A DNA stretch of 64,000 nt from the NCBI GenBank assembly GCA_023249475.1, contig JAHFCO010000001.1:122727-186726 (forward strand), written 5' to 3'. Source of the stretch: Bacillota bacterium. GTDB lineage: Bacteria; Bacillota_I; Bacilli_A; Erysipelotrichales; Erysipelotrichaceae. Below the pieces are notes generated by a model, which did not search any database, had not been told where the DNA came from, and worked only from the letters and a program-made list of their open reading frames with translations. The position numbers and the translations under genes were made by a program. Shown one piece after another: positions 1 to 64,000 of the stretch; the stretch's first letter is position 1, and the number at the start of each line of letters is the position of its first letter.

Positions 1-1
1 T

Positions 2-343
2 TATTGCCAGCCTCCCTATTATGGGATCTATAGCATTCAGTTTGTGAAGTCGGATGTAATTCGAGTTTTTGGATATGATGATGATGAAATATCTGTCAAT
101 CGAAACAACTATTTTGAAGTTAAATCGACTTCAAAAGGTGTATTTGAATTAACTAGAGATATTGTTTTACCTGATACTTATGGAATATATGATTTAGCGT
201 TTGTAGCATCAATATTTAACACTAATGATAATCTACTGAAAACTATAAAAATTTCTGATGATCATGAAAAACTTATCTATGGCGATGATCCAGCACAGCA
301 CTTTTGTTTATTAAATACAAAATATGTTGAAACCTATGAATAA
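2..343 (+). CDS. Partial gene of unknown function (5' end outside window)
   Basis: The reading frame is open from the first bases of the window to a TAA at 341-343, so the true start lies upstream; an internal GTG at 44 has no ribosome site before it. The visible 113 residues are acidic and rich in Asn, Tyr and Asp with no motif I recognise and no membrane segment. The DNA is visibly more AT-rich than the genes that follow and uses AT-ending codons, which suggests recent acquisition. It converges on the HAD phosphatase gene. Function unknown. Confidence 0.6.
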   Translation, partial: YCQPPYYGIYSIQFVKSDVIRVFGYDDDEISVNRNNYFEVKSTSKGVFELTRDIVLPDTYGIYDLAFVASIFNTNDNLLKTIKISDDHEKLIYGDDPAQHFCLLNTKYVETYE

Positions 344-404
344 TCGATAAAACGGATTACTATACTCGACGAAGCAAATGCTGCGTTTTTAGTTGAATAA
401 TAAA

Positions 405-428
405 AAAGAAGAGTCAGTTCTCTTCTTT
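405..428. terminator. Bidirectional intrinsic terminator
   Basis: A 9-bp perfect stem (AAAGAAGAG / CTCTTCTTT) with a 6-base loop overlaps the HAD stop codon; on the minus strand it runs into TTTTTT. It separates the convergent genes ending at 343 and 414. Confidence 0.75.
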
Positions 429-980
429 GGGCCACGGATTCAATTGTTCACCGATGACGAAGACCGCTTCGTTGGCGATGCTGGCCATCGGGCTATCCGA
501 AAGCGAATCGGAATAGAAGACCTCGATGACCGCATCGGGGTAAAGTTTACGGAAACGTTTGACTTTCTCTTCGCCGAAGCAGTTCTTGCCGGTATAGACT
601 CCGTTGCGTTTGTCGACACGGGAGGCGATCAGTCGTACCCCCAATTCCCTGCAGATCGGTTCTAGCATGAACTCGGGGGAAGCGGAGACGATGATGTCGT
701 CTTCTTTTTTCGTGGTCGCATAGAACGCTTTGATCTTCGACTGGTTGACTTTCCAAAACCCGTCAAGTCGCTTATCGATGTCGGGGATGAAACGGAAATA
801 GGCATAGAAGACCTGCTTCATCAAGGTCTTGTCGATGAGTTTGAGCTTATACAACACCCCGGCCATCAGTTGGGATGGCCAAAGGAGGGCGATGACCCAG
901 GATTTCGATAGGTTGTAGGCATAGAAATCGATCGAGGAATCCCCGTCATAGATGGTTTTATCGAAGTCGTAGACGTTCAT
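414..980 (-). CDS. HAD-superfamily phosphatase, subfamily IB-like
   Basis: A 188-residue soluble phosphatase of the haloacid dehalogenase superfamily. Residues 5-9 read DFDKT (nucleophile Asp5, acid/base Asp7), followed by a helical cap, the VSAS motif II near residue 100, and SDSLSDSP near residue 160 supplying the metal-binding Asp of motif III. This order matches the HAD-IB group (phosphoserine phosphatase and relatives); the substrate cannot be named. The start at 980 is chosen because DFDKT must be N-terminal and AAAGGGA precedes it; longer readings add a non-conserved extension. The start overlaps the upstream membrane gene by ATGA, so the two are translationally coupled. Confidence 0.85.
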   Translation of the reverse strand: MNVYDFDKTIYDGDSSIDFYAYNLSKSWVIALLWPSQLMAGVLYKLKLIDKTLMKQVFYAYFRFIPDIDKRLDGFWKVNQSKIKAFYATTKKEDDIIVSASPEFMLEPICRELGVRLIASRVDKRNGVYTGKNCFGEEKVKRFRKLYPDAVIEVFYSDSLSDSPMASIANEAVFVIGEQLNPWPKEEN

Positions 981-1444
981 TTGTATTTCCCTTTCGACCA
1001 ATCGGGTGCGTCGGGGTTCTTGGCGAAGGTCTGGTAGCTCGTATAGAGATAATAGAGAATGATGAAATGGATCGCGATCGTCAACAGGACCGGAAGCTGG
1101 GTGAGGATGTTCTGGTACCAATAGACCAAAAACAAGGTGTCGACGAGGAAGAGGATGAAGGCGATCATGAACCACTTCGCACTGGTCTTCGTTTTTACCC
1201 AGGCGAGGGCGTAGATCGCGATCAACCCGACGCCAAGCAAAACGACGAAGAGGACGCTGACGCTGAATCCATACTCGACCATCATCGCATGGGCGACGAC
1301 GGCGAGGAATTGGGGAAGGAAGGCGGAATACGGGGAATCCATCTGGATTCCGAATAAGAGAAGAACGAAGTAGATGCCTGTCAATATCGTCATCAGCAGG
1401 AGGGTCATGCGGCCCATCTGTAGTTTACGGACTACTTTTTCCAT
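977..1444 (-). CDS. Small multi-pass membrane protein
   Basis: 155 residues with about four to five hydrophobic segments (roughly 14-34, 62-84, 90-108, 118-138) and a short charged C-terminal tail; no recognised family. It is first in a two-gene operon with the HAD phosphatase, overlapping it by 4 bp, so the phosphatase may act on a product made or moved at the membrane. A ribosome site AAGGAG precedes the ATG. Function unknown. Confidence 0.75.
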   Translation of the reverse strand: MEKVVRKLQMGRMTLLLMTILTGIYFVLLLFGIQMDSPYSAFLPQFLAVVAHAMMVEYGFSVSVLFVVLLGVGLIAIYALAWVKTKTSAKWFMIAFILFLVDTLFLVYWYQNILTQLPVLLTIAIHFIILYYLYTSYQTFAKNPDAPDWSKGKYK

Positions 1445-1472
1445 CGGTTGTTACTCCTTGAGTGTCGTCATC

Positions 1473-1501
1473 ATTCTATCATGATTCGAGTTTGGACTCA
1501 A
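1473..1501 (-). promoter_or_regulatory. Sigma-A-type promoter of the membrane protein/HAD operon
   Basis: TTGAGT (1496-1501), a 17-bp spacer and TAGAAT (1473-1478) on the minus strand, about 28 bases before the start codon at 1444. Confidence 0.6.
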
Positions 1502-1545
1502 AGCGGGATGTCTTCAAGTTTTACATTAAGGGATAGACGCAAAAG

Positions 1546-1567
1546 AAAAGACGTGTCGCACGTCTTC
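1546..1567 (-). terminator. Intrinsic terminator after the histidine kinase
   Basis: GACGTG / CACGTC stem followed on the minus strand by TTTTCTTTT, just downstream of the kinase stop at 1578. Confidence 0.7.
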
Positions 1568-1577
1568 TCTGGTCATA

Positions 1578-2732
1578 TCATTTGGGGAAGTTGAGGATGA
1601 ATTCGCTGCCTTTGCCGGGTTCGCTTTCGATCGTGATGGTCGCCCCGTGCATTTTCAGGAAAGACTTCGCCATCGCCAACCCCAAACCGAACCCTTCCGT
1701 CTTTTCTTGTCCTTTGACGCGATAGAACGGTTCGAAGATGAGGTCCAGGTTTTCCTTGGCGATCCCGATCCCCGTATCCTTGATGGACACGACGAGTCCG
1801 TTCTTGTCTTGGGAGAGGGTTAGGTCGACGCTTCCGCCTTCGCGGTTGTATTTGACGGCGTTTTCCACGATGTTGTAGAGGGCGCGGTAGACCAACACTT
1901 CGTTGCCCGGGATCTTGTCGACCGACGGGATGTCCCCGTTCAGGTTGACGTGATGGTTCTTGGCATAGAGCGCCAGGTCTTCCATCACATCGGAGAGGAC
2001 CATGTCGAGCGAGACTTGGTCGTCCATGCCTGCGCTTTCGACGCTGATCGAATCCAACAAGGTTTCGATCAAGGCGTTCATCTTCCGAACCGAGTTCTCG
2101 ATGACGCTCAAGGTCTGCTTATAATCATCCACGTTCTTACGTTCTTGGTCGTTGAGGACGTCGATATGCGTCTTGATGACGGCCAAGGGGGTTTTCAATT
2201 CATGGGCGACCGCCGCGTTGAAGCGTTTTTGCGTCGCCGCCGCGTTTTCCAGTTTCGCCAACATCGTGTTGAACGAGTGGGTCAGATCCTGCACTTCGCG
2301 GGTGGAATCGCTCAATACGATGGTGTCCCCGATTTCGGCGTTCGCGAACTTGACTTGTTCGTTGAGGTTGCGGAAAGGTTTCAAGGTCCGTCCGCTGGAG
2401 ACATAGGCCCCCACCCCACCCAACGCCGCGATCAGCAACAAGACCCCGGCGCTCATCCACATCAAGCGGTCGAACGAGGCGTCGATTTGTTCCTGGATGG
2501 CGGTCGCCTGCGCGATCGCCGCATCGTATTGTGCTTTATCGATGGTGGTGTTGGCTTCGATCTCTTCGGAAGTATCCATGAAATTATAGTACTTGGCGGA
2601 CCGTCCGAGTTCCGACGCCATCGAGGGGAAGGTGGCTTTCAGCGACATGAACATCGTGAACCCGCCTAAAACCAACAAGGACAACATCGTCGTGAGTCCG
2701 TTGCGTACACGTACGTCGAGTTTGCGTTTCAT
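1578..2732 (-). CDS. Sensor histidine kinase (two-component system)
   Basis: A 384-residue membrane sensor kinase. Transmembrane helices lie at about 14-34 and 90-111, flanking a 55-residue extracellular sensor region rich in Glu, Asp and Ala; a HAMP-type linker (about 112-165) leads to the H box HELKTP with phospho-acceptor His177. The N box (NIVENAVKYN, about 285), DTGIGI and GFGLGLAM boxes form the ATPase domain. All catalytic boxes are intact. The start overlaps the response-regulator stop by ATGA, and the pair follows a gene for a secreted, membrane-anchored protein that may be its sensing partner or target. The signal is unknown. Confidence 0.93.
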   Translation of the reverse strand: MKRKLDVRVRNGLTTMLSLLVLGGFTMFMSLKATFPSMASELGRSAKYYNFMDTSEEIEANTTIDKAQYDAAIAQATAIQEQIDASFDRLMWMSAGVLLLIAALGGVGAYVSSGRTLKPFRNLNEQVKFANAEIGDTIVLSDSTREVQDLTHSFNTMLAKLENAAATQKRFNAAVAHELKTPLAVIKTHIDVLNDQERKNVDDYKQTLSVIENSVRKMNALIETLLDSISVESAGMDDQVSLDMVLSDVMEDLALYAKNHHVNLNGDIPSVDKIPGNEVLVYRALYNIVENAVKYNREGGSVDLTLSQDKNGLVVSIKDTGIGIAKENLDLIFEPFYRVKGQEKTEGFGLGLAMAKSFLKMHGATITIESEPGKGSEFILNFPK

Positions 2733-3415
2733 GGGTTCCCTCCTTTCGCGTCGAACCGATACCCGGATCCTTTGACGGTCTGGATGACCGTCATGCCTCC
2801 CGTCGCGGACGACAACTTCTTGCGAAGCGAATAGATATGCACCCGCATCACATCGCTGAACGGATCGGCTTCTTCGTTCCAGATGTGTTCAAGCAACTCT
2901 TCGCTGCTGATGATGCGGTCGCTGTTGCGGACAAGATAACTGAAAATGGCATATTCCTTGAGGGTCAACGGGACGTCTTTGTCTTGGTATTGGACCCGGT
3001 GTAAGGCAAGGTCCACCGCGAAGTCCCCTTGTTTGAGGATGGTGGGTTTGGAGTTGAAGTCGCGGCGAAGCAGGGCGCGGATCCGCGCCTTCAGTTCCTG
3101 AAAGTCAAACGGCTTCGTCAAATAATCGTTCGCCCCAAGATCCAAGCCTTGGATGCGATCGTCGATCGAACGGTTCGCGGAAAGGATGATGACGCGAACC
3201 TCGGTGTCTTTCTCACGAAGTTGCTTCAACAGGTTCAAGCCGCTCTCATCGGGCAGGTTGATGTCCAAAACGACCAAATCATACTCGTTGATACCGAAGA
3301 GTTCCGATGCGTCGCGACCGTTATAGGCGCTATCGATCGCATATCCGTCTTTTTTCAAGCCTTTTTCCAAGGCGTCGACCAATTGGACTTCATCTTCAAC
3401 CAATAGAATGCGCAT
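2729..3415 (-). CDS. OmpR/PhoB-family response regulator
   Basis: 228 residues: receiver domain 1-120 with acidic pocket (Glu7, Asp8), phospho-acceptor Asp51 (VVLDINLP) and the switch Lys in LTKPF, then a winged-helix DNA-binding domain (about 130-228). The start at 3415 is preferred over an upstream ATG because AAGGAGA sits 7 bases before it and MRILLVEDE is the usual family N-terminus. It is the cognate partner of the kinase encoded next. A pair of TTAACG direct repeats 11 bp apart upstream of the first operon gene has the geometry of an OmpR-family site, so autoregulation is likely. Confidence 0.95.
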   Translation of the reverse strand: MRILLVEDEVQLVDALEKGLKKDGYAIDSAYNGRDASELFGINEYDLVVLDINLPDESGLNLLKQLREKDTEVRVIILSANRSIDDRIQGLDLGANDYLTKPFDFQELKARIRALLRRDFNSKPTILKQGDFAVDLALHRVQYQDKDVPLTLKEYAIFSYLVRNSDRIISSEELLEHIWNEEADPFSDVMRVHIYSLRKKLSSATGGMTVIQTVKGSGYRFDAKGGNP

Positions 3416-3468
3416 CGTACTCTCCTTTCTGAAAGTCAAACACCAAAGCGGGGCTTTGGTGATGACGA

Positions 3469-4005
3469 CTATTTCTTCTTGTTGCGGAAAGCCAATAAGG
3501 TCAATCCGGCCATGCTAGCGATCATCCCGACCCCTGCGGCGATGCCGTTCGCATTCGCTGCGAACTGCGAACCGTTGGAGGCGAGGTCCGCGGTGATGAA
3601 GTAACGGATTCCGTCATCTTCGATCGCTTCTTCATCGGAGTCGGTGCGTTTGATCCAATCTTCCGGAACGACGCTGCCTTCTTCATCGACGACGACATCG
3701 GGGGCTTCATCGACGGGTTTTTCTTCAACGACAGGCACTTCTTCGGTCGGCTTCTCTTCGACCGGGACTTCTTCGACAGGATCGACCGGGGCGGGATCGA
3801 CGGATTCTTCACCCGGATTTCCAGGTTCGCTTCCTTCGCCTTCGCCGGTACCGATCGAATCGGTCACGCAGGTTTCCACGCCGTCGGAACTGACCGTGCA
3901 GGTAGCGCTGCCTTCGCCTTCCATCGCCAACGCCGGCAGGATCATCAAGAACAGCAAGACGGCGCTAATGAGGGAGAATGTAGAGAAACGTTTGAATTTC
4001 AACAT
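3469..4005 (-). CDS. Secreted, C-terminally anchored acidic surface protein
   Basis: 178 residues. A signal peptide (basic LKFKRF, hydrophobic stretch to about residue 26, LPALA cleavage region) is followed by a region with two cysteines (in TCTVS and TCVTD), a Pro/Glu/Val-rich repeat-like stretch (PVEE and EKPVDE units, about 50-105), an acidic domain, and a C-terminal hydrophobic helix ending in RNKKK. There is no LPxTG, so it is probably held by the helix rather than by sortase. The start at 4005 has AAGGTGATCC before it. It is first in an operon with the response regulator and kinase, and the spacer probably projects the Cys-containing head from the membrane. No known family recognised. 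Confidence 0.75.
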   Translation of the reverse strand: MLKFKRFSTFSLISAVLLFLMILPALAMEGEGSATCTVSSDGVETCVTDSIGTGEGEGSEPGNPGEESVDPAPVDPVEEVPVEEKPTEEVPVVEEKPVDEAPDVVVDEEGSVVPEDWIKRTDSDEEAIEDDGIRYFITADLASNGSQFAANANGIAAGVGMIASMAGLTLLAFRNKKK

Positions 4006-4046
4006 AGGATCACCTTTCTTGGAGGGTTTCCCCTTTAAGTGTCCAT

Positions 4047-4079
4047 AGTATACCAAACCCTTCGTTAAGATAACGTTAA
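4047..4079 (-). promoter_or_regulatory. Promoter with OmpR-type direct-repeat operator
   Basis: On the minus strand, two TTAACG hexamers (at 4074-4079 and 4063-4068) start 11 bp apart and are followed by a TATACT -10 (4047-4052). The expected -35 position holds the poor CGTTAT. A weak -35 under 11-bp-spaced repeats is the usual layout of a promoter activated by an OmpR-family regulator, here probably the one encoded at 2729-3415. It overlaps the htpG stop codon. Confidence 0.55.
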
Positions 4080-5980
4080 TGAAATCGGGAAGCGTCGATC
4101 ATTAGATTGGAGACTTGGATCGAGAATTCAAGCGGGTTATCGATGGGTAATCCTTCGATCAACAAGGCTTGGTTGTAGAGGACTTTCGCATAGTTGTCGA
4201 TCTTCTCGGGATCGTGTCGATGGATTTCCTTGATGGCTTCGAAAAGCGGATGCCCGGCGTTGATCTCCAGAATCCTGCCCGCCTTGAGGTTGGGGTTGGC
4301 ATCGGGCATTTGCGACAACACCTTCTCCATCTCAAAGGATAAACCATCCGCGCTGACTAAGCAAACGGGATGCGTTTTCAGCCTCGTGGAGAGTCGTACG
4401 TCCTGTACGCTGGCGCCCAGTACCTCTTTGATTTTGGTTAGCACGTCTTTGCTTTCTTCGCTCTTCTTCTGGATTTCTTCCTTTTCTTCCGTACTCGCGA
4501 TGTCCAGTTCGCCTTGGTTGATCGACTTGAACGTCTTTTCTTTATAGGTGTGCAGGATCTGTAGGACGAATTCATCCACATCCTCGGTCAGATAAAGGAT
4601 TTCGAAGCCTTTCTCGCGCACCCATTCGCTTTGCGGGACCGCGGCGCATTTCTCGACCGTTTCCCCGGAGACGAAGTAGATTTCCTTTTGGTCTTCTTTC
4701 ATGCGGGCGACATATTCTTCCAGGCTGACCAGCTTGTTGTCATGGCTGGAGACGAAGAGCAACAAGTCTTCCAGCAGTTCACGGTTGGCGCCATAGTTCT
4801 GGTACATCCCATACTTGATCTGTAGTCCGAAGTTCTTCCAGAATTTTTCATACTCTTCACGCTCCGTCTTCAGCATCCCCAACAGTTCGCTCTTGATCTT
4901 CTTTTCAAGACGGCTGGCGATGGCTTTGAGCTGGCGGTCGTGCTGCAACATTTCCCTGGAAATATTCAGGGAAAGGTCCGGCGAGTCGACCAAGCCTTTG
5001 ACGAAACGGAACGCATCCGGGATGAGTTCCTTGGCCTTGTCGAGGATGAACACCCCTCTGGAATAGAGTTGCAAGCCTTTCTCATAGTCGGCGGAATAGA
5101 AGTTGAAGGGCACGTGGCTCGGGATGAACATCATCGCATCGAACGACAGACTGCCTTCCAGGTTGGTGTGGATGACGCGTTGGGGGTCTTGATAGTCTTC
5201 GAATTTATCTTTATAGAACTCGTTATAGTCTTCTTTGGTGATGTCGCTCTTGGAGCGCTTCCACAACGGGATCCTTGAATTCAGTGTTTTCTCGACGAGC
5301 TTCGTCCCGACTTCTTCACTGTCTTCTTTCTTTTCTTCTTCCTCCACATCCATGAGGATCGGATAGCGGATGTAGTCGGAATATTTCTTCACCAACTCCT
5401 GGATCTTGAAGTCGTCCAGGTATTGCGAGTAGTCTTCGTCTTCCGTGTCGTCGTTGAGGGTCAGGATGACGCTGGTTCCGACCGTATCGCGCTGCGCTTC
5501 CTCGATGTCGTATCCTTCTTCCCCTTCGGAGACGAATTTGAACGCGACGTCCGTGTTGGCTTTCCGACTGACGACTTCGACTTTCTTGGCGACCATGAAG
5601 GCCGAATAGAACCCGACACCGAACTGGCCGATGATGTCGACCTCGTCTTTCTTCTGCGCTTGGTCCATCATCTGTTTGAAGTCGAACGATCCGCTCTTGG
5701 CGATCGTTCCGAGATTGTCTTCCATCTCTTCCGATGTCATCCCGACACCGTTGTCGACGATGCTTAAGGTGCGTGCTTCTTTATCGACAAGTATCCGGAT
5801 TGACAACCCGGTACGGTCGACTTCCTTCACTTCGTCGTTGAGCGACATGAAATACAACTTATCCAAGGCGTCGCTCGCATTGGAGATCAGTTCCCGCAAG
5901 AAGATTTCCTTGTGGGTGTAGATTGAATGGATCATCAGATCCAAGAGTCTTCGCGACTCTGCTTTAAAAGGTTTCGACAT
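4076..5980 (-). CDS. htpG: Hsp90 chaperone HtpG
   Basis: 634 residues, the normal length for bacterial Hsp90, a cytosolic ATP-dependent dimeric chaperone. The N-terminal GHKL ATPase domain shows ELISNASDALDK (Mg/ATP-binding Glu and Asn), DNGVGM and GQFGVGFYSAF; a charged linker rich in Glu and Lys (about 215-230) precedes the middle domain with the catalytic-loop Arg region, and the C-terminal dimerisation domain ends without the eukaryotic MEEVD. The gene stands alone with its own strong promoter and a CIRCE element, so it should be induced by heat or protein damage through loss of HrcA repression. Confidence 0.97.
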   Translation of the reverse strand: MSKPFKAESRRLLDLMIHSIYTHKEIFLRELISNASDALDKLYFMSLNDEVKEVDRTGLSIRILVDKEARTLSIVDNGVGMTSEEMEDNLGTIAKSGSFDFKQMMDQAQKKDEVDIIGQFGVGFYSAFMVAKKVEVVSRKANTDVAFKFVSEGEEGYDIEEAQRDTVGTSVILTLNDDTEDEDYSQYLDDFKIQELVKKYSDYIRYPILMDVEEEEKKEDSEEVGTKLVEKTLNSRIPLWKRSKSDITKEDYNEFYKDKFEDYQDPQRVIHTNLEGSLSFDAMMFIPSHVPFNFYSADYEKGLQLYSRGVFILDKAKELIPDAFRFVKGLVDSPDLSLNISREMLQHDRQLKAIASRLEKKIKSELLGMLKTEREEYEKFWKNFGLQIKYGMYQNYGANRELLEDLLLFVSSHDNKLVSLEEYVARMKEDQKEIYFVSGETVEKCAAVPQSEWVREKGFEILYLTEDVDEFVLQILHTYKEKTFKSINQGELDIASTEEKEEIQKKSEESKDVLTKIKEVLGASVQDVRLSTRLKTHPVCLVSADGLSFEMEKVLSQMPDANPNLKAGRILEINAGHPLFEAIKEIHRHDPEKIDNYAKVLYNQALLIEGLPIDNPLEFSIQVSNLMIDASRFH

Positions 5981-5996
5981 GCTTTCCCTCCCTGTT

Positions 5997-6023
5997 TTAG
6001 CACTTGCATTACTAGAGTGCTAA
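5997..6023 (-). promoter_or_regulatory. CIRCE element (HrcA operator)
   Basis: TTAGCACTT-N9-GAGTGCTAA matches the CIRCE consensus (TTAGCACTC-N9-GAGTGCTAA) at 17 of 18 positions. It lies between the -10 and the start codon of htpG, the usual place for repression. Confidence 0.93.
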
Positions 6024-6027
6024 GTAA

Positions 6028-6056
6028 GTTATACCCTTTTTATCGGTCGATTTCAA
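6028..6056 (-). promoter_or_regulatory. Sigma-A promoter of htpG
   Basis: TTGAAA (6051-6056), 17-bp spacer, TATAAC (6028-6033) on the minus strand, directly upstream of the CIRCE element. Confidence 0.8.
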
Positions 6057-6215
6057 GCCGTTTACGTCATTTTTTCGAGTTCTGGGCACTTTCCTGCGAA
6101 TTGATTGATATCTTCGACCGTTTTGTTGAACGTGTTATACTTTGGATATCCGAAGCATTGACATTCATTCATGGATTTCGCTTTCTGTGTTGGTCACTCA
6201 AGAAAGGGGAGTGCG

Positions 6216-6557
6216 ATGAAACATTGGAATAAGCCGATTCATGGCATGCTTTTGTTTCTCGGGAGTTATCTCTCGATCTCGATCGTGTGGGGGTCGGTTT
6301 GGATGTGGATCGAATACCAGTTTCCGAAAGTCTTATCGCATATGCCGCACCCGACAACCGTTTTCGGATACATCGAAAAAGCTCTTTCCGTCATTCCGAT
6401 TCTTTCGATTCCGATCTATCTTATTTCGTTTTACGTTTTTCGCAAATATGGGTTCAAACCGACGCTCTGGATCATGATTCTATACTATCTCCTCCTTCTC
6501 TTCGTCCTAAGCGTTCTCATGTATAGCACGCGTTCGTATTGGGAAAGCAACAGTTGA
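6216..6557 (+). CDS. Small integral membrane protein, unknown function
   Basis: 113 residues with three hydrophobic segments (about 10-30, 55-75, 85-107). The start at 6216 is chosen over an upstream ATG because AAGGGGAG precedes it by 5 bases. It is a single gene facing away from htpG and ending at a shared bidirectional terminator. No family recognised. Confidence 0.65.
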   Translation: MKHWNKPIHGMLLFLGSYLSISIVWGSVWMWIEYQFPKVLSHMPHPTTVFGYIEKALSVIPILSIPIYLISFYVFRKYGFKPTLWIMILYYLLLLFVLSVLMYSTRSYWESNS

Positions 6558-6569
6558 CCCGTTGAAACA

Positions 6570-6591
6570 AAAAGGAGCCGTGGCTCCTTTT
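6570..6591. terminator. Bidirectional intrinsic terminator
   Basis: AAAAGGAGCC / GGCTCCTTTT, a near-perfect palindrome between convergent genes, with A and T tracts usable in both directions. Confidence 0.8.
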
Positions 6592-7576
6592 ACTTGATTC
6601 TTCCTTTGAATTCTCCCTTAAGCTCGGCCCTGCGTCGACGGAAATTCAGGATCGGGGCATCGCCCGGGATCAGGTTTTCACCCATCGTCAGTTCGCTTTT
6701 GATCGGACGTTGCGTCACGACGACCGCACGGTCCTGATGCAGGACACGCCGGTTGGCAAGGTTGGCGAAGAATCCGACCAGATGGCGCATCCCCCAGACC
6801 GGCATGAAGGACTGATAGAAACGCAGATAGATCATCGTGTTCTCTTGGTCGATCGGGGCGAAGATCGCGACGATGCGGACTTGGTCGCTGATCCGGTTCT
6901 GCCAAAGGTTGGGCATCTGGAACTGCAGGCTGAAGTATTTCAGGTAATCCGGCATCTCGTCGGCCTTCATCGGTTTCGTTTCCCCGTCGTCGACCACGTT
7001 GTGGACATAGAAGGTCATGCGTTGTTCATCCCAGGTCACCACCGGTCCGTGGACCAAGGTGCGGTTCCCCCGCCCGATCGAATCGGCATGGACGAAGGGG
7101 AGATGGACGACGTCGAGTTGGTTTTCCACCGCACGGGTGTAATGCACCGGCCAGACTTCCTTGAACTGGCTATAGACGAACTTTTGCGTCAACTCCATGA
7201 AGAAGGGGATGTCGGGTTTCTCGGCCGCCGGATCGCCATACCACAACCAAATCACACCGTACTTCTCGACCACCGTAAATGATTTTACTTTATAACGGTC
7301 GCTGACCGGTGTGTTTTTTCCGTTGGCCGGAATCAATACGACTTTTCCCGATGCGTCATGGACGAACCCATGGAACGGGCAGGCGACCTTGTCTCCCTGC
7401 AATTCACCCTTACACAACGAGGCGCCGCGGTGGCAGCACTTGTCGGCGATGCATGCGATCGATCCATCCTTCTTACGCCACAACACCAGTTTCTCATCGC
7501 ATCGCGTCACGCCGGTCAACTTCCCGACCTTGACTTCATCGGCATCCAGGATGCCATACCATTGATTTTGAATCAT
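6590..7576 (-). CDS. Rieske non-heme iron oxygenase, alpha subunit
   Basis: 328 residues. The N-terminal Rieske [2Fe-2S] domain has Cys47-x-His49 and Cys66-x2-His69. The catalytic domain carries ENQLDVVHLPFVH with bridging Asp155 and iron ligands His158 and His163; a later HQD pair near residue 290 can supply the carboxylate ligand. This is the single-component class related to VanA-type demethylases. Such enzymes use O2 and electrons from a separate reductase, and none is adjacent. An intact O2-dependent enzyme beside the anaerobic ribonucleotide reductase genes suggests tolerance of or use of low oxygen. Substrate unknown. It is a single gene between terminators. Confidence 0.88.
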   Translation of the reverse strand: MIQNQWYGILDADEVKVGKLTGVTRCDEKLVLWRKKDGSIACIADKCCHRGASLCKGELQGDKVACPFHGFVHDASGKVVLIPANGKNTPVSDRYKVKSFTVVEKYGVIWLWYGDPAAEKPDIPFFMELTQKFVYSQFKEVWPVHYTRAVENQLDVVHLPFVHADSIGRGNRTLVHGPVVTWDEQRMTFYVHNVVDDGETKPMKADEMPDYLKYFSLQFQMPNLWQNRISDQVRIVAIFAPIDQENTMIYLRFYQSFMPVWGMRHLVGFFANLANRRVLHQDRAVVVTQRPIKSELTMGENLIPGDAPILNFRRRRAELKGEFKGRIK

Positions 7577-7633
7577 GAACTTTCCCTATTCCCTCTAGAA
7601 TAAGGATAGCACATTCCACCTTTAGGATAGACT

Positions 7634-8119
7634 TTAAATCGCTTCGGAATCGAAAAATTCCTTCAGGTCGACGAGCCGTTGGTTCGTCGACCCTCTGAAC
7701 GCCAGCGAAGGATCGCGACATTCCTGCAGATACGGTCCATCCACAAGCGTATCCGCATAGGTTAGGATTTCGCGGGCGAGCGGAACGGACGCGATGAGTC
7801 CTTCGATCGTGAACCCCGTATAGATCCAGAGGGTCTTCCCCAAGGCATGGAGCCCTTTCACCAGTTTTAACAACGCTTCGGCTTGCATGAAGGGTTCCCC
7901 TCCGGAAATCGTGACCCCCCGCCACGGTTGTTTCGTCACCTCGTCGATGATTTCATCGATCGTCGTCACAACCCCGCCGTCGAACGCATGGGTGGCGGGA
8001 TTATGACATCCGGGACAGGCATGCGGACAACCTTGGAACCACACGACGCTGCGCATCCCGGGACCGTCGACGATACTGTTCAACGTCACGGGCGCCGCGA
8101 CCCTAACGGTGTTTGACAC
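7634..8119 (-). CDS. nrdG: Anaerobic ribonucleotide reductase activating protein
   Basis: A radical-SAM activase of 161 residues that uses a [4Fe-4S] cluster to cleave S-adenosylmethionine and place the glycyl radical on NrdD. Cys31-x3-Cys35-x2-Cys38 binds the cluster (CPHACPGC) and GGEP follows near residue 86. There is no ATG in a sensible place; the GTG at 8119 gives a full-length protein and overlaps the nrdD end by 17 bp, implying translational coupling. A later GTG at 8089 is the alternative. It is second in the nrdDG operon under the cobalamin riboswitch. Confidence 0.92.
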   Translation of the reverse strand: MSNTVRVAAPVTLNSIVDGPGMRSVVWFQGCPHACPGCHNPATHAFDGGVVTTIDEIIDEVTKQPWRGVTISGGEPFMQAEALLKLVKGLHALGKTLWIYTGFTIEGLIASVPLAREILTYADTLVDGPYLQECRDPSLAFRGSTNQRLVDLKEFFDSEAI

Positions 8120-10343
8120 GGTCTTCCACTTCTTTCCGTTTCGCGTTGTTGAAGCGGTCCAAGGTCCCGACCAGATAGCCCGTGATCCGACGGATGCGTT
8201 GGAACGCTTCCCCGTCGTTTTCATTCCGGCCGCATTTCGGACACGTCTCGCCTTCGATCACCCCTTGATAGCCGCAAACGGCATCCCGGTCGATCGGATG
8301 GTTGATCGAACCATAGCCGATGCCGCTCTTCCGCATCAACTGGACGATGTCTTCCATCGCATCGAGGTTCTTCAGGGGATCCCCGTCGATCTCCACGTAG
8401 GTGATGTGCCCGGCCGGCGTGACCGCATGGTACGGGGCTTCGATGGCGATTTTATCCGCGATCGAAATCGGATGGTAGACGGGGACATGGAAGGCGTTGG
8501 TATAGTAGTCACGGTCGGTGACCCCTTCGATTTCCCCGTAAAGTTTACGGTCGATGCGTGTGAAGCGACCCGACAATCCTTCCGCCGGCGTCGCCAACAA
8601 CGTGATGTTCAAGCGGTGTTGGTCGGATTTCCGCTCACAGAACGCATGCATGGTCGAAACGATCCTCAATCCGAGTTCCTGCGCCTTTTCACTCTCGCCG
8701 TGGTGTTTCCCGATCAGCGTCTTCAGACATTCCGCCAAGCCGATGAACCCGATGCTGAGGGTCCCTTGGTTCAGTACCGGTCCGATCGAATCGCCCTTTT
8801 CCAGTTTCTCGCTTCCTTGCCAGATCCCTTGCCCCATCAAGAAGGGGAAATTATCCACTTTCTTCCCCGCTTGGTACGCCATTCTCTGAAGCAATTGGTC
8901 GAGCACTTCCTCAAGACGCTGATCGAGTTCCGCGAAGAACCCGGTTTCATCCCATGTTTCGTGACGCAGGGTGCCGTGGTTGAGTCCGATCCGTACCAGA
9001 TTGATCGTGGTGAAGGAAAGGTTGCCTCGTCCGGCGACCTGCGCTTCGCCGCAACGGTTCCCGATCACCCGTGTCCGGCATCCCATGTAGGCGACTTCCG
9101 TCTGGGGTTTTCCCTCCACCAGGAATTGTCGGTTGAACGGGGCGTCCAGGAAACTGAAGTTCGGAAACAAGCGCTTCGCGCTGACGCGTAGCGCCAGTTT
9201 GAAGAGATCGAAATTGGGGTCCTGCGGTAAGGCGTTCACGCCTTCCTTGACTTTGAAGATCAGGATGGGGAAGATCGGAGTCTCCCCGTTGCCCAAGCCC
9301 GCTTCATGCGCAAGCAAAAGATTCTCGGTGACCATACGTCCGGCGACGCTGGTATCCGTACCGAAATTCAAACTTGAGAACGGAACCTGCGCCCCGGCCC
9401 GTGAATGCATGGTATTCAGATTATGGATCAACCCTTCCATGGCCTGGTAGGTTTTCCGACGTGTCTTCTCCAAAGCCTTCTTAAGCGCGAAATCGACCAA
9501 GGCATTCCCCTTGACCGCCTTCTCGATCTCGTCGATCTCGATCCGCAAGCTTTCATCGACCGACTCCCCGCGAATCTCGCTGATCGTCTTCAGGTGCTCC
9601 GCGAACTCTTTCCTGAAGGTTTTCCTTACCCCTTCCGCAAGATCGTAATCAAACATCGGCAGGCTTTGTCCCCCGTGTTGGTCGTTCTGATTGCTTTGGA
9701 TCGCGATCGCCGCCAACGCCGCATAGGATTCGATGCCCATCGGTTCACGCAAGGCCCCGTGCCCCGTCGAGAACCCGCCGCTAAAGAGCCGTCCCGCGTC
9801 GATCTGGCAACATGTCAGCGTCCCCATGGCATAGAAATCCAGATCGTGGATATGGATCGCCCCCTCGTCGTGGAGACGTGTGGATCGGGGGGCGAGCAGG
9901 AAATGCTTGGTGAATTCCTTGGATACCGCGCTGCCGTATTGAAGCATCGTCCCCATCGCCGTGTTTCCGTCGATGTTCGCGTTTTCCCGTTTGATGTCCG
10001 AATGTTTGGAGAAGGTGATCATCTCCAACGATTTCATGAGGTCGCTCTTGATTTCCCTTTGTCGGGTCCTCTGGTCGCGATAGCGGATGTATCGCTCCGC
10101 CACGGCATACTCCTTCTCGACCATCAGCGTCGCGACGACCGCATCCTGGATCTTCTCGATCGTCAGTTCTTCCTGCGCCGCCATCAAGCGACCCTCGACC
10201 AGCATCGCCAACTCGTCAGGGTCTCTCAGGACCGAAAGTCCCGCCTCGTTTGCGTTCGCCTGGGCCTTCTTGATCGCATCCGTGATCCGTCCGCGATCAT
10301 ATTCGACGACTCTTCCATCCCGTTTCACCACTTCTTTGTGCAT
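8103..10343 (-). CDS. nrdD: Anaerobic (class III) ribonucleoside-triphosphate reductase
   Basis: 746 residues; reduces ribonucleotides to deoxyribonucleotides without oxygen by glycyl-radical chemistry. An ATP-cone allosteric domain occupies about 4-95, followed by the ten-stranded barrel with the NRCGEAQVAGRGN region, and the C-terminal glycyl-radical loop RRITGYLVG with Gly722. The zinc site just before it reads DAVC...CPKC: the first Cys of the usual CxxC pair is Asp, so only three Cys remain. nrdG follows, overlapping. Expression should be switched off by cobalamin through the upstream riboswitch. Confidence 0.97.
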   Translation of the reverse strand: MHKEVVKRDGRVVEYDRGRITDAIKKAQANANEAGLSVLRDPDELAMLVEGRLMAAQEELTIEKIQDAVVATLMVEKEYAVAERYIRYRDQRTRQREIKSDLMKSLEMITFSKHSDIKRENANIDGNTAMGTMLQYGSAVSKEFTKHFLLAPRSTRLHDEGAIHIHDLDFYAMGTLTCCQIDAGRLFSGGFSTGHGALREPMGIESYAALAAIAIQSNQNDQHGGQSLPMFDYDLAEGVRKTFRKEFAEHLKTISEIRGESVDESLRIEIDEIEKAVKGNALVDFALKKALEKTRRKTYQAMEGLIHNLNTMHSRAGAQVPFSSLNFGTDTSVAGRMVTENLLLAHEAGLGNGETPIFPILIFKVKEGVNALPQDPNFDLFKLALRVSAKRLFPNFSFLDAPFNRQFLVEGKPQTEVAYMGCRTRVIGNRCGEAQVAGRGNLSFTTINLVRIGLNHGTLRHETWDETGFFAELDQRLEEVLDQLLQRMAYQAGKKVDNFPFLMGQGIWQGSEKLEKGDSIGPVLNQGTLSIGFIGLAECLKTLIGKHHGESEKAQELGLRIVSTMHAFCERKSDQHRLNITLLATPAEGLSGRFTRIDRKLYGEIEGVTDRDYYTNAFHVPVYHPISIADKIAIEAPYHAVTPAGHITYVEIDGDPLKNLDAMEDIVQLMRKSGIGYGSINHPIDRDAVCGYQGVIEGETCPKCGRNENDGEAFQRIRRITGYLVGTLDRFNNAKRKEVEDRVKHR

Positions 10344-10436
10344 GTTTGCCCTTTCCTCAAAGAATCCTTACTGGAAGTGTGCATAATAAAAAGCAGTCGC
10401 TTATCCTTCGTAAGCTCCAAACGCATCTTTGAATAA

Positions 10437-10592
10437 GGCAGGTCTTCCGGCTCAAGGTCAACGTCTGGCTTCACCTTCCCATGCGGTGCACAGTGGTCTA
10501 CGAAGCAGACTCGCTTTTACGGCGGCGAGGACCGCGCGGGACTGACACCCGCTTCCCTGTTGGCGCATTGCTGCGACCTTATTCCTCTTTGA
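10437..10592 (-). ncRNA. Cobalamin (B12) riboswitch in the nrdDG leader
   Basis: Read on the minus strand, the leader contains the conserved adenosylcobalamin aptamer pieces in order: GGTCGCAG start, ACAGGGAAGC, GGTG...CAGTCCC, GACCACTG (B12-box type) and the 3' end GAGCCGGAAGACCTGCC. It begins at the predicted transcription start and ends about 95 bases before the nrdD start. Binding of cobalamin normally represses downstream genes. I saw no convincing terminator in the 90 bases after it, so control could be at termination or ribosome access. Confidence 0.93.
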
Positions 10593-10599
10593 TAGGTTG

Positions 10600-10628
10600 A
10601 TTCTACCATGGAAGGGACGGGCTTTCAA
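10600..10628 (-). promoter_or_regulatory. Sigma-A promoter of the riboswitch-nrdDG transcript
   Basis: TTGAAA (10623-10628), 17-bp spacer, TAGAAT (10600-10605) on the minus strand. The predicted start falls at about 10592, the 5' edge of the aptamer. The rest of the gap up to the helicase promoter shows nothing recognisable. Confidence 0.75.
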
Positions 10629-10765
10629 CGTCGGAAGGGATTGAAAATCATGAAACAAAACGATGAGAAACGACGGTCTTGATGCATGTAACCGCTACCC
10701 TTTTGCGTGTTGAAATCTTCTCGCGTGAAATGAATCATTTGCTATGAAAGTGGTGGGGATTGTGG

Positions 10766-10793
10766 TATAATGCGACGGTATGTTTTGACATAC
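10766..10793 (+). promoter_or_regulatory. Extended -10 promoter and 5' hairpin of the RNA helicase gene
   Basis: TGG-TATAAT (10763-10771) is an extended -10 with no good -35. It is followed by a 6-bp hairpin GTATGT-TTTG-ACATAC (10778-10793) at the start of the leader, which could stabilise the mRNA or respond to temperature. Confidence 0.5.
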
Positions 10794-10813
10794 ACGAAGA
10801 AAGAGAGAATTGA

Positions 10814-12502
10814 ATGAACTTTAATGAACTGAATTTGTCCCCCGAGCTGCTCAGAGCGGTCGAGGATATGGGTTATACCCAGACCACCTCGATCCAAGAA
10901 AAAACCATCCCTGTCATGTTACAGGGCTTGGATTTGATCGGACAGAGCCAAACGGGGACGGGAAAGACCGCTGCCTTCGGATTACCGTTGATCCAGTCGA
11001 TCGTTCCCAGCGACAAGAAGCGCCCGCAAGCGCTGATTATGTGTCCTACCCGCGAGTTGTCGATCCAAGTAGCCGAGGAACTGAGGAAGTTTGCGAAATA
11101 CACGGAAGGGGTCCGCACCGTAACCATTTACGGAGGACAACCGATTTCCGTACAGATCCGTGAATTGAAAAGCGGAGCGGACATCATCGTCGGCACCCCC
11201 GGCCGTATCAAAGATCATATCGATCGTCACACCCTGAAGTTCGAAGATCTGAAAGTATTGGTATTGGATGAAGCCGATGAAATGTTGAACATGGGATTCC
11301 GCGAAGAAATCGAAGACATCTTGTCGTATCTGCCGCAAGAGCGTCAAACCGTAATGTTCTCCGCCACCATGCCGCAACCGATCTTGAATCTGACGGAAGC
11401 CTACATGAAGGATCCGGAATTCATCAAGATCAAGACGTCCGAGATGACCGTATCCACGATCGAACAGATCCTCTACGAAACCAACCAAGGCACCAAACAG
11501 GATTTGTTGCTTCAACTGTTGGAAATCTACCGTCCTGAATTGTCCATGGTCTTCTGTAACACGAAGAAGATGGTCGACGACATCGCTTCCCTGCTATTAA
11601 GCAAGGGATACGGCGCCGCCGCGATCCATGGCGACATGAAGCAGGAAATGCGCTCCATCGTCATGGCGAAGTTCAAAGACCGCAAGATCAACATCCTGGT
11701 ATGTACCGATGTCGCCGCGCGCGGGATCGACGTCGACGATATGGATATCGTCTTCAACTTCGACTTGCCGCAGGAAATCGAATACTATGTCCACCGGATC
11801 GGCCGTACCGGTCGTGCCGGGAAGACGGGGATCGCGATCAGCTTGATCACGCCGCGTCAGAAGTACTTGGTCAACGTTCTGGAACGTTTGACCCGTGCGA
11901 AGATCAACAAGAAACCCTTGCCGACCTTGGCCGAAGTCCAGGAAATCAAATTCCACCAGATGAAGACCGAAATGCGTAAGCTTTTGGCCAAAGAAGTCCC
12001 GGATGAAATCAAACGCATCGTCGAAGAACTCGTCGATGAAGGCTTCTCCTTGGAAGAAATCAGCCGCGCCTTGTTGTTCAAGACGATCGGCGGGGATGTC
12101 TTCAAGGAAATCAAATCACCGGCCAGCCTGCAGAAAGTGGTCACCCACAAGGGTTACTCCAATCTTACGCTGGACGTCGGGAACGCCCATGGCATCGCCG
12201 CCGCCCACATCGTGAGCTGCATCGCGGAAGCCAGCGGGATCTCCGGACGCGATATCGGGAAGATCCGGATCGGCGAACGTACGACGACCGTCGAGATCCC
12301 TGTCCAACACGACAAGGCCATCTTGGAAGAAGTCAACAAAGCGACGATCAAAGGCTACACGATCAAAGCGGTCTTGTCCCCTGTCGTCGACCGTCCTTAT
12401 GAAAAGCGTTCCTACGGCGGTTCGGGCAGTTATGACCGTAACCGTGACTTCGGGAACCGTTCCAAAGGACCGCGCAGAAGCAACTACACCGAAAAGAACT
12501 AA
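10814..12502 (+). CDS. DEAD-box RNA helicase (DeaD/CshA type) with DbpA-like RNA-binding domain
   Basis: 562 residues. The RecA-like core shows the Q motif, Walker A GTGKT (48-52), PTREL, TPGR, DEAD, SAT, ARGID and HRIGRTGRAG in order. A linker and dimerisation-like helical region (about 370-430) precede a C-terminal RNA-recognition fold of the DbpA/CsdA type (about 430-510, GRDIGKIRIGERTTTVEIP), then a short Arg/Gly/Ser/Tyr-rich tail. It unwinds structured RNA in ribosome assembly and mRNA decay, often at low temperature. It is a single gene with its own promoter and terminator. Confidence 0.94.
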   Translation: MNFNELNLSPELLRAVEDMGYTQTTSIQEKTIPVMLQGLDLIGQSQTGTGKTAAFGLPLIQSIVPSDKKRPQALIMCPTRELSIQVAEELRKFAKYTEGVRTVTIYGGQPISVQIRELKSGADIIVGTPGRIKDHIDRHTLKFEDLKVLVLDEADEMLNMGFREEIEDILSYLPQERQTVMFSATMPQPILNLTEAYMKDPEFIKIKTSEMTVSTIEQILYETNQGTKQDLLLQLLEIYRPELSMVFCNTKKMVDDIASLLLSKGYGAAAIHGDMKQEMRSIVMAKFKDRKINILVCTDVAARGIDVDDMDIVFNFDLPQEIEYYVHRIGRTGRAGKTGIAISLITPRQKYLVNVLERLTRAKINKKPLPTLAEVQEIKFHQMKTEMRKLLAKEVPDEIKRIVEELVDEGFSLEEISRALLFKTIGGDVFKEIKSPASLQKVVTHKGYSNLTLDVGNAHGIAAAHIVSCIAEASGISGRDIGKIRIGERTTTVEIPVQHDKAILEEVNKATIKGYTIKAVLSPVVDRPYEKRSYGGSGSYDRNRDFGNRSKGPRRSNYTEKN

Positions 12503-12504
12503 AG

Positions 12505-12534
12505 AAAATCCGGAAAGCAATTTCCGGATTTTTT
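12505..12534. terminator. Intrinsic terminator of the RNA helicase gene
   Basis: AAAATCCGGAAA / TTTCCGGATTTTTT around a GCAA loop; also usable for the convergent gene ending at 12533. Confidence 0.85.
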
Positions 12535-13078
12535 AATTCATCTGTCTTTTCTTGAATTGTCCGTAGAGGAAGATCGATATCCCCGCGACCATGATCACCA
12601 TGCCCAACACCATCATCCCGTCGAGGAGGGGGTTGAAGACGTTGGCGACGTTGGGGCGATTTCCGAAGAAGCCCCCGAACCCACCGAGTATCCCGTCGAA
12701 CATCGAGTTCGCCTGTTGGTTCATCGCGGACGAGATGCTTTTGAACACGAAGGCGGCAAGCGTCATCGCCGCGCCGAATCCCGCGATGACCCACCCGTAG
12801 TAATGCCAGACTTTCTTGACGAACTTCTCGGCGGATTGAAACGCGTTCTCGTTTTCAAGCACGGGTTCCCTTACGGCGTGTTCATCCTTGTGCAGCAACT
12901 CTTCGATCGTCATCCCCAACACACGGCAGAGTTCCACCCCGTTTTGAAGATCGGGAAGCGCGATGTCCTGTTCCCACTTCGAGATGGATTGGCGCGACAC
13001 ATTGAGTTGCGCTGCCAACTGATCCTGCGATAAACCAAGCGACTTTCTGCGATTCTGAATCTTTTGTCCTGTTGTCAT
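12533..13078 (-). CDS. XRE-family regulator with C-terminal membrane helices
   Basis: 181 residues: an N-terminal helix-turn-helix (about 4-60, QDQLAAQLNVSRQSISKWEQ) followed by two hydrophobic segments (about 95-115 and 150-172), so a DNA-binding protein tied to the membrane. Such proteins usually control neighbouring transporters or respond to membrane stress. The start at 13078 is backed by AAGGGGGT. No obvious target is adjacent; the gene may be autoregulated. Ligand unknown. Confidence 0.8.
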   Translation of the reverse strand: MTTGQKIQNRRKSLGLSQDQLAAQLNVSRQSISKWEQDIALPDLQNGVELCRVLGMTIEELLHKDEHAVREPVLENENAFQSAEKFVKKVWHYYGWVIAGFGAAMTLAAFVFKSISSAMNQQANSMFDGILGGFGGFFGNRPNVANVFNPLLDGMMVLGMVIMVAGISIFLYGQFKKRQMN

Positions 13079-13166
13079 GAATTGACCCCCTTGTTCGTAG
13101 TGTAGATCACACCTGCGAAATTTCCCATCAACGCATCCATTCATCTGCGCAACTTTGGTTGCATTC

Positions 13167-13559
13167 CTATTTTTTCTTCACCGGATTCAGCGGATCGTGC
13201 TTCTCTTCCTTCTTTTTCGCGTAATGATCGATCTTTCTCTGGATCACCTGCAAATTGCTTTGATAGACTTCGATCTGTTCCATCACCCGGTTTTTCTGTG
13301 CCAAGAGAAGTTCATAGCGTTGATCGACCGTGTCTTCCTCGCTATGGCAAAGTTCCACATACTTCTTGATTTCGGAGATCGACATCCCGCTGCGACGAAA
13401 ACATTGGATCAATCGGATCCATTCGATGTCTTTTTCACAGTAATCCCGATGTCCCGCCGCATTGCGCCCGATGGTCGGTAAAAGCCCCGCGCGTTCATAA
13501 TAGTGGAGCGTCGGGATGGAGAGTTCGAATTGTTTCGCGACTTTATCGATGGTTGCCAT
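13167..13559 (-). CDS. MerR-family transcriptional regulator
   Basis: 130 residues: MerR winged helix (about 3-70, with LHYYERAGLLPTIGRNAAGHRDY), then a long coiled coil (about 78-118) and a Lys-rich tail. There are no metal-binding cysteines at the dimer end and no effector domain, like the AdhR/small-MerR group that senses aldehydes or other small reactive compounds. It sits close to, but does not abut, an iron alcohol dehydrogenase gene (14209), a plausible target. No link to the cobalamin-binding protein at 29750 is visible. Confidence 0.88.
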   Translation of the reverse strand: MATIDKVAKQFELSIPTLHYYERAGLLPTIGRNAAGHRDYCEKDIEWIRLIQCFRRSGMSISEIKKYVELCHSEEDTVDQRYELLLAQKNRVMEQIEVYQSNLQVIQRKIDHYAKKKEEKHDPLNPVKKK

Positions 13560-13615
13560 GGTTACCTCACGATGTCTATTCTATCATGGATTTCCCTTGC
13601 TTCACTCCCTTGGGG

Positions 13616-13644
13616 ATGAAAAAAGACCGCTTTTAGCGGTCTTT
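13616..13644 (-). terminator. Intrinsic terminator of the YtxH-like gene
   Basis: AAAGACCGCT / AGCGGTCTTT stem followed by TTTTTTC on the minus strand. Confidence 0.85.
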
Positions 13645-13669
13645 CGAGAATCGTCTTGCCCGATCAGGG

Positions 13670-13990
13670 TTAGTTCCCTAATTTCAACTTCTCGGCGACA
13701 TCATCGCTCGCGGTTTTAAGTTCATGTTCAACATCTTCGATCGTCTTCTTCACGTTCTTCTTCACATCCCGGATCACATGCATGATTTTCTCTTCTTGTT
13801 CAGGCGAGCGCATCGCATCGATCTTCTCTTCCGCATGTTCTTTCATTTCATCGACGAAGGCTTTCGCTTCTTCGATCAGTTCTTCCGGTTTCTTCGTCGA
13901 TCCTTTACGATTCATGTAGAGGTACGTCGCCGCACCCACCGTCGCGACCATCGCTGTGACTCCTAGAAAAACCTTGGTGCTTGTTCTCAT
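13670..13990 (-). CDS. YtxH-like stress/envelope protein
   Basis: 106 residues: a short N-terminal basic stretch, one transmembrane helix (about 7-26, with VGAATYLYMNRKG) and a highly charged coiled coil rich in Lys and Glu to the end. This is the YtxH/YhaH-type architecture often induced by general stress. A long structured leader lies between promoter and start (see 14042-14095). Role unknown beyond a probable membrane-attached coiled coil. Confidence 0.7.
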   Translation of the reverse strand: MRTSTKVFLGVTAMVATVGAATYLYMNRKGSTKKPEELIEEAKAFVDEMKEHAEEKIDAMRSPEQEEKIMHVIRDVKKNVKKTIEDVEHELKTASDDVAEKLKLGN

Positions 13991-14041
13991 ATCAAACCCT
14001 TCTTTCTGTGTTGTAGACGTAAGTCGGGCAAATGATTCTCT

Positions 14042-14095
14042 GACATCCCGCGAAAGAACCTGTTGAAGGATCGTTTTCTGTCGTGCGGGTATGTC
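14042..14095 (-). other. Structured 5' leader hairpin of the YtxH-like mRNA
   Basis: On the minus strand GACAT-A-CCCGC pairs with GCGGG-ATGTC across a 32-base loop: ten pairs with one bulge. The 5' arm starts within a few bases of the predicted transcription start. It matches no riboswitch I know. Confidence 0.45.
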
Positions 14096-14098
14096 TCC

Positions 14099-14127
14099 AT
14101 TATACTCTCATTGACATGAAAGGTCGA
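14099..14127 (-). promoter_or_regulatory. Promoter of the YtxH-like gene
   Basis: TCGACC (14122-14127), 17-bp spacer, consensus TATAAT (14099-14104) on the minus strand. Confidence 0.6.
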
Positions 14128-14208
14128 ATCTTGTGACGTTTTCGATGATATCGCTTGACCTCAAGCGGGCTTTACGGAGTAAACTAAAGATGAATCAAGG
14201 AGGATGAA

Positions 14209-15369
14209 ATGGATAACTTCAAATTTCATGCATACACCGAAATCTTATTCGGTAAGGGACAAATCCAACAGCTTCCCGCGGTACTTTCAAAGTACGGGAA
14301 GAACGTATTATTGGCGTATGGGTCGGGAAGCATCAAGAAAAACGGGATTTATGATTCGATCCAAAGTTTGTTGAGCGACTTCAACGTCATCGATTTCGCC
14401 GACATCGAACCCAATCCGCATTTGGCCACGGTCGAACGGGGGCGCGATCTTTGTTTGGCGCATAACGTCGACGTGATTCTGGCGGTCGGAGGCGGAAGCG
14501 TCATCGACTGCAGTAAAGTGGTCGCCGCGGCGACATTCTATGACGGGAACGCATGGGACTTGGTCGAGAATTCAAGCAAGATCACCAAGGCGTTGCCGAT
14601 CGTGACGGTTTTGACGATGGCCGGTACGGGTTCCGAAATGAACAAGGGTGCGGTCATCACGAATACGGAAACCCAGGTGAAACGGGGGACGGGGGCGTGG
14701 ACGACCATCCCGCAAACGTCGATCGTCGATCCGACCTATCTGTATACTTTACCGGCCAAACAGACGGCCGCCGGCAGCGCCGACATTTTCTCCCATGTCC
14801 TGGAGAGTTATTTCAAACGGACACCGGACGCCTATGTCCAAGACCGGATGGCGGAAGCCATCTTGTTGACGGTCATCAAGTACGCTCCGATCGCCATGGT
14901 TTACCCGGAAGACTATAGCGCCCGTGCGAACCTGGCCTGGGCGAGTTCCCTGGCGTTGAACGGGATCTTGGGAAGCGGTAAGAACGGCGCCTGGTCCGTC
15001 CATCCGATCGAACACGAACTGAGCGCCTATTACGATTTGACCCATGGCATCGGATTGGCCATCCTTACCCCGCCGTGGATGCGACATATCCTCAACGAAG
15101 ACACCGTCGACAAGTTCTGCGAATACGGCGTCAACGTATGGAAACTCCCCAGCGACATGCCCCGCTTCGATCTGGCCAATGCCGCGATCGATGCGACGGA
15201 GACGTTCTTCGAGTCCTTGAAGATTCCGATGACCTTGCATGAGGTCGGCATCGATGCATCGAAGTTCGAAGTCATGGCGAAGAAAGCCGTCGAACTCGGC
15301 GGACTCGCCTATGCCTATGTCCCGATGAACGAGAAGGATGTCGTCGAGATCCTGGAAGCGTGTAAATAA
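14209..15369 (+). CDS. Iron-containing alcohol dehydrogenase (butanol dehydrogenase-like)
   Basis: 386 residues of the iron-dependent ADH family (BdhA/YqhD branch). The NAD(P)-binding GGGSVIDCSK motif is near residue 95 and TMAGTGSEMN near 146. Metal ligands appear in AGSADIFSHVLE (Asp and His) and in HPIEHELSAYYDLTHGIGLAIL (two His). It interconverts aldehydes and alcohols, usually to dispose of reducing power in fermentation or to detoxify aldehydes. AAGGAGG precedes the start. It is a single gene with a terminator; the MerR regulator 650 bp upstream could control it. Confidence 0.92.
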   Translation: MDNFKFHAYTEILFGKGQIQQLPAVLSKYGKNVLLAYGSGSIKKNGIYDSIQSLLSDFNVIDFADIEPNPHLATVERGRDLCLAHNVDVILAVGGGSVIDCSKVVAAATFYDGNAWDLVENSSKITKALPIVTVLTMAGTGSEMNKGAVITNTETQVKRGTGAWTTIPQTSIVDPTYLYTLPAKQTAAGSADIFSHVLESYFKRTPDAYVQDRMAEAILLTVIKYAPIAMVYPEDYSARANLAWASSLALNGILGSGKNGAWSVHPIEHELSAYYDLTHGIGLAILTPPWMRHILNEDTVDKFCEYGVNVWKLPSDMPRFDLANAAIDATETFFESLKIPMTLHEVGIDASKFEVMAKKAVELGGLAYAYVPMNEKDVVEILEACK

Positions 15370-15372
15370 AAG

Positions 15373-15398
15373 AAACGGGAATCGTCGGATTCCCGTTT
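15373..15398. terminator. Intrinsic terminator after the alcohol dehydrogenase
   Basis: AAACGGGAATC / GATTCCCGTTT with a GTCG loop and T-rich flanks on both strands; it can also end the small gene at 15409-15504. Confidence 0.85.
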
Positions 15399-15408
15399 TA
15401 TTTGTTTC

Positions 15409-15504
15409 CTACCTCATCGCAAGCATGGACTGGATGCATTGCGCCAGTTCCTGCCCTCTCATCCCGCAAACCAATACGCACTGCGCGATCATCAAACCAA
15501 ACAT
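15409..15504 (-). CDS. Candidate 31-residue hydrophobic small protein
   Basis: A 31-codon frame with an excellent ribosome site (AAGGAGG, 5-6 bases before ATG) and TAG stop, followed by an intrinsic terminator on the same strand. The peptide starts MFGLMIAQCVLVCGMRGQ, a short hydrophobic stretch with two Cys in the first 13 residues, then a polar end with one more Cys and a terminal Arg. It is separated from the upstream DegV gene by that gene's own terminator. Support is positional only; it may be a chance frame. Confidence 0.35.
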   Translation of the reverse strand: MFGLMIAQCVLVCGMRGQELAQCIQSMLAMR

Positions 15505-15574
15505 GGAGAACCTCCTTCGTCTTTCGACAAGTCGATTCTACGATAAAGTTGTTGCGAAAGTGTGTCGAAAAGAA

Positions 15575-15594
15575 AACATCCTTTGCGGGATGTT
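15575..15594 (-). terminator. Intrinsic terminator of the first DegV gene
   Basis: AACATCC / GGATGTT stem overlapping the stop codon, followed by TTCTTTT on the minus strand. Confidence 0.7.
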
Positions 15595-16445
15595 TACCAA
15601 ACGACTTTACGTATGGCTTGGCATGCGACGCATCCAAGCCCGGTATTGACACCGACCGTCGAAATCAACGGTACGAAGTAGATTTCCGAATTCGGGAACT
15701 CATGTTGGATTTTCCCCAACAATTCTCTGCCGGATTCTTCCGCCCAGACATGGGCGACACAGATTCGATGATGTTCGTCGACCCCCATCTTCTTGAAGTA
15801 CTCGATGACCGAATCGAAGGCCCTGGGCATCGTCCGTACTTTCTCATGGACGTCGATCTTCCCCGCCGTCGCTTTGTTGACGATCAGCACCGGTTTGATC
15901 TTGAAGAGTCCGCCGATCGTGGCGGCCAAGGGGGTGACCCGTCCGTTGCGGGCCAGGTGCGGCAAATCGTCGGCGATGACGAAGGTGACGCTGTCCGCCG
16001 CGGCTGCCTGCAAGGTTTCCCGGACTTCCTTGACGCTCTTCCCCGCATCGAACATAGTGCGCGCGGTGATCGCGAGATGGAGCTGGTTGCTAGCGGTCGA
16101 ATAACAATCGATGAAATCGAAGGGGATTCCGACGGTTTGCGCCGCGCTCTGCATGGCGCCCAACGTACCCGACAATCCCGGACAGATCGGTACCGCGAAA
16201 ATCCGGTCGTAGTTCTCTTTCAACGATTCGAACAATTCCTCGATCCGACCCAATGGCGGTAGTGAAGTCATCAGATTCTTCTTGTCCGCCAACATTTGAT
16301 ACGTGTCATCGATCGAAATGGTCTCCCCTTCGAGGAAGGTTTCAACCCCGTCGGTGATTTGCAAAGGAAGCTTAAACAAGCCGTCCATGACGACCCCTTC
16401 ATGATAGATATTACTACCGCTATCTGTGACTACCGCGATTTTCAT
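15594..16445 (-). CDS. DegV-family fatty-acid-binding protein (FakB-like)
   Basis: 283 residues. The DegV fold begins MKIAVVTDSGSNI and shows the lipid carboxylate-binding features TSLPP (about 65), CPGLSGTLGAMQSA (about 92), and the RNGRV motif (about 169). FakB proteins hold one fatty acid and present it to the FakA kinase, feeding exogenous fatty acids into phospholipid synthesis. A second FakB-like gene lies just upstream and a FakA-FakB fusion at 26148, so this may be one of several carriers with different chain preference. The start at 16445 has GGGTGGAG before it. Confidence 0.9.
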   Translation of the reverse strand: MKIAVVTDSGSNIYHEGVVMDGLFKLPLQITDGVETFLEGETISIDDTYQMLADKKNLMTSLPPLGRIEELFESLKENYDRIFAVPICPGLSGTLGAMQSAAQTVGIPFDFIDCYSTASNQLHLAITARTMFDAGKSVKEVRETLQAAAADSVTFVIADDLPHLARNGRVTPLAATIGGLFKIKPVLIVNKATAGKIDVHEKVRTMPRAFDSVIEYFKKMGVDEHHRICVAHVWAEESGRELLGKIQHEFPNSEIYFVPLISTVGVNTGLGCVACQAIRKVVW

Positions 16446-16503
16446 TGTACACTCCACCCTTCTTTCTCTATTTTAAGACCAAGTCTGAAAGAAAGCAAAA
16501 GAA

Positions 16504-16520
16504 AACGCCAGAATGGCGTC
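16504..16520 (-). terminator. Intrinsic terminator of the second DegV gene
   Basis: GACGCCA / TGGCGTT stem followed by TTCTTTT on the minus strand. Confidence 0.7.
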
Positions 16521-16541
16521 TTGAAACATAAATTTGTATGG

Positions 16542-17396
16542 TCAAGCTTTCAGAACCGGTTGGACGGCGAAGGTTTTCAACCCGGCATGCGTAACCACGG
16601 CGGCCGGTAGCTCGATGTACTCGACTTCGATCCCGGGGAATACGGAAACCAGGTGGTTGGCGAACTTCTGCGCTTCGGCCAATCCGTCCGCATGCGGGAT
16701 GTAGACTTTGTGCGTATCGGCATGGCAACCAAGTTCTTTCATTTTATCGGTGATCCCGGAGAAAAGCTTCCCGTCGGTACGCGCCGTTTCGAATTTCCCG
16801 ATCGCGATGCCGCGGTTTTCCAGAATCAAGGATACTTTCAGTTTCAACAACGAAGACAAAGTCGCGGCGGCGGATGAAATCCGTCCGCTTCTCTTCAGTT
16901 GGTCGAGGTTGTCCGGTATGACGAAGGACACGGTATCGTTGAACACCTTGTCAGCGAAGGTCAGGATTTCCTGCTTCGTTTTCCCTTCGGAAACCATCTC
17001 GGCGGCTTTGAGTGCGACATAGCGTTGCGGGCCGACCAAGGTTCCGGTATCGACGATCGTGACGTTGGACATTTCATTGTGGAGTGCGGAAAGAACGAAT
17101 GCCTGATACGTGCCGGATAGATGACGCGAGAGCGGGAAAACCAGGATGTCGTCGTAGTCGGCCGCTTTCAGTTCGGACATGATCTCCTGCAGCATCCCCA
17201 GGTTCGGTTGCGAGGTTTTGATGTCCGCTTTCTCCCTTAGGAACTGATACAGTTGCGCCGGTTCAAGCTCGATGTAATCCTTATACTCTTTCCCGTTGAC
17301 CGTGATGGAAAGCGGGGCAAGAACGATGTTGTGTTCTTTCGCGATGCTCGGGCTCATGCTGACGGCGGAGTCGGTCACGATGCATATTTTACTCAT
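16542..17396 (-). CDS. DegV-family fatty-acid-binding protein (FakB-like)
   Basis: 284 residues, a paralogue of the neighbouring DegV protein. It has VTDSAVSM at the N-terminus, TSQPNLG (about 62), FPLSRHLSGTYQA (about 87) and LKRSGRIS (about 168), the usual lipid-cradle positions. It is expected to bind a fatty acid in the cytosol and deliver it to a FakA kinase. The start at 17396 follows GGAGGTAATC. It has its own promoter (TTGACT-16-TACAAT) and terminator, so it is regulated separately from its paralogue. Confidence 0.9.
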   Translation of the reverse strand: MSKICIVTDSAVSMSPSIAKEHNIVLAPLSITVNGKEYKDYIELEPAQLYQFLREKADIKTSQPNLGMLQEIMSELKAADYDDILVFPLSRHLSGTYQAFVLSALHNEMSNVTIVDTGTLVGPQRYVALKAAEMVSEGKTKQEILTFADKVFNDTVSFVIPDNLDQLKRSGRISSAAATLSSLLKLKVSLILENRGIAIGKFETARTDGKLFSGITDKMKELGCHADTHKVYIPHADGLAEAQKFANHLVSVFPGIEVEYIELPAAVVTHAGLKTFAVQPVLKA

Positions 17397-17426
17397 TTGA
17401 TTACCTCCAAAGGTTCTGATAGGGAT

Positions 17427-17454
17427 ATTGTACCAATTCATCTTTGAAAGTCAA
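17427..17454 (-). promoter_or_regulatory. Sigma-A promoter of the second DegV gene
   Basis: TTGACT (17449-17454), 16-bp spacer, TACAAT (17427-17432) on the minus strand. Confidence 0.65.
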
Positions 17455-17539
17455 ACTAATTAATCAATCGCGCTCGTTGAAACCCGTGTTTGTGTTTTAT
17501 TGATTGACCGTATACAATAATGTTGACGGAGGTGACGTT

Positions 17540-17947
17540 ATGCTTCAAAACGAAGAGTGGCTGCGGAAGTACGACCGTTGGGCGATTTTAGGGATTAACG
17601 AGAACCCGGAAGGGTATGCGAATCTGATCTATGCTCGTTTGGAGAAAATCGGAAAGACGGTCGCGGGGGTGAATCCGTTCTACGCCGAGCTTGAAGGAAA
17701 GCATGTCTATCCTTCATTGCATAAACTTCCCTTTAAGCCGGACGTGGTGGTTTCGGTCGTTCGTCCCGATGTCGGTTTATTCTACCTGGACGAAATGAAG
17801 AAGTTTACGATCGATAAACTGTGGTTGCAACCCGGGTCGATCGACGACACCCTGTTGAAGAAATCGGAAGAATACGGGGTCGAAACCCTCCAGGCGTGTG
17901 TCTTGATGGGGTTGGACTTCATCGAGCGAAAAGACAATCGAAAATAA
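17540..17947 (+). CDS. CoA-binding domain protein (YccU-like)
   Basis: 135 residues forming a single Rossmann-type CoA-binding domain: RWAILGINENPEGYAN near the N-terminus replaces the usual nucleotide loop, followed by VNPFY, YPSLHKLP and LWLQPGS, all typical of the YccU/YneT family. The biochemical role of the family is not settled; it probably binds CoA or a related nucleotide. The ATG at 17540 follows GGAGGTGACG. A TACAAT -10 (17513-17518) with a weak TTGTGT -35 lies upstream. Confidence 0.85.
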   Translation: MLQNEEWLRKYDRWAILGINENPEGYANLIYARLEKIGKTVAGVNPFYAELEGKHVYPSLHKLPFKPDVVVSVVRPDVGLFYLDEMKKFTIDKLWLQPGSIDDTLLKKSEEYGVETLQACVLMGLDFIERKDNRK

Positions 17948-17974
17948 AGAATCCGACGCAGCGTCGGATTCTTT
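17946..17974. terminator. Bidirectional intrinsic terminator
   Basis: AAAGAATCCGACGC / GCGTCGGATTCTTT, a 14-bp near-perfect palindrome between convergent genes, followed by T runs on both strands. Confidence 0.88.
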
Positions 17975-18382
17975 TTACTCTTCATTGATGCTGAACTGCC
18001 AAACGATCCCGAATTTGTCGACCACCGAACCATAGTACTTGCTCCACATCGTTTTCTGCAGAGGCATTCCGACTTTCCCGTCCATCGCCAAACGCGGGAA
18101 CCATTTGTCGATGTTTTCCTGGCTTGTGATGATGTTGAGGCTGATGGTGGCTCCGCTCTTGGAGGCGATCCCAGGGAAGTGGTCACAGAACATGACGCGG
18201 GTTTGGTCGATGTCCAGGAAACTGAACATCGCTTTGTTCTCAAAGCCCTCAGGGACGGAAAACCCTGGATTCCCGGCTTGACCGAAGGTCAGGATATGAT
18301 GGTGCGGAATGCCGAAAACAGAGGCATAATAGGGAACGGCTTCCGCCGTTCTTCCATCTAGATTAATGTATGGATATATCAT
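17975..18382 (-). CDS. VOC-superfamily protein (PhnB-like)
   Basis: 135 residues of the PhnB/'3-demethylubiquinone-9 methyltransferase-like' group in the glyoxalase/VOC fold: YINLDGRTAEAVPYYASVFG at the start, MFCDHFPG in the middle, and the closing WSKYYGSVVDKFGIVWQFS. Members are often annotated by homology only, and no reaction can be assigned here. The start at 18382 follows AAAAGGAGG. It has its own promoter (TTTACT-17-TATAAT, 18402-18430). Confidence 0.85.
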   Translation of the reverse strand: MIYPYINLDGRTAEAVPYYASVFGIPHHHILTFGQAGNPGFSVPEGFENKAMFSFLDIDQTRVMFCDHFPGIASKSGATISLNIITSQENIDKWFPRLAMDGKVGMPLQKTMWSKYYGSVVDKFGIVWQFSINEE

Positions 18383-18401
18383 GGGAGCCTCCTTTTGTGT
18401 A

Positions 18402-18430
18402 ATTATATCAATAATCGGTCGAAAAGTAAA
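18402..18430 (-). promoter_or_regulatory. Sigma-A promoter of the VOC gene
   Basis: TTTACT (18425-18430), 17-bp spacer, TATAAT (18402-18407) on the minus strand; it abuts the terminator of the gene upstream. Confidence 0.7.
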
Positions 18431-18432
18431 AA

Positions 18433-18447
18433 GAGGCCATCGGCCTC
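18433..18447 (-). terminator. Intrinsic terminator of the thioredoxin-like operon
   Basis: GAGGCC / GGCCTC stem with a 3-base loop, followed by TTTTTAC on the minus strand; directly after the stop at 18448. Confidence 0.7.
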
Positions 18448-19092
18448 CTAGAGAGCTTCGATTTGGGAAAGGAAGGCTTCGATCGGTTGGTTGCCGATAA
18501 GTTCCAGGGTATCGTTGATAACGATCTTGGGGACGCCGGAAACATTGAACTTCGTGGAGAGGTCGTAGAAGGTTTGCGCTTCGATCATTTCCCCTTCGAT
18601 GTTCTTGTTCAGCATCGCCAACTTGTGCGCTTTTTCGACGGCACCCGGGCAATGTGGGCAGCTCAGGGTCACGAAGACTTTGATGTTGACGGGCTTGTCG
18701 ATCTTGGCGATACGCGCCGCGATCTCGGGGGAGACGTCGCTGGCGTTGCCGCTGAGTTCCATCAACGCGGAGATGAAGGAATTGATTTCATGTCCGCCCG
18801 GGAAACCGTTGAACTTGACGCCGCGATACTTTCCTTCTTTATCGAGGACGACGAAGCTCGGGGTCAGTTCCACATTGTATTTCGAGGCCTCATCGGCATC
18901 CTTGTGGATGTCTTTCTCCACAAACGAGATGTGCGGGTTCAATTCCGCGACTTCGCTGAGAAGTTGCTTGGTTTCTGCACAGGAATAACATTCGCCTTCC
19001 TGCGTAAACAAAACGAGGGTGATGTCTTCCTTCATTGCGCCGAAGACTTGTCTGAGTTGCTTCTCGACTTCTTTGTTGATCATTTTTTCCAT
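18448..19092 (-). CDS. Double-thioredoxin-fold protein (PDO / AhpF N-terminal-like)
   Basis: 214 residues with two tandem thioredoxin-like folds: the first has Cys35-Tyr-Ser-Cys38 and the cis-Pro region ELTPSFVV, the second Cys145-Pro-His-Cys148 with VSGVPKIV. This is the architecture of protein disulfide oxidoreductases and of the AhpF N-terminal domain. It lies 12 bp downstream of a thioredoxin-reductase-like gene, so the pair probably forms a two-protein electron relay (NAD(P)H to flavin to CxxC to target disulfide). Both CxxC pairs are intact. Confidence 0.88.
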   Translation of the reverse strand: MEKMINKEVEKQLRQVFGAMKEDITLVLFTQEGECYSCAETKQLLSEVAELNPHISFVEKDIHKDADEASKYNVELTPSFVVLDKEGKYRGVKFNGFPGGHEINSFISALMELSGNASDVSPEIAARIAKIDKPVNIKVFVTLSCPHCPGAVEKAHKLAMLNKNIEGEMIEAQTFYDLSTKFNVSGVPKIVINDTLELIGNQPIEAFLSQIEAL

Positions 19093-19104
19093 GTTGATTT
19101 CCTC

Positions 19105-20073
19105 CTAGATGGTGTTTAGGTATTCGTTGGCGGCAAGCGCCGCGATCGCGCCGCTCGCGGCAGCGATGATGATTTGTTTGTAGGGTGTATTCGCCATATC
19201 CCCGGCCGCATACAAGCCTTCCAGGGATGTCCGCGCCTTATCGTCGACGATGACTTCACCCGAGGCGTTCAGTTCGACCAGGTCTTTCACAAGGGATGTG
19301 TTGGGGTCGTTGCCGATTTCGATAAAGAGCCCGTCGCCGTGGATGATGCGCTCTTCCTTGGTCTTTTTATCGAGCACTTTAACTCCGGTTAAGCGCGTAT
19401 CCCCGACGGCTTCAAGAATTTGCGTTTGAAGATGGACGGTGATGTTTTGCATTTCATAAAGTTTATCCACGAGAATCTTGTCGGCCCTGAATTCGCTGCG
19501 ATGGATGACGGTGACCGTCTTGGCGACTTTCGCCACGTCGATCGCGGCTTCGACCGCGGAGTTCCCTCCTCCGGCCAACAATACGTCTTTTCCTTTATAG
19601 AGCGGGGCGTCGCAGATCGCGCAATACGCGATCCCGTTACTGGCGAAGGTGTCTTCCCCGGGGATGTTCAGTTTCCGGTTGGTCGTCCCTAGATTCAGGA
19701 TGACCGTCTTTCCTCGGAAAATCCGTCCGTCGGCAAGCGTGACGTGGAAGATCCCTTCGTTTTTTTCGAGTTTCCTGATTTCCGCGTCTTCCAGGATCGG
19801 CACCTTGAGGCTCTCCACATGACTGCGGAAGGATTCCGTCAATTCTTCACCGGATGATCCGTCTTTTCCGAGGTAGTTCTCGACCGAGGACGTATTGAGT
19901 AATTGACCCCCGACGCGTTTCGCCAAGATGGCGACTTCCCTGCCTTTGCGGGAAGCATAAAGGGCGGCGTTGAGTCCGGAAGGTCCGCCGCCGACGATCA
20001 GAATCTCATAGAGCTTGGATCCGTCGACGCTCTCCCGTTCGGTAAAAGTCGGTTGAATGCTGAAGTTGAACAT
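19105..20073 (-). CDS. Thioredoxin reductase-like flavoprotein
   Basis: 322 residues: FAD-binding GGGPSGLNA (about 28-36), redox-active Cys151-Ala-Ile-Cys154, NAD(P)-binding GGGNSAVEA (about 168), and closing GDMANTPYKQ near residue 293. The first 20 residues are an extra extension before the Rossmann strand. Next to the double-thioredoxin protein it probably reduces, it resembles a split AhpF; no AhpC gene is in the window. It would support disulfide reduction and peroxide defence. Strong promoter TTGAAA-17-TATAAT. Confidence 0.92.
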   Translation of the reverse strand: MFNFSIQPTFTERESVDGSKLYEILIVGGGPSGLNAALYASRKGREVAILAKRVGGQLLNTSSVENYLGKDGSSGEELTESFRSHVESLKVPILEDAEIRKLEKNEGIFHVTLADGRIFRGKTVILNLGTTNRKLNIPGEDTFASNGIAYCAICDAPLYKGKDVLLAGGGNSAVEAAIDVAKVAKTVTVIHRSEFRADKILVDKLYEMQNITVHLQTQILEAVGDTRLTGVKVLDKKTKEERIIHGDGLFIEIGNDPNTSLVKDLVELNASGEVIVDDKARTSLEGLYAAGDMANTPYKQIIIAAASGAIAALAANEYLNTI

Positions 20074-20096
20074 GGGTTTCCCTCCTTATGTGACTC

Positions 20097-20125
20097 ATTA
20101 TAAGGGGACACATCTTGAATTTCAA
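20097..20125 (-). promoter_or_regulatory. Sigma-A promoter of the reductase/PDO operon
   Basis: TTGAAA (20120-20125), 17-bp spacer, TATAAT (20097-20102) on the minus strand; the -35 overlaps the end of the RAYT gene. Confidence 0.85.
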
Positions 20126-20805
20126 TCCGCATGCTCATGTTCTTTGAGGACTTTCGAGACCGTCGATTCCGTTACGTTGAAGAGTCTTCCCAGTTGTTTC
20201 AGGGAAAGATCCGTCTTTTTCCTGAACTCGGCGATGCATTGGTTGCGTAGCGTTTTGTCTTGCTTGATCTTCTCTTTGTCGCATCCGGCCTGACAAACCC
20301 ACTCGTCGAGAAGTTTCATCGCTTCCTCGTCGCTGATCGGTTCCAGACGCTTTTGGATCGCGAACCGGTCCTGCGTGAATTTGAGGGCGAAGTCCGGGTG
20401 GAGGATCGCGTCTTCGCAATACAGGCAATAACTATTGAAGGGGTTGTCGGATTGGATGTTGATGGCTTCGATTTCGCGCTGCACATCGTCGACGTTCCGT
20501 AGCGGAACGCTCTTGAAGCGGCGAGGGAAGAGTTTCCCTTCGGCTTTGCGATGGTTCGTATAGGCGACCGAAATCGACTGAAGGATCGTCGAGACGCTTT
20601 TCCCGTGGGTATCGATCAAAAGCCGGAAGCGATGGTCATCCAAGAGGCAATAGGCGAAGAGTTCGAATCCGAATTGATCCTTGGCTTGACGCAGGATGGA
20701 TAGAAACACATCCCTGTCGTTCGCATCGCGGAAAAGGACCGGACCGGACGTCTGGGTGATGGAAATGAAATTGTCGTCTTGGAGTCTACGCGCTTTACGT
20801 GCCAA
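20122..20805 (-). CDS. RAYT-like (Y1 transposase/HUH) protein with degenerate HUH motif and C-terminal HTH
   Basis: 227 residues related to REP-associated tyrosine transposases: the N-terminus LARKARRLQDDNFISITQTS, FLSILRQAKDQFGFELFAYCLLDDH and the later FPRRFKS follow the family pattern, and Tyr82 is at the nucleophile position. The HUH metal motif, usually NHVHL, reads DHRFRL: the first His (58) remains and the second is Phe60. The C-terminus (about 185-222) is a helix-turn-helix (LSLKQLGRLFNVTESTVSKVL). A TTG start is chosen because GAGGTGG precedes it and the product then begins like other RAYTs. Probably a domesticated or inactive transposase. No REP-type repeats seen nearby. Confidence 0.75.
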   Translation of the reverse strand: MARKARRLQDDNFISITQTSGPVLFRDANDRDVFLSILRQAKDQFGFELFAYCLLDDHRFRLLIDTHGKSVSTILQSISVAYTNHRKAEGKLFPRRFKSVPLRNVDDVQREIEAINIQSDNPFNSYCLYCEDAILHPDFALKFTQDRFAIQKRLEPISDEEAMKLLDEWVCQAGCDKEKIKQDKTLRNQCIAEFRKKTDLSLKQLGRLFNVTESTVSKVLKEHEHAD

Positions 20806-20823
20806 CGGAACCACCTCGCATTC

Positions 20824-20852
20824 AAAGTAACATATGCCGATCCAGAATTCAA
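20824..20852 (-). promoter_or_regulatory. Promoter of the RAYT-like gene
   Basis: TTGAAT (20847-20852), 17-bp spacer, TACTTT (20824-20829) on the minus strand. Confidence 0.45.
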
Positions 20853-20885
20853 GTAATGTCCCCGACATCCTTTGAACACCAAACC

Positions 20886-20915
20886 TTCCACAAGCCGCAA
20901 GAAAAATGATACAAT
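20886..20915 (+). promoter_or_regulatory. Extended -10 promoter of the cyclase-photolyase operon
   Basis: TTCCAC (20886-20891), 18-bp spacer, TGA-TACAAT (-10 at 20910-20915). Confidence 0.5.
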
Positions 20916-20972
20916 AGGAAAAACCTCATCTCGATGCCGGCTTCGGGGGGGCATCGAACACAGGAGACCCTC

Positions 20973-22511
20973 ATGATCCAAAAATTCCTTCGGATAATGC
21001 AGACCGGTAGCCATAAAAATCTGACCGGTTCCCAACAACGCGCGATTTTCATGACCAACATCTCGGCTACCGGCGCCATCGCCAGTTATGCGGGATTCGC
21101 CCTTCTTTATTTCCTCTTGGATCAAGAAACCTTGTTTCCGGTCATTCTCGTGAACATCGTCGCGATTTTCTTCCTTTTCCCGGTGCTCTATTTCAATTCG
21201 AAACGTCTTTATTCCTTGGCCACCGTTTGGATGATCCTCTGGGTTTCCCTCCCTGTCTTCACCAATCTGCGGCTCTATCTGGGATACCGCGGGGGTTCGC
21301 ATATTTTCTTCATCCTTTTCTCCCTTCTCCCCATCCTTACGATCCAGGAATACCGTAAACGCCTGACAAGCCTGCTTTCGGGGATGAACCTGTTGTTTTT
21401 CTTCCTCACGTATCGCTACCAACCCACCCCTGAATTACTCTCCGTATTCTCCCCCTGGATGATCCGCTCGATCGAACTCTTCACGATGGGGTTCGTGTTG
21501 GTCACCATCGTGTTGGTTTTCTTCATCAACCAACGCATCATCGACCGATATGAGACCGAACTGACCGAGAAAAGAATGAGTCTGGAGTCCGCCTTGGTCG
21601 AGGTCAAGAATTTCGCGACCCTCGACGCTTTGACCGGAATCCTCAACCGGGGTCATATGGAAAAAAGAATCCGAGAAGAACTGGCGCGCGGGAATCGCTA
21701 TGGATTCCCGATCTCGCTGATCCTCTTCGACATCGACCACTTCAAGCAAATCAACGACGTATTCGGACATGACATCGGAGATGTCGTCCTTAAGAAGATG
21801 GTCGATACCGTAGCCGGACGGATTCGCGAGACGGATGCCTTGGGCCGGTGGGGCGGGGAAGAATTCATGTTGCTTATGCCGTATACCGACGCGAAGAACG
21901 CGGATCTCGTGGCCCAGAAACTATGCCGTTCCTTGGGATGGGTCGACCATGGGGAATACGGGAAAATCACCGCGAGTTTCGGTGTCGCCCAATGGATCAA
22001 CAACGAATCCTTCGCCGAACTCTACAAACGTTTGGATAACGCGTTGTACGCCGCGAAAAGCGCAGGTCGCAACCGGGTCGTAACGGATAATTTAAAACCC
22101 TCCACCAAGCATATCCTGACTCGCCAACCATGGCGGGAAGAATGGAATTCGGGGCATGATGAAATCGATCGTCAACACCGCAACCTCATCAACTTGGTCG
22201 GTTCTCGATTGGATGATGAAGATCCGCTTCCGCAAGCGGAATGGCAGGTGTTTCTTGATCAACTCATGCACGACCTCGTCAGCCACTTCCGATACGAAGA
22301 GAGACTGCTGATGGAATACGGATTCGCCGACATCCGCTCCCACCATCTCGCCCATGAGAAACTGATCGGTTGGATGGCGAACTTGACGAACCAGTTCTTG
22401 AACGAACCGACCGAAAACAAGCCGCGTTTCCTTTATATTTTGGAAGAAGCCGTACTCAACCATATGTTGGAAGAAGATGTCAAATATTTCCCGCTGGTAC
22501 GACAGGAGTGA
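20973..22511 (+). CDS. Membrane diguanylate cyclase with C-terminal hemerythrin domain
   Basis: 512 residues in three parts: about six transmembrane helices (about 27-190); a GGDEF domain (about 205-370) with intact GGEEF active loop and DIDHFKQIND, so cyclic-di-GMP synthesis is expected; and a bacteriohemerythrin domain (about 385-512) with HDEID, HRNL, HFRYEE, HHLAHE and HMLEED giving the His/Glu/Asp ligands of a di-iron site. Known hemerythrin-GGDEF fusions respond to oxygen or redox state. The start at 20973 follows ACAGGAG. The stop is 4 bases before the photolyase start, so the two are co-transcribed. Confidence 0.93.
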   Translation: MIQKFLRIMQTGSHKNLTGSQQRAIFMTNISATGAIASYAGFALLYFLLDQETLFPVILVNIVAIFFLFPVLYFNSKRLYSLATVWMILWVSLPVFTNLRLYLGYRGGSHIFFILFSLLPILTIQEYRKRLTSLLSGMNLLFFFLTYRYQPTPELLSVFSPWMIRSIELFTMGFVLVTIVLVFFINQRIIDRYETELTEKRMSLESALVEVKNFATLDALTGILNRGHMEKRIREELARGNRYGFPISLILFDIDHFKQINDVFGHDIGDVVLKKMVDTVAGRIRETDALGRWGGEEFMLLMPYTDAKNADLVAQKLCRSLGWVDHGEYGKITASFGVAQWINNESFAELYKRLDNALYAAKSAGRNRVVTDNLKPSTKHILTRQPWREEWNSGHDEIDRQHRNLINLVGSRLDDEDPLPQAEWQVFLDQLMHDLVSHFRYEERLLMEYGFADIRSHHLAHEKLIGWMANLTNQFLNEPTENKPRFLYILEEAVLNHMLEEDVKYFPLVRQE

Positions 22512-22515
22512 ACCT

Positions 22516-23817
22516 ATGTCAGAAAAAACCGTCGTCTATTGGGTGAGCCGTGCATTGCGTACGGTTGAAAACCCGGCTCTGATCCATTCCCAACAACTTG
22601 CCCTTGAACACGGTCATCGCTTGATCGTGGTTTTCAACTTGTATCCGGATTTCCCGTATGCGAACCTGAGAAACATGGATTTTCTACTTCAGGGCTTGGT
22701 CGAGATGTCACGGAAGTTGAAGAATTCAAACATCCCTTTACTCGTGATGGAGGGGGATGCGGAGAAGAACTTCCAGGAATTGATGGCGACGCGTGAAATC
22801 CATACGATCGTCACCGAACATCAGGTTCTCAAACCGGTGTTGAACGCGCAAGACCGGGTTCGTGCACGATGCGCCGAAAACGGGGTTTCATTCCGCACGA
22901 TCAACACGGCGTGCGTCGTTCCGGTCGAGATCGCAAGCCCGAAACTGGAGTATGCGGCGAAGACCTTCCGACCGAAAATCATGGGGATGTATCGTGATTA
23001 CTTGCAGCCGATTCCAGCACTGATGCCCCACCCTCAAGAAATCAAGGAAGAAGTGTTTAGCGAAACGCACTATCGATCCTTACTGACGAAATACCCGCAT
23101 TGGCATACGATCACGAGAAGCGCGATGATCCCGGGGGAAGACGCGGCCTTACGTCGACTGGACACGTTCATCCGCGAGTCGCTGGCGAATTTCGACCGTC
23201 GCAACGAGGTCGACGCCAACGGTCAGTCGAAACTCTCCGCCTACCTTCATTTCGGAATGATCTCGCCCGTGAAGATGATCCGGGACGTCGAAGCCAGCGG
23301 TCATCCCAACGCCGAACTCTTCGTGGAAGAAGCGATGGTTCGCCGCGAGTTGGCGGAAAACTATTGCCACTACTGCAAGGACTACGATTCGTTGGATGGC
23401 GCCTGGGGATGGGCGAAAGCCACCCTTCAGCAACACCAAAACGATCCCCGGGATTACTTCTACACTTTCGAGGAATTCAGGGATGCGAAGACCCATGACA
23501 TACTCTGGAATTATTGCCAGAAACAGGTGGTCGAAACCGGATATCTCCATTCCTATCTCCGGATGTATTGGGCGAAGATGGTCTTATTGTGGAGTAAGGA
23601 TGCGCGTCAAGCCGTCGATACCCTGATCCGATTCAACGACACCTATTTCCTGGATGGACGCGACCCCAACGGCTATACCGGGATCCTGTGGAGCGTCGCC
23701 GCCGTACATGACCGCCCTTGGTTCGATAAACCCGTCCATGGCTTGATCCGGGCCATGGGGAGTGAAGGGACGCTGAGGAAAACGAAGCTCAAACTCGAAG
23801 AAGAGAAGATCGGTTGA
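22516..23817 (+). CDS. phr: Class II CPD photolyase
   Basis: 433 residues. The N-terminal antenna/Rossmann part (VVYWVSRALRTVENPALIHSQQLA) and the C-terminal FAD domain (LSAYLHFGMISP, VRRELAENYCHYCKDY, LHSYLRMYWAKMVLLW, DGRDPNGYTGILWSV) are hallmarks of class II photolyases, which repair cyclobutane pyrimidine dimers using blue/near-UV light. The enzyme appears complete. It is the second gene of an operon with the hemerythrin diguanylate cyclase, and the start follows ACAGGAGTG. Presence of a photolyase implies exposure to sunlight. Confidence 0.95.
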   Translation: MSEKTVVYWVSRALRTVENPALIHSQQLALEHGHRLIVVFNLYPDFPYANLRNMDFLLQGLVEMSRKLKNSNIPLLVMEGDAEKNFQELMATREIHTIVTEHQVLKPVLNAQDRVRARCAENGVSFRTINTACVVPVEIASPKLEYAAKTFRPKIMGMYRDYLQPIPALMPHPQEIKEEVFSETHYRSLLTKYPHWHTITRSAMIPGEDAALRRLDTFIRESLANFDRRNEVDANGQSKLSAYLHFGMISPVKMIRDVEASGHPNAELFVEEAMVRRELAENYCHYCKDYDSLDGAWGWAKATLQQHQNDPRDYFYTFEEFRDAKTHDILWNYCQKQVVETGYLHSYLRMYWAKMVLLWSKDARQAVDTLIRFNDTYFLDGRDPNGYTGILWSVAAVHDRPWFDKPVHGLIRAMGSEGTLRKTKLKLEEEKIG

Positions 23818-23840
23818 TTCATCGATTCTTCTCTTTTTTA
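23800..23840 (+). terminator. Intrinsic terminator of the cyclase-photolyase operon
   Basis: AAGAGAAGATCG pairs with CGATTCTTCTCTT (one bulge), then TTTTT; the left arm is inside the photolyase 3' end. Confidence 0.65.
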
Positions 23841-23869
23841 TTGCGTAATCCGGGAAAATACGCTACATT
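23841..23869 (+). promoter_or_regulatory. Promoter of the PAS-GGDEF-HD-GYP gene
   Basis: TTGCGT (23841-23846), 17-bp spacer, TACATT (23864-23869). Confidence 0.5.
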
Positions 23870-23893
23870 CAAAGGGTATTGGCGGAGGTTCCC

Positions 23894-26122
23894 ATGATCG
23901 ATCAATCAGCACTCCTATCAACGACCATCCTTGAGTACGCTCGTAACCTGAGTGTTTTCGCCTTGGATCGTGATCTTCGATACATCGCGTTCACGCAACG
24001 CCATGCGGATTTCGTTCAGGAAGTCTTTCACCGAGCCCTCGCCGTTGGGATGGGGTTCATGGAAGTCTTCGGTACTTCAAGCGAAAGCGAACGGTTCGCC
24101 GCCTACTTTAGCGAGGCATGGTCCGGGAAGACGACCGATTTGACCATGGAACACGGAATCAACCCCCTTATGAACGATACGTTGAACTGCCACATTTCCC
24201 CCGTTGTCCACGAGGGCGAGACGATCGCCGTCACTTGTGTCATGAAGAACATCACGGATGAGATACTTTCCGAGACGAAGCGGCTCCGCAAGGAAGAAGA
24301 ACTGGATCTCTTTTTCGAACATTCGATCAACGGCTTCTTGTTTATGATGTTGGATGAGCCGGTCGAATGGAACGATACGGTCGATAAGGAAAAAGTGTTG
24401 GATTATGTCTTCGACCATCAACGATTGACGAAGGTCAACCAAGCCTATCTCGACCAATACGGATACACCTTGGACGAGGTGATCGGGGAGACGCCGGCGC
24501 AGAGTTTTGCGCATGACCTGGCCCAAGGACGCGAGACGTGGCGAAGGATGTTCGACCATGGCCAACTTCAGGCCATGACACAGGAACTCAAGAAAGACGG
24601 AAGCCCGATGTGGGTGAAAGGCAACTATGTCTGTCTCTATGACGAGCAAGGACGGATCATCGGGCACTTCGGGACGCAGAACGATGTCACCATCGAACAG
24701 AACGCGCAATACCTTTTAAAAAGCAACGAAGAACTCTTCCGCGCCATCTTCGAACAAGCCGAGATCGGGATCAGTTACGGACCGATCGATGAAAGATATG
24801 GCCGGATGAATCGGAAATACAGCGAAATCGTCGGATATACGCCCGATGAACTGAACCACTTGACCTTTGCGCAGATCACCCATCCGGAGGATCTGCCGTT
24901 GGACTATGTAAACATGCGTAGAATGTTGGCGAAGGAAATCGATTCCTATTCCATCGACAAGCGTTTCATACGGAAAGACGGAAGCATCGTCTGGACCCAT
25001 CTGACCGCCTCGATGATCTACCACGAGTTGGAGAAGAAATCGTTCATCCTCGCGATCCTGCAGGACATTTCCGGAAAGAAACGGGCGGAAGAAGAGATGC
25101 TTTACCTCAACTTCCACGATCATTTGACCGGCCTCTACAATCGGCGGTTCTATGAAGAAGAACTCCGACGTCTGGATATCCAGCGCAACCTCCCCATCAC
25201 CTTGGTCATGATCGATGCGAACGGACTGAAACTGATGAACGACGCGTTCGGGCACGAGGTCGGCGACCAGAGTCTGAAGAAGATCGCGGAAGCCTTGAGG
25301 CGTGTCTGCCGTCAGGACGAGATCATCGCCCGGATCGGCGGCGACGAGTTCGTCATCCTATTACCCAAAACAAAGAAACATGATGCGGACGAAATCGTTC
25401 GCCGCATCCATCTCTCCGTCGCCATGGAGAAAGTCGAAAACATTCTCTTGTCCGTGTCGATCGGATCCGCGACGAAGTCCAACCAAGAGACGACGATGCG
25501 CGATGTCTTCAAGATGGCCGAAGACGCGATGTACCGTCAGAAACTGACGGATAGTTCGAGCATCCTCAGCAAGACCATCGACATCATCATGAATTCGCTC
25601 TATGAGAAAAACAATCGCGAGATGGATCATTCCCGACGCGTCAGCGAGATGTGCGAAGCCATCGCGACGAAACTGCATTTCGACCGCAGCGAAATCCATA
25701 AAATCAAGGTCGCGGGCTTGATGCACGACATCGGGAAGATCGGCATCCCCGATTCGATTTTGAATAAAGTCGGGGCGCTGACACGGGAAGAATGGCACGA
25801 AATCCGCCAGCACAGCGAAGTCGGGTATCGGATCCTCAGTTCGGCCAACGAATTCTCCGAACTTTCCGAGTTCGTTTTAGCCCATCACGAGCGTTGGGAC
25901 GGGAAAGGCTATCCCAAAGGATTGAAGGGGAACGAAATCCCCGTCCAATCCAGGATCATCGCGATCGCGGACGCTTTCGATGCGATGACCAGCGACCGCA
26001 CCTACCGTAAAGGGCTCAGTTATCCCGAAGCCAAGGAAGAAATCCTCCGTAATGTCGGAAAACAGTTCGACCCGGAAATCGCCTTGCTGTTCCTCGACCA
26101 CGTTTTTCCCGAACTCAAGTAA
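23894..26122 (+). CDS. PAS-GGDEF-HD-GYP cyclic-di-GMP turnover protein
   Basis: 742 residues, cytosolic. Three PAS-type sensor regions (about 10-130, 145-270, 280-400, the last two with clear PAS signatures DEVIGETP and GYTPDELNH) precede a GGDEF domain (about 410-560) with intact GGDEF loop, and an HD-GYP domain (about 565-742) with HDIGKIGIPD and HHERWDGKGYP. Both catalytic motifs are intact, so it may make and degrade c-di-GMP, with PAS inputs setting the balance. ATG at 23894 is used because GGAGG precedes it. No c-di-GMP receptor gene was seen in the window. Confidence 0.93.
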   Translation: MIDQSALLSTTILEYARNLSVFALDRDLRYIAFTQRHADFVQEVFHRALAVGMGFMEVFGTSSESERFAAYFSEAWSGKTTDLTMEHGINPLMNDTLNCHISPVVHEGETIAVTCVMKNITDEILSETKRLRKEEELDLFFEHSINGFLFMMLDEPVEWNDTVDKEKVLDYVFDHQRLTKVNQAYLDQYGYTLDEVIGETPAQSFAHDLAQGRETWRRMFDHGQLQAMTQELKKDGSPMWVKGNYVCLYDEQGRIIGHFGTQNDVTIEQNAQYLLKSNEELFRAIFEQAEIGISYGPIDERYGRMNRKYSEIVGYTPDELNHLTFAQITHPEDLPLDYVNMRRMLAKEIDSYSIDKRFIRKDGSIVWTHLTASMIYHELEKKSFILAILQDISGKKRAEEEMLYLNFHDHLTGLYNRRFYEEELRRLDIQRNLPITLVMIDANGLKLMNDAFGHEVGDQSLKKIAEALRRVCRQDEIIARIGGDEFVILLPKTKKHDADEIVRRIHLSVAMEKVENILLSVSIGSATKSNQETTMRDVFKMAEDAMYRQKLTDSSSILSKTIDIIMNSLYEKNNREMDHSRRVSEMCEAIATKLHFDRSEIHKIKVAGLMHDIGKIGIPDSILNKVGALTREEWHEIRQHSEVGYRILSSANEFSELSEFVLAHHERWDGKGYPKGLKGNEIPVQSRIIAIADAFDAMTSDRTYRKGLSYPEAKEEILRNVGKQFDPEIALLFLDHVFPELK

Positions 26123-26123
26123 A

Positions 26124-26149
26124 AAAACGAATCCGCTCGGATTCGTTTT
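26124..26149. terminator. Bidirectional intrinsic terminator
   Basis: AAAACGAATCCG / CGGATTCGTTTT between convergent genes, with A and T tracts on both sides. Confidence 0.85.
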
Positions 26150-27914
26150 ACTTTAGAAGGTAGCCGACGGCGAAGGCGCCTTTCCCGGCGTTCAAGCCGA
26201 CGATGGGTGAAATCGACTCGATGTATTCAGGTTCTTTCCCCAGTATGGCAAGGCATTGTTTCTTCAATTCTTTCAAATCTTCCGGATCATCCGAGTAGAC
26301 CAAGGCATACTTGTCGATGCCTTGTTTCTTCAGGTCGTTCTTGATCGCTTTCAAGATCGACTTCAACGCGCTCTTCTGGGTCAGGGATTTCGCGAAGATT
26401 TCCCCCTTCCCTTCAGGATCGATCGAGATGACGGGTTGGAGTTTGAGTTTGGAGAGAATGAATCCGGTCGTCTTTGAAACCCTTCCCCCTTTCAGCATGT
26501 ATTTCAAATCCTTCACGATGACATAGATCCTGGCTTTTTCGACCTTCTCTTGGATCGTCTTCACGATCTCAACGAAGGGGACGCCTTGGTCCTTCAAGAT
26601 CGCGGCTTCATGCACCAACAAGCCTTCCGCGATCGAATTCGCCTTCGAGTCCAGGATTTCGATCTGTTTTCCTTCGGTCCGCATCGGCTCGATGATCCGA
26701 AGAAGATTGGCATAGGTCCCGCTCATCTTCGAGGAGACGAAAATCCCCAGGATGTGGTCGTAGTGTTGAAGCAACTGTCTGAAGGTCCGTTCGATGGTGG
26801 TTTGCGTCGCCATGGAAGAGGTCGGATTCAAGGTATAGTCATCCATGTGTTCATAGAAGTCGCTCTGTTTCATCGTCACCTTGTCCATATAGACGACCGA
26901 ATCGATGATGATGTTCATCGGGATCACCACGATCTGGTGGCGATCCACGAATTCCTGGGGCAAGTCGGCGATGGAATCGGTGACGATCGCCATTTTGGCG
27001 ACGGGTTCATGGATCAAACGCGCCTGCATGTACATGTCGTCGACCTTGTGGGAAGTGACCGGTCCTTCGTTGAGAAGCAGTTTCATCACTTCATGGGGGG
27101 CGTTGGTGTGCAGATGGACGTTCAGATGATCGTCGGTGCTTCCGATGACCAATGAGTCGCCATGGTTTCCAAGCTTTTCACGCAACGCATCCGGGCTGTT
27201 TCTGGTTTGCACCAGGTATTGGGTACAATAACGATAGTCCCCGACATCACTCGAGGCATAGATTTCCGCCACTTCTTCCAAGACGGCCGCGGTGTATTCC
27301 TGATTTTCCAACGTCCGGGTTTTGAGGAACTTTGCGATCCCTTCCACGAAATAATAGAACGCCATGGCCCCCGCATCGACGACGTTGTGGTCGCGTAGGA
27401 CTTTGAGCTGGTCCTTGGTGTGTTGGACCGCGCCTTTCAGTGCGCTCAGGGAATGTTCGACCAAGGGGGCGAAGTCGTCTTCGATGTGCGACTCCAAATG
27501 GGTCGCCCACTCGCGCATGACGGTCAGGATGGTGCCTTCTTTCGGGTTGGCGACCGACTTGAACGCATACTGCGCGCTGGTCTTGAGGGATTCGACGAAT
27601 TCTTGCGAAGTGAGGTTCTCGCGTTGTCCGACCGATTGGGACAGGCCGTGGAGATACTGGGCGAAGATGACGCCGGAGTTGCCATAGGCATGGTCGACCG
27701 CCACGTCGGCGATGGATTTCATCGTCACGGAGGCTTGCGGACGACATTGCGCCTGCGACAAAATCGAGTTCATCGTCAGACTCAGGTTGGTTCCCGTATC
27801 CCCATCCGGCACGGGGAACACGTTGATACGGTTCAAATTGGTCTCGTTGACGATGACATTCTTCGCCCCGGAGACGATGTAGGAGTAGATTTCATTCCCG
27901 TCGATGATCACCAT
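26148..27914 (-). CDS. FakA-FakB fusion: DAK2-type fatty acid kinase joined to a DegV domain
   Basis: 588 residues. Residues 1-195 form the DhaL/DAK2-type kinase domain with the Mg-ATP loop VPDGDTGTN (Asp37, Asp39); about 200-300 match the FakA middle domain (YCTQYLV..., HLNVHLHTNAP); about 308-588 form a complete DegV/FakB lipid-binding domain (MAIVTDSIADLP, LKGGRVSK). FakA phosphorylates a fatty acid held by FakB, so this fusion carries kinase and carrier in one chain. It ends a six-gene operon behind an ABC transporter and the light/B12-associated genes. Two separate FakB-like genes lie at 15594 and 16542. Confidence 0.9.
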   Translation of the reverse strand: MVIIDGNEIYSYIVSGAKNVIVNETNLNRINVFPVPDGDTGTNLSLTMNSILSQAQCRPQASVTMKSIADVAVDHAYGNSGVIFAQYLHGLSQSVGQRENLTSQEFVESLKTSAQYAFKSVANPKEGTILTVMREWATHLESHIEDDFAPLVEHSLSALKGAVQHTKDQLKVLRDHNVVDAGAMAFYYFVEGIAKFLKTRTLENQEYTAAVLEEVAEIYASSDVGDYRYCTQYLVQTRNSPDALREKLGNHGDSLVIGSTDDHLNVHLHTNAPHEVMKLLLNEGPVTSHKVDDMYMQARLIHEPVAKMAIVTDSIADLPQEFVDRHQIVVIPMNIIIDSVVYMDKVTMKQSDFYEHMDDYTLNPTSSMATQTTIERTFRQLLQHYDHILGIFVSSKMSGTYANLLRIIEPMRTEGKQIEILDSKANSIAEGLLVHEAAILKDQGVPFVEIVKTIQEKVEKARIYVIVKDLKYMLKGGRVSKTTGFILSKLKLQPVISIDPEGKGEIFAKSLTQKSALKSILKAIKNDLKKQGIDKYALVYSDDPEDLKELKKQCLAILGKEPEYIESISPIVGLNAGKGAFAVGYLLK

Positions 27915-27922
27915 GGGTTGCC

Positions 27923-28609
27923 TCACTTTCGAAGGTCAAGAAGGATCTTGCCATCTTTGATTTCAACGATCCGATCCGTCTTCTGAGCGATCTGTTGGTC
28001 ATGGGTGATGATGATGAAGGTCGTGTTGTATTTCTTGTTGATGTCGCGCATCAGCTTGTAGATTTGTTCGGCGGTATCCGAATCCAGGTTCCCCGTCGGT
28101 TCGTCCGCCAGGATGATGCGGGGATTGTTGATGAGGGCACGCGCGATCGCCGTGCGTTGTTGCTGTCCGCCCGACATCTTGTTGGCGGGATTGTCCTTGA
28201 CGGCGCTGAGACCGACGAAGTCGATCAATTCCAGGGCGCGATCCATCGTTTCCTTGGATACCTTCGCATTCTTGATGCGGTTGGGAAGCAGGATGTTCTG
28301 GATGGCGGTGAATTCGGGGAGGAGATAGTGGAACTGGAAGATGAATCCGATGGTTTCGTTGCGCAACGACGCCAATTCCTTGCTTTTCAAGGTGGAGACG
28401 TCTTTCCCGTTGAGAACGACTTTCCCGTTGGTCGGTTTATCCAAGGTCCCCAGGATGTTCAACAACGTGCTCTTCCCGCTCCCCGATTGTCCGATGATGC
28501 TGTTGAAACTGCCTTCTTCGAAGCTAAGGTTGACATCGTGCAGGACGTGCGTCTTGATGCTTGTGCCATAGATTTTATCGATGTGTTGGAGTTCTAGAAT
28601 GTTAGCCAT
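27923..28609 (-). CDS. ABC transporter ATP-binding protein (LolD/MacB type)
   Basis: 228 residues: Walker [10 protein letters not shown] (about 39-47), Q-loop [10 protein letters not shown], signature [15 protein letters not shown], Walker [12 protein letters not shown], and H-loop ITHD. It belongs to the LolD/FtsE/MacB group that powers lipoprotein, lipid or peptide movement across the membrane interface. It overlaps its permease gene by 8 bp and is followed 8 bp later by the FakA-FakB fusion, which hints at a lipidic substrate, though this is inference. Confidence 0.93.
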
Positions 28610-29753
28610 TGCGGATTACCTCGATCGGACTGAGTTTTTTGGATTTACGTGCCGGGATGACGGAAGCCAACAAGGCGGAAATCACCGCGACGCTTCCGGA
28701 AAACGCGATGAACGTCGCGTCATAGGTGATGGGGATCAAGGCGGTGCCGTCCGGGTTTTTCGCGAACGTCGTAAACATCGCCAACAAACCGACGCCTAGA
28801 CCGACCCCCAGGATACCACCCAGGATCCCTAGGATCAACCCTTGGAAGATGAAGATCAAGCTGGCTTGGGAATCGTTGATCCCCATCGCCTTCAGGATGC
28901 CGATCTGCCGCGACTTCTGCAGGACGGTGATCGCCAGGACGCTGGATATGCCGAGGATGACCGAAATCAAAACGAAAAGCTGGATCATGTAGGTGGAGAT
29001 GCTTTGTCCGTTGAGTCCGCTCAACAAGGATTCGTTCTGCGCTTTCCAGTTGACGACCTTCAGATCGGAATCAACCGAAGGTTCAAGCGACGCGGCGATC
29101 GTGTCGGCGGCGAAGACATCCTTCACCTGCATTTCGATCCCGGTGAAGGCATCGCCGAGATTGAATAGTTCCTGTGTCAGTTCCGATTGCGAAACGATCC
29201 AGGAATCATTGACGGCCGAAACGCCGAGGTCGAAGATCCCGACCACCTTCACATCGACGGTGTCGCCCAAGATCGTTTGTAGCGTAATGGTTTCGTTGAG
29301 GTCGACGTTCAGGTTCGTCGCCAACCCTTTCCCCAGGATGACTTCATTTGCGGTGTCGGCCATTCTACCATCCAACAGACTATTCTCAAGGTCGTAGATG
29401 GTCGCGGTCTCGTCGCTGAACCCACGCAACAGGGCGGATTCATCTTCATTGGCGGTGAGCGCGAATACCGCGCCATCCGCCGTCTTCCCCACATGGATCA
29501 AACGATCGTCCTTTGTGAGTGAAGTGAACAGGGCGTCTTCGATCTGAAACGACGCGCCCTTGCTTTCGCTGACGATCGTGATGTGCGGGCTTTGTCCGAT
29601 GGTCCGTTGGATCAAACTGTCCTGCAAACCCTGGATCAACAAGCCGATGAAGATCTGGACGGAAATCCCGATCGCGATCCCCAACATGATCAGAATCGTC
29701 TGACCTTTACTGTACGTTAAAAACCGCTTGGCGATGGAAAAGGATAACTTCAT
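28602..29753 (-). CDS. ABC transporter permease (MacB/LolE-type FtsX domain)
   Basis: 383 residues: a basic N-terminus and one transmembrane helix (about 19-42), a large extracytoplasmic MacB-type periplasmic-core-like domain (about 43-255), and three C-terminal helices (about 262-288, 305-345, 352-378) forming an FtsX domain. Such mechanotransmission permeases pull lipids or lipoproteins out of the membrane outer face. The start at 29753 overlaps the stop of the cobalamin-binding gene (ATGA). Substrate unknown. Confidence 0.9.
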   Translation of the reverse strand: MKLSFSIAKRFLTYSKGQTILIMLGIAIGISVQIFIGLLIQGLQDSLIQRTIGQSPHITIVSESKGASFQIEDALFTSLTKDDRLIHVGKTADGAVFALTANEDESALLRGFSDETATIYDLENSLLDGRMADTANEVILGKGLATNLNVDLNETITLQTILGDTVDVKVVGIFDLGVSAVNDSWIVSQSELTQELFNLGDAFTGIEMQVKDVFAADTIAASLEPSVDSDLKVVNWKAQNESLLSGLNGQSISTYMIQLFVLISVILGISSVLAITVLQKSRQIGILKAMGINDSQASLIFIFQGLILGILGGILGVGLGVGLLAMFTTFAKNPDGTALIPITYDATFIAFSGSVAVISALLASVIPARKSKKLSPIEVIRNG

Positions 29754-30385
29754 TTGACATCCCCCTTGACCACGGCCTGCAGCTCTTTGAAATTCTGGCA
29801 AACGAACACCTTGTTTCCATGGATCGCATCCGGGTTGTTCACCAAGGCTTGTCCACCCAAAATGATTTTCTGTTCGGGATGGTCGCGGTTGATGATGCCG
29901 ATGGTCGCATTCAAGGCGGAAAGGTTGTAGAAATTGTTGGTGCTTAGCACGACATAGTCGAAATCGAAGGATCGGATGAGATCCGAGATTTCTTCTTTCG
30001 GTAGACTATTCCCGAAGAAATGGGCGTTATATCCCAAGATGCGGAAATAGTCCGCCACGACGCGCGGTCCCAATTCGTGGTATTCCCCTTCCGGGCAAAC
30101 GATCGCGACGTGTTTCTCGCTGACTTGAAACGACTTCTTCAATACGATCGGATAAAGGCTTTCCAACACGGTACGCAGGATCTGCGTCTTCATATGTTCA
30201 TCCCAGATTTTATGCTTGGGATTCATTTCCTTCGAGGTCACACCCGTCATCGCTTTGGCCAGAATGGTTTCATAGAACTCGATCAGTCCCAATTGACCCG
30301 AACTCACCCACTGGTGCGCCAATTCGACGCAGGCGTCTTTATCATATTCATTCAATTTTTCTTGAAACTGGGTTAAATAAGGCAT
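29750..30385 (-). CDS. Free-standing cobalamin-binding protein (CarH/LitR sensor-like, no DNA-binding domain)
   Basis: 211 residues. A helical B12-binding cap (about 5-85, with Glu63-His64 after Trp61) and a Rossmann B12-binding domain (about 90-205) with GEYHELG, where His103 in the ExHxxG motif would be the lower cobalt ligand; VVLSTNNF and ILGGQAL follow. This is the sensor half of CarH/LitR photoreceptors, which bind adenosylcobalamin and change state in light, but the N-terminal MerR-type domain is absent. It sits between DUF2177 and an ABC permease in one operon. It could signal to a partner protein instead of DNA. Corrinoid methyltransferase helper proteins are an alternative, but no methyltransferase is near. 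Confidence 0.82.
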   Translation of the reverse strand: MPYLTQFQEKLNEYDKDACVELAHQWVSSGQLGLIEFYETILAKAMTGVTSKEMNPKHKIWDEHMKTQILRTVLESLYPIVLKKSFQVSEKHVAIVCPEGEYHELGPRVVADYFRILGYNAHFFGNSLPKEEISDLIRSFDFDYVVLSTNNFYNLSALNATIGIINRDHPEQKIILGGQALVNNPDAIHGNKVFVCQNFKELQAVVKGDVK

Positions 30386-30397
30386 CTCTTTACTCCT

Positions 30398-30793
30398 CTA
30401 GAGCTTTCCGATGATGAAAACGCTAATGACGCTGACCAAGGTGGACAAGGTCGTCCCCCAGATCAAGTCGATGATGGTGATTTGGATCGGCCAATCCTTG
30501 AGCGTCGCAAGATTGGTCAAATCATAGGTCGCATAGGTCACCAACCCGAAGAGGGCGGCACGCAGGACAAGTTGAGTGAAATTCTGATCTTGCAAGGCGG
30601 GTTCGATGACGAAGACAAGCAAGCCGACGATAAACAAGGCATAGAAGATCAGGGCGGCGATCCAGTTGACCTTGTCGCTCATGATGAAGCCGAGGTACTT
30701 ACTGTAAAGGTTCTTGGCGATCAAGCCCAGCCAGACCAGATCGATGGCGAAGAACACGACCAAGGCGATGACGAAGTGAAGTAGAAATTTCAT
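30398..30793 (-). CDS. DUF2177 family membrane protein
   Basis: 131 residues with four transmembrane helices; the N-terminal AIDLVWLGLIAKNLYSKYLG and AALFGLVTYATYDLTNLATL with WPIQITIIDLIWG are the family hallmarks. Function is not established. From general knowledge, DUF2177 genes recur beside DUF1295, photolyase and LitR/CarH regulators in light-induced clusters. The start at 30793 (AAGGGGGA before it) comes one base after the DUF1295 stop, so the two are tightly coupled. Confidence 0.9.
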   Translation of the reverse strand: MKFLLHFVIALVVFFAIDLVWLGLIAKNLYSKYLGFIMSDKVNWIAALIFYALFIVGLLVFVIEPALQDQNFTQLVLRAALFGLVTYATYDLTNLATLKDWPIQITIIDLIWGTTLSTLVSVISVFIIGKL

Positions 30794-30794
30794 A

Positions 30795-31559
30795 TTATCC
30801 CCCTTTCCGAGGCAACCTCGGGATAAAGATACTGGTGTTTTTGACATACTCTTCATAGCCGGCATATTTCTTAAGGCGCGCTTCAAGCATCGGAACCCCG
30901 GAAACATAGCGGATGATCAAGGTGATCGTGATCGGACTGAGAATCGCCCAGATCGGAGCGCCGAGTCCAAGGGCGACGAAGTACACCCCGAACCACAACA
31001 CCGACTCCCCGAAGTAGTTCGGATGACGGGTGTATTTCCAAAGCCCCGTTTGGATCAACTTCCCTTTATTCGCTGGGTTCTGCGTATGCGCCTTCAGTTG
31101 GGCGTCGCCGATGCTTTCAAACAACATCCCGACCGTGTAGACAAGGATCCCGAAGACCACAAGCGGAAGCGACGTCAAGGTCGCCGAGCTTTGGCCCAGG
31201 ATGTTCGCAACGGAAATGATGTACATCAAGAGCCCTTGAAACAGGAAGAGTTGGAAGTAAGCCCGGACGAAATACGTCTTGCCCCATTGTTTACGGAAGT
31301 TCGCATAGCGGAAGTCTTCCGGTTTCTTATAATTACGTTTGAAGATGTGCAGACTTAAGCGCGCACCCCACAGGAAGGTCATGAGAAACAAGAGCCATCC
31401 CAACGGCCTGTTGATGTTGATCTGGACGAAGAGCGAGAGAAGGAAGAAGCCCATGCCCCAGCCGACATCGATGTATCCGGCGTTCTTAAGATAGGTGGTC
31501 AGCGCATACCATGCGCTGAAGTAGACAAGTAAAAAGGCGATGATGTGGATGTGGTTCAT
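30795..31559 (-). CDS. DUF1295 family membrane protein (steroid 5-alpha-reductase-like)
   Basis: 254 residues with six to seven membrane helices. The C-terminal half carries the family pattern GLWKYTRHPNYFGE (about 180-193) and the end YEEYVKNTSIFIPRLP, as in the steroid 5-alpha-reductase/ICMT superfamily, which reduces or modifies lipid-like substrates with NADPH. The real substrate is unknown; a membrane lipid or fatty-acyl substrate would fit the fatty acid kinase in the same operon. First gene of the operon; GAGGAG precedes the ATG. Confidence 0.9.
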   Translation of the reverse strand: MNHIHIIAFLLVYFSAWYALTTYLKNAGYIDVGWGMGFFLLSLFVQININRPLGWLLFLMTFLWGARLSLHIFKRNYKKPEDFRYANFRKQWGKTYFVRAYFQLFLFQGLLMYIISVANILGQSSATLTSLPLVVFGILVYTVGMLFESIGDAQLKAHTQNPANKGKLIQTGLWKYTRHPNYFGESVLWFGVYFVALGLGAPIWAILSPITITLIIRYVSGVPMLEARLKKYAGYEEYVKNTSIFIPRLPRKGG

Positions 31560-31655
31560 GGTTATTCTCCTCTGACATGAAAAGAATCACGGGTTGATTC
31601 TCTTGGTCGATCTCGACGAATTGTTTCTATTCCCCCAAGTAAGCCCTGTACCTTT

Positions 31656-31683
31656 ATTATAGTAACTTAACTAAATATTTCAA
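31656..31683 (-). promoter_or_regulatory. Strong sigma-A promoter of the six-gene light/B12/lipid operon
   Basis: TTGAAA (31678-31683), 16-bp spacer, consensus TATAAT (31656-31661) on the minus strand, with a leader of about 90 bases. The spacer region holds the near-repeat TTAGTTAAGTTA, a possible operator. I see no other promoter inside the operon. Confidence 0.75.
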
Positions 31684-31705
31684 GGATAACGAACCCGATA
31701 AAAAA

Positions 31706-31721
31706 AACGCCCGGAGGCGTT
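31706..31721 (-). terminator. Intrinsic terminator of the acetate transporter gene
   Basis: AACGCC / GGCGTT stem followed by TTTTTT on the minus strand. Confidence 0.8.
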
Positions 31722-31724
31722 CGA

Positions 31725-32279
31725 TTAAAGCGGGAAGATTTTCTTGTTGTGTTCGCCGTTGATGATCTGGGCGACGGCGTTGTAGAAGGCGGATCCTCCG
31801 CAGAAGATGCCGACGATGCCGGCGGCGACTTTGATCGCGGCGATCCCGGTGAAATCACCGACCGCCAACAAGACAAACAACAAGGTCAGGGATCCAAAGA
31901 CGACTTGGGTCGTACGATTGTGCGTCAAGGTCCCGATGAACATGAAGAAGGTGAAGATCCCCCACACCAAGAGATAATAGCCCATCGAAACGGCGTCGGC
32001 TTCCAAGCCTTTCGGAGCCAGCGTCCAGATGGCGACCAGCGACCACCAGAAACAGCCATAGGCGACGAAGGCGGTCCCGGCGAAGGTGTTGCCTTGTTTC
32101 AGTTCGAAGACCCCGGCGATCAATTGCGCCAAGCCTCCCAATGCGATCCCCATGGCGATGATCATCATCGACAAAGGAATGAGGTTTGCGTTATGCAGAT
32201 TCAATAAGATGGTGGTCATTCCGAATCCCAATAAACCTAAGGGACCCGGGTTGGCGAGTTTTTTGGTTTCAGTGGCCAT
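31725..32279 (-). CDS. satP: Acetate/succinate transporter (GPR1/FUN34/SatP family)
   Basis: 184 residues with six transmembrane helices. The N-terminal motif NPGPLGLLGFGMTT and central AYGCFWWSLV and YLLVWGIFTFFMF are family signatures of the SatP (YaaH) acetate channel. In a fermenting cell it could release or take up acetate. It is a single gene with a strong promoter (TTGACG-17-TATTAT), divergent from the lipoprotein gene at 32431. Confidence 0.93.
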   Translation of the reverse strand: MATETKKLANPGPLGLLGFGMTTILLNLHNANLIPLSMMIIAMGIALGGLAQLIAGVFELKQGNTFAGTAFVAYGCFWWSLVAIWTLAPKGLEADAVSMGYYLLVWGIFTFFMFIGTLTHNRTTQVVFGSLTLLFVLLAVGDFTGIAAIKVAAGIVGIFCGGSAFYNAVAQIINGEHNKKIFPL

Positions 32280-32315
32280 GGTTTCTCCCGGAATGTAGCG
32301 TCATCACGCTTTTCG

Positions 32316-32344
32316 ATAATAGCCGAAACTTGCGCTTTCGTCAA
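32316..32344 (-). promoter_or_regulatory. Promoter of the acetate transporter gene
   Basis: TTGACG (32339-32344), 17-bp spacer, TATTAT (32316-32321) on the minus strand. Confidence 0.75.
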
Positions 32345-32369
32345 TTGAAATGTGACATTCCCTCCCGTA

Positions 32370-32397
32370 TTGTATTCGGCTTCGCAAGTGCTACAAT
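32370..32397 (+). promoter_or_regulatory. Promoter of the PstS-like/DUF3298 lipoprotein operon
   Basis: TTGTAT (32370-32375), 16-bp spacer, TACAAT (32392-32397), back-to-back with the acetate transporter promoter. Confidence 0.65.
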
Positions 32398-32430
32398 GAA
32401 ATCAGAGAAGATCCTCTTGCGGAGGCCGTT

Positions 32431-33291
32431 ATGAAAAAGAAATTGTTTCTCATCCTGCTCTCTTTTTTCCTGATTTCCTGTACCCCGTCCCGCCCGTCCT
32501 TTACCTTGGATTCCTATCCGATCGTCGACGGTTCCACCGTCACGATCCCGCTCTCCGAAGCGATCTGCGCGGCATTGACGGAGAAAACCTTGGAGGAAGT
32601 ACGACCCTACATCGTCCACAATAAAACCCATACCGCCTACCTGAACCTCATCGACAAGAAGGCCGACTTGATTTTCGTCACCTCGCCTTCCGCCGATGAA
32701 CTCAAATATGCCGGCGACCACGGTGTCGACATGGTGGTCGTCCCGGTCGTCGCGGAAGCGTTCGTGTTCTTGACCCATGCCTCCAACCCCGTCGACAATC
32801 TCACGATGAAGCAGATCCAAGACATCTATACCGGCAAGATCACCAATTGGAAGCAGGTCGGCGGGGAGGATCTTCAAATCATCGCGTATCAGCGTCCGGT
32901 CAATTCAGGGAGCCAAACCGGTTTCTTGGAATTGGTGATGAAGGGGCTTACCCCGATGGTCGCGCCCACGACCCAGGTCATCGCCGACATGGGCGGTTTG
33001 ATCGACGTGGTCGCCACCTACGACTACCAATCCACCGGCATCGGGTATTCCTACTATTATTTCGTCACGGACATGTGGGCGAACGAGAATGTGAAACTGT
33101 TGAAAGTCGACGGGGTTTATCCGGATGAAACGACGATCACCGCCAAAACCTATCCGATCAACACCGCCTATTACGCCGTCTACCGCAGCGATGAGAAGAA
33201 GAACGGCGATGTCCGTCGGATCGTCGACTGGTTATTGAGCGACCAGGGACAACGACTCGCAAAGGATGCGGGCTATGTTAACGTGCGCTAA
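32431..33291 (+). CDS. PstS-like substrate-binding lipoprotein
   Basis: 286 residues: lipoprotein signal peptide ending LISC (Cys17), then a type II periplasmic-binding fold of the phosphate-binding PBP-like group (DLIFVTSPSADEL, TMKQIQDIYTGKITNWKQVGG, QRPVNSGSQTGF). The QDIY-G-I-NW and SGSQTGF patterns are the PstS anion loop. The usual pst transporter genes are not next to it, so it may be a sensor or a moonlighting binder. It overlaps the following lipoprotein gene by 17 bp and shares its promoter. Confidence 0.85.
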   Translation: MKKKLFLILLSFFLISCTPSRPSFTLDSYPIVDGSTVTIPLSEAICAALTEKTLEEVRPYIVHNKTHTAYLNLIDKKADLIFVTSPSADELKYAGDHGVDMVVVPVVAEAFVFLTHASNPVDNLTMKQIQDIYTGKITNWKQVGGEDLQIIAYQRPVNSGSQTGFLELVMKGLTPMVAPTTQVIADMGGLIDVVATYDYQSTGIGYSYYYFVTDMWANENVKLLKVDGVYPDETTITAKTYPINTAYYAVYRSDEKKNGDVRRIVDWLLSDQGQRLAKDAGYVNVR

Positions 33292-34756
33292 GTTCGGATT
33301 GATGTTGCTACTGATGGTCGGATGTACCCAATCCACCGACCCCTTGGTCGAATTCGACACACCGATCCCGATCGAAAACCCTGTCGGGAAAACCATCCTT
33401 TCCCCGGTGACGTTTGACGCGGTCTATGAAAACCCGATCACGTATGAAGACATGCATGAGTTTCTCTACCCCTCTTCGAATTGGATCGCGATCCAAGGGT
33501 TGAAAGACGAAACGATCCAGGCGAACATCAATGCGGCGGTCAAAGAAGCCTATGATCGATTGATCACCTATGCGAAGTTGGAATCATTGCCTCCCTATCG
33601 CGGGTTGAAGAAGAAAATCGAGGACGATTCGATCGGTTATCCGACCGTATCCACCGCGGTTTCATACAATAAAAACAATATCTTGTCGATCGTGGTGAAC
33701 GGACAGTACCAATTCATTTCCAAGGACGGCTCCCAGCAGGTTTTCGTAAGTGCCGTCGAAGCGTTGAACTTCGATTTGACGACGGGTCGTCAACTGAAGA
33801 TCGGCGACCTCTTCACCAACGATACACCGGCGAAAGACATCCTCGATCCCTTGGTCTTCGAACTCATCCGGCTAAAAAGCTCTGAGTATATCGATTCGTC
33901 GAATTATCCCTTTGTGGGGGGATATGGATTCCTCGAAGAAGTGTCGCCGTTCAAGGGGGTCCAAGGCAACCAGGTCTTTTCGTTGGACACCACCGGTCTC
34001 AATCTCTACTTCGATTACAGGACACCCCATTTCGACACCCGTAACCTGACCTTCATGTTTACGATCCCTTTCGCCTTGATCGAGTCGAATTTCGCCGGGA
34101 CGCTCCGCTACCAAAGCGAGACCTCCCCGTTTCTTAAGAAGGTCGCTTCCTATTCTTATCTCTACACACACTCGGGACAGAAACGGATTACGATCCAAGA
34201 CGATTCGACCATGGACGGGCATCCGTATTACCGCTATATCAGCTATCCCGAAACGACGGAACCTTGGGTTGTTGATCGGATCCATGCGATCGACGATTCC
34301 TCCTCGCAGCGAATCAACGCGTTGTTTGATGGGAAAATCACGTATGCGTATCGATCAATCGTCTTTTATACGGTCGGACCCTATTCAAACATCGACGTAT
34401 ACACTTCGATTCAAGGGGTAGACCGATATGTCTACCTGCAGGAACATGAAAGCTACGATGAGACCCACAAACGGATCGTATTCAAGGAACTGTTTGTTGA
34501 GGGCTATGACATCTCCCCCCTTTTACGCAAGAAAATCAATGAACAACTCTCCTACTTCAATTCCGAGTGGGGGATGACGGATCATATCGAAACCTATCTC
34601 GCCAACCTTAGCTTCAAGGTCGACTTTCAAGGAATCACCGTCGACTCCTATGCGGAATCCTCGTTCAACCATAACGTATACATGATCCAGATCCATCTCG
34701 GTTATGATGAGATCGGTTGCGAAAACCTGAAGATGTTTGCGGACTACTTCAACTAA
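33275..34756 (+). CDS. Lipoprotein with DUF3298/RsiV-like domain
   Basis: 493 residues: lipobox LMVGC (Cys17), then two related extracellular regions. Residues about 85-200 (VSYNKNNILSIVVNGQYQF..., LNFDLTTGRQLKIGDLF) match the DUF3298-type domain of PdaC and the RsiV anti-sigma factor, which bind peptidoglycan or lysozyme. The C-terminal part (about 330-490) is Tyr-rich and unrecognised. The start at 33275 is preferred (AAAGGA 8 bases before it). Coupled to the PstS-like lipoprotein by overlapping frames, suggesting a surface complex. Confidence 0.75.
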   Translation: MLTCAKFGLMLLLMVGCTQSTDPLVEFDTPIPIENPVGKTILSPVTFDAVYENPITYEDMHEFLYPSSNWIAIQGLKDETIQANINAAVKEAYDRLITYAKLESLPPYRGLKKKIEDDSIGYPTVSTAVSYNKNNILSIVVNGQYQFISKDGSQQVFVSAVEALNFDLTTGRQLKIGDLFTNDTPAKDILDPLVFELIRLKSSEYIDSSNYPFVGGYGFLEEVSPFKGVQGNQVFSLDTTGLNLYFDYRTPHFDTRNLTFMFTIPFALIESNFAGTLRYQSETSPFLKKVASYSYLYTHSGQKRITIQDDSTMDGHPYYRYISYPETTEPWVVDRIHAIDDSSSQRINALFDGKITYAYRSIVFYTVGPYSNIDVYTSIQGVDRYVYLQEHESYDETHKRIVFKELFVEGYDISPLLRKKINEQLSYFNSEWGMTDHIETYLANLSFKVDFQGITVDSYAESSFNHNVYMIQIHLGYDEIGCENLKMFADYFN

Positions 34757-34800
34757 AAACGGCCTTCCCCTCTGAAAGTATCGGGTGGAAGGCCGTTTTT
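34755..34800. terminator. Bidirectional intrinsic terminator
   Basis: AAAAACGGCCTTCC / GGAAGGCCGTTTTT, a 14-bp perfect stem with an 18-base loop between convergent genes. Confidence 0.85.
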
Positions 34801-35580
34801 CTATTCCGATTGATCTCTGAAATCCTTCGGTGTCTTCTTGAATTTACGTTTGAAATGACTGTAGAAATTACTGGTGAAGCGGATGCCGGAACGCAACGCG
34901 ACTTCCGAGATCGGAAGGTCGGTCTGTGCAAGCAATTCCCTGGCGAGGAACAAGCGACGGTCGCAGATGTATTGGTGGGGCGTCTGTCCGATGTATTCGT
35001 CGAACACGCGGATGAAATGGAATTTACTATAATCGATGGTATCGGTGATATCATCCAACACGATCCGTTTACTGATGTTCTTATCCATGAACAAGAGGGC
35101 GTTGCGGATGAAATCGCGTTGCTTGGCGTCTTTACCGGTATTGACCGGAAGTGCCTTGAGGAGTTTCGATAAAGATTCGCTTACCATCGGATCTAGGCAA
35201 CTCAGTAAGAACTCGTCGAAATGACGGGGGTCGACTTGGCTGGGTACGCGCAGGTGGTTGCGCATCAATTCGGCTTGCGGGCAGTTGGTTCCCACCAGGA
35301 AATCCCCCGAACCTTGCGCATAAAGGAAGTGGACGCCGTTCTCAAGAGGAATCAACACCAGTTCGTTGGACAGGATCACTTTCTCGGACTTCGCATGTTT
35401 GACGATCGCGTGCCCGCTGCGCAGATAAAGCAACAGACAATCGTTTTTCCCCTGGGCCTTGATTTGTACGGCGGCGTTTTCAAAACGGAGCGTACCGGTT
35501 TCACGAATGGAAAACGAGTCGTCCCGCATGTCCAGGATCCTCGATTCATAGTGGATAGAATTCAAATTTTCGAATAACAT
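34801..35580 (-). CDS. AraC-family transcriptional regulator
   Basis: 259 residues: an N-terminal cupin-like sensor region (about 1-110) and a C-terminal double helix-turn-helix (about 165-255) ending with the family signature GIRFTSNFYSHFKRKFKKTPKDFR. The effector is unknown. Two 12-bp direct repeats lie just upstream (35612 and 35662) and look like its binding sites, pointing to autoregulation and possibly control of the esterase gene. AAAAGGA precedes the start. Confidence 0.9.
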   Translation of the reverse strand: MLFENLNSIHYESRILDMRDDSFSIRETGTLRFENAAVQIKAQGKNDCLLLYLRSGHAIVKHAKSEKVILSNELVLIPLENGVHFLYAQGSGDFLVGTNCPQAELMRNHLRVPSQVDPRHFDEFLLSCLDPMVSESLSKLLKALPVNTGKDAKQRDFIRNALLFMDKNISKRIVLDDITDTIDYSKFHFIRVFDEYIGQTPHQYICDRRLFLARELLAQTDLPISEVALRSGIRFTSNFYSHFKRKFKKTPKDFRDQSE

Positions 35581-35611
35581 GGCCGGTCCTTTTCTGCTTT
35601 TCGCCTACAAT

Positions 35612-35673
35612 ATTATGCAAGTTTCGAATAACGTACTCTATTATTGTAACTCATAAACTGAATTATGCAAGTT
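35612..35673. repeat. Two 12-bp direct repeats, candidate AraC operator
   Basis: ATTATGCAAGTT occurs at 35612-35623 and again at 35662-35673, exactly 50 bp apart, inside the AT-rich gap upstream of the AraC-type gene. Spaced direct repeats fit an AraC-family dimer. Confidence 0.6.
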
Positions 35674-35697
35674 GATACTTACAAAAACATAGGAATG

Positions 35698-35722
35698 AAA
35701 AAGGATGACTTTCGTACATCCC
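35698..35722 (-). terminator. Intrinsic terminator of the esterase gene
   Basis: GGATG / CATCC stem followed by TTTTTC on the minus strand. Confidence 0.5.
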
Positions 35723-35730
35723 TTCAATGG

Positions 35731-36633
35731 TCAATTGTTGGTTTTAAAGAAGCGGATCATCTCGTCCATGACATCCAGACTCTGGGGATAAATCAGCTTG
35801 ATGTTGAAGACATGATAGAGTTTTTCCTTTTTCTCCATGACCCTGAGCTTGTGTTTGATCCCCTTTTCTTTGAGTTCTTTATCGAACTGCAACGTTTCGA
35901 TGATCAAGTCGTCGTTTTGCGTGGTCAAGAGATAGGATGGGGGGAACGCGGAATGAAGGTTGTTGGAAACGGAACTGTAGGGGAACAACGGATGGTTCAT
36001 GAAGTCTTCGCGGTCGAAGAGGGTTTTGGCGGTCAGATCGCGATGGGGGTAGTCGAGTTTGGCGTTGAGTAAACGCACCAGGTCGTAGACCCCGCAACTC
36101 AAGCCCAAGCCTTTGATGACGACCTTAGGGCAAGTGAGGTTGAACTTATCCGACAGTTCCTGGCTTAACAGCGTATTCGCCGTCAGTGCGCTCAGATGCG
36201 CTCCGGCGGAATCGCCGACCAGATAGACCTTGGATGCATCCAGGTCGTATTCATCCCCGTGTTCTTCGATCCATTTCAATGCGGAAACACAATCTTCGAG
36301 TTGGGCGGGGAAAGGTGCGTCGAAACCCAGTCGATAGTTGATCGTCAAGACGCCGTACCCGCGACGGGAGAGTTCCATGCCGTAGTACTTGTAATAGGTG
36401 TCCTTATGTCCGTAGACCCAGCCGCCCCCGTGGATCTGCACGATGACCGGGAGTTTCCCTTCATAGACCAAGGGACGGGCGATGTCCATGCGATGCATCG
36501 GATCGCCGTCCTCAAGATAGGGCACATCCTCCACCAGGCTCATCCCCGTCGGCCGGGGCGCTTTCTTGTAGTATTGCCGATCCATTTCGGCGATTCCTTT
36601 CCACATGATTCGCAGCGGTTTGTTTTTGATCAT
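35731..36633 (-). CDS. Alpha/beta-hydrolase esterase (HGGG / BD-FAE type)
   Basis: 300 residues. The oxyanion-hole motif HGGGWVYG (about 68-75) and nucleophile elbow GDSAGAHLS (about 140, Ser) place it with hormone-sensitive-lipase/BD-FAE-like esterases; an Asp and His for the triad are expected in the C-terminal part (TTQNDDLI, LYHVFN). Probably a cytosolic esterase of small acyl esters; substrate unknown. A TTGACA -35 (36676-36681) with a weak -10 lies upstream, or it is read from the ChrA operon. Confidence 0.88.
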   Translation of the reverse strand: MIKNKPLRIMWKGIAEMDRQYYKKAPRPTGMSLVEDVPYLEDGDPMHRMDIARPLVYEGKLPVIVQIHGGGWVYGHKDTYYKYYGMELSRRGYGVLTINYRLGFDAPFPAQLEDCVSALKWIEEHGDEYDLDASKVYLVGDSAGAHLSALTANTLLSQELSDKFNLTCPKVVIKGLGLSCGVYDLVRLLNAKLDYPHRDLTAKTLFDREDFMNHPLFPYSSVSNNLHSAFPPSYLLTTQNDDLIIETLQFDKELKEKGIKHKLRVMEKKEKLYHVFNIKLIYPQSLDVMDEMIRFFKTNN

Positions 36634-36682
36634 AGTTTACCTCGTTGACTCCATTTTGGTCTTGTCGAAACGCGTTGTCAAG

Positions 36683-37771
36683 TTAGAGAAGGAGCCCAAG
36701 GACGGCACCGGCCAAGATCAACCAGGTCGAATTGACTTTGGTTGAAATCAAAACGATGAAACTCCCCAGGAAGATCAGGAGCGAAGAAAGGTCGATAAGC
36801 GCCGCCATGCCCAGTTTGATCGACACCGCCGCCATCAAGGCGATGGATGCCGCGTTGACGCCGTCCAAGACCCAGGAGATGCGCTTGGATGCGCGCATCT
36901 TGGCCAGGACGGGATGCAGGAAATACACCAGCAGGAACGAAGGAAGGAAGATGCCGAGGGTCGCAAGCATCGCCCCGCTGAACCCGTGGATCAGATACCC
37001 GATGAAGGTCGCCGTGGTGAATACCGGACCCGGGGTGAACTGTCCCACCGCGACCGCATCCAAGAGTTGTTTCGCGGTGATCGCGCCATACTTCAATACG
37101 AATTCGGACTCAAGGAAGGAAAGCAGGACATAGCCGCTGCCATAGAGAACCGAACCGATTTTTAAGAAGGTCAAGAAAAGCAAGATCAGCGACATCGGTT
37201 CGACGGCAAGCGCCTTCCGTCGGTTCTCACGCAGTTCGAAATAAACGTACGTCAAGAAACCCGCCGCCAGCAGCAAAGGGATTTCCGAATAGCCCAAGAG
37301 CGACAAGGCAAGCACGATCGTGAAAATCACGAGGGCTTCTTTTTTCTTCAACAGCGTTTTGGATAAGCGATACAAGGCTTGGGCGACGATCGCCAGCACG
37401 ACCGGCTTGACCCCGTCGAAGATCCCGGCTATCGCCGGTAGACTGCCGTAGTTCACGTAAACCACCGCCAATGCCAAGACGATCGCCATCGCTGGGAAAA
37501 TGAAACTCACCCCGGCGAGAACCAATCCGATGCTTCCTCCGCGCTCCAAGCCCAGATGGATCGCCATCTCGGTGGAGTTGGGACCGGGGATCAGGTTGGT
37601 GAACCCCAGAAGATCCACGAAACGTTCGCGGGAGATCCATTTCCGTTTCGTGATGATTTCGTCCTCCATCATCGCGATGTGGGCGGCCGGACCGCCGAAC
37701 GCCGTCAGTCCGAGTTTCCCGAAGACGGAGACGATTTCTTTATAGGTTTCTTTCGTATAGTTTTTTTTCAT
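36683..37771 (-). CDS. Chromate transporter, two-domain ChrA
   Basis: 362 residues with about ten membrane helices in two homologous CHR halves; each half carries the family's GP motif (FGGPAAHIAMM and NLIPGPNSTE in the first, QFTPGPVFTT in the second). ChrA exports chromate in known cases, but many homologues have no tested role. It lies 9 bp downstream of the MFS gene in a PadR-led operon, so it may be one part of a general efflux response. Confidence 0.9.
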   Translation of the reverse strand: MKKNYTKETYKEIVSVFGKLGLTAFGGPAAHIAMMEDEIITKRKWISRERFVDLLGFTNLIPGPNSTEMAIHLGLERGGSIGLVLAGVSFIFPAMAIVLALAVVYVNYGSLPAIAGIFDGVKPVVLAIVAQALYRLSKTLLKKKEALVIFTIVLALSLLGYSEIPLLLAAGFLTYVYFELRENRRKALAVEPMSLILLFLTFLKIGSVLYGSGYVLLSFLESEFVLKYGAITAKQLLDAVAVGQFTPGPVFTTATFIGYLIHGFSGAMLATLGIFLPSFLLVYFLHPVLAKMRASKRISWVLDGVNAASIALMAAVSIKLGMAALIDLSSLLIFLGSFIVLISTKVNSTWLILAGAVLGLLL

Positions 37772-37780
37772 GTTTCTCCT

Positions 37781-38995
37781 TTAGCGCGTTTCAACGCGGG
37801 CGTTTTCATCTTTCCCGAAGAAGATGAAAATGCATGTCCCCACCAATCCAAGGAACCCTGCGGTGATGAAGTTCGCCGATGGGGATAGATTCCATAGGTA
37901 GGCGCTGGACAGAGAGACGATCGATACGACGAAGTCCCGCAACAGATAATAGGTACCGAACATCGAGGCTTTCGTCCCCGAGGGCGCTAGCTTCACGATC
38001 AAGGCTTTGCGTGTCGGTTCCCCGAATTCCTTCAACCCCCGGATCACAAAGGCGAACATCAGCATCTCCATCGACCTTGACATCAAGAGGATCCAAGGGA
38101 AGACGGTGAAGAACCCGAAGGTGATCGCGACCAAGGTCTTACTGGAGGTGCGTTCGTTGAGGATCGCCACCGGAATGTACACCAGCATCGCGACGACCAT
38201 CTCGATCAGAGTGAGAAGACTAAAGGACAAGGCGGGGAACTTGTTCACCTGCATGACCCAGAGCACCACGAAGGCATAGGGGATTTGTTCGGCGAATCGG
38301 ACGAAGATATCGCTCAACAGGAGCGTTTTCAGTGCCCCCGGCATGTTTCGATAAGTCGTGAGAATGTTGGGGGTCGAAGATTTCACGCTTTGTTTGTCTT
38401 CCACGTACTTCCAGAGGAAGAAGAGGGCGAAGATCCCGAGTCCAAAAGCAAAGGCGAAGGCGATCCGCGCTCCTTCGCGGATCCCGTAGGCTTGGATGAA
38501 GAACGCTCCCAAAATCGGTCCAAGCGCCATCGGGATGCGTCGTACCAGTGAATGAAGGGAAACCCCCATCGTTTGTTTTTCCACCTTCACGGTCGAAGAG
38601 ACCAAAGACAGAATCGCAGGCAGGGATAACGCCGTCCAAGAGATAAAGAAAATCGCACCGAGGAGTACGGCTTGCCAGTACGGAAAGACGATGACGATCA
38701 GATAACCGACCAGGGAAACACAGGTATAAGCGATCAGGGCGCGTTTATAGCCGAACCGATCGGAGATCGCCCCGCCTACGAACGAGTAGATCGCACTGAG
38801 GAAGTTGTCCATCGCGTTGAGGAAACCGACCGCATAGACCGATCCGCCGATCGCGATGAGATAGACGGGAAGGAATCGCTCCCCCATCTTTTCCCCGAGT
38901 CCAAGCAAGACCACCATGCCCAACATCGACAAGACGCTGGGATTCACGCCGAAGAACTTCTTTACCCGTTGGAAACGTTGCGGCTTACTTGTCAT
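37781..38995 (-). CDS. MFS transporter (drug efflux-like)
   Basis: 404 residues with twelve predicted helices; the motif-A loop reads GGAISDRFGYKRAL (about 68-81). No substrate can be assigned. The start at 38995 has AAGGGTAACC before it and overlaps the end of the PadR repressor gene by 11 bp, so it should be derepressed together with it. Efflux of a toxic compound sensed by PadR is the likely role. Confidence 0.88.
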   Translation of the reverse strand: MTSKPQRFQRVKKFFGVNPSVLSMLGMVVLLGLGEKMGERFLPVYLIAIGGSVYAVGFLNAMDNFLSAIYSFVGGAISDRFGYKRALIAYTCVSLVGYLIVIVFPYWQAVLLGAIFFISWTALSLPAILSLVSSTVKVEKQTMGVSLHSLVRRIPMALGPILGAFFIQAYGIREGARIAFAFAFGLGIFALFFLWKYVEDKQSVKSSTPNILTTYRNMPGALKTLLLSDIFVRFAEQIPYAFVVLWVMQVNKFPALSFSLLTLIEMVVAMLVYIPVAILNERTSSKTLVAITFGFFTVFPWILLMSRSMEMLMFAFVIRGLKEFGEPTRKALIVKLAPSGTKASMFGTYYLLRDFVVSIVSLSSAYLWNLSPSANFITAGFLGLVGTCIFIFFGKDENARVETR

Positions 38996-39311
38996 GGTTA
39001 CCCTTCCCCCTGATTTCATCGACCAGTTCAACCAGGTAGGAAAGCGCGAGCTTCAGCTCCTTCCTTCCGTTTTCAGTGATCGAGTAGTATTTACGGATCT
39101 TGCCGTCCACGTTGATCGGCGCGACCGTCAACAACTCTTCCTTCAGCATCCCGTGCAGGATCGGATAGAGCGTCCCCGGTGAACTATTGTATCCGTGTTC
39201 ATGCAGTTCCTCCAGCAACCATCCGCCAAAGACGGGTTCTTCCTTGGCGTGGTGGAGGATATGCAGACTGATGAAACCGGTCTGGAGTCGTTTGCGCAGT
39301 TTGTTTTCCAT
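38985..39311 (-). CDS. PadR-family transcriptional repressor
   Basis: 108 residues: winged helix with the PadR signature HGYNSSPGTLYPILHGMLKEELL (about 39-61) and a short C-terminal dimerisation helix, the PadR-s2 size class. These repress efflux or detoxification genes until a ligand binds. It heads the operon with an MFS exporter and ChrA. A nested palindrome covers the transcription start, consistent with autorepression. Confidence 0.92.
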   Translation of the reverse strand: MENKLRKRLQTGFISLHILHHAKEEPVFGGWLLEELHEHGYNSSPGTLYPILHGMLKEELLTVAPINVDGKIRKYYSITENGRKELKLALSYLVELVDEIRGKGNHDK

Positions 39312-39320
39312 TGTCCCCTC

Positions 39321-39384
39321 ACTGATATCGTACTTCGATATCGATTTACGATATCAGTATACCAAGGATACTGAAAAGTGACAA
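39321..39384 (-). promoter_or_regulatory. PadR operon promoter with nested palindromic operator
   Basis: Promoter TTGTCA (39379-39384), 17-bp spacer, TATACT (39356-39361). Overlapping it downstream is ACTGATATCGTA-N14-TACGATATCAGT (39321-39358), with a second palindrome TCGATATCGA (39335-39344) on the same centre. Confidence 0.75.
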
Positions 39385-39404
39385 GAGCGATGCAAAAAAG
39401 CCAT

Positions 39405-40106
39405 TCACATGGCTTTCTTCATTTCGACGATGAGGAAATGGGAGGGTTGGATGGCAAGGAGGTCGAGGTTTTCTTCCACGATTTCAAGCGCATCCCCCGC
39501 GAAGAGATCGACGCCGTTCACATCGGCCCGACCTTCGATCAACACCAGATAGGCCTGTCTGCCGGTGTGGACGATGAAGGTGCTTTCGGTCGAGGCTTCC
39601 ATGTCGATGGCGAGGAGGTTGACGTCCTGGTTCAGTTTGATCGGGGCGTCGCCTTCTTTGGAGGAAACCAGATGCAGCCACTTGTTCCTGCGGTCGACCC
39701 AGGGGAAACGGAAATCGCCGTAGGCCGGGGTATGTCCCTTCTTGTCCGGGATGATCCAAAGTTGCAGGAAACGCAACGGTTCATTGCCGTTGTTGTACTC
39801 GCTATGCAGGATGCCGGTCCCGGCGCTCATGTATTGCACTTCGCCGCGTTTGAGGGTATGGGCGTTCCCCATCGAATCCCGATGGGTGATTTCCCCGTCG
39901 ACCACATAGGTCACGATCTCCATGTCGTTGTGGGGATGAAGGTCGAAGCCGTCATTGGCTTTCACCAGGTCGTCGTTGAGGACACGCAACACGCCGAAGC
40001 GCAGGTTCTCGGGATTGTAGTATTCCGCGAACGAAAAATGAAAGCGGGACTTCAGCCATCCTTTGTTGGATAGAAACATTCTCTTCGCATCGAGATACCG
40101 GATCAT
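39405..40106 (-). CDS. Pirin family cupin protein
   Basis: 233 residues, double cupin. Metal ligands His57, His59, His101 and Glu103 (FDLHPHNDMEI, ILHSEYN) are all present. The N-terminal half is the conserved catalytic cupin; some pirins have quercetinase activity or act as redox-sensing partners of regulators or metabolic enzymes. The start at 40106 leaves a normal distance to GAAGGTGG. Single gene with a strong promoter (TTGAAA-17-TATATT). Confidence 0.92.
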   Translation of the reverse strand: MIRYLDAKRMFLSNKGWLKSRFHFSFAEYYNPENLRFGVLRVLNDDLVKANDGFDLHPHNDMEIVTYVVDGEITHRDSMGNAHTLKRGEVQYMSAGTGILHSEYNNGNEPLRFLQLWIIPDKKGHTPAYGDFRFPWVDRRNKWLHLVSSKEGDAPIKLNQDVNLLAIDMEASTESTFIVHTGRQAYLVLIEGRADVNGVDLFAGDALEIVEENLDLLAIQPSHFLIVEMKKAM

Positions 40107-40131
40107 CATCCCACCTTCTTTCAGTATCCAT

Positions 40132-40160
40132 AATATAGCGGCTTCGATCCTTTCTTTCAA
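40132..40160 (-). promoter_or_regulatory. Sigma-A promoter of the pirin gene
   Basis: TTGAAA (40155-40160), 17-bp spacer, TATATT (40132-40137) on the minus strand. Confidence 0.75.
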
Positions 40161-40174
40161 GAACCGTGCCCTTC

Positions 40175-40202
40175 TTGCGCTTTACGGGGAGCGTGTTACA
40201 AT
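40175..40202 (+). promoter_or_regulatory. Promoter of the second iron alcohol dehydrogenase gene
   Basis: TTGCGC (40175-40180), 16-bp spacer, TACAAT (40197-40202). Confidence 0.55.
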
Positions 40203-40237
40203 GAAACCAACAGAAACCACCCAGGAGGTGCGACAGT

Positions 40238-41446
40238 ATGAAAGCGTATGCCCGTTTGTATCAGGCCGTTTTCCGTCTCATTCTACCGCGTATGCCTTGG
40301 CGTCAGCCGGAATTGATCAAAGGGGAAGGGAGTGTCGCTTCGATCGGAAGCGCCGTAAAGGCCTACGGGGTCGACCGTGCCCTTTTGGTAAGCGATCCGG
40401 GTTTGGTTCGATTGGGTTTTGTGGACCAAGTCCGCGAACATTTGGAGAAGGCGAACGTACGTGTCGTCATCTATGACAAGACACAGGCCAATCCGACGAT
40501 CGACCAGATCGAAGAAGCGTTGTTGCTGTATCGCGAAGGATCGTGCCAGGGCATCGTCGCCTTGGGTGGCGGTTCTCCGATGGATCTGGCGAAAGCCGTC
40601 GGGGCGCGGATCGCCATGCCGAATAAAACCATCCCTCAACTCAAAGGGATCTTGAAAATCAAACACAACCTTCCTCCGTTGTTTGCGATTCCGACCACGG
40701 CGGGGACGGGGAGTGAAGTGACGGTCGCGGCGGTCGTGACCGATTCCAAGACGAAAGAGAAATATGCGATTTCCGATCTTCATCTCATCCCGATCCTGGC
40801 GATCCACGATCCTTCGTTGACGGTCGGCTTGCCTCCCCACATCACGGCGACGACGGGATTGGATGCGCTCACGCATGCGGTGGAAGCGTATCTGAACCAT
40901 ACGTCCATGCCCGTTACCAACCAAGAGTCCGAGGAAGCGGTACAACTGATTTTCAAGAGTTTACTGAAGGCGTATGAGAACGGCAACGACATCCGGGCAA
41001 GGGAAGACATGCAGAAAGCGGCGTTCCTTGCCGGAGCCGCCTTTACGAAAGCCTATGTCGGATATGTCCATGGCTTGGCGCATCAACTGGGGGGCTTCTA
41101 TGGGATTCCCCACGGTTTGGCCAACGCGGTGATCCTGCCGATCGTGCTGGATTATTACGGGGAGAAGGTCGAAGGGAAACTCGCGCGCTTGGCGGATGTC
41201 GCCGGCCTATCCACCCCGGCGATGAGTAAGAAAGAAAAAGCGGGTGCGTTTAAAAACGCGATCAAGGAAATGAACCGCACGATGAACATCCCCCAGACCC
41301 TTGACGGGATCAAGGAGGAGGATCTGGCGATCCTGGTTCAACGGGCGTTGGCGGAAGTCAATCCGGCCTATCCCGTACCGGTGATCCTTAACGGGAAGCA
41401 GTTGCTTGAACTCTACCATAAAGTAATGAAGGCATCGTCACACTGA
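40238..41446 (+). CDS. Iron-containing alcohol dehydrogenase
   Basis: 402 residues of the iron-ADH family, a different branch from the gene at 14209. It shows GGGSPMDLAKAVG (about 109-121), PTTAGTGSEVT (about 151-161), the ligand region TGLDALTHAVEAYL (Asp, His) and GYVHGLAHQLGGFYGIPHGLANAV (two His). An N-terminal extension of about 25 basic/aromatic residues precedes the core. It probably reduces a short aldehyde or oxidises a polyol. AGGAGG precedes the start. Confidence 0.93.
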   Translation: MKAYARLYQAVFRLILPRMPWRQPELIKGEGSVASIGSAVKAYGVDRALLVSDPGLVRLGFVDQVREHLEKANVRVVIYDKTQANPTIDQIEEALLLYREGSCQGIVALGGGSPMDLAKAVGARIAMPNKTIPQLKGILKIKHNLPPLFAIPTTAGTGSEVTVAAVVTDSKTKEKYAISDLHLIPILAIHDPSLTVGLPPHITATTGLDALTHAVEAYLNHTSMPVTNQESEEAVQLIFKSLLKAYENGNDIRAREDMQKAAFLAGAAFTKAYVGYVHGLAHQLGGFYGIPHGLANAVILPIVLDYYGEKVEGKLARLADVAGLSTPAMSKKEKAGAFKNAIKEMNRTMNIPQTLDGIKEEDLAILVQRALAEVNPAYPVPVILNGKQLLELYHKVMKASSH

Positions 41447-41455
41447 CGATGCCTT
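41429..41455. terminator. Bidirectional intrinsic terminator
   Basis: AAGGCATCGTCA / TGACGATGCCTT with a CAC loop, overlapping the stop of the alcohol dehydrogenase and the end of the EIIB gene. Confidence 0.8.
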
Positions 41456-41757
41456 TAGATTTCACCCATTAATGTTCGAGCTTGTTCCAACACTTTCATT
41501 CCGTCCATCCTGCCGTAATTCAGGGAAATGATGATTTCGGAAGGGCAAGACACGACGTTCTTCACGGAAGCGATCAGATAGCCGACTTGCGGACCGATCA
41601 GAACCACGTCCGCTTCTTGGGACAGGGTTTTCACAGAAGTGATGGAATGCGCACTGATGATGCATTCATATCCGATCGATGCGGCGGCTTCGCGCATCCG
41701 ATTCACCAACAAACTGGAGGACATGCCTCCCGCACAAAACAAGACGATGTTTTTCAT
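41455..41757 (-). CDS. PTS lactose/cellobiose-type EIIB protein
   Basis: 100 residues. Phosphorylated Cys8 lies in LFCAGGMSSSLLV at the start, and the fold matches the lactose/chitobiose EIIB family (VVLIGPQVGYL). EIIB takes phosphate from EIIA and gives it to the sugar at EIIC. No EIIA or EIIC of this family is adjacent, so it depends on genes elsewhere, but the 6-phospho-beta-glucosidase gene just upstream fits the same beta-glucoside pathway. GAGGTTCC precedes the ATG. The 190-base gap upstream holds no clear promoter. Confidence 0.9.
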   Translation of the reverse strand: MKNIVLFCAGGMSSSLLVNRMREAAASIGYECIISAHSITSVKTLSQEADVVLIGPQVGYLIASVKNVVSCPSEIIISLNYGRMDGMKVLEQARTLMGEI

Positions 41758-41946
41758 AGGAACCTCACTTTGATGGAATTACAGACGTTGCATAGAATAT
41801 AGAATAATGTACCTAGCCCTGAACTCGTTTAATCTTCATTGACTTGTTCATGGATTCATTTCGAATGGGTGAATGGATCGGTGATGGATGAAAACGGTCA
41901 TGTTTGTCGCATACTGCAAGACAAGAGTTCACTTCCTGCATCTAAA

Positions 41947-41973
41947 CAGGACGCAGGGATTTCCTGCGTCCTG
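41947..41973 (-). terminator. Intrinsic terminator of the 6-phospho-beta-glucosidase gene
   Basis: CAGGACGCAGG / CCTGCGTCCTG, an 11-bp perfect stem with a 5-base loop right after the stop; only a short T run. Confidence 0.7.
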
Positions 41974-41977
41974 TCAC

Positions 41978-43435
<1,458 letters not shown>

Positions 43436-43495
43436 TCAAAGCGGGGGGAAGCATGAACCGAAACACAGGCGAAAGAACGGAAATTCGTGCCAAAG

Positions 43496-43520
43496 AAAAC
43501 CACGGACAGTCCGTGGTTTT
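43496..43520 (-). terminator. Intrinsic terminator of the glycerol operon
   Basis: AAAACCACGGAC / GTCCGTGGTTTT followed by CTTT on the minus strand, directly after the glpK stop. Confidence 0.75.
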
Positions 43521-43522
43521 GG

Positions 43523-45070
<1,548 letters not shown>

Positions 45071-45439
45071 TCAATCGACTTGAGGCATCGAACGCGATGC
45101 CAGGATGTCGACCCCTAAGCCGCAGATGTTTTTCACGATGATGTCTTTGCATTTCACCGGTGCGCTCACTTCGACTATTCTGAGGGCTTCCATGACTTCG
45201 AAGAGTTTCCCTTTGGGGATGTCGCTGGAGGTGATGACCGGTAACCGGTCGTAGGGTGCGTTGAGGATCTTTACGGTCGACGTCAGCATCCGTGTGGGGT
45301 TCGTCAATTCTTTGCGTGCATAGGCATCGCCGCGCGGACAGGTGTTCCCGCTCACGGCGCAAATGTGCCCCTCGCCGTCGAAATCCACATGAAGCAGACA
45401 GCTCATCGGACAAACGATGCAGGTCATTTCCTTACTCAT
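45071..45439 (-). CDS. DUF1667 Cys-rich protein, third component of glycerol-3-phosphate oxidation
   Basis: 122 residues with an N-terminal Cys cluster (Cys7-x2-Cys10-x3-Cys14, Cys27, Cys34) in the pattern of the DUF1667 family, probably an iron-sulfur or zinc site. In Bacillota this protein follows the two flavoproteins of an anaerobic glycerol-3-phosphate dehydrogenase and probably passes electrons on, replacing GlpC. The ATG overlaps the upstream stop by 4 bp. Confidence 0.88.
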   Translation of the reverse strand: MSKEMTCIVCPMSCLLHVDFDGEGHICAVSGNTCPRGDAYARKELTNPTRMLTSTVKILNAPYDRLPVITSSDIPKGKLFEVMEALRIVEVSAPVKCKDIIVKNICGLGVDILASRSMPQVD

Positions 45440-46695
45440 AGGGTCACCTCGCCGATTTCGATCTGGATCGATTCGACACAACCCATCAATTCGTCTTTGG
45501 TGAGCACGATCCGTTCCATCTCCGCCGGGGCGAGATGGCGCTTCTTGATTCTCTTGAGGACTTGGCCATCGCGTTTGACGACCAGTTCCACGAACTTCGC
45601 CGTCTTCGTCACTCGAAACATGCATTCGATCGCCTTCTCCACATTGTTCGGATTGATGCGGTGGGGGACGATGTAGCCCAACCCTTCACCGGCGATCATC
45701 GCGATGGATTTGCCGGTCGTGACTTCATGGTTCAGATAACGCGCCGCGGAGATCCCGGCTTTCTGTCCTTCAAGCGAGACCCAGTCGACCAAATCATGGA
45801 CATGCAGGACGTTCCCGCAGGCAAAGATGCCGGGGACGTCGGTCTGATAGGTTTCATCGACGATCGGTCCCTTGGTCCGCTGATGCAGGCTCACATACGC
45901 CTCTTCGCTCAATGCGTTCTCGGGGATCAAGCCGACCGAAAACAGGACGGTATCCACATCGAAGACGATCTCGGTGTTCGCGATCGCTTGGAAGCGTTCA
46001 TCGACCTTCTGGATGGTGACCTGGTTCACCCGGTCTTTGCCTTCGATCCGTGTGATCGTATGGCTTAGGTAGAGCGGGATGTCGAAGTCTTCGAGGCATT
46101 GTTTGATGTTGCGGGGTAAACCGTTGGAATACGGCATGATTTCGGCGACGCCCAGGACCTTCGCCCCTTCCAAGGTCATGCGTCGCGCCATGATCAAGCC
46201 GATGTCGCCGCTGCCCAGGATGAAGATGCGTTTGCCGACCATGTACCCTTCCATGTTGAGGTAGCGTTGCGCCGTGCCTGCGCTCCAAATCCCGGCCGGA
46301 CGATATCCGGGGATGGCGATCGCCCCCCGTGTCCGCTCGCGGCATCCCATGGCCAAGATGACCGCTTTCGCCTGCAAGGTGACATATCCTTCATCGGGGG
46401 TCACATATTCGATCGTCCGGTCGTTTCGCAGATGGGTCACCATCGCGTTGAGTTTCACGTCGATCTTGTACTCGTTGATTTTATCGATGTATCTTTCCGC
46501 ATAGGCCGGACCGGAAAGTTCTTCTTTGAAGGTATGAAGTCCGAATCCGTTATGGATGCATTGTTGGAGGATGCCTCCCAACTCCTTATCCCGCTCCAGA
46601 ATCAAAATGTCTTTTATCCCGTGTTCATAGGCGCTGATGGCGCTGGCTAAGCCGGCGGACCCTCCGCCGATGATGACAAGTTCGATGGTTCTCAT
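45436..46695 (-). CDS. FAD-dependent pyridine-nucleotide oxidoreductase of the glycerol operon
   Basis: 419 residues. FAD-binding GGGSAGLASA (about 10-19), a central Rossmann motif GSGDIGLIMARRM (about 161-173) and GIFACGNVLHVHDLVDWVS near residue 300. The redox-active disulfide of classical reductases is absent. It is encoded between a GlpA-like dehydrogenase and DUF1667, where it would accept electrons from glycerol-3-phosphate oxidation and hand them to NAD or another carrier. Start 3 bases after the upstream stop. Confidence 0.9.
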   Translation of the reverse strand: MRTIELVIIGGGSAGLASAISAYEHGIKDILILERDKELGGILQQCIHNGFGLHTFKEELSGPAYAERYIDKINEYKIDVKLNAMVTHLRNDRTIEYVTPDEGYVTLQAKAVILAMGCRERTRGAIAIPGYRPAGIWSAGTAQRYLNMEGYMVGKRIFILGSGDIGLIMARRMTLEGAKVLGVAEIMPYSNGLPRNIKQCLEDFDIPLYLSHTITRIEGKDRVNQVTIQKVDERFQAIANTEIVFDVDTVLFSVGLIPENALSEEAYVSLHQRTKGPIVDETYQTDVPGIFACGNVLHVHDLVDWVSLEGQKAGISAARYLNHEVTTGKSIAMIAGEGLGYIVPHRINPNNVEKAIECMFRVTKTAKFVELVVKRDGQVLKRIKKRHLAPAEMERIVLTKDELMGCVESIQIEIGEVTL

Positions 46696-46698
46696 GTC

Positions 46699-48132
46699 TT
46701 ACTCCTTCGTCCGTGCGATCAGCAGTTTGGAATCGTCGCCGTCAAGTAGGATATCCATGGGGGAGAGATTGAGTTCACGCGCCAAGATCGCGACGACGCG
46801 GGGTTCGCAGAACCCGCCTTGGCATCGACCCGCCCCCGGTCTGACCCTTCTCTTCACCGCTTTGACCGTCCTTGCCCCGCAATTGCGGTGGATGATGTCG
46901 ACGATCTCCCCTTCGCTGATGTATTCGCAACGACAAACCATCTGCGCAAAGCGCGGATCTTGTTTGACGAGTTCTTGTTTTTCTTCATTGCCCATCCGGT
47001 TGATGATGATCCATGGACGACGTTCGATCCGCGGTTCGTCTTTCACGACGAACTTGAATTTCTTCGCCAGGATTTCCTGTTGGACATATTCCGCGATCGC
47101 CGGCGCGCTCGCCAGTCCCGGGGATTCGATGGCCGCCACGTTGACGAAGCGGGGGACGTCCTTGGCTTCTTCGATGATGAAATCCCCGGTCGATCCGGAA
47201 GAACGAAGCCCCGCATACGTACGGATCACTTTGTTCATAGGGATGTTTTTCACCGTCTTCATCGCATCCCGTTTTACGCTTTCCAATGCGTTGAAGGTAT
47301 TGTCGTTGGCTTCCTTATCCTCGATGATTTCGGAGTTCGGGCCCAACAAGACGTTGTGGTGGATGGTCGGTACGACCAACACCCCTTTCCCTTTTTCGGA
47401 AGGTAGAGGATAGATGGTCCGTGTCACCAAAGGTTCGTCGAATTTATCTAAAACATAGTACTCGCCTTTCCGCGCTTTGACGAAGAAACCCGGTCGGTCA
47501 CTGACCATCGCATAGATTTGGTCGCTGTAGACGCCGGCGCAATTGATGACGAATTTGCTTTCATACGTCCCTTTGGTCGTATGGACGACGAAGGATTCTT
47601 CTTTCTTCTCGATCTTGAGCACTTTGTTTCCCAGATAGAGTTCGACACCGTTGTTGATGGCGTCTTCCATCGCCGCGATGCAGACTTCCCATGGACTGAC
47701 GATGCCCGAGGTAGGCAGATCCAAAGCCTGGATGACATCGTCGCTCAGGTTGGGTTCTTTCGCGATCGCTTCGTCCCGCGATAAAAGCGAACAAGGGATG
47801 CCCCGCTCTTGCGCTTTATGATAGATTCCCACTAGGGTTTGAGATTCACCGGGGTTGACCGCGACGACAAACGCACCGTTGCGTTCGAAGTCGACCTTCA
47901 GTTCTTGACATAACCCTTCATACATCGCGTTTCCGCGAAGATTGAGTCGCAACTTTAAAGACCCGTCGTGGGGGTCGTGCCCGGAATGGATGATTGCGCT
48001 GTTCGCACTGGTGGCTTCGTTGGCGACGTCGTTATCCTTTTCCAACACCGCGACGCGGCACTGGTAATGGGATAAATCACGCGCGATCAACGAACCCGTG
48101 ATGCCTGCACCGATAATGAGGAAGTCATACAT
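46699..48132 (-). CDS. Glycerol-3-phosphate dehydrogenase-like FAD protein with BFD [2Fe-2S] domain
   Basis: 477 residues. N-terminal DAO-type FAD domain (IIGAGITGSLIARDL, about 5-20; SANSAIIHSGHD) and a C-terminal BFD-like domain (about 398-450) with CRC and CGART...GRCQGGFC cysteines for a [2Fe-2S] cluster, as in anaerobic GlpA. It oxidises glycerol-3-phosphate to dihydroxyacetone phosphate without O2. It heads the four-gene operon ending with glpK. GAAGGGAG precedes the start. Confidence 0.92.
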   Translation of the reverse strand: MYDFLIIGAGITGSLIARDLSHYQCRVAVLEKDNDVANEATSANSAIIHSGHDPHDGSLKLRLNLRGNAMYEGLCQELKVDFERNGAFVVAVNPGESQTLVGIYHKAQERGIPCSLLSRDEAIAKEPNLSDDVIQALDLPTSGIVSPWEVCIAAMEDAINNGVELYLGNKVLKIEKKEESFVVHTTKGTYESKFVINCAGVYSDQIYAMVSDRPGFFVKARKGEYYVLDKFDEPLVTRTIYPLPSEKGKGVLVVPTIHHNVLLGPNSEIIEDKEANDNTFNALESVKRDAMKTVKNIPMNKVIRTYAGLRSSGSTGDFIIEEAKDVPRFVNVAAIESPGLASAPAIAEYVQQEILAKKFKFVVKDEPRIERRPWIIINRMGNEEKQELVKQDPRFAQMVCRCEYISEGEIVDIIHRNCGARTVKAVKRRVRPGAGRCQGGFCEPRVVAILARELNLSPMDILLDGDDSKLLIARTKE

Positions 48133-48222
48133 GATGTTCTCTCCCTTCGAAAGAAAAACACTAAAACTCGATGAATGTTTCGAAGCCTCAGTGTCTCGGA
48201 TCGCAGATTAACTTGTACCTTT

Positions 48223-48251
48223 ATGATAAGCCCAAAAACATGTTCTGTAAA
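48223..48251 (-). promoter_or_regulatory. Promoter of the glycerol operon
   Basis: TTTACA (48246-48251), 17-bp spacer, TATCAT (48223-48228) on the minus strand, about 90 bases before the first start. Confidence 0.65.
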
Positions 48252-48302
48252 CGGAAACCTTCACATCGAAGAGGATTCGCAAGATCGTATCCTCACCGTG
48301 TG

Positions 48303-48587
48303 TCATCTTTCGGTTAAGGTCAGTTTTAATCCCAACCCGTCCACGATTTTCATCAACGTATCGATCTTGGGGATGTGCTTTTCCCTTTCGAGTCGGGAAA
48401 TGGCTTGTTGGGAGACGCGTGCTTTCTTTGCGAGATCGACTTGCGATATTTTCTTCTGTTTTCTAATCTTTACAATTTGCTCGATTAACTCATACTCTTT
48501 CTTTATCTGGTCATAATTCGATTTGAGAGCAACGTCTTCAAACTCTTTCTCCAGTAACTCTTTAACATCGATTTTCTTGAATGGCAT
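48303..48587 (-). CDS. HigA-type XRE antitoxin
   Basis: 94 residues with a C-terminal helix-turn-helix (about 40-90, KKISQVDLAKKARVSQQAISRLER) and an N-terminal toxin-neutralising part, the toxin-before-antitoxin HigBA order. The start at 48587 follows AAGGGGATG, leaving 14 bases after the toxin stop. It should neutralise the co-encoded toxin and repress the operon at the palindrome 48966-48991. The gene is more AT-rich than the surroundings, so it was probably acquired by transfer. Confidence 0.9.
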   Translation of the reverse strand: MPFKKIDVKELLEKEFEDVALKSNYDQIKKEYELIEQIVKIRKQKKISQVDLAKKARVSQQAISRLEREKHIPKIDTLMKIVDGLGLKLTLTER

Positions 48588-48601
48588 ATCGACATCCCCT
48601 T

Positions 48602-48925
48602 TCATTTTACTTCTTTCGATCTTTTAATCGCGAGATTTCTATCCATTGATTCTGCCGCATTCTTCTGTTTTTTGCATGCATGGAGCAGGTAGATGTTCTC
48701 GTTATCCTTAAGCATATAGAAAATTCGATTGAACTTCCTGAACTTGATCTCCCACAATTTGCCTTCAAAATGCTTGATATCGAGTTTGTTTAGGTCGTCG
48801 AAGGAACCTTTTTCGAGTTGTTCCAGAATGTATAGACCCTCAGCTTTTTCTTCAGACCTCAATGTATTTAGGAATTCGAGAATAAGATCTTTTCCCCCAT
48901 GAGTGCAATACGAATGAACCTTCAT
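48602..48925 (-). CDS. HigB/RelE-type toxin (Gp49-like mRNA interferase)
   Basis: 107 residues of the phage-derived Gp49-like/HigB family: LKDNENIYLLHACKKQKNAA (about 78-97) is the family's closing beta-hairpin and Lys-rich helix, and FEGKLWEIKFRKFNRIFYML holds the basic catalytic face. It cleaves ribosome-bound mRNA in known members. The start at 48925 follows GGTGGGG. Co-transcribed with the antitoxin under an autoregulated promoter. Confidence 0.9.
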   Translation of the reverse strand: MKVHSYCTHGGKDLILEFLNTLRSEEKAEGLYILEQLEKGSFDDLNKLDIKHFEGKLWEIKFRKFNRIFYMLKDNENIYLLHACKKQKNAAESMDRNLAIKRSKEVK

Positions 48926-48965
48926 ACAATGACCCCACCCAACAAATCTCATGGATGATACTTCA

Positions 48966-48994
48966 AATATACATCATTTATGATGTATATTCAA
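48966..48994 (-). promoter_or_regulatory. HigBA promoter with palindromic operator
   Basis: TTGAAT (48989-48994), 17-bp spacer, TATATT (48966-48971). An 11-bp perfect palindrome AATATACATCA-N4-TGATGTATATT (48966-48991) covers the -10 and spacer and reaches the -35, so antitoxin binding would block RNA polymerase. Confidence 0.8.
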
Positions 48995-49153
48995 GAGGAT
49001 CATATCATTAACGTTTGAGCATCGTTGGCATCTTTCTTAAGGGTATCCGATGAACCGAATCGTTCCCCTCTATCCCATGATTCCCACACATTTTTATACT
49101 TCCTTAGATTTGATTTAAACAAGTTCGTGACACGATTCATCTCTACTTTGAAC

Positions 49154-50086
49154 CTAGATGTTGATAACGACTTTCCCCTTCGCATGACCTTCGTTCAGAT
49201 AACGTATCGCTTCCAACGTTTCTTCAAGTTTGTATCGCTTGTCGATCACGGCACGGACCTTCCCTTCTTCCACAAGCCGAAGGATGAACTCAAGGTCGAA
49301 TGTGTTAGGTTTTGCGGAAAGAAGCCGCATCTTCTTGTTTCCGATGGAATAAAGCGGACCCAGCAGTGTGAATTTTAAAAGTTGCGCTATGGACCCTCCG
49401 CTCATGACGCAGATGCCCTTTGGCGCCATGACGTTCCGGTAAGATGAAATCGGTCGGTTTCCATTGAGAACCAAGACGAGATCAAAGAGCGTGGCGCTTT
49501 TCGCAAAATCTTCCTGGGTATAGTCGATCACAGTATCCGCACCCAGCGACCGGACGATTTCCACGTTTCTCGTCCCGCATACGGCCGTGACTTCCGTGTC
49601 GAACTGTTTCGCGAGTTGGACGGCGAACGTCCCGACACCGCCGCCTGCCCCATGGATCAATACTTTCTGTCCGGCGTGGATCTTCCCCAAGCGCATTCCC
49701 TGCAATGCGGTGACCGATGCCATCGGAAGAGCGGATGCGACGTCAAACGAGACACCTTGAGGGATCCGCACGAGCGCCGTTTCAGGAGCCGCCACATATT
49801 CAGCCAACCCTCCGAATCCACAACCCGAGAGATCGCCAAGTACCGAATCTCCCACCTTGAACTTCCGGACGTTTTCGCCGACCGCTTCAACCACTCCTGC
49901 GATGTCCGCACCCATGATACGACCATCGGGGACGATCCCCATCTTGATCGAACGGTAATCCGCCGCATTCAACGAGACGTGACGGATCTTCACCAAGACT
50001 TCCTTGTCTTTTTGGATCGGTTTCTCGACCTCACGCAAAACCAGGAATTCCGCTTTGTTTTTCTTGTCGTAGACGATCGCTTTCAT
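49154..50086 (-). CDS. Zinc-less medium-chain dehydrogenase (quinone oxidoreductase-like)
   Basis: 310 residues. MDR fold: GroES-like N-terminal part (GADIAGVVEAVGENV, about 59-73), coenzyme-binding GAGGGVGTFAVQLAK (about 144-158) and a closing YLNEGHAKGKVVI. No structural-zinc Cys cluster, as in NADPH:quinone reductases. It probably reduces quinones or enones. It is the last gene of a three-gene operon (membrane protein, XRE regulator, this). AGGAGG precedes the ATG one base after the upstream stop. Confidence 0.9.
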   Translation of the reverse strand: MKAIVYDKKNKAEFLVLREVEKPIQKDKEVLVKIRHVSLNAADYRSIKMGIVPDGRIMGADIAGVVEAVGENVRKFKVGDSVLGDLSGCGFGGLAEYVAAPETALVRIPQGVSFDVASALPMASVTALQGMRLGKIHAGQKVLIHGAGGGVGTFAVQLAKQFDTEVTAVCGTRNVEIVRSLGADTVIDYTQEDFAKSATLFDLVLVLNGNRPISSYRNVMAPKGICVMSGGSIAQLLKFTLLGPLYSIGNKKMRLLSAKPNTFDLEFILRLVEEGKVRAVIDKRYKLEETLEAIRYLNEGHAKGKVVINI

Positions 50087-50087
50087 T

Positions 50088-50315
50088 TTACTCTCCTCCT
50101 TCGACTTCGCAGTTGAAGACTTCTTGGATTTCCACATCGAACGCGATCGCGATACGGAAGGCGAGTTCAAGCGACGGGGTGTATTTACCGGCTTCCACGG
50201 CCACGATCGTCTGCCTTGAGGCTTCGACTTTCTGGGCAAGTTGCTGCTGCGTCATCTCGTTCGCAAAGAATCTCAAAGTACGGATGTTATTGGTGATTTT
50301 CAGTTTCTTCGCCAT
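50088..50315 (-). CDS. Small XRE-family regulator (YgzD-like)
   Basis: 75 residues, a single helix-turn-helix domain (TQQQLAQKVEASRQTIVAVEAGKYTPSLELAFRIAIAFDV) with the DVEIQEVF ending typical of the small XRE group encoded next to DUF2178-like membrane proteins. It is likely an autorepressor of the operon acting at the inverted half-sites around 50849-50877. Start one base after the upstream stop. Confidence 0.88.
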   Translation of the reverse strand: MAKKLKITNNIRTLRFFANEMTQQQLAQKVEASRQTIVAVEAGKYTPSLELAFRIAIAFDVEIQEVFNCEVEGGE

Positions 50316-50316
50316 G

Positions 50317-50814
50317 TCATACACCCTTTCTGTAGTAGTACAGTTGCAGGAAACCTTCCAGCAGTGATCCGACACTGAAGGAAACAAAGACGATATTCAA
50401 CATGACGACCGGTGAGTAGTTCAGGACAAGGACGATCAGCCCCGCCATGAATCCCATCCCGGAGACGAAGAAACCGGTTCTCATTGATTTGAGTTCGATG
50501 ATCTTGTCCATTTCATCCGTCACCATTTCGTTTTGGATCGACTTTTCGATGTCTTTGTCGTCCGCATCCGCATCGTGCATTTTCTCTTTGATGGCGACTT
50601 GAATCGCGATCAGAATATGGAAGACGATCTGCCCGACGATGTTGACCACGATGCCGATCCCGATGAAGGTCAGGATGGTCTTCGCCCAGAACGTGAGATC
50701 CTCGGCGATCATCGCCCCGGATTGATACTTGCCATAGGCATACACGCCATACGCGACGAGAATGAGAAGACCGGAAAGTATTGAGAAGAGGGTTCTTTTT
50801 TCTTGATATGACAT
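50317..50814 (-). CDS. Four-helix membrane protein encoded with an XRE regulator
   Basis: 165 residues with four membrane helices (about 10-28, 43-72, 108-130, 134-157) and a charged cytosolic loop rich in Asp, Lys and Glu (about 75-105). The organisation resembles the DUF2178/DUF3169-type proteins found with small XRE repressors; the function is not known. ATG at 50814 is 9 bases after AGGAG; an alternative ATG at 50820 is too close. Confidence 0.78.
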   Translation of the reverse strand: MSYQEKRTLFSILSGLLILVAYGVYAYGKYQSGAMIAEDLTFWAKTILTFIGIGIVVNIVGQIVFHILIAIQVAIKEKMHDADADDKDIEKSIQNEMVTDEMDKIIELKSMRTGFFVSGMGFMAGLIVLVLNYSPVVMLNIVFVSFSVGSLLEGFLQLYYYRKGV

Positions 50815-50848
50815 ATTCATTGACTCCTTTGTTTCGTTTTATAGACAC

Positions 50849-50877
50849 ATAGTACATATTATTATACTATATGTCAA
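50849..50877 (-). promoter_or_regulatory. Promoter of the XRE operon with inverted half-sites
   Basis: Consensus -35 TTGACA (50872-50877), 17-bp spacer, TACTAT (50849-50854). ATAGTA in the spacer and TACTAT at the -10 are inverted copies within a longer imperfect palindrome, a likely XRE operator. Confidence 0.65.
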
Positions 50878-50963
50878 GTATTTTATACATTTATCGGTTG
50901 CAGAGTCTCTTTACATCATGAATCCACCATCCACATCGGACAAGAGACTATGAAGAAGGGATG

Positions 50964-50995
50964 AAAAAGATTCGGGAGGATTCCCGAATCTTTTT
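50964..50995 (-). terminator. Intrinsic terminator of the surE gene
   Basis: AAAGATTCGGGA / TCCCGAATCTTT with T tracts, just beyond the surE stop at 51016. Confidence 0.8.
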
Positions 50996-51015
50996 GAAAG
51001 CGATACACTTGAACG

Positions 51016-51810
51016 CTACTTGGATGGATGATCAATAAAGTAGCGAAAGGACAAATCCCAAGATAACGGTGTGACGGATACCACATGATCAAAGAACAGG
51101 GCATAGATGTCGCTTGCCGGGTCGGTCGTCGCCAACGCCACGTCCATCCGCGTTTTCAAGGGATAGGAAGAAGCGAAGTCGCGGGGTTCCGGCTTGATGA
51201 AGACGGAGTAGTTGGATCTTCCCTGACGTGTCATGCGCACTTCCGTCGATTCGTCCGCATGGTTGGGGATGTTCACGTTGAAAATGGAGATGTCCTTCGG
51301 GAACCCTTCGATCATCCGCTGTCGGGTGATTTTTTCGACGATCTTTCGTATCGGATCCCAGTCGATCGCCTTGAAATCGCTTGAATGTTGATCGTCGAGG
51401 GCGGCTTGGATGGAGAACGCGATGGAAGGGATGCCGTGGCTGTCCGCTTCGAAACACGCCCCGAGCGTCCCGCTGCAGGTGACGGACAATCCGAGGTTCT
51501 CGCCGTAATTGATCCCGCTGATGCAGAGATCCGGAAGACGGGGGCAAAGTTCCAGCACGCCATAGGCGACCGCCTGCGCCGGGGAACCATGGACGCCATA
51601 CGCCGTCACATCGTGATCCCCGATTCTCCGTATCACTTTTCGGATTCTACCGACATCTTCGCTTTTCGGAAACGAACGCGCCATCCCGGTTTGCTGAAAC
51701 ATCGGGGCGACGATCATTAACTCGCCAAGGTCGGATACGGCCTGTGCCGCGGCCCATAACCCTGGGGAATCGATGCCATCGTCATTGGTCACAAGAATGA
51801 TCGGTTTCAT
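51016..51810 (-). CDS. surE: 5'-nucleotidase SurE
   Basis: 264 residues. Metal-binding NDDG (Asn8-Asp9-Asp10) begins the protein (ILVTNDDGIDSPGLW), with SGINYGENLG near residue 98. It removes phosphate from nucleoside monophosphates and other small phosphates. It lies at the end of the Etf/kinase cluster but behind a terminator hairpin (51833-51860), so it may be only partly co-transcribed. The start at 51810 follows AGGAGG. Confidence 0.93.
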   Translation of the reverse strand: MKPIILVTNDDGIDSPGLWAAAQAVSDLGELMIVAPMFQQTGMARSFPKSEDVGRIRKVIRRIGDHDVTAYGVHGSPAQAVAYGVLELCPRLPDLCISGINYGENLGLSVTCSGTLGACFEADSHGIPSIAFSIQAALDDQHSSDFKAIDWDPIRKIVEKITRQRMIEGFPKDISIFNVNIPNHADESTEVRMTRQGRSNYSVFIKPEPRDFASSYPLKTRMDVALATTDPASDIYALFFDHVVSVTPLSWDLSFRYFIDHPSK

Positions 51811-51832
51811 GTCTACCTCCTGGATTGAAAAA

Positions 51833-51860
51833 GCGAAGTGGAAGCTACCCTCCACTTCGC
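51833..51860 (-). terminator. Intrinsic terminator between the first MFS gene and surE
   Basis: GCGAAGTGGA / TCCACTTCGC followed by TTTTTC on the minus strand. Confidence 0.8.
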
Positions 51861-51889
51861 CTGTCGTTAACGCAACGATTGATTCTTTC

Positions 51890-53218
51890 TTAGGCTTCGT
51901 TTTGTACCGGATTGGGTTGGACGACCGCCGACGCTTTCGCGGATTCGATCGACTTTTCCTTCTTGATCAAGTAGGCGAAGACCAACACGAAGGCGACCCC
52001 GACGAACCCCATGATTCCGCTGGTGATGAAATAGGCGTTGTATCCGCCGGTCGCACCGAACGTCGCCCAAAGGTAGCTGTTCAATTGAGGGGTCAAGACA
52101 TCGGGGAGATAACCGATGAAGGAAACCGCGCCGATGGCGGATCCAAGGATCCCCGCTTCGATCTTGTATTCGTTCAAGAGCGACCAATAGGTGCCGCGAA
52201 TCGTATAGAAGAAAATGCCGAGGAGGACAAGCAGGATTGAGAATACGGTTTGACCGGCGCTCGCGGGTAACGAAGCGGCGATGATCAAGCAGGTGCTGGC
52301 TCCGACAAGCGCTCCGAGCTGGATGTTCGTCTTACCGAACTTATCCGCCAGATAACCGCCGAGGAAACCGCCGACCGGACGCATCCAGAGGACGAAGACC
52401 ATGATCGTCGCGACGGAGACCGGATCGATTCCGATGTTCGTTTCTAGAAAGCCACCGAGGTAGTAGACCGTCCAGAAGACGGTGTAACCCATGAAGATGA
52501 TTCCGCCATGCAGATAGATGAACTTGTTGGAGAAGAGTTTGAGAAGGTCGGAGAAATGGAATTTCGGAGCTTTCTCACTCGTTCCCGAAGCACCGAGACG
52601 TGCCGCGATTTTCTTGTCATCCTCGACGAAGACCATGATCAGCATGGAGGCGAGAAGCAGGACGGCCGAATACATGTAGATGACGCCGATCAAGGCGTTT
52701 TTCTTCAGTTCGAGATCCGAACTCGAACCAAGGATATTGGAGAAGATGAAGACTGCGAGACTGGCGAGAATCGCTTCGACCAAGCCTCTTCCGCCATCCA
52801 GGATGCCGAAGAATTTGCCTTGTTCGTTGTCTTTGGCAAGCAGTTTGACGATCTTCATGTGGGCGCTCCAGAAGGTAAAGACGGAGAAGATCCCCCAAAT
52901 CGAGAAGATGATCACGACGCTGCTGTAATTCGGGACCTGGGCGAACCATAGCCCTCCCAGACCGGTCAGCAACAAGGAGACCGCCAAGAGTTTCTTAGCC
53001 GAGAACTTGTCGCTCAGCAAGCCGCTTGGGAAGTATCCAATGACGAAAAGGAGTCCCAAGAAGGAATACATGTCGTTAAGCTGCGGCAGGGTCATGTTGA
53101 AGACTTGCAGGATGGTTTCTTGATAATTCGTCTTAAGATAGATCAAAGGATAAATCGAACCAGCGGCGAAGACAACCAACAGAAACTGAAAATAGCGTCT
53201 GAATTTTTCTTGGCGCAT
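51890..53218 (-). CDS. MFS transporter, YihN-like (paralogue 1)
   Basis: 442 residues, twelve helices. The N-terminus (YFQFLLVVFAAGSIYPLIYL), the motif-A loop GLLSDKFSAKKLL and the GRGLVEAILASLAVF region match the YihN-type carriers of sugar-like or organic-acid substrates. It is very similar in sequence to the product of 57350-58618, including the ribosome-site flank, so one arose by duplication. It differs by a longer loop after helix 6 and an Ala/Pro/Val C-terminal tail. Substrate probably that of the surrounding catabolic cluster. Confidence 0.88.
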   Translation of the reverse strand: MRQEKFRRYFQFLLVVFAAGSIYPLIYLKTNYQETILQVFNMTLPQLNDMYSFLGLLFVIGYFPSGLLSDKFSAKKLLAVSLLLTGLGGLWFAQVPNYSSVVIIFSIWGIFSVFTFWSAHMKIVKLLAKDNEQGKFFGILDGGRGLVEAILASLAVFIFSNILGSSSDLELKKNALIGVIYMYSAVLLLASMLIMVFVEDDKKIAARLGASGTSEKAPKFHFSDLLKLFSNKFIYLHGGIIFMGYTVFWTVYYLGGFLETNIGIDPVSVATIMVFVLWMRPVGGFLGGYLADKFGKTNIQLGALVGASTCLIIAASLPASAGQTVFSILLVLLGIFFYTIRGTYWSLLNEYKIEAGILGSAIGAVSFIGYLPDVLTPQLNSYLWATFGATGGYNAYFITSGIMGFVGVAFVLVFAYLIKKEKSIESAKASAVVQPNPVQNEA

Positions 53219-53284
53219 TGCGGCCTCCCTTTTCCTCTTTGTTTATGGTTGAGTTGAATGCTCGATGGAGACAATGATGAAGAT

Positions 53285-53312
53285 GCGAAGTGAAAGGAAT
53301 CTTTCACTTCGC
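53285..53312 (-). terminator. Strong hairpin between kinase and MFS genes
   Basis: GCGAAGTGAAAG / CTTTCACTTCGC, a 12-bp perfect stem with a GAAT-type loop but no T run. It lies after the kinase stop; it may terminate weakly or protect mRNA ends. Its arm shares GCGAAGTG with the hairpin at 51833. Confidence 0.6.
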
Positions 53313-53318
53313 CTTCGT

Positions 53319-54752
53319 TTATTTCAATCCTTCGTAAACCGACTTCAGCGTGCTCTCCAACATTTTCGGTAGATCACGGTAGGCTTGGTTGTTGAGTTTC
53401 TGATAGATCTTATGGTTTTCCATGTTGGGATGGAATTCGTCTTTTTGCTTGATCATGTGGGCGACGGCTTCGTCGAAGTCTTTGTAGACGCCGGAAGCGA
53501 CGGCCGCACACATGGCGGCACCGAGGGAAGCCGCCCCGTTGATTTCGTTACGGACCGTTTTCACACCGTACATGTCGGCGAAAATCTGCATGTATAAATC
53601 GCTGTTTGAACCGCCGCCTGAGACGATGATCTTTTCCGGGGTGACGCCCAACTCGGCGTTCATGGCATCGTAGCTGTTTTTCAAGGTCATGGCGATGCCT
53701 TCGAGGATGGAGCGATAGATGTGACCGCGGGTATGACGTTCGTCAAAGCCCAACATCACGCCTTTACGGTAGAGTTGCGTCGCGGGGGCCAGCCAGTCGG
53801 GGATGGTCATCAGACCGTCGGATCCGGCCGGTACGTTGGCAGCTTCACGGGCGAGGTAGTCTTCGACGGAATAGCCTTCCGCCTTGGCTTTGGCGGCGTA
53901 TTCTTCGCCGATGATCCCTTTATACCAGGAAACCAGCCACATGCCTCTGCGGATGCCGCCGCTTTCGTAGAGATACTTTTGCGGGATGCAGGAAAGGTTG
54001 GTGAAGAAGTTGGTGGCTTGCGGGATGTTCTTGTTGCCGAAGACCATCGAAGTGATGTAGGTTCCAAGGGAGACCAAGCCGACGTTGGGTTGGTTCAAGC
54101 CGGATCCAAGGGCTTCGACCGCTTTATCGTTGGCGGTGGAAACGACCGGAAGTCCGACCGGCAAACCGGTCTCAAGGGAGGCTTTTTCGTTCACATACCC
54201 TAAGATCGTCCCCGGGACTTGGATGTCCATCAGTTTTTCGCGCGGGATTTTGAATCCGTCGAAATACGTCTTGTCATCCGACCAATCCCATTTGTCCATA
54301 TCGACCGGGAACTGCCATTGATAGGCGTTCGCGGACATTTCCTTGAATTGACCTGTCAAACGATGGGTCAGATACCCCGAGGTCGAACAGGTGTAGGCGA
54401 TCTCCGGATCGTCGATGAAGGTTTCATAGGCACGGACATCCATCCAGCTCATGATCGGGGCTTGAAGGGTTCCGTCGGCTTTCATGAAGACGCGGCAGCA
54501 ACGGATCGAGCATAGACCCAATCCCTTGATGTCGTTGACATCCCCTTTGAACTCCTTCATGACTTTCTTCAGGACGATTTTCAAACTATCCCAAAGATCG
54601 TCGTCGGGATGTTCCACATAGCCATGTTGTCGGCTCATCATCGGTTTCAGCCCTTCGCTGGCGCTGCAGATGATTTCCCCGTGTTGATTGTAGATATAGA
54701 CTTTGGTGCTTTGCGATCCGCTGTCGATACCGATGAAATACTTGTCGCTCAT
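53319..54752 (-). CDS. FGGY-family carbohydrate kinase
   Basis: 477 residues. Phosphate-1 loop GIDSGSQSTKVYI (about 7-19), substrate region SWMDVRAYE, and C-terminal GGGSNSDLYMQIFADMYG (adenosine site). Sub-group unclear: residues differ from glycerol kinase and resemble xylulokinase/erythritol-kinase-type enzymes for open-chain sugars or polyols. In the cluster it should phosphorylate the oxidised product of the SDR or FAD dehydrogenase. The start at 54752 follows AAGGAG. Confidence 0.93.
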   Translation of the reverse strand: MSDKYFIGIDSGSQSTKVYIYNQHGEIICSASEGLKPMMSRQHGYVEHPDDDLWDSLKIVLKKVMKEFKGDVNDIKGLGLCSIRCCRVFMKADGTLQAPIMSWMDVRAYETFIDDPEIAYTCSTSGYLTHRLTGQFKEMSANAYQWQFPVDMDKWDWSDDKTYFDGFKIPREKLMDIQVPGTILGYVNEKASLETGLPVGLPVVSTANDKAVEALGSGLNQPNVGLVSLGTYITSMVFGNKNIPQATNFFTNLSCIPQKYLYESGGIRRGMWLVSWYKGIIGEEYAAKAKAEGYSVEDYLAREAANVPAGSDGLMTIPDWLAPATQLYRKGVMLGFDERHTRGHIYRSILEGIAMTLKNSYDAMNAELGVTPEKIIVSGGGSNSDLYMQIFADMYGVKTVRNEINGAASLGAAMCAAVASGVYKDFDEAVAHMIKQKDEFHPNMENHKIYQKLNNQAYRDLPKMLESTLKSVYEGLK

Positions 54753-54793
54753 GCGCTTTCTCCTTGTGTTGAAAGAATGATGCTTGCGCATCA

Positions 54794-55573
54794 TTATCTC
54801 ATTAAGTAACCGCCGTCTACAGTGAGGTTGTGTCCGTTGACATAGTTGGAAGCCGGGCTTGCCAAGAAGACGCAGGTCCCCATCAAGTCGGCCAACCAGC
54901 CCCAGCGGTTCGCCGGGATGTGGGCGAGGATTTCGCCGTTGCGTTTCGCATCGGAACGGGTTTTTTCGGTCAACTTCGTCGCGAAGTACCCCGGGGAAAT
55001 GGCGTTCACTTGGATGTTGAACTGGGCCAGTTCATCACACATGGACTTCGTCAAACCGACGATCCCGTGTTTGGTGGCGGCGTAGGCCGGCGACCATTGT
55101 CCGCCTAAGAACGCGAACAAGGAAGCGATGTTGATGATCTTCCCGCTTCTCTGGGGGATCATGTATTGGATGGATTCGTGGGTCATTTCGAAGGCGGCGG
55201 TCAAGTTGACGGCGACCATCTTATCCCATTCGCGACGTCCGAATTTGGTGACGTCTTCGATGTTGATGCAGATCCCGGCGCAGTTGACCAGGATGTCGAT
55301 GCTGCCGAACGTGTCGACGCAATCTTTGACGACGCGTTTGCATTCGCCTTCCGCGGTGATGTCCGCGAAGACATGCTTGTATTGTACGCCGCAGGATTCG
55401 ATCATTTCTTTCGTTTCGCCACCGTCGTCCATGATGCTGACGGCCATGATGTTGGCGCCGGCTTTGGCCAAAGAGGTTGCGAAGGCTTGTCCTAATCCGC
55501 TGTTCCCACCGGTGACGATGGCGTTTTTCCCTTTAAGGGAAAAGAAGTCCATATTGAAATCCAGAATGTTCAT
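54794..55573 (-). CDS. Short-chain dehydrogenase/reductase (KduD/gluconate dehydrogenase-like)
   Basis: 259 residues. Cofactor loop TGGNSGLG (21-28), NCAG, and catalytic Ser151-Tyr164-Lys168; the C-terminus LASPASNYVNGHNLTVDGGY is that of sugar-acid 3- or 5-oxidoreductases such as KduD. It would interconvert a hydroxyl and ketone on a sugar-type substrate with NAD(P). It lies between etfA and the kinase gene in the same operon. Confidence 0.92.
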   Translation of the reverse strand: MNILDFNMDFFSLKGKNAIVTGGNSGLGQAFATSLAKAGANIMAVSIMDDGGETKEMIESCGVQYKHVFADITAEGECKRVVKDCVDTFGSIDILVNCAGICINIEDVTKFGRREWDKMVAVNLTAAFEMTHESIQYMIPQRSGKIINIASLFAFLGGQWSPAYAATKHGIVGLTKSMCDELAQFNIQVNAISPGYFATKLTEKTRSDAKRNGEILAHIPANRWGWLADLMGTCVFLASPASNYVNGHNLTVDGGYLMR

Positions 55574-55590
55574 GTGTTTCTCCTTGTTGT

Positions 55591-56535
55591 TCAGACTTTT
55601 TCGCGTCTGATCTTTTCGACTAGTTTCTCGATGAACTCGACCGCATCCCCTTCGACGACGATGTCCGATAAACTGCAGATCGGCGCGTCCTTGTCGATGT
55701 TGACGGAGATGATGTTCTCGACGTTCTTCAATCCTTCGATGTGCTGCAGGGATCCGTAGATCCCAAGCGCGATATACAGTTTCGGGCTGACCGTGTGGCC
55801 GGATTGACCGACTTGGATCTTGCGTGTCGCAATCCCGCTGTCGACGATCCTGCGGCTGGCCGAGACCTGGGCGTTGAGTTCGAGGGCCAACTCGTCCAGT
55901 CGATGGAATTGATCCATCACACCGCCGCCGCCTGAAATCAATACCGTGCTCTCCCGGATATCCTTGGTTTTTTCCTTCACCTTCATTTCAAGCAAGCTGA
56001 TGTTGCTGGCTTGGATGGAGGTCGGATAAACGTTGATGCTGAGTGTGTTTTTCACTTGATGAGAGGTATACGAGAAGATGTTCTGCCGTACGCTCATCAT
56101 GATGGGTACGCGACCCCGATTGACGATTCCGGCCATGATTTTACCGCTATAGGCCGGTCGGATCATTTCAAGTTCGCCGTCGTGATGATCGATCGCCGTG
56201 ACGTCCGCAACCAATCCGACATGTAACCGCATCGATAGGCGTGGTGCAAGCATTCTTCCGATATGTGTGGCTGGAATGAGGATGCTGTCGAAGGTGTAGT
56301 TGCGATGCATCTCCTCCAGGCAATTGGTGATGTTCAAGACATCGTAGGTCTGGATGGAATCATCCTGGACGTTGATGATCACGTCGAATTTCCCGTAGGC
56401 TTCCTTGGGACATTGGTGGATGCAGAGGGCATAGGTTTCCACTTCCCCTTTACCATGGACCAATTCCGCCACTTCCAAGAGATCGATGGAATTCCGGATG
56501 TTTTCCGCATCCAAATAGATCAGGCTCTTTTTCAT
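55591..56535 (-). CDS. etfA: Electron transfer flavoprotein alpha subunit
   Basis: 314 residues. The C-terminal FAD domain shows SGGGGV (about 206), SRRIVDSG, QVGQSGHTVSPKLYIALGIYGSLQH, the usual FAD-binding signature. Pairs with EtfB to carry electrons between flavin dehydrogenases and other acceptors. The ATG at 56535 is one base after the etfB stop; a longer start 33 bases upstream lacks a better ribosome site. No acyl-CoA dehydrogenase or ferredoxin gene is present; the FAD-linked oxidase upstream is the obvious partner. Confidence 0.93.
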   Translation of the reverse strand: MKKSLIYLDAENIRNSIDLLEVAELVHGKGEVETYALCIHQCPKEAYGKFDVIINVQDDSIQTYDVLNITNCLEEMHRNYTFDSILIPATHIGRMLAPRLSMRLHVGLVADVTAIDHHDGELEMIRPAYSGKIMAGIVNRGRVPIMMSVRQNIFSYTSHQVKNTLSINVYPTSIQASNISLLEMKVKEKTKDIRESTVLISGGGGVMDQFHRLDELALELNAQVSASRRIVDSGIATRKIQVGQSGHTVSPKLYIALGIYGSLQHIEGLKNVENIISVNIDKDAPICSLSDIVVEGDAVEFIEKLVEKIRREKV

Positions 56536-56536
56536 G

Positions 56537-57331
56537 TTAGATGAATCCTTTGGCGTGTAGGAAGTCATAGACCGTATCGATGCCTTCTTCGTCCGTCTTC
56601 ACGAAAACGCGGTCTTCTTTCTGCAGGTTCCGGGTGAACGTATGGGCCACTTGGGTCAATGAACCCTCAAGACCGACTTCATCCGCCCTAAACCCCAATT
56701 CACGGTTGGTTATGATCTTGATCTTAGCGCTGACATCCAAGTCCAGATTCTTAAACTTGACAAACGGAAGCTTGTATTTGCTATCTTTCGAGACACTTAA
56801 GATCGCCGGGAGGCCGACGCGATAGGAAGAGATGAATCTCTCGCTATCGACGTCGACGACCGGCCAACCTGTTTTAAATTGAGTTTCTTCGATTTTCACG
56901 ATGTTTGAGATCTGATGGAGGCGAAGGGCTTCGCCCACTTGCGATGGAACATGCGACGTATCGCCATCCAGGCTGTGGGTTCCCGTCAGGATACAGTCGA
57001 AGGTTTTTCCTTCTAAATACCTTGCCAGGATCCGGCTGGTCACATAGGTGTCGCTGCCGACATACATCCGATCGGAGATCAAAGTCGCTTGGTCGAAGTT
57101 GCGCCGTAGTAAATCTTCCAGATGCCCGACGACGCTTGTGGGCGCCATGCTGACGATCTCCACGAAAGTTTCCGGATCTTTTTCCTTCACTTTCAAACAG
57201 AACGCCAAGGCGCAGGCGTCGTCCGGGTTCAGGATCATCTTGACGTTTTCGCGAATCAATACGTTGCGTGTGACGTCATACTTGAAGTCCTCGACATCCG
57301 GGACGAATTTTACCAGGCAAATAAGGTTCAT
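56537..57331 (-). CDS. etfB: Electron transfer flavoprotein beta subunit
   Basis: 264 residues. N-terminal LICLVKFVPDVEDF, the NPDDACAL segment, and the FDCILTGTHSLDGDTSHVPSQVGEAL nucleotide loop (about 112-137) define EtfB. It binds AMP or, in bifurcating versions, an extra FAD; the sequence alone does not settle which. It is upstream of etfA, downstream of the second MFS gene. Confidence 0.93.
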   Translation of the reverse strand: MNLICLVKFVPDVEDFKYDVTRNVLIRENVKMILNPDDACALAFCLKVKEKDPETFVEIVSMAPTSVVGHLEDLLRRNFDQATLISDRMYVGSDTYVTSRILARYLEGKTFDCILTGTHSLDGDTSHVPSQVGEALRLHQISNIVKIEETQFKTGWPVVDVDSERFISSYRVGLPAILSVSKDSKYKLPFVKFKNLDLDVSAKIKIITNRELGFRADEVGLEGSLTQVAHTFTRNLQKEDRVFVKTDEEGIDTVYDFLHAKGFI

Positions 57332-57349
57332 AAGACTCCTGAAAGCTGA

Positions 57350-58618
57350 TTACTTCGCAGCTTTTTCTTTCTTAACGAGCATACCGAAGATGAAGACCAA
57401 GACGACGCCGACCAAGCCGATGATGGCGCTGGAGATGAAGTAGGCGTTGTATCCGCCGTTGTTTCCGAAGGTCGCCCAAAGGAAGCTGTTGAATTGCGGA
57501 AGGATGATGTCCGGTAGGTAACCGATGAAGGAGATGACGCCGATCGCGGTTCCCAGGATCGCGGCTTCGATCTTATAGTCGCCAAGCAAGGACCAGTAGG
57601 TTCCACGGATAGCATACAGGAAGACGCCGAGTAACACAACCAAAGCGGTGAACAGGGTCGCACCGGAAGATACCGGTAACAATGCGGTGCCAAGCAAACA
57701 GATCGCGGCGCCCGCCAAGGAGACCATTTGAACGGTGTCTTTGCCGATTTTGTCAGCCAAGAACCCGGCGACGAATCCGCCGACCGGACGCATCCACAGG
57801 ACGACGACCATGATGGTGGCGACGGTGACAGGATCGATACCGATGTTGGATTCAAGGAAACCGCCTAAGTAGTAAACCGTCCAGAACACGGCATAGCCCA
57901 TGAAGATGATTCCGCCATGCAGGTAGACATATTTGTTCTTGAAGAGTTTGAAGACGGTCGCGAAGCTGAATTTTTCTTTCGGTTCGCCATCTTTGACGGC
58001 GGTGATGATCTTCTTGTCGTCTTGGACGAAGATCATGATGAGGATGGAGGTCAGGATAAGCACGGCGGAATACATGTAGATGACACCGATCAAGGCTTCT
58101 TTTTTGGCGCCGAGATCCGCACTGCCACCGAGGATGCTGGAGAAGATGAAGACGGCCAAGCTGGCCAATGCGGCTTCGACGACACCGCGTCCGCCGTCCA
58201 AGATACCGAAGAATTTGCCTTGTTCATTGTCCGTGGCAAGCAGTTTGACGATCTTCATGTGGGCGCTCCAGAAGGTGAAGACGGAGAACACACCCCAGAT
58301 CGCGAAGATGATGACGACGTTGTTGTAAGCGGGGATCTGGGCGAACCAGAGACCGCCTAAACCCGTAAAGAACAACGAGATCGCAAGCAGTTTCTTCGCG
58401 GAGAACTTGTCGCTCAACAAGCCGCTCGGGAAGTAGCCGACGACGAAGACCATGCCCAATACGGAGTACATATTGTTTAACTGCGGCAAAGTCATGTTGA
58501 AGACTTGAAGAATCGTTTCTTGATAACCAGTCTTAAGATAAATCAAAGGATAAATCGAACCCGCGGCTAAGACAACCAACAGAAACTGAAAATATCGTCT
58601 GAATTTTTCCTGGCGCAT
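57350..58618 (-). CDS. MFS transporter, YihN-like (paralogue 2)
   Basis: 422 residues, twelve helices, closely related to the protein encoded at 51890-53218 along the full length (for example GLLSDKFSAKKLL, HLHGGIIFMGY-type segment, MRPVGGF). It lacks the long C-terminal tail and has a shorter central loop. It sits between the FAD-linked oxidase and etfB, so it is the more likely importer for the cluster substrate. Confidence 0.9.
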   Translation of the reverse strand: MRQEKFRRYFQFLLVVLAAGSIYPLIYLKTGYQETILQVFNMTLPQLNNMYSVLGMVFVVGYFPSGLLSDKFSAKKLLAISLFFTGLGGLWFAQIPAYNNVVIIFAIWGVFSVFTFWSAHMKIVKLLATDNEQGKFFGILDGGRGVVEAALASLAVFIFSSILGGSADLGAKKEALIGVIYMYSAVLILTSILIMIFVQDDKKIITAVKDGEPKEKFSFATVFKLFKNKYVYLHGGIIFMGYAVFWTVYYLGGFLESNIGIDPVTVATIMVVVLWMRPVGGFVAGFLADKIGKDTVQMVSLAGAAICLLGTALLPVSSGATLFTALVVLLGVFLYAIRGTYWSLLGDYKIEAAILGTAIGVISFIGYLPDIILPQFNSFLWATFGNNGGYNAYFISSAIIGLVGVVLVFIFGMLVKKEKAAK

Positions 58619-58749
58619 ATAGGCCTCCCTTTTTCTTTATTATGACTCCGGGTTGAGATCCGACTTCACCGTTGTGGTACACACAGGAAGCATGATATCG
58701 CTTAGCGGATCGATCGGATCTGTTCCCAACGACCGGAGGTATAATACCT

Positions 58750-60222
58750 TTACTTCTGAAACTTCACGCCTTCTTCTTGCGGATAGATCGTCCCGAAATT
58801 CATGATGCCGTTGGGATCGAAGGTTTCCTTCAATTTCTCAAGCATGTAATAAGCCGATCCGTGTTCTTCCTTCGTCCATTCGTTGCGGTATTTCCCGATC
58901 CCGTGGTGATGGCACATCGATCCGCCCAACTTCAGGGTTTCTTCGACGATGATCGTCTGTAGCGGATGGTGGTAGATGCGCATTTCATCTTCCGGTTCGC
59001 AGTTGATGTTGTAGTTGTAGACGAAGTACATGTTGGTTCCGTTGATGTAGCTGTGCGAGGAATGTCCCCCCAGCATCGTCAAATCATGGGCGCGCGGGAA
59101 TTCGTTGCGGACGCGGTTCATGACGTTGGCGTAGATCTTCGGGATCGTTTCCCAGTCGGCGGAAATCTCCGTGGTGAATCCAGCATGGTAGTCTTTTTCA
59201 AGCATGCCTTCAAACTCGTCGTCGATGTCCTTCTGCGACCAGTTGAGATGGTTGAACCATCCTTCGATCAGTTTGCTGTCGACATATTCCAGGATGCCGT
59301 CTTTGAATTTCTCGACGGAAGCCTCGATGCCTCTGCAAGTCGCTTCGACGATGTCCTTGTTGCCTTCCGCCATGAAGATCAAGACGCATTTGCCATCATG
59401 GAAGTGGTAGAAATGTTGGTGGGCGTCTTCTTCCGAATAGGTCCGTGCGACCGAAGGTCGATAGCCGTTGGCCATGACTTCGCGCAGGACTTTGATGCCG
59501 GTGTCGACGTCTTTGATCAGGTAGCCGTAGAACTTGTTGTTTTCCGGGAAATACTTGAAGATCTTGACGGTGACTTCGGTGATGTAGCAGAGCGTGCCTT
59601 CGTTGCCGATGGCGATATGACGGATGTCCGGTCCGCCGGCACGACGGGAGACGTTCTTGATGCGCGAGATGTGCCCGTTGGGGAACACGCATTCGAGACC
59701 GACGACCATGTCTTCGATCCCACCGTATAACGTGGAGAACTGGCCGATGCTGCGGGTCGCGACCAAGCCGCCGAATTTGGCGACCGGTTTGGACTGCGGG
59801 GAATGGCCCGTGGTGTACCCTCTGGCTCTAAGTACGTCTTCGAGTTCCTGTAAGCGGACGCCGGCTTCCACCGTCGCCTGCATGTTGTACTCGTCGACCT
59901 TGATGATCTTGTTCAAGCGGTCGGCATCGATGACCAGGGTCAATTCTTTCCAGTTTTCCAGGCCGCCTTCCGTTGCCGTCTTCCCGCCTCTGGGGATGAC
60001 GTTGATGCGGTTGTCGTTACAGAAAACCAAGAGTTTGCTGACTTCTTCCGTGTTGTTGGGATAAACGATCGCGGTGGGTAGGGGGACGTCCAAGACTTTG
60101 CGTGCTTTCGCATATTTCTTGTATCGATCCGCCGAAGCATCATACAAGTCGTCGTAATTCGTATTGATTTGATCCTTAGTCAGAAAACCCGATAATTCTT
60201 CCAGCAGTGTTGCTTTGTCCAT
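58750..60222 (-). CDS. FAD-linked oxidase/dehydrogenase (VAO family, ADPS/GlcD-like)
   Basis: 490 residues. FAD-binding PCMH-type domain (about 45-225) with IPRGGKTATEGG and the AGGPDIRHIAIGNEGTLCYITE segment, then a cap domain (about 240-470) with RTYSEEDA and the near-C-terminal HHHGIGKYR, shared with alkyldihydroxyacetone-phosphate synthases and related D-2-hydroxyacid dehydrogenases. Next to EtfBA it probably oxidises a hydroxy acid or polyol and passes electrons to Etf, as in lactate dehydrogenase-Etf complexes. First gene of the operon. Confidence 0.9.
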   Translation of the reverse strand: MDKATLLEELSGFLTKDQINTNYDDLYDASADRYKKYAKARKVLDVPLPTAIVYPNNTEEVSKLLVFCNDNRINVIPRGGKTATEGGLENWKELTLVIDADRLNKIIKVDEYNMQATVEAGVRLQELEDVLRARGYTTGHSPQSKPVAKFGGLVATRSIGQFSTLYGGIEDMVVGLECVFPNGHISRIKNVSRRAGGPDIRHIAIGNEGTLCYITEVTVKIFKYFPENNKFYGYLIKDVDTGIKVLREVMANGYRPSVARTYSEEDAHQHFYHFHDGKCVLIFMAEGNKDIVEATCRGIEASVEKFKDGILEYVDSKLIEGWFNHLNWSQKDIDDEFEGMLEKDYHAGFTTEISADWETIPKIYANVMNRVRNEFPRAHDLTMLGGHSSHSYINGTNMYFVYNYNINCEPEDEMRIYHHPLQTIIVEETLKLGGSMCHHHGIGKYRNEWTKEEHGSAYYMLEKLKETFDPNGIMNFGTIYPQEEGVKFQK

Positions 60223-60292
60223 TCTTGTTTCCTCCGATGTGGCATTCTTTTGTATTCCTGCTTCTTTTAAAAAAGAAAGCGGTTACGAGTAC

Positions 60293-60321
60293 ATAATAAT
60301 CCCAGATTTCCGGCAAGTCAA
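60293..60321 (-). promoter_or_regulatory. Sigma-A promoter of the Etf/kinase operon
   Basis: TTGACT (60316-60321), 17-bp spacer, TATTAT (60293-60298) on the minus strand. Confidence 0.75.
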
Positions 60322-60332
60322 CAAAAATATGC

Positions 60333-60382
60333 GAAAGTTTTCTATTCAAAGCGTTTTCATTTTCTATATATGGAAAACTTTC
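60333..60382. promoter_or_regulatory. Twin palindromic sites, candidate RpiR operators
   Basis: GAAAGTTTTC (60333-60342) and GAAAACTTTC (60373-60382) are related palindromic sites exactly 40 bp apart in the divergent gap, upstream of both promoters. They fit binding by the SIS-domain regulator encoded at 60497. Confidence 0.55.
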
Positions 60383-60427
60383 CTACAAGGGAGAGATCGG
60401 GGTTCAGTTGCTTTTAAGCAAGAATTC

Positions 60428-60456
60428 TTTACCGAAAGGTCAAAAAATGCTAAAAT
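60428..60456 (+). promoter_or_regulatory. Promoter of the RpiR regulator gene
   Basis: TTTACC (60428-60433), 17-bp spacer, TAAAAT (60451-60456). Confidence 0.6.
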
Positions 60457-60496
60457 GGTCTCAAGCGTTCATATAGGGAAAGGGGATGTGCATGTC

Positions 60497-61234
60497 ATGA
60501 TCAATATCGATCTTAGTCGCTTGAATCCTCTGGAACAGGAGATCTATCGCAAGATCCAAGCCTATGCGCTCGAACACGCCGATTTGAAGATCACGCAGGC
60601 GGCGGAGATGAACAATTGTTCGATTTCCAAGGTCTCCAAGTTCGTGAAAAAACTTGGATTCAAGAATTATAAGCAGTATATGGATTTCCTCTATGGGCGG
60701 GAAATGCCAAGTAAAAAGACATCCAACGAGTTGGATCGCATCCAGCATTTCATCGCGGACTTCGATCAATCCTTGGTGGATGAGTTCATGAGCCTGCTCA
60801 ACAGCCATGAAAAAATCATCCTCTTCGGTTATGGCCCGTCGTTCATCGTCGCGACGTACTTCGAATACAAGCTTCGCATCTTCACCAACAAGTTCGTCAT
60901 CGCGGTCCCGGATGAGTTGTCTATCCGGACGATGGTCGACGACAAAACCTTGGTGGTGATCTTCACCGCGACCGGTTCGTTCCGTTCGTTCGAGTCCGTC
61001 TATCAATCCACCAAGGCGAAGGGTTCGGATGTCTTGGTGATCGCGGAAGAATACAACACATCCTTGATGAGCACCTGCGACCGTCTGTTCTGGCTCAGCA
61101 AGTTCCCGCAATCCCCCGACCTCAAACCGCATGAGAAATCTCGTACCGTCTTCTTCCTCTTCATCGAGGAAGTCATACAACGCCTGATCGAGGAAGCGAA
61201 AGCGCTCGAGACCATCCAAGGATCGGATATCTAA
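60497..61234 (+). CDS. RpiR-family transcriptional regulator
   Basis: 245 residues: N-terminal HTH_6 domain (about 5-75, NPLEQEIYRKIQ, ISKVSKFVKKLGFKNYKQY) and a SIS domain (about 95-235) that senses sugar phosphates (ILFGYGPSFIVATYF, FTATGSFRSFE). It reads divergently from the FAD dehydrogenase-Etf-kinase operon, so it probably controls it in response to a phosphorylated intermediate. The start at 60497 lies 11 bases after AAAGGGG; a GTG at 60488 is an alternative. Confidence 0.9.
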   Translation: MINIDLSRLNPLEQEIYRKIQAYALEHADLKITQAAEMNNCSISKVSKFVKKLGFKNYKQYMDFLYGREMPSKKTSNELDRIQHFIADFDQSLVDEFMSLLNSHEKIILFGYGPSFIVATYFEYKLRIFTNKFVIAVPDELSIRTMVDDKTLVVIFTATGSFRSFESVYQSTKAKGSDVLVIAEEYNTSLMSTCDRLFWLSKFPQSPDLKPHEKSRTVFFLFIEEVIQRLIEEAKALETIQGSDI

Positions 61235-61240
61235 GTAAAA

Positions 61241-61268
61241 AAAACGGACCTCGCGAGAAGTCCGTTTT
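61241..61268. terminator. Bidirectional intrinsic terminator
   Basis: AAAACGGAC / GTCCGTTTT with A and T tracts, between the RpiR gene and the MATE gene. Confidence 0.8.
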
Positions 61269-61271
61269 TCG

Positions 61272-62666
61272 TTATGAGATGTCGAGGATCCCTTCTTGTA
61301 GGATCTCCGTCGCTTGTCCTTCATGCATCTTGGTCAAGTCCTTCATTCCACGATAGAAGAAGAAACCGGTTAAGATGGCGGAAAGGAAGTCGGCGAAGGG
61401 GGCCGCGTGAAGCAGTCCGTCCATCCCCCAAAGTTGCGGGAAGATCAGGACGGCGGGGATCAAGAGGATGACCTGGCGGGTCAGGGTGAGGAACATCGCG
61501 GTTTTCGATCGTCCGATCGCCTGGAAGAAGTTGGCTCCGATGATTTGGAAACCGACGACCGGAAGGCAGAGGAACCAGGAAGTGATCGCATAGCTCCCGA
61601 AGGTCAGGAGTTCGGGATCACGGTTGAACAAGGAGACAAGGATCACCGGGATGAGGCGGGTGATGAGGAAGCCGACGGTCACAATGACCGTCGCCGCCGC
61701 GATGGCGAGTTTGGCCGCGGATTTGACGCGGTCGAACTTCTGCGCACCGAAGTTGAAACTGATGATCGGTTGGACCCCTTGGTTCAATCCGATGATCGGC
61801 ATGATGAGGAAGGTTTGGACGCTGTTGATGACGCCCATGCCGGAGACGGCGATGTCCCCGCCATACATAAACAAGGTACGATTGAGGACGGTATTGAGGA
61901 CGCTGCTCGCCAATTGCAGGGCGAATCCAGGTAATCCCAGGGCCGAGATCTTGGCGACGATGCTTACGTCCGGTTTGAGGTTTTCGACGCGTAGTTTACT
62001 GCGGCTGCGTTTCCCGACGAAGTAGAGCACGACCCAGGTCGCGGAAATCGCCTGAGCGATGATGGTCGCCCATGCCGCGCCGGCCATCCCCATCTTGAAG
62101 GTATAGATGAAGAGCGGATCCAGGACGATGTTGGTCCCGGCACCCAGGAACATCGTCATCATGGCGACTTTGGGGTTCCCGTCCGCCCGGATGAAATGGT
62201 TCAAACCCATGCTGACGATCTGGAAGGTCGATCCGAAGAAGATGATGCGCATGTATTCGACGGCATAGGGAAGGACGATCGGGCTGGCGCCGAAGGCCTT
62301 GAGTATCGGTACCAGGAAGATCGAACCCAGGATCGAATAGACGATCCCCGATGCGACCAAGAGGACAAACGCGTTGCCCAACACGTTCTCGGCTTCTTTG
62401 GGTTTCTTCTGTCCCAGACGCATCGCGAACAGGGTGGCTCCCCCGACCCCGAACAAGACCCCGATCGCCAACATGATCAGCATCAAGGGGAATCCGATGG
62501 TGATCCCGGCCAATCCGTCGGGTCCCAAAGTCGGACTGTTCCCGATGTAGATCCGGTCGACGATGTTATAGAGCGCATTCACCATCATCCCGACGATCGC
62601 GGGGATGGAGAATCGTATTAACAGTGTGCTTACTTTTTCCTCACCAAGAGGATTCTTGTGGTCCAT
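61272..62666 (-). CDS. MATE-family multidrug exporter (NorM/DinF-like)
   Basis: 464 residues with twelve helices in two homologous halves; DRIYIGN (about 37), GLNHFIRADGNPKVAM (about 158) and GLNQGVQPIISFNFGA (about 296) are MATE hallmarks. It exports cationic drugs or other toxins using a Na or proton gradient. The ATG directly follows the MarR stop, so the two are translated together, and the whole is repressed at a MarR operator. Confidence 0.94.
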   Translation of the reverse strand: MDHKNPLGEEKVSTLLIRFSIPAIVGMMVNALYNIVDRIYIGNSPTLGPDGLAGITIGFPLMLIMLAIGVLFGVGGATLFAMRLGQKKPKEAENVLGNAFVLLVASGIVYSILGSIFLVPILKAFGASPIVLPYAVEYMRIIFFGSTFQIVSMGLNHFIRADGNPKVAMMTMFLGAGTNIVLDPLFIYTFKMGMAGAAWATIIAQAISATWVVLYFVGKRSRSKLRVENLKPDVSIVAKISALGLPGFALQLASSVLNTVLNRTLFMYGGDIAVSGMGVINSVQTFLIMPIIGLNQGVQPIISFNFGAQKFDRVKSAAKLAIAAATVIVTVGFLITRLIPVILVSLFNRDPELLTFGSYAITSWFLCLPVVGFQIIGANFFQAIGRSKTAMFLTLTRQVILLIPAVLIFPQLWGMDGLLHAAPFADFLSAILTGFFFYRGMKDLTKMHEGQATEILQEGILDIS

Positions 62667-63107
62667 TTACTCGATCTCCGTTTCTTTCTTTCGTTTCTCT
62701 ACTTTTTCAACCATTCTATCCAAGGTATCCTCGACGATCCGTAGTGTTTCCGGATCGATGTCTTCACTGAGGAATTCGCTCCAGGCATAGACTCTTCTTC
62801 GGATTTCGTTCTCATTTTCTTTCGCCTTGTCGCTCAGCCTGATGTGGTTGCATCGTTTATCCGCATTGGCCTTCCCTCGGCTTACGTATCCTTTTTCTTC
62901 CAACGAAGCGATCGCACGCGCGGTCGCCGCCTTGTCGATGGTCAAAGCGTTCACCAGATCATCCTGGGTACATCCGTCATGGGTATAGAGATAGAGCAGG
63001 AAAGGATATTCACCGGCGCTGATTCCCAACGACTTTAACGAGTGGGTATGGAAGACCTGGGCTTGTCGATGCAGGATCGACATGGATCGTCCGATATTGC
63101 GTTTCAT
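62667..63107 (-). CDS. MarR-family transcriptional repressor
   Basis: 146 residues with the winged helix (about 45-100, CTQDDLVNALTIDKAATARAIASLEEKGYVSRGKANADKR) and long dimerisation helices. It heads an operon with a MATE exporter and should lose DNA binding when a drug or phenolic ligand is present. The perfect palindrome across its promoter shows autorepression. AAGGAG precedes the start. Confidence 0.94.
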   Translation of the reverse strand: MKRNIGRSMSILHRQAQVFHTHSLKSLGISAGEYPFLLYLYTHDGCTQDDLVNALTIDKAATARAIASLEEKGYVSRGKANADKRCNHIRLSDKAKENENEIRRRVYAWSEFLSEDIDPETLRIVEDTLDRMVEKVEKRKKETEIE

Positions 63108-63135
63108 CGTGTCTCTCCTTGGTGTTTACCGTAGC

Positions 63136-63172
63136 ATTATACGGGCAATTGGTTGATGTGTCAACCAATTGC
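63136..63172 (-). promoter_or_regulatory. Consensus promoter with MarR operator
   Basis: Perfect TTGACA (63159-63164), 17-bp spacer, TATAAT (63136-63141). The 12-bp palindrome GCAATTGGTTGA-N4-TCAACCAATTGC (63145-63172) covers the -35 and most of the spacer. Confidence 0.9.
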
Positions 63173-63218
63173 GTCCTTCTTCTTTTCCCCTTAAATGTGA
63201 TTCGTTTCTCGAATGATA

Positions 63219-63227
63219 TGATATACT
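63219..63227 (+). promoter_or_regulatory. Extended -10 promoter of the EIIA-like gene
   Basis: TGA-TATACT without a good -35, about 35 bases before the start codon. Confidence 0.4.
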
Positions 63228-63261
63228 TGATTCAGAATCCAACTTGACAAGGAGACGCACG

Positions 63262-63648
63262 ATGATCAGTCTTTTACTCTTATCCCATGGTTCGTTCGCG
63301 GACGGAATCAAACACTCCCTCAACCGCTTTTATGGGGAAAGTGACAAGATCGATGCGTGCAGCCTGCTCAACGAAGACGATCCGAAGCAGTTCTGCGACC
63401 GGATCCTGCAGATCTATCGCTTGAACCAACCGTTCGAGGGGATGCTGATCCTGTGCGACCTGGAGGAAGGGATCACGGTGGATTGCGCCGCCGACGTTGC
63501 GAAACGTTACGGGGATGTGCGTGTCGTTACCGGATTGAACCTGAAGATGGCGCTGGAAGCCTGTCGACTGCGCGAGACGCTTGATCTCAACACCCTTTCA
63601 CGCAAAATCTCAGACGCCGCGATCGCTTCGATCCATGTCCTCCCCTAA
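63262..63648 (+). CDS. Mannose-type PTS EIIA-like protein
   Basis: 128 residues of the EIIA-Man/DhaM fold. The phosphorylatable His9 is in LLLLSHGSFADG, and VVTGLNLKMALEA (about 93-105) matches the family end. The usual GG(S/T)PxN loop is replaced by LCDLEEGITVDCA, so partner specificity may differ. No EIIB, EIIC or EIID gene is adjacent; it may serve a distant mannose-type PTS or a regulatory kinase. AAGGAG precedes the ATG at 63262. Confidence 0.8.
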   Translation: MISLLLLSHGSFADGIKHSLNRFYGESDKIDACSLLNEDDPKQFCDRILQIYRLNQPFEGMLILCDLEEGITVDCAADVAKRYGDVRVVTGLNLKMALEACRLRETLDLNTLSRKISDAAIASIHVLP

Positions 63649-63666
63649 GAACGTCCCACCGTTCTT
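63647..63666 (+). terminator. Intrinsic terminator of the EIIA-like gene
   Basis: AAGAACG / CGTTCTT followed by TTTT. Confidence 0.75.
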
Positions 63667-63753
63667 TTTTCTTTTTATCGCTTCGCTGTTCCTTCCTTTT
63701 TCGTTTTGTGTTACGATTTGGCTACTTATCCTCTTCAACCCATGCATACCGTC

Positions 63754-63781
63754 TTTACCCATCTTCCCTTTGACGTATAAT
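63754..63781 (+). promoter_or_regulatory. Promoter of the truncated secreted-protein gene
   Basis: TTTACC (63754-63759), 16-bp spacer, TATAAT (63776-63781). Confidence 0.65.
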
Positions 63782-63807
63782 TAACTCAAGAGAGAAAGGA
63801 GAGAACG

Positions 63808-64000
63808 ATGAAACCGTACCGTAAATCAGGGACAATCGTCATGGTTTTTTTCCTTTTCCTTTTCTCTTTTTCACGCTTCTCCCCCGTTTCAACCTCCTCG
63901 GTTCTCCAAAATCAGATCATCCGTCAAATCCTGGAACTCGAGGGCAAGGAAGTTCGGATTGCGGAAACCTATGACGTGCTGGATGTGGAATTGAAGCGGA
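63808..64000 (+). CDS. Partial secreted protein (3' end outside window)
   Basis: The first 64 residues are visible. A signal peptide follows MKPYRKSGT: a hydrophobic stretch rich in Phe, Leu and Val to about residue 22, then SRFSPVSTSS. After cleavage the sequence is NQIIRQILELEGKEVRIAETYDVLDVE. No domain can be named. AAAGGAGAG precedes the ATG, with a good promoter upstream. Confidence 0.7.
   Translation, partial: MKPYRKSGTIVMVFFLFLFSFSRFSPVSTSSVLQNQIIRQILELEGKEVRIAETYDVLDVELKR

Follow-up and report, generated by a model that had tools for sequence, protein, structure and literature searches.

A CarH-type cobalamin-binding protein encoded with a LolF/LolD-type ABC transporter: a possible cobalamin-sensing transporter subunit

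Background

What does a B12-binding domain of the CarH type act on when it carries no DNA-binding domain and its gene lies among genes for membrane proteins, an ABC transporter and a fatty-acid kinase? This question is raised by a six-gene cluster in the window, a 64,000-nucleotide stretch of an Erysipelotrichaceae genome. In the literature, CarH-type B12 domains are described as acting through DNA binding, diguanylate cyclases or protein partners such as CrtJ. The reading favoured here, to which sequence comparison and structure models lend roughly an even chance, is that the B12 protein, the first gene of a conserved unit, senses cobalamin as a cytoplasmic subunit of a LolF/LolD-type ABC transporter and likely switches it.

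Layout of the six-gene cluster

All six open reading frames described in the first-pass annotation were found on the minus strand, head to tail and at the positions claimed, and their domain names agreed with the Pfam and NCBIfam matches. The features are as follows, in the direction of transcription.

31656..31683, minus strand: promoter-like TTGAAA-16-TATAAT, sigma-70-like, upstream of DUF1295 (11/12 matches)
30795..31559, minus strand: DUF1295 membrane protein, steroid-reductase-like (PF06966, PF02544); lineage-specific addition
30398..30793, minus strand: DUF2177 membrane protein (PF09945); lineage-specific addition
29750..30385, minus strand: B12-binding protein, 211 aa (PF02310); opens the conserved three-gene core
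30194..30234, minus strand: codons of residues 51-64, covering the loop and the beginning of the helix at the CarH GxxW...EH site (from a 45-row alignment and 11 longer relatives)
28602..29753, minus strand: LolF/FtsX-type ABC permease, 383 aa (PF02687 and PF12704); its start codon (ATG) lies in a 4 nt overlap with the end of the B12 gene
27923..28609, minus strand: LolD-type ABC ATPase, 228 aa (PF00005); third gene of the conserved core
26148..27926, minus strand: DAK2 - FakA-middle - DegV fusion, FakA-FakB-like, of the fatty-acid kinase type (PF02734, PF21645, PF02645); lineage-level addition
26124..26149, minus strand: terminator-like stem-loop after the Fak gene (11-pair stem, T-rich tail)

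The tight packing was confirmed, with junctions from DUF1295 through to the ATPase of gap 1, gap 12, overlap 4 and overlap 8 nt. The ATPase/Fak junction is an overlap of 4 nt if the Fak gene starts at GTG 27926 and a gap of 8 nt if it starts at ATG 27914. The proposed promoter corresponds to one sigma-70-like candidate at 31683-31656, ahead of DUF1295, and both of its hexamers are identical in a genus mate (L016); the scan of the region returned six promoter-like sites where 4.4 were expected by chance. The statement that the operon holds no internal terminator needs amending, as three weak minus-strand stems of 5-6 pairs start within it at 31459, 31408 and 29984, from a scan that gave 14 terminator-like sites against 7.8 expected.

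A conserved three-gene core

The six genes are not kept together across genomes, an outcome that the first-pass annotation had itself named as telling against its reading; only a core of three recurs, namely the B12 protein, the LolF/FtsX-type permease and the LolD-type ATPase, in that order. Before counting, L017 and L018 were dropped as duplicates of L055 and L016, respectively, and L067 (G043) was excluded as a non-member, its 213 aa protein being corrinoid-shuttle-like (36 bits). L023 lay outside the analysis, and the standalone-size fragments G612:C212 and a 131 aa frame in G427 were likewise left out.

In 48 of 50 loci, the permease gene comes immediately 3' of the standalone B12 gene; of the two exceptions, one is a decayed remnant and one is cut off by the end of a contig. 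The two genes overlap in 47 of the 48, and the 47 scored pairs comprised overlaps of 4 nt (30), 1 nt (12) and 17-19 nt (4) and a gap of 2 nt (1). The ATPase gene follows next in 42 of 47 loci; four of the remainder are at a contig edge and one is L108, where the permease frame is split ahead of the ATPase. The outer neighbours of the unit differ between loci.

In the reverse direction, the permease was detected (E<=1e-50) in 38 of 395 genomes of the class, and the B12 protein was present in 37 of these 38. In G368 the permease stands without a B12 gene and the ATPase is truncated; the unit genes were lost together in L066; and in L095 and L123 a stop interrupts the B12 gene while the permease frame stays open. 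An adenosyltransferase was found in 36/38 permease genomes compared to 60/357 others. The three proteins co-diverged (r 0.78, 0.69 and 0.72), each value being reached by 0/2000 permutations in a 38-row distance test; because all the genomes share ancestry, these permutation figures and the Fisher figures overstate independence. The test was run without L095, L123, L111, L101, L108, L056, L098, L113, L120 and L059, the last for want of an ATPase.

In a phylum sample, 18 of 392 genomes matched at E<=1e-25, all of them from the window's own class. A scan of named genomes yielded two loci, both in Erysipelotrichaceae bacterium, and plasmid records gave 12 weak matches of 20-31% identity.

Fold and predicted cobalt site of the B12 protein

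The description of the B12 protein as free of a DNA-binding domain was borne out: for its 211 aa, neither Pfam nor NCBIfam reported an HTH domain. The MerR domain is absent and a CarH-type two-domain fold is predicted, a four-helix bundle followed by a Rossmann domain (AlphaFold single-chain model, pLDDT 87.4; mean pLDDT 59 in the loop 51-60). The best 50 Foldseek rows were CarH/LitR, CtMerR and photocobilins, and the top PDB profile matches were CtMerR and photocobilins. NCBIfam scores for CarH (38.0 bits) and pyl_corrinoid (20.4 bits) were both far below cut-off.

The alignment of 45 members, made without L095, L111 and L123 (interrupted or partial), showed E63, H64, E101, H103, G125 and P129 in all 45, corresponding to the EH pair, the ExH lower ligand and the GxxxP element; the glycine of GxxH occurred in just 10. 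In B12 photoreceptors, the tryptophan of the GxxW motif packs on the adenosyl group. No tryptophan occupied that column in any of the 45 aligned members, and a W-x9-11-EH motif was found in 0/50 frames, some of them fragments; the motif counts exclude the G554 locus (L129). In its place, a cysteine pair (C51, C59) was present in 34 of the 45 members and a histidine in the window's lineage, the window protein reading S51, H58, K59, W61, E63 and H64 at this site. The longer-type relatives, of which 11 out of 29 matches were examined, kept the GxxW tryptophan in 11/11 and lie mostly beside GGDEF genes.

Some bacteria carry both forms, the tryptophan-bearing one mostly by GGDEF genes and the tryptophan-less one by the transporter. 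This offers a natural comparison for the role of the tryptophan.

These residues bear on what the protein may sense. It could be a true adenosylcobalamin photoreceptor, with green light switching the transporter via adenosyl photolysis as in CarH and with W61 or H58 replacing W131/H132. The photoreceptor fold and the EH, ExH and GxxxP elements are kept, an adenosyltransferase is nearly always present in permease genomes, and a class II-type photolyase gene lies nearby in the window, L016, L055 and L066. However, the other mapped loci have no photolyase match nearby, and the tryptophan lost from every aligned member is retained in every longer relative examined. The earlier claim for light is weakened because the adenosyl-packing tryptophan is missing throughout the family; light as the signal is possible, with no support from the sequence, and we regard photoreceptor control of the transporter as unlikely.

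The B12 protein might otherwise be no sensor, serving as a methyl or corrinoid carrier or passing corrinoid to the transporter as cargo. The fold was tried as a means of telling a sensor from a methyl carrier and rejected: VIA-align placed methionine synthase and a methylamine corrinoid protein within the first ten, nearly as close as the photoreceptors, and thus the fold alone is not decisive. In sequence, B12 photoreceptors were closer to the protein than corrinoid shuttle proteins were; a best match to the latter would have told against the first-pass annotation. The invariant EH pair argues against a carrier, as does the score of 20.4 bits for the corrinoid-protein model TIGR02370 (cut-off 215.3). 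No methyltransferase was recognized beside the unit in the locus maps, read by eye and with nine profiles, none of them for methyltransferases, and the genome has a separate MtaC-like protein. A carrier role is accordingly given a low probability, below that of light.

Additions in the window's lineage

Only in the window and in L016 were the DUF1295 and DUF2177 genes seen next to the B12 gene, and at loci beyond the window's lineage none of the three extra genes belongs to the unit. DegV-like genes were seen within a few kb only at L100, L121 and L122 among the other loci. The FakA-FakB fusion was rejected as a special feature because nearly all of the 120 listed homologues (of 6593 scored) have both DAK2 and DegV. 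A literature search gave no support for the recurrence of DUF1295 and DUF2177 near LitR/CarH genes.

The cluster had been interpreted as a single device that responds to light or B12 status by adjusting the transporter, a membrane reductase and the phosphorylation of fatty acids. Its six genes do share one likely transcript in two genomes, and two more near relatives probably retain the Fak gene next to the unit; yet the three extra genes are not part of the unit elsewhere, which leaves this interpretation with a slim chance. In the window's lineage, genes for the fatty-acid kinase and two membrane proteins were added to the likely transcript of the B12/ABC unit, which would bring lipid enzymes under the same expression control.

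The permease and ATPase

The best PDB sequence match of the permease was LolF (E 4.1e-18) and its best fold match was LolCDE (9xro_E, TMq 0.88, compared to about 0.5 for HrtBA), from a middling single-chain model (pLDDT 76.2, pTM 0.52). Both proteins fell below the NCBIfam cut-offs, the permease with 134.2 of 362.45 bits for lolCE and the ATPase with 263.3 bits against 307.75 for LolD (TIGR02211). A search of the genome itself (96% complete) for the LolA chaperone (PF03548, E<=0.01) found none. Because of the resemblance to LolF and MacB, the substrate is likeliest a lipid-anchored or hydrophobic molecule, as judged from sequence and model.

It is very improbable that the fold of the B12 protein binds heme instead of cobalamin, as AppA's SCHIC domain does, and controls an HrtBA-type tetrapyrrole exporter, given that in 45/45 members H103 keeps the usual cobalamin register (E-x-H-E/D) whereas the SCHIC ligand histidine is shifted by two, that the permease is far closer to LolCDE than to HrtBA by the TMq values above, and that the adenosyltransferase association is strong.

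A putative cobalamin-sensing transporter subunit

Since nearly every neighbourhood (48/50) has the permease gene immediately after the B12 gene, the B12 protein likely controls the transporter, although the linkage and gene overlap could reflect co-expression only. The earlier interpretation survives in part: the partner of the B12 module is probably a protein, the ABC transporter encoded adjacent, while the six-gene lipid device is not conserved.

For the cobalamin-sensing subunit favoured here, the signal likely read is the cobalt-ligand or redox state. Cobalamin would be held between the helix bundle and the Rossmann domain, the cobalt having H103 beneath it, and its upper face would be read by the loop before E63-H64, mostly through the cysteine pair and through H58 in the window's lineage. 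When the upper ligand changes, through loss of the adenosyl group, ligation by a thiol or histidine, or the redox state of the cobalt, the helix bundle may shift as in CarH, and the shift would alter docking on the permease or the ATPase and hence transport.

If true, transporter control would be a new job for B12 sensors, adding transport to their known outputs, and non-light sensing by CarH-type B12 chemistry becomes a directly testable question. We tentatively suggest, at somewhat less than an even chance, that this is the first cobalamin-gated transporter: a CarH-type domain without DNA binding or the tryptophan, with a cysteine pair or histidine above the cobalt, serving a Lol-type ABC transporter as its cytoplasmic subunit for sensing redox state or ligand in several families of one class. 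Searches of the open-access literature for work joining CarH or B12-binding with an ABC transporter, permease, LolD, FtsX or LolCDE returned nothing beyond two reviews, which is weak evidence of absence.

Comparison with known systems

MacB and HrtBA share the broad permease fold of the unit's permease but gave weaker matches, and we know of no B12 partner described for either. LolCDE and LolDF are closer, the permease being nearest LolF by sequence and LolCDE by fold; the unit differs in its sub-cut-off permease and ATPase scores, in the lack of a LolA match in its own genome and in the attached B12 gene. AerR/PpaA has a cap tryptophan and an N-terminal histidine as upper ligand, whereas the B12 protein has no cap tryptophan and a short N-terminus; AerR/PpaA acts through the transcription factor CrtJ/PpsR, and the likely partner here is a transporter. 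Compared to the photocobilins (SasPcob, AbDPcob), the B12 protein has neither the C-terminal globin/biliverdin domain, its 211 aa being filled by the B12 fold, nor W-x10-EH. CarH/class I LitR and CtMerR resemble it in the helix bundle and Rossmann domain, the EH pair, ExH and GxxxP, but the B12 protein is without their MerR domain and GxxW tryptophan and is linked to an ABC transporter.

A recurring three-gene unit

In the window, the gene for a CarH-like B12 protein is followed on the same strand by those for a permease and an ATPase:
29750-30385, minus strand, B12 protein (211 aa)
28602-29753, minus strand, LolF/FtsX-type permease
27923-28609, minus strand, LolD-type ATPase

The B12 protein or alignments of it served as queries against the genomes of 97 relatives and against 272 genomes of the family, 395 of the class and 392 of the phylum; the neighbourhoods were then read. 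The CarH-like proteins in these genomes were of two kinds, standalone (about 205-250 aa where complete) and longer. Fifty standalone loci were examined (the window, its genus mate L016, and neighbourhoods L019, L055-L063, L066, L087-L116, L118-L123 and L129 from related genomes), and in 48 of them a LolF/FtsX-type permease gene lay directly 3' of the B12 gene on the same strand. At one exception, L129 (genome G554), the contig stops there; the other, L066 3204-3458, is a natural remnant comprising the first part of the B12 gene, which has lost both permease and ATPase and keeps the outer neighbours of L055, namely a photolyase and, by eye, a gene resembling lysyl-tRNA synthetase. The ATPase gene came next after the permease in 42 of the 47 loci scored by script; four of the other five reach a contig edge, and in the fifth, L108, the permease frame is split ahead of the ATPase. 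The B12 and permease genes overlapped by 4 nt in 30 of the 47 scored pairs, 1 nt in 12 and 17-19 nt in four, with a 2 nt gap in one; the window adds a further 4 nt overlap. At L095 1649-2329 and L123 4767-5443 a stop interrupts the B12 gene with the permease frame open, reflecting decay or sequence error, and the pieces were kept apart. Outer neighbours varied between loci (asparaginyl-tRNA synthetase-like, RecA-like and XTP-pyrophosphatase-like genes, by eye).

A reverse test that started from the permease (E<=1e-50) gave matches in 38 of the 395 class genomes, and 37 of these also held the B12 protein. The exception, G368 (L128 6865-8903), has a permease without an upstream B12 gene and a short, truncated ATPase, after which a frame resembling a transposase (by eye) lies at the contig end. 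Of the 47 genomes in which the B12 protein matched, ten had no permease match: eight carry the longer type only, and in G554 and G596 the permease is cut by the contig. Pairwise distances among B12 protein, permease and ATPase were correlated (r 0.78, 0.69 and 0.72; 38 rows), with 0 of 2000 permutations reaching the observed value for each protein pair. Because the genomes share ancestry, this correlation shows that the three were inherited jointly and does not amount to many independent events.

The operon in the window

The first-pass annotation described a six-gene operon at 26148-31683. Six tightly packed minus-strand genes were confirmed from ORF positions and junctions, and Pfam and NCBIfam upheld the domain names: DUF1295, DUF2177, B12-binding, FtsX/MacB_PCD permease, ABC ATPase and a Dak2/FakA-middle/DegV fusion. 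A good promoter-like site lies at 31683-31656, its hexamers identical in L016, and a terminator-like stem is present 3' of the last gene. Conservation of all six genes together was not borne out, the recurring unit being the smaller one of three genes. Among the neighbourhoods examined, DUF1295 and DUF2177 adjoin this unit only in the window and L016; the Fak fusion is probably also retained beside it in two further close relatives, judging by equal-sized contigs (12120 and 4672). Given the linkage, the reverse test, the varied outer neighbours and the correlated distances, DUF1295, DUF2177 and the Fak fusion are local additions of the window, and the three-gene core stays together amid changing surroundings.

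Downstream of the operon, on the opposite strand, a photolyase gene is flanked by two GGDEF proteins; the unit also has a photolyase gene nearby in L016, in L055 and at the decayed L066 locus.
20934-22511, plus strand, GGDEF protein with a hemerythrin-like C-terminus (by eye)
22477-23817, plus strand, class II-type photolyase
23879-26122, plus strand, PAS-GGDEF-HD protein

Residues at the predicted upper face

The W-x9-11-EH motif was present in all 11 longer relatives examined (336-386 aa; out of 29 such hits) and absent from the transporter-linked family (0 of 50 frames from 48 loci, some of them fragments). At the place of the lost tryptophan, directly ahead of I/V-W/F/Y-x-E-H, 34 of 45 transporter-linked sequences carry C51 and C59 (window numbering), the two cysteines occupying the identical 34 rows (by eye). 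Both cysteines are missing from the remaining 11 rows, which make up the window's lineage within its family and all have H58; the split between cysteine pair and H58 is probably one evolutionary switch. W61, R71, E75, N151 and Y153 are fixed or nearly so in the transporter-linked family, not in the longer relatives.

A GGDEF gene adjoins nine of the 11 longer relatives (L020, L021, L022, L064, L065, L103, L117, L124 and L125), and a permease none of them. Their N-terminal part of about 130-150 aa gave no Pfam hit in six scanned. The longer W-x9-11-EH proteins and adjoining GGDEF genes are likely to be cyclic-di-GMP photosensor pairs. Both types co-occur in some genomes, ~3 kb apart in L103.

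Since the tryptophan is lost and Cys-Cys or His stands at the predicted upper face, the transporter-linked protein is more likely a ligand- or redox-state sensor than a green-light sensor.

Cobalamin supply

Of the 38 class genomes with the permease, 36 had a PduO-type adenosyltransferase, versus 60 of the 357 others; the two that lacked it were G550 (86% complete) and G584 (82% complete). The genome holding the window encodes an adenosyltransferase and three further B12-binding-domain proteins, and the window itself carries a cobalamin riboswitch:
10420-10596, minus strand, cobalamin riboswitch (RF00174, 101.2 bits), upstream of the next gene
10343-8103, anaerobic ribonucleotide reductase-like gene, with an activase-like gene (both named by eye)

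The adenosyltransferase association, together with these B12 genes and the riboswitch, favours cobalamin over heme as the ligand. A Rieske-type iron-sulfur protein (by eye; 6590-7576, minus strand) is encoded near the ribonucleotide reductase genes. At L055 1473-5852 (G294) the unit has B12 genes close by, which Pfam identified as cobalamin adenosyltransferase and the large chain of a ribonucleotide reductase.

Comparison with known systems

The evidence for the unit consists of linkage, gene overlap, predicted fold class and motifs. In the proposed mechanism, the B12 protein would bind cobalamin, dock onto the transporter and gate it in response to a putative stimulus. Searches of open-access papers returned no account in which a domain of the CarH type is tied to an ABC transporter. 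Taken singly, the sensor domain and the transporter are of known kinds; that the two are coupled is so far a prediction from sequence.

By sequence, the permease was closest to LolF (E 4.1e-18). By fold it was closest to LolCDE (9xro_E, TMq 0.88), then to MacB and, more weakly, to HrtBA, in a comparison resting on a middling model (pLDDT 76.2, pTM 0.52). The transporter scored under the NCBIfam cut-offs for the lolCE and LolD families, and a profile search found no LolA in its own genome. By resemblance, it is expected to act like a Lol/MacB-type extruder, but to class it as a Lol system would not be justified. For a B12 protein without a MerR domain that acts on a partner, the precedent is AerR, which is described as working through a protein partner, with a histidine from elsewhere as upper ligand (PMC9144470).
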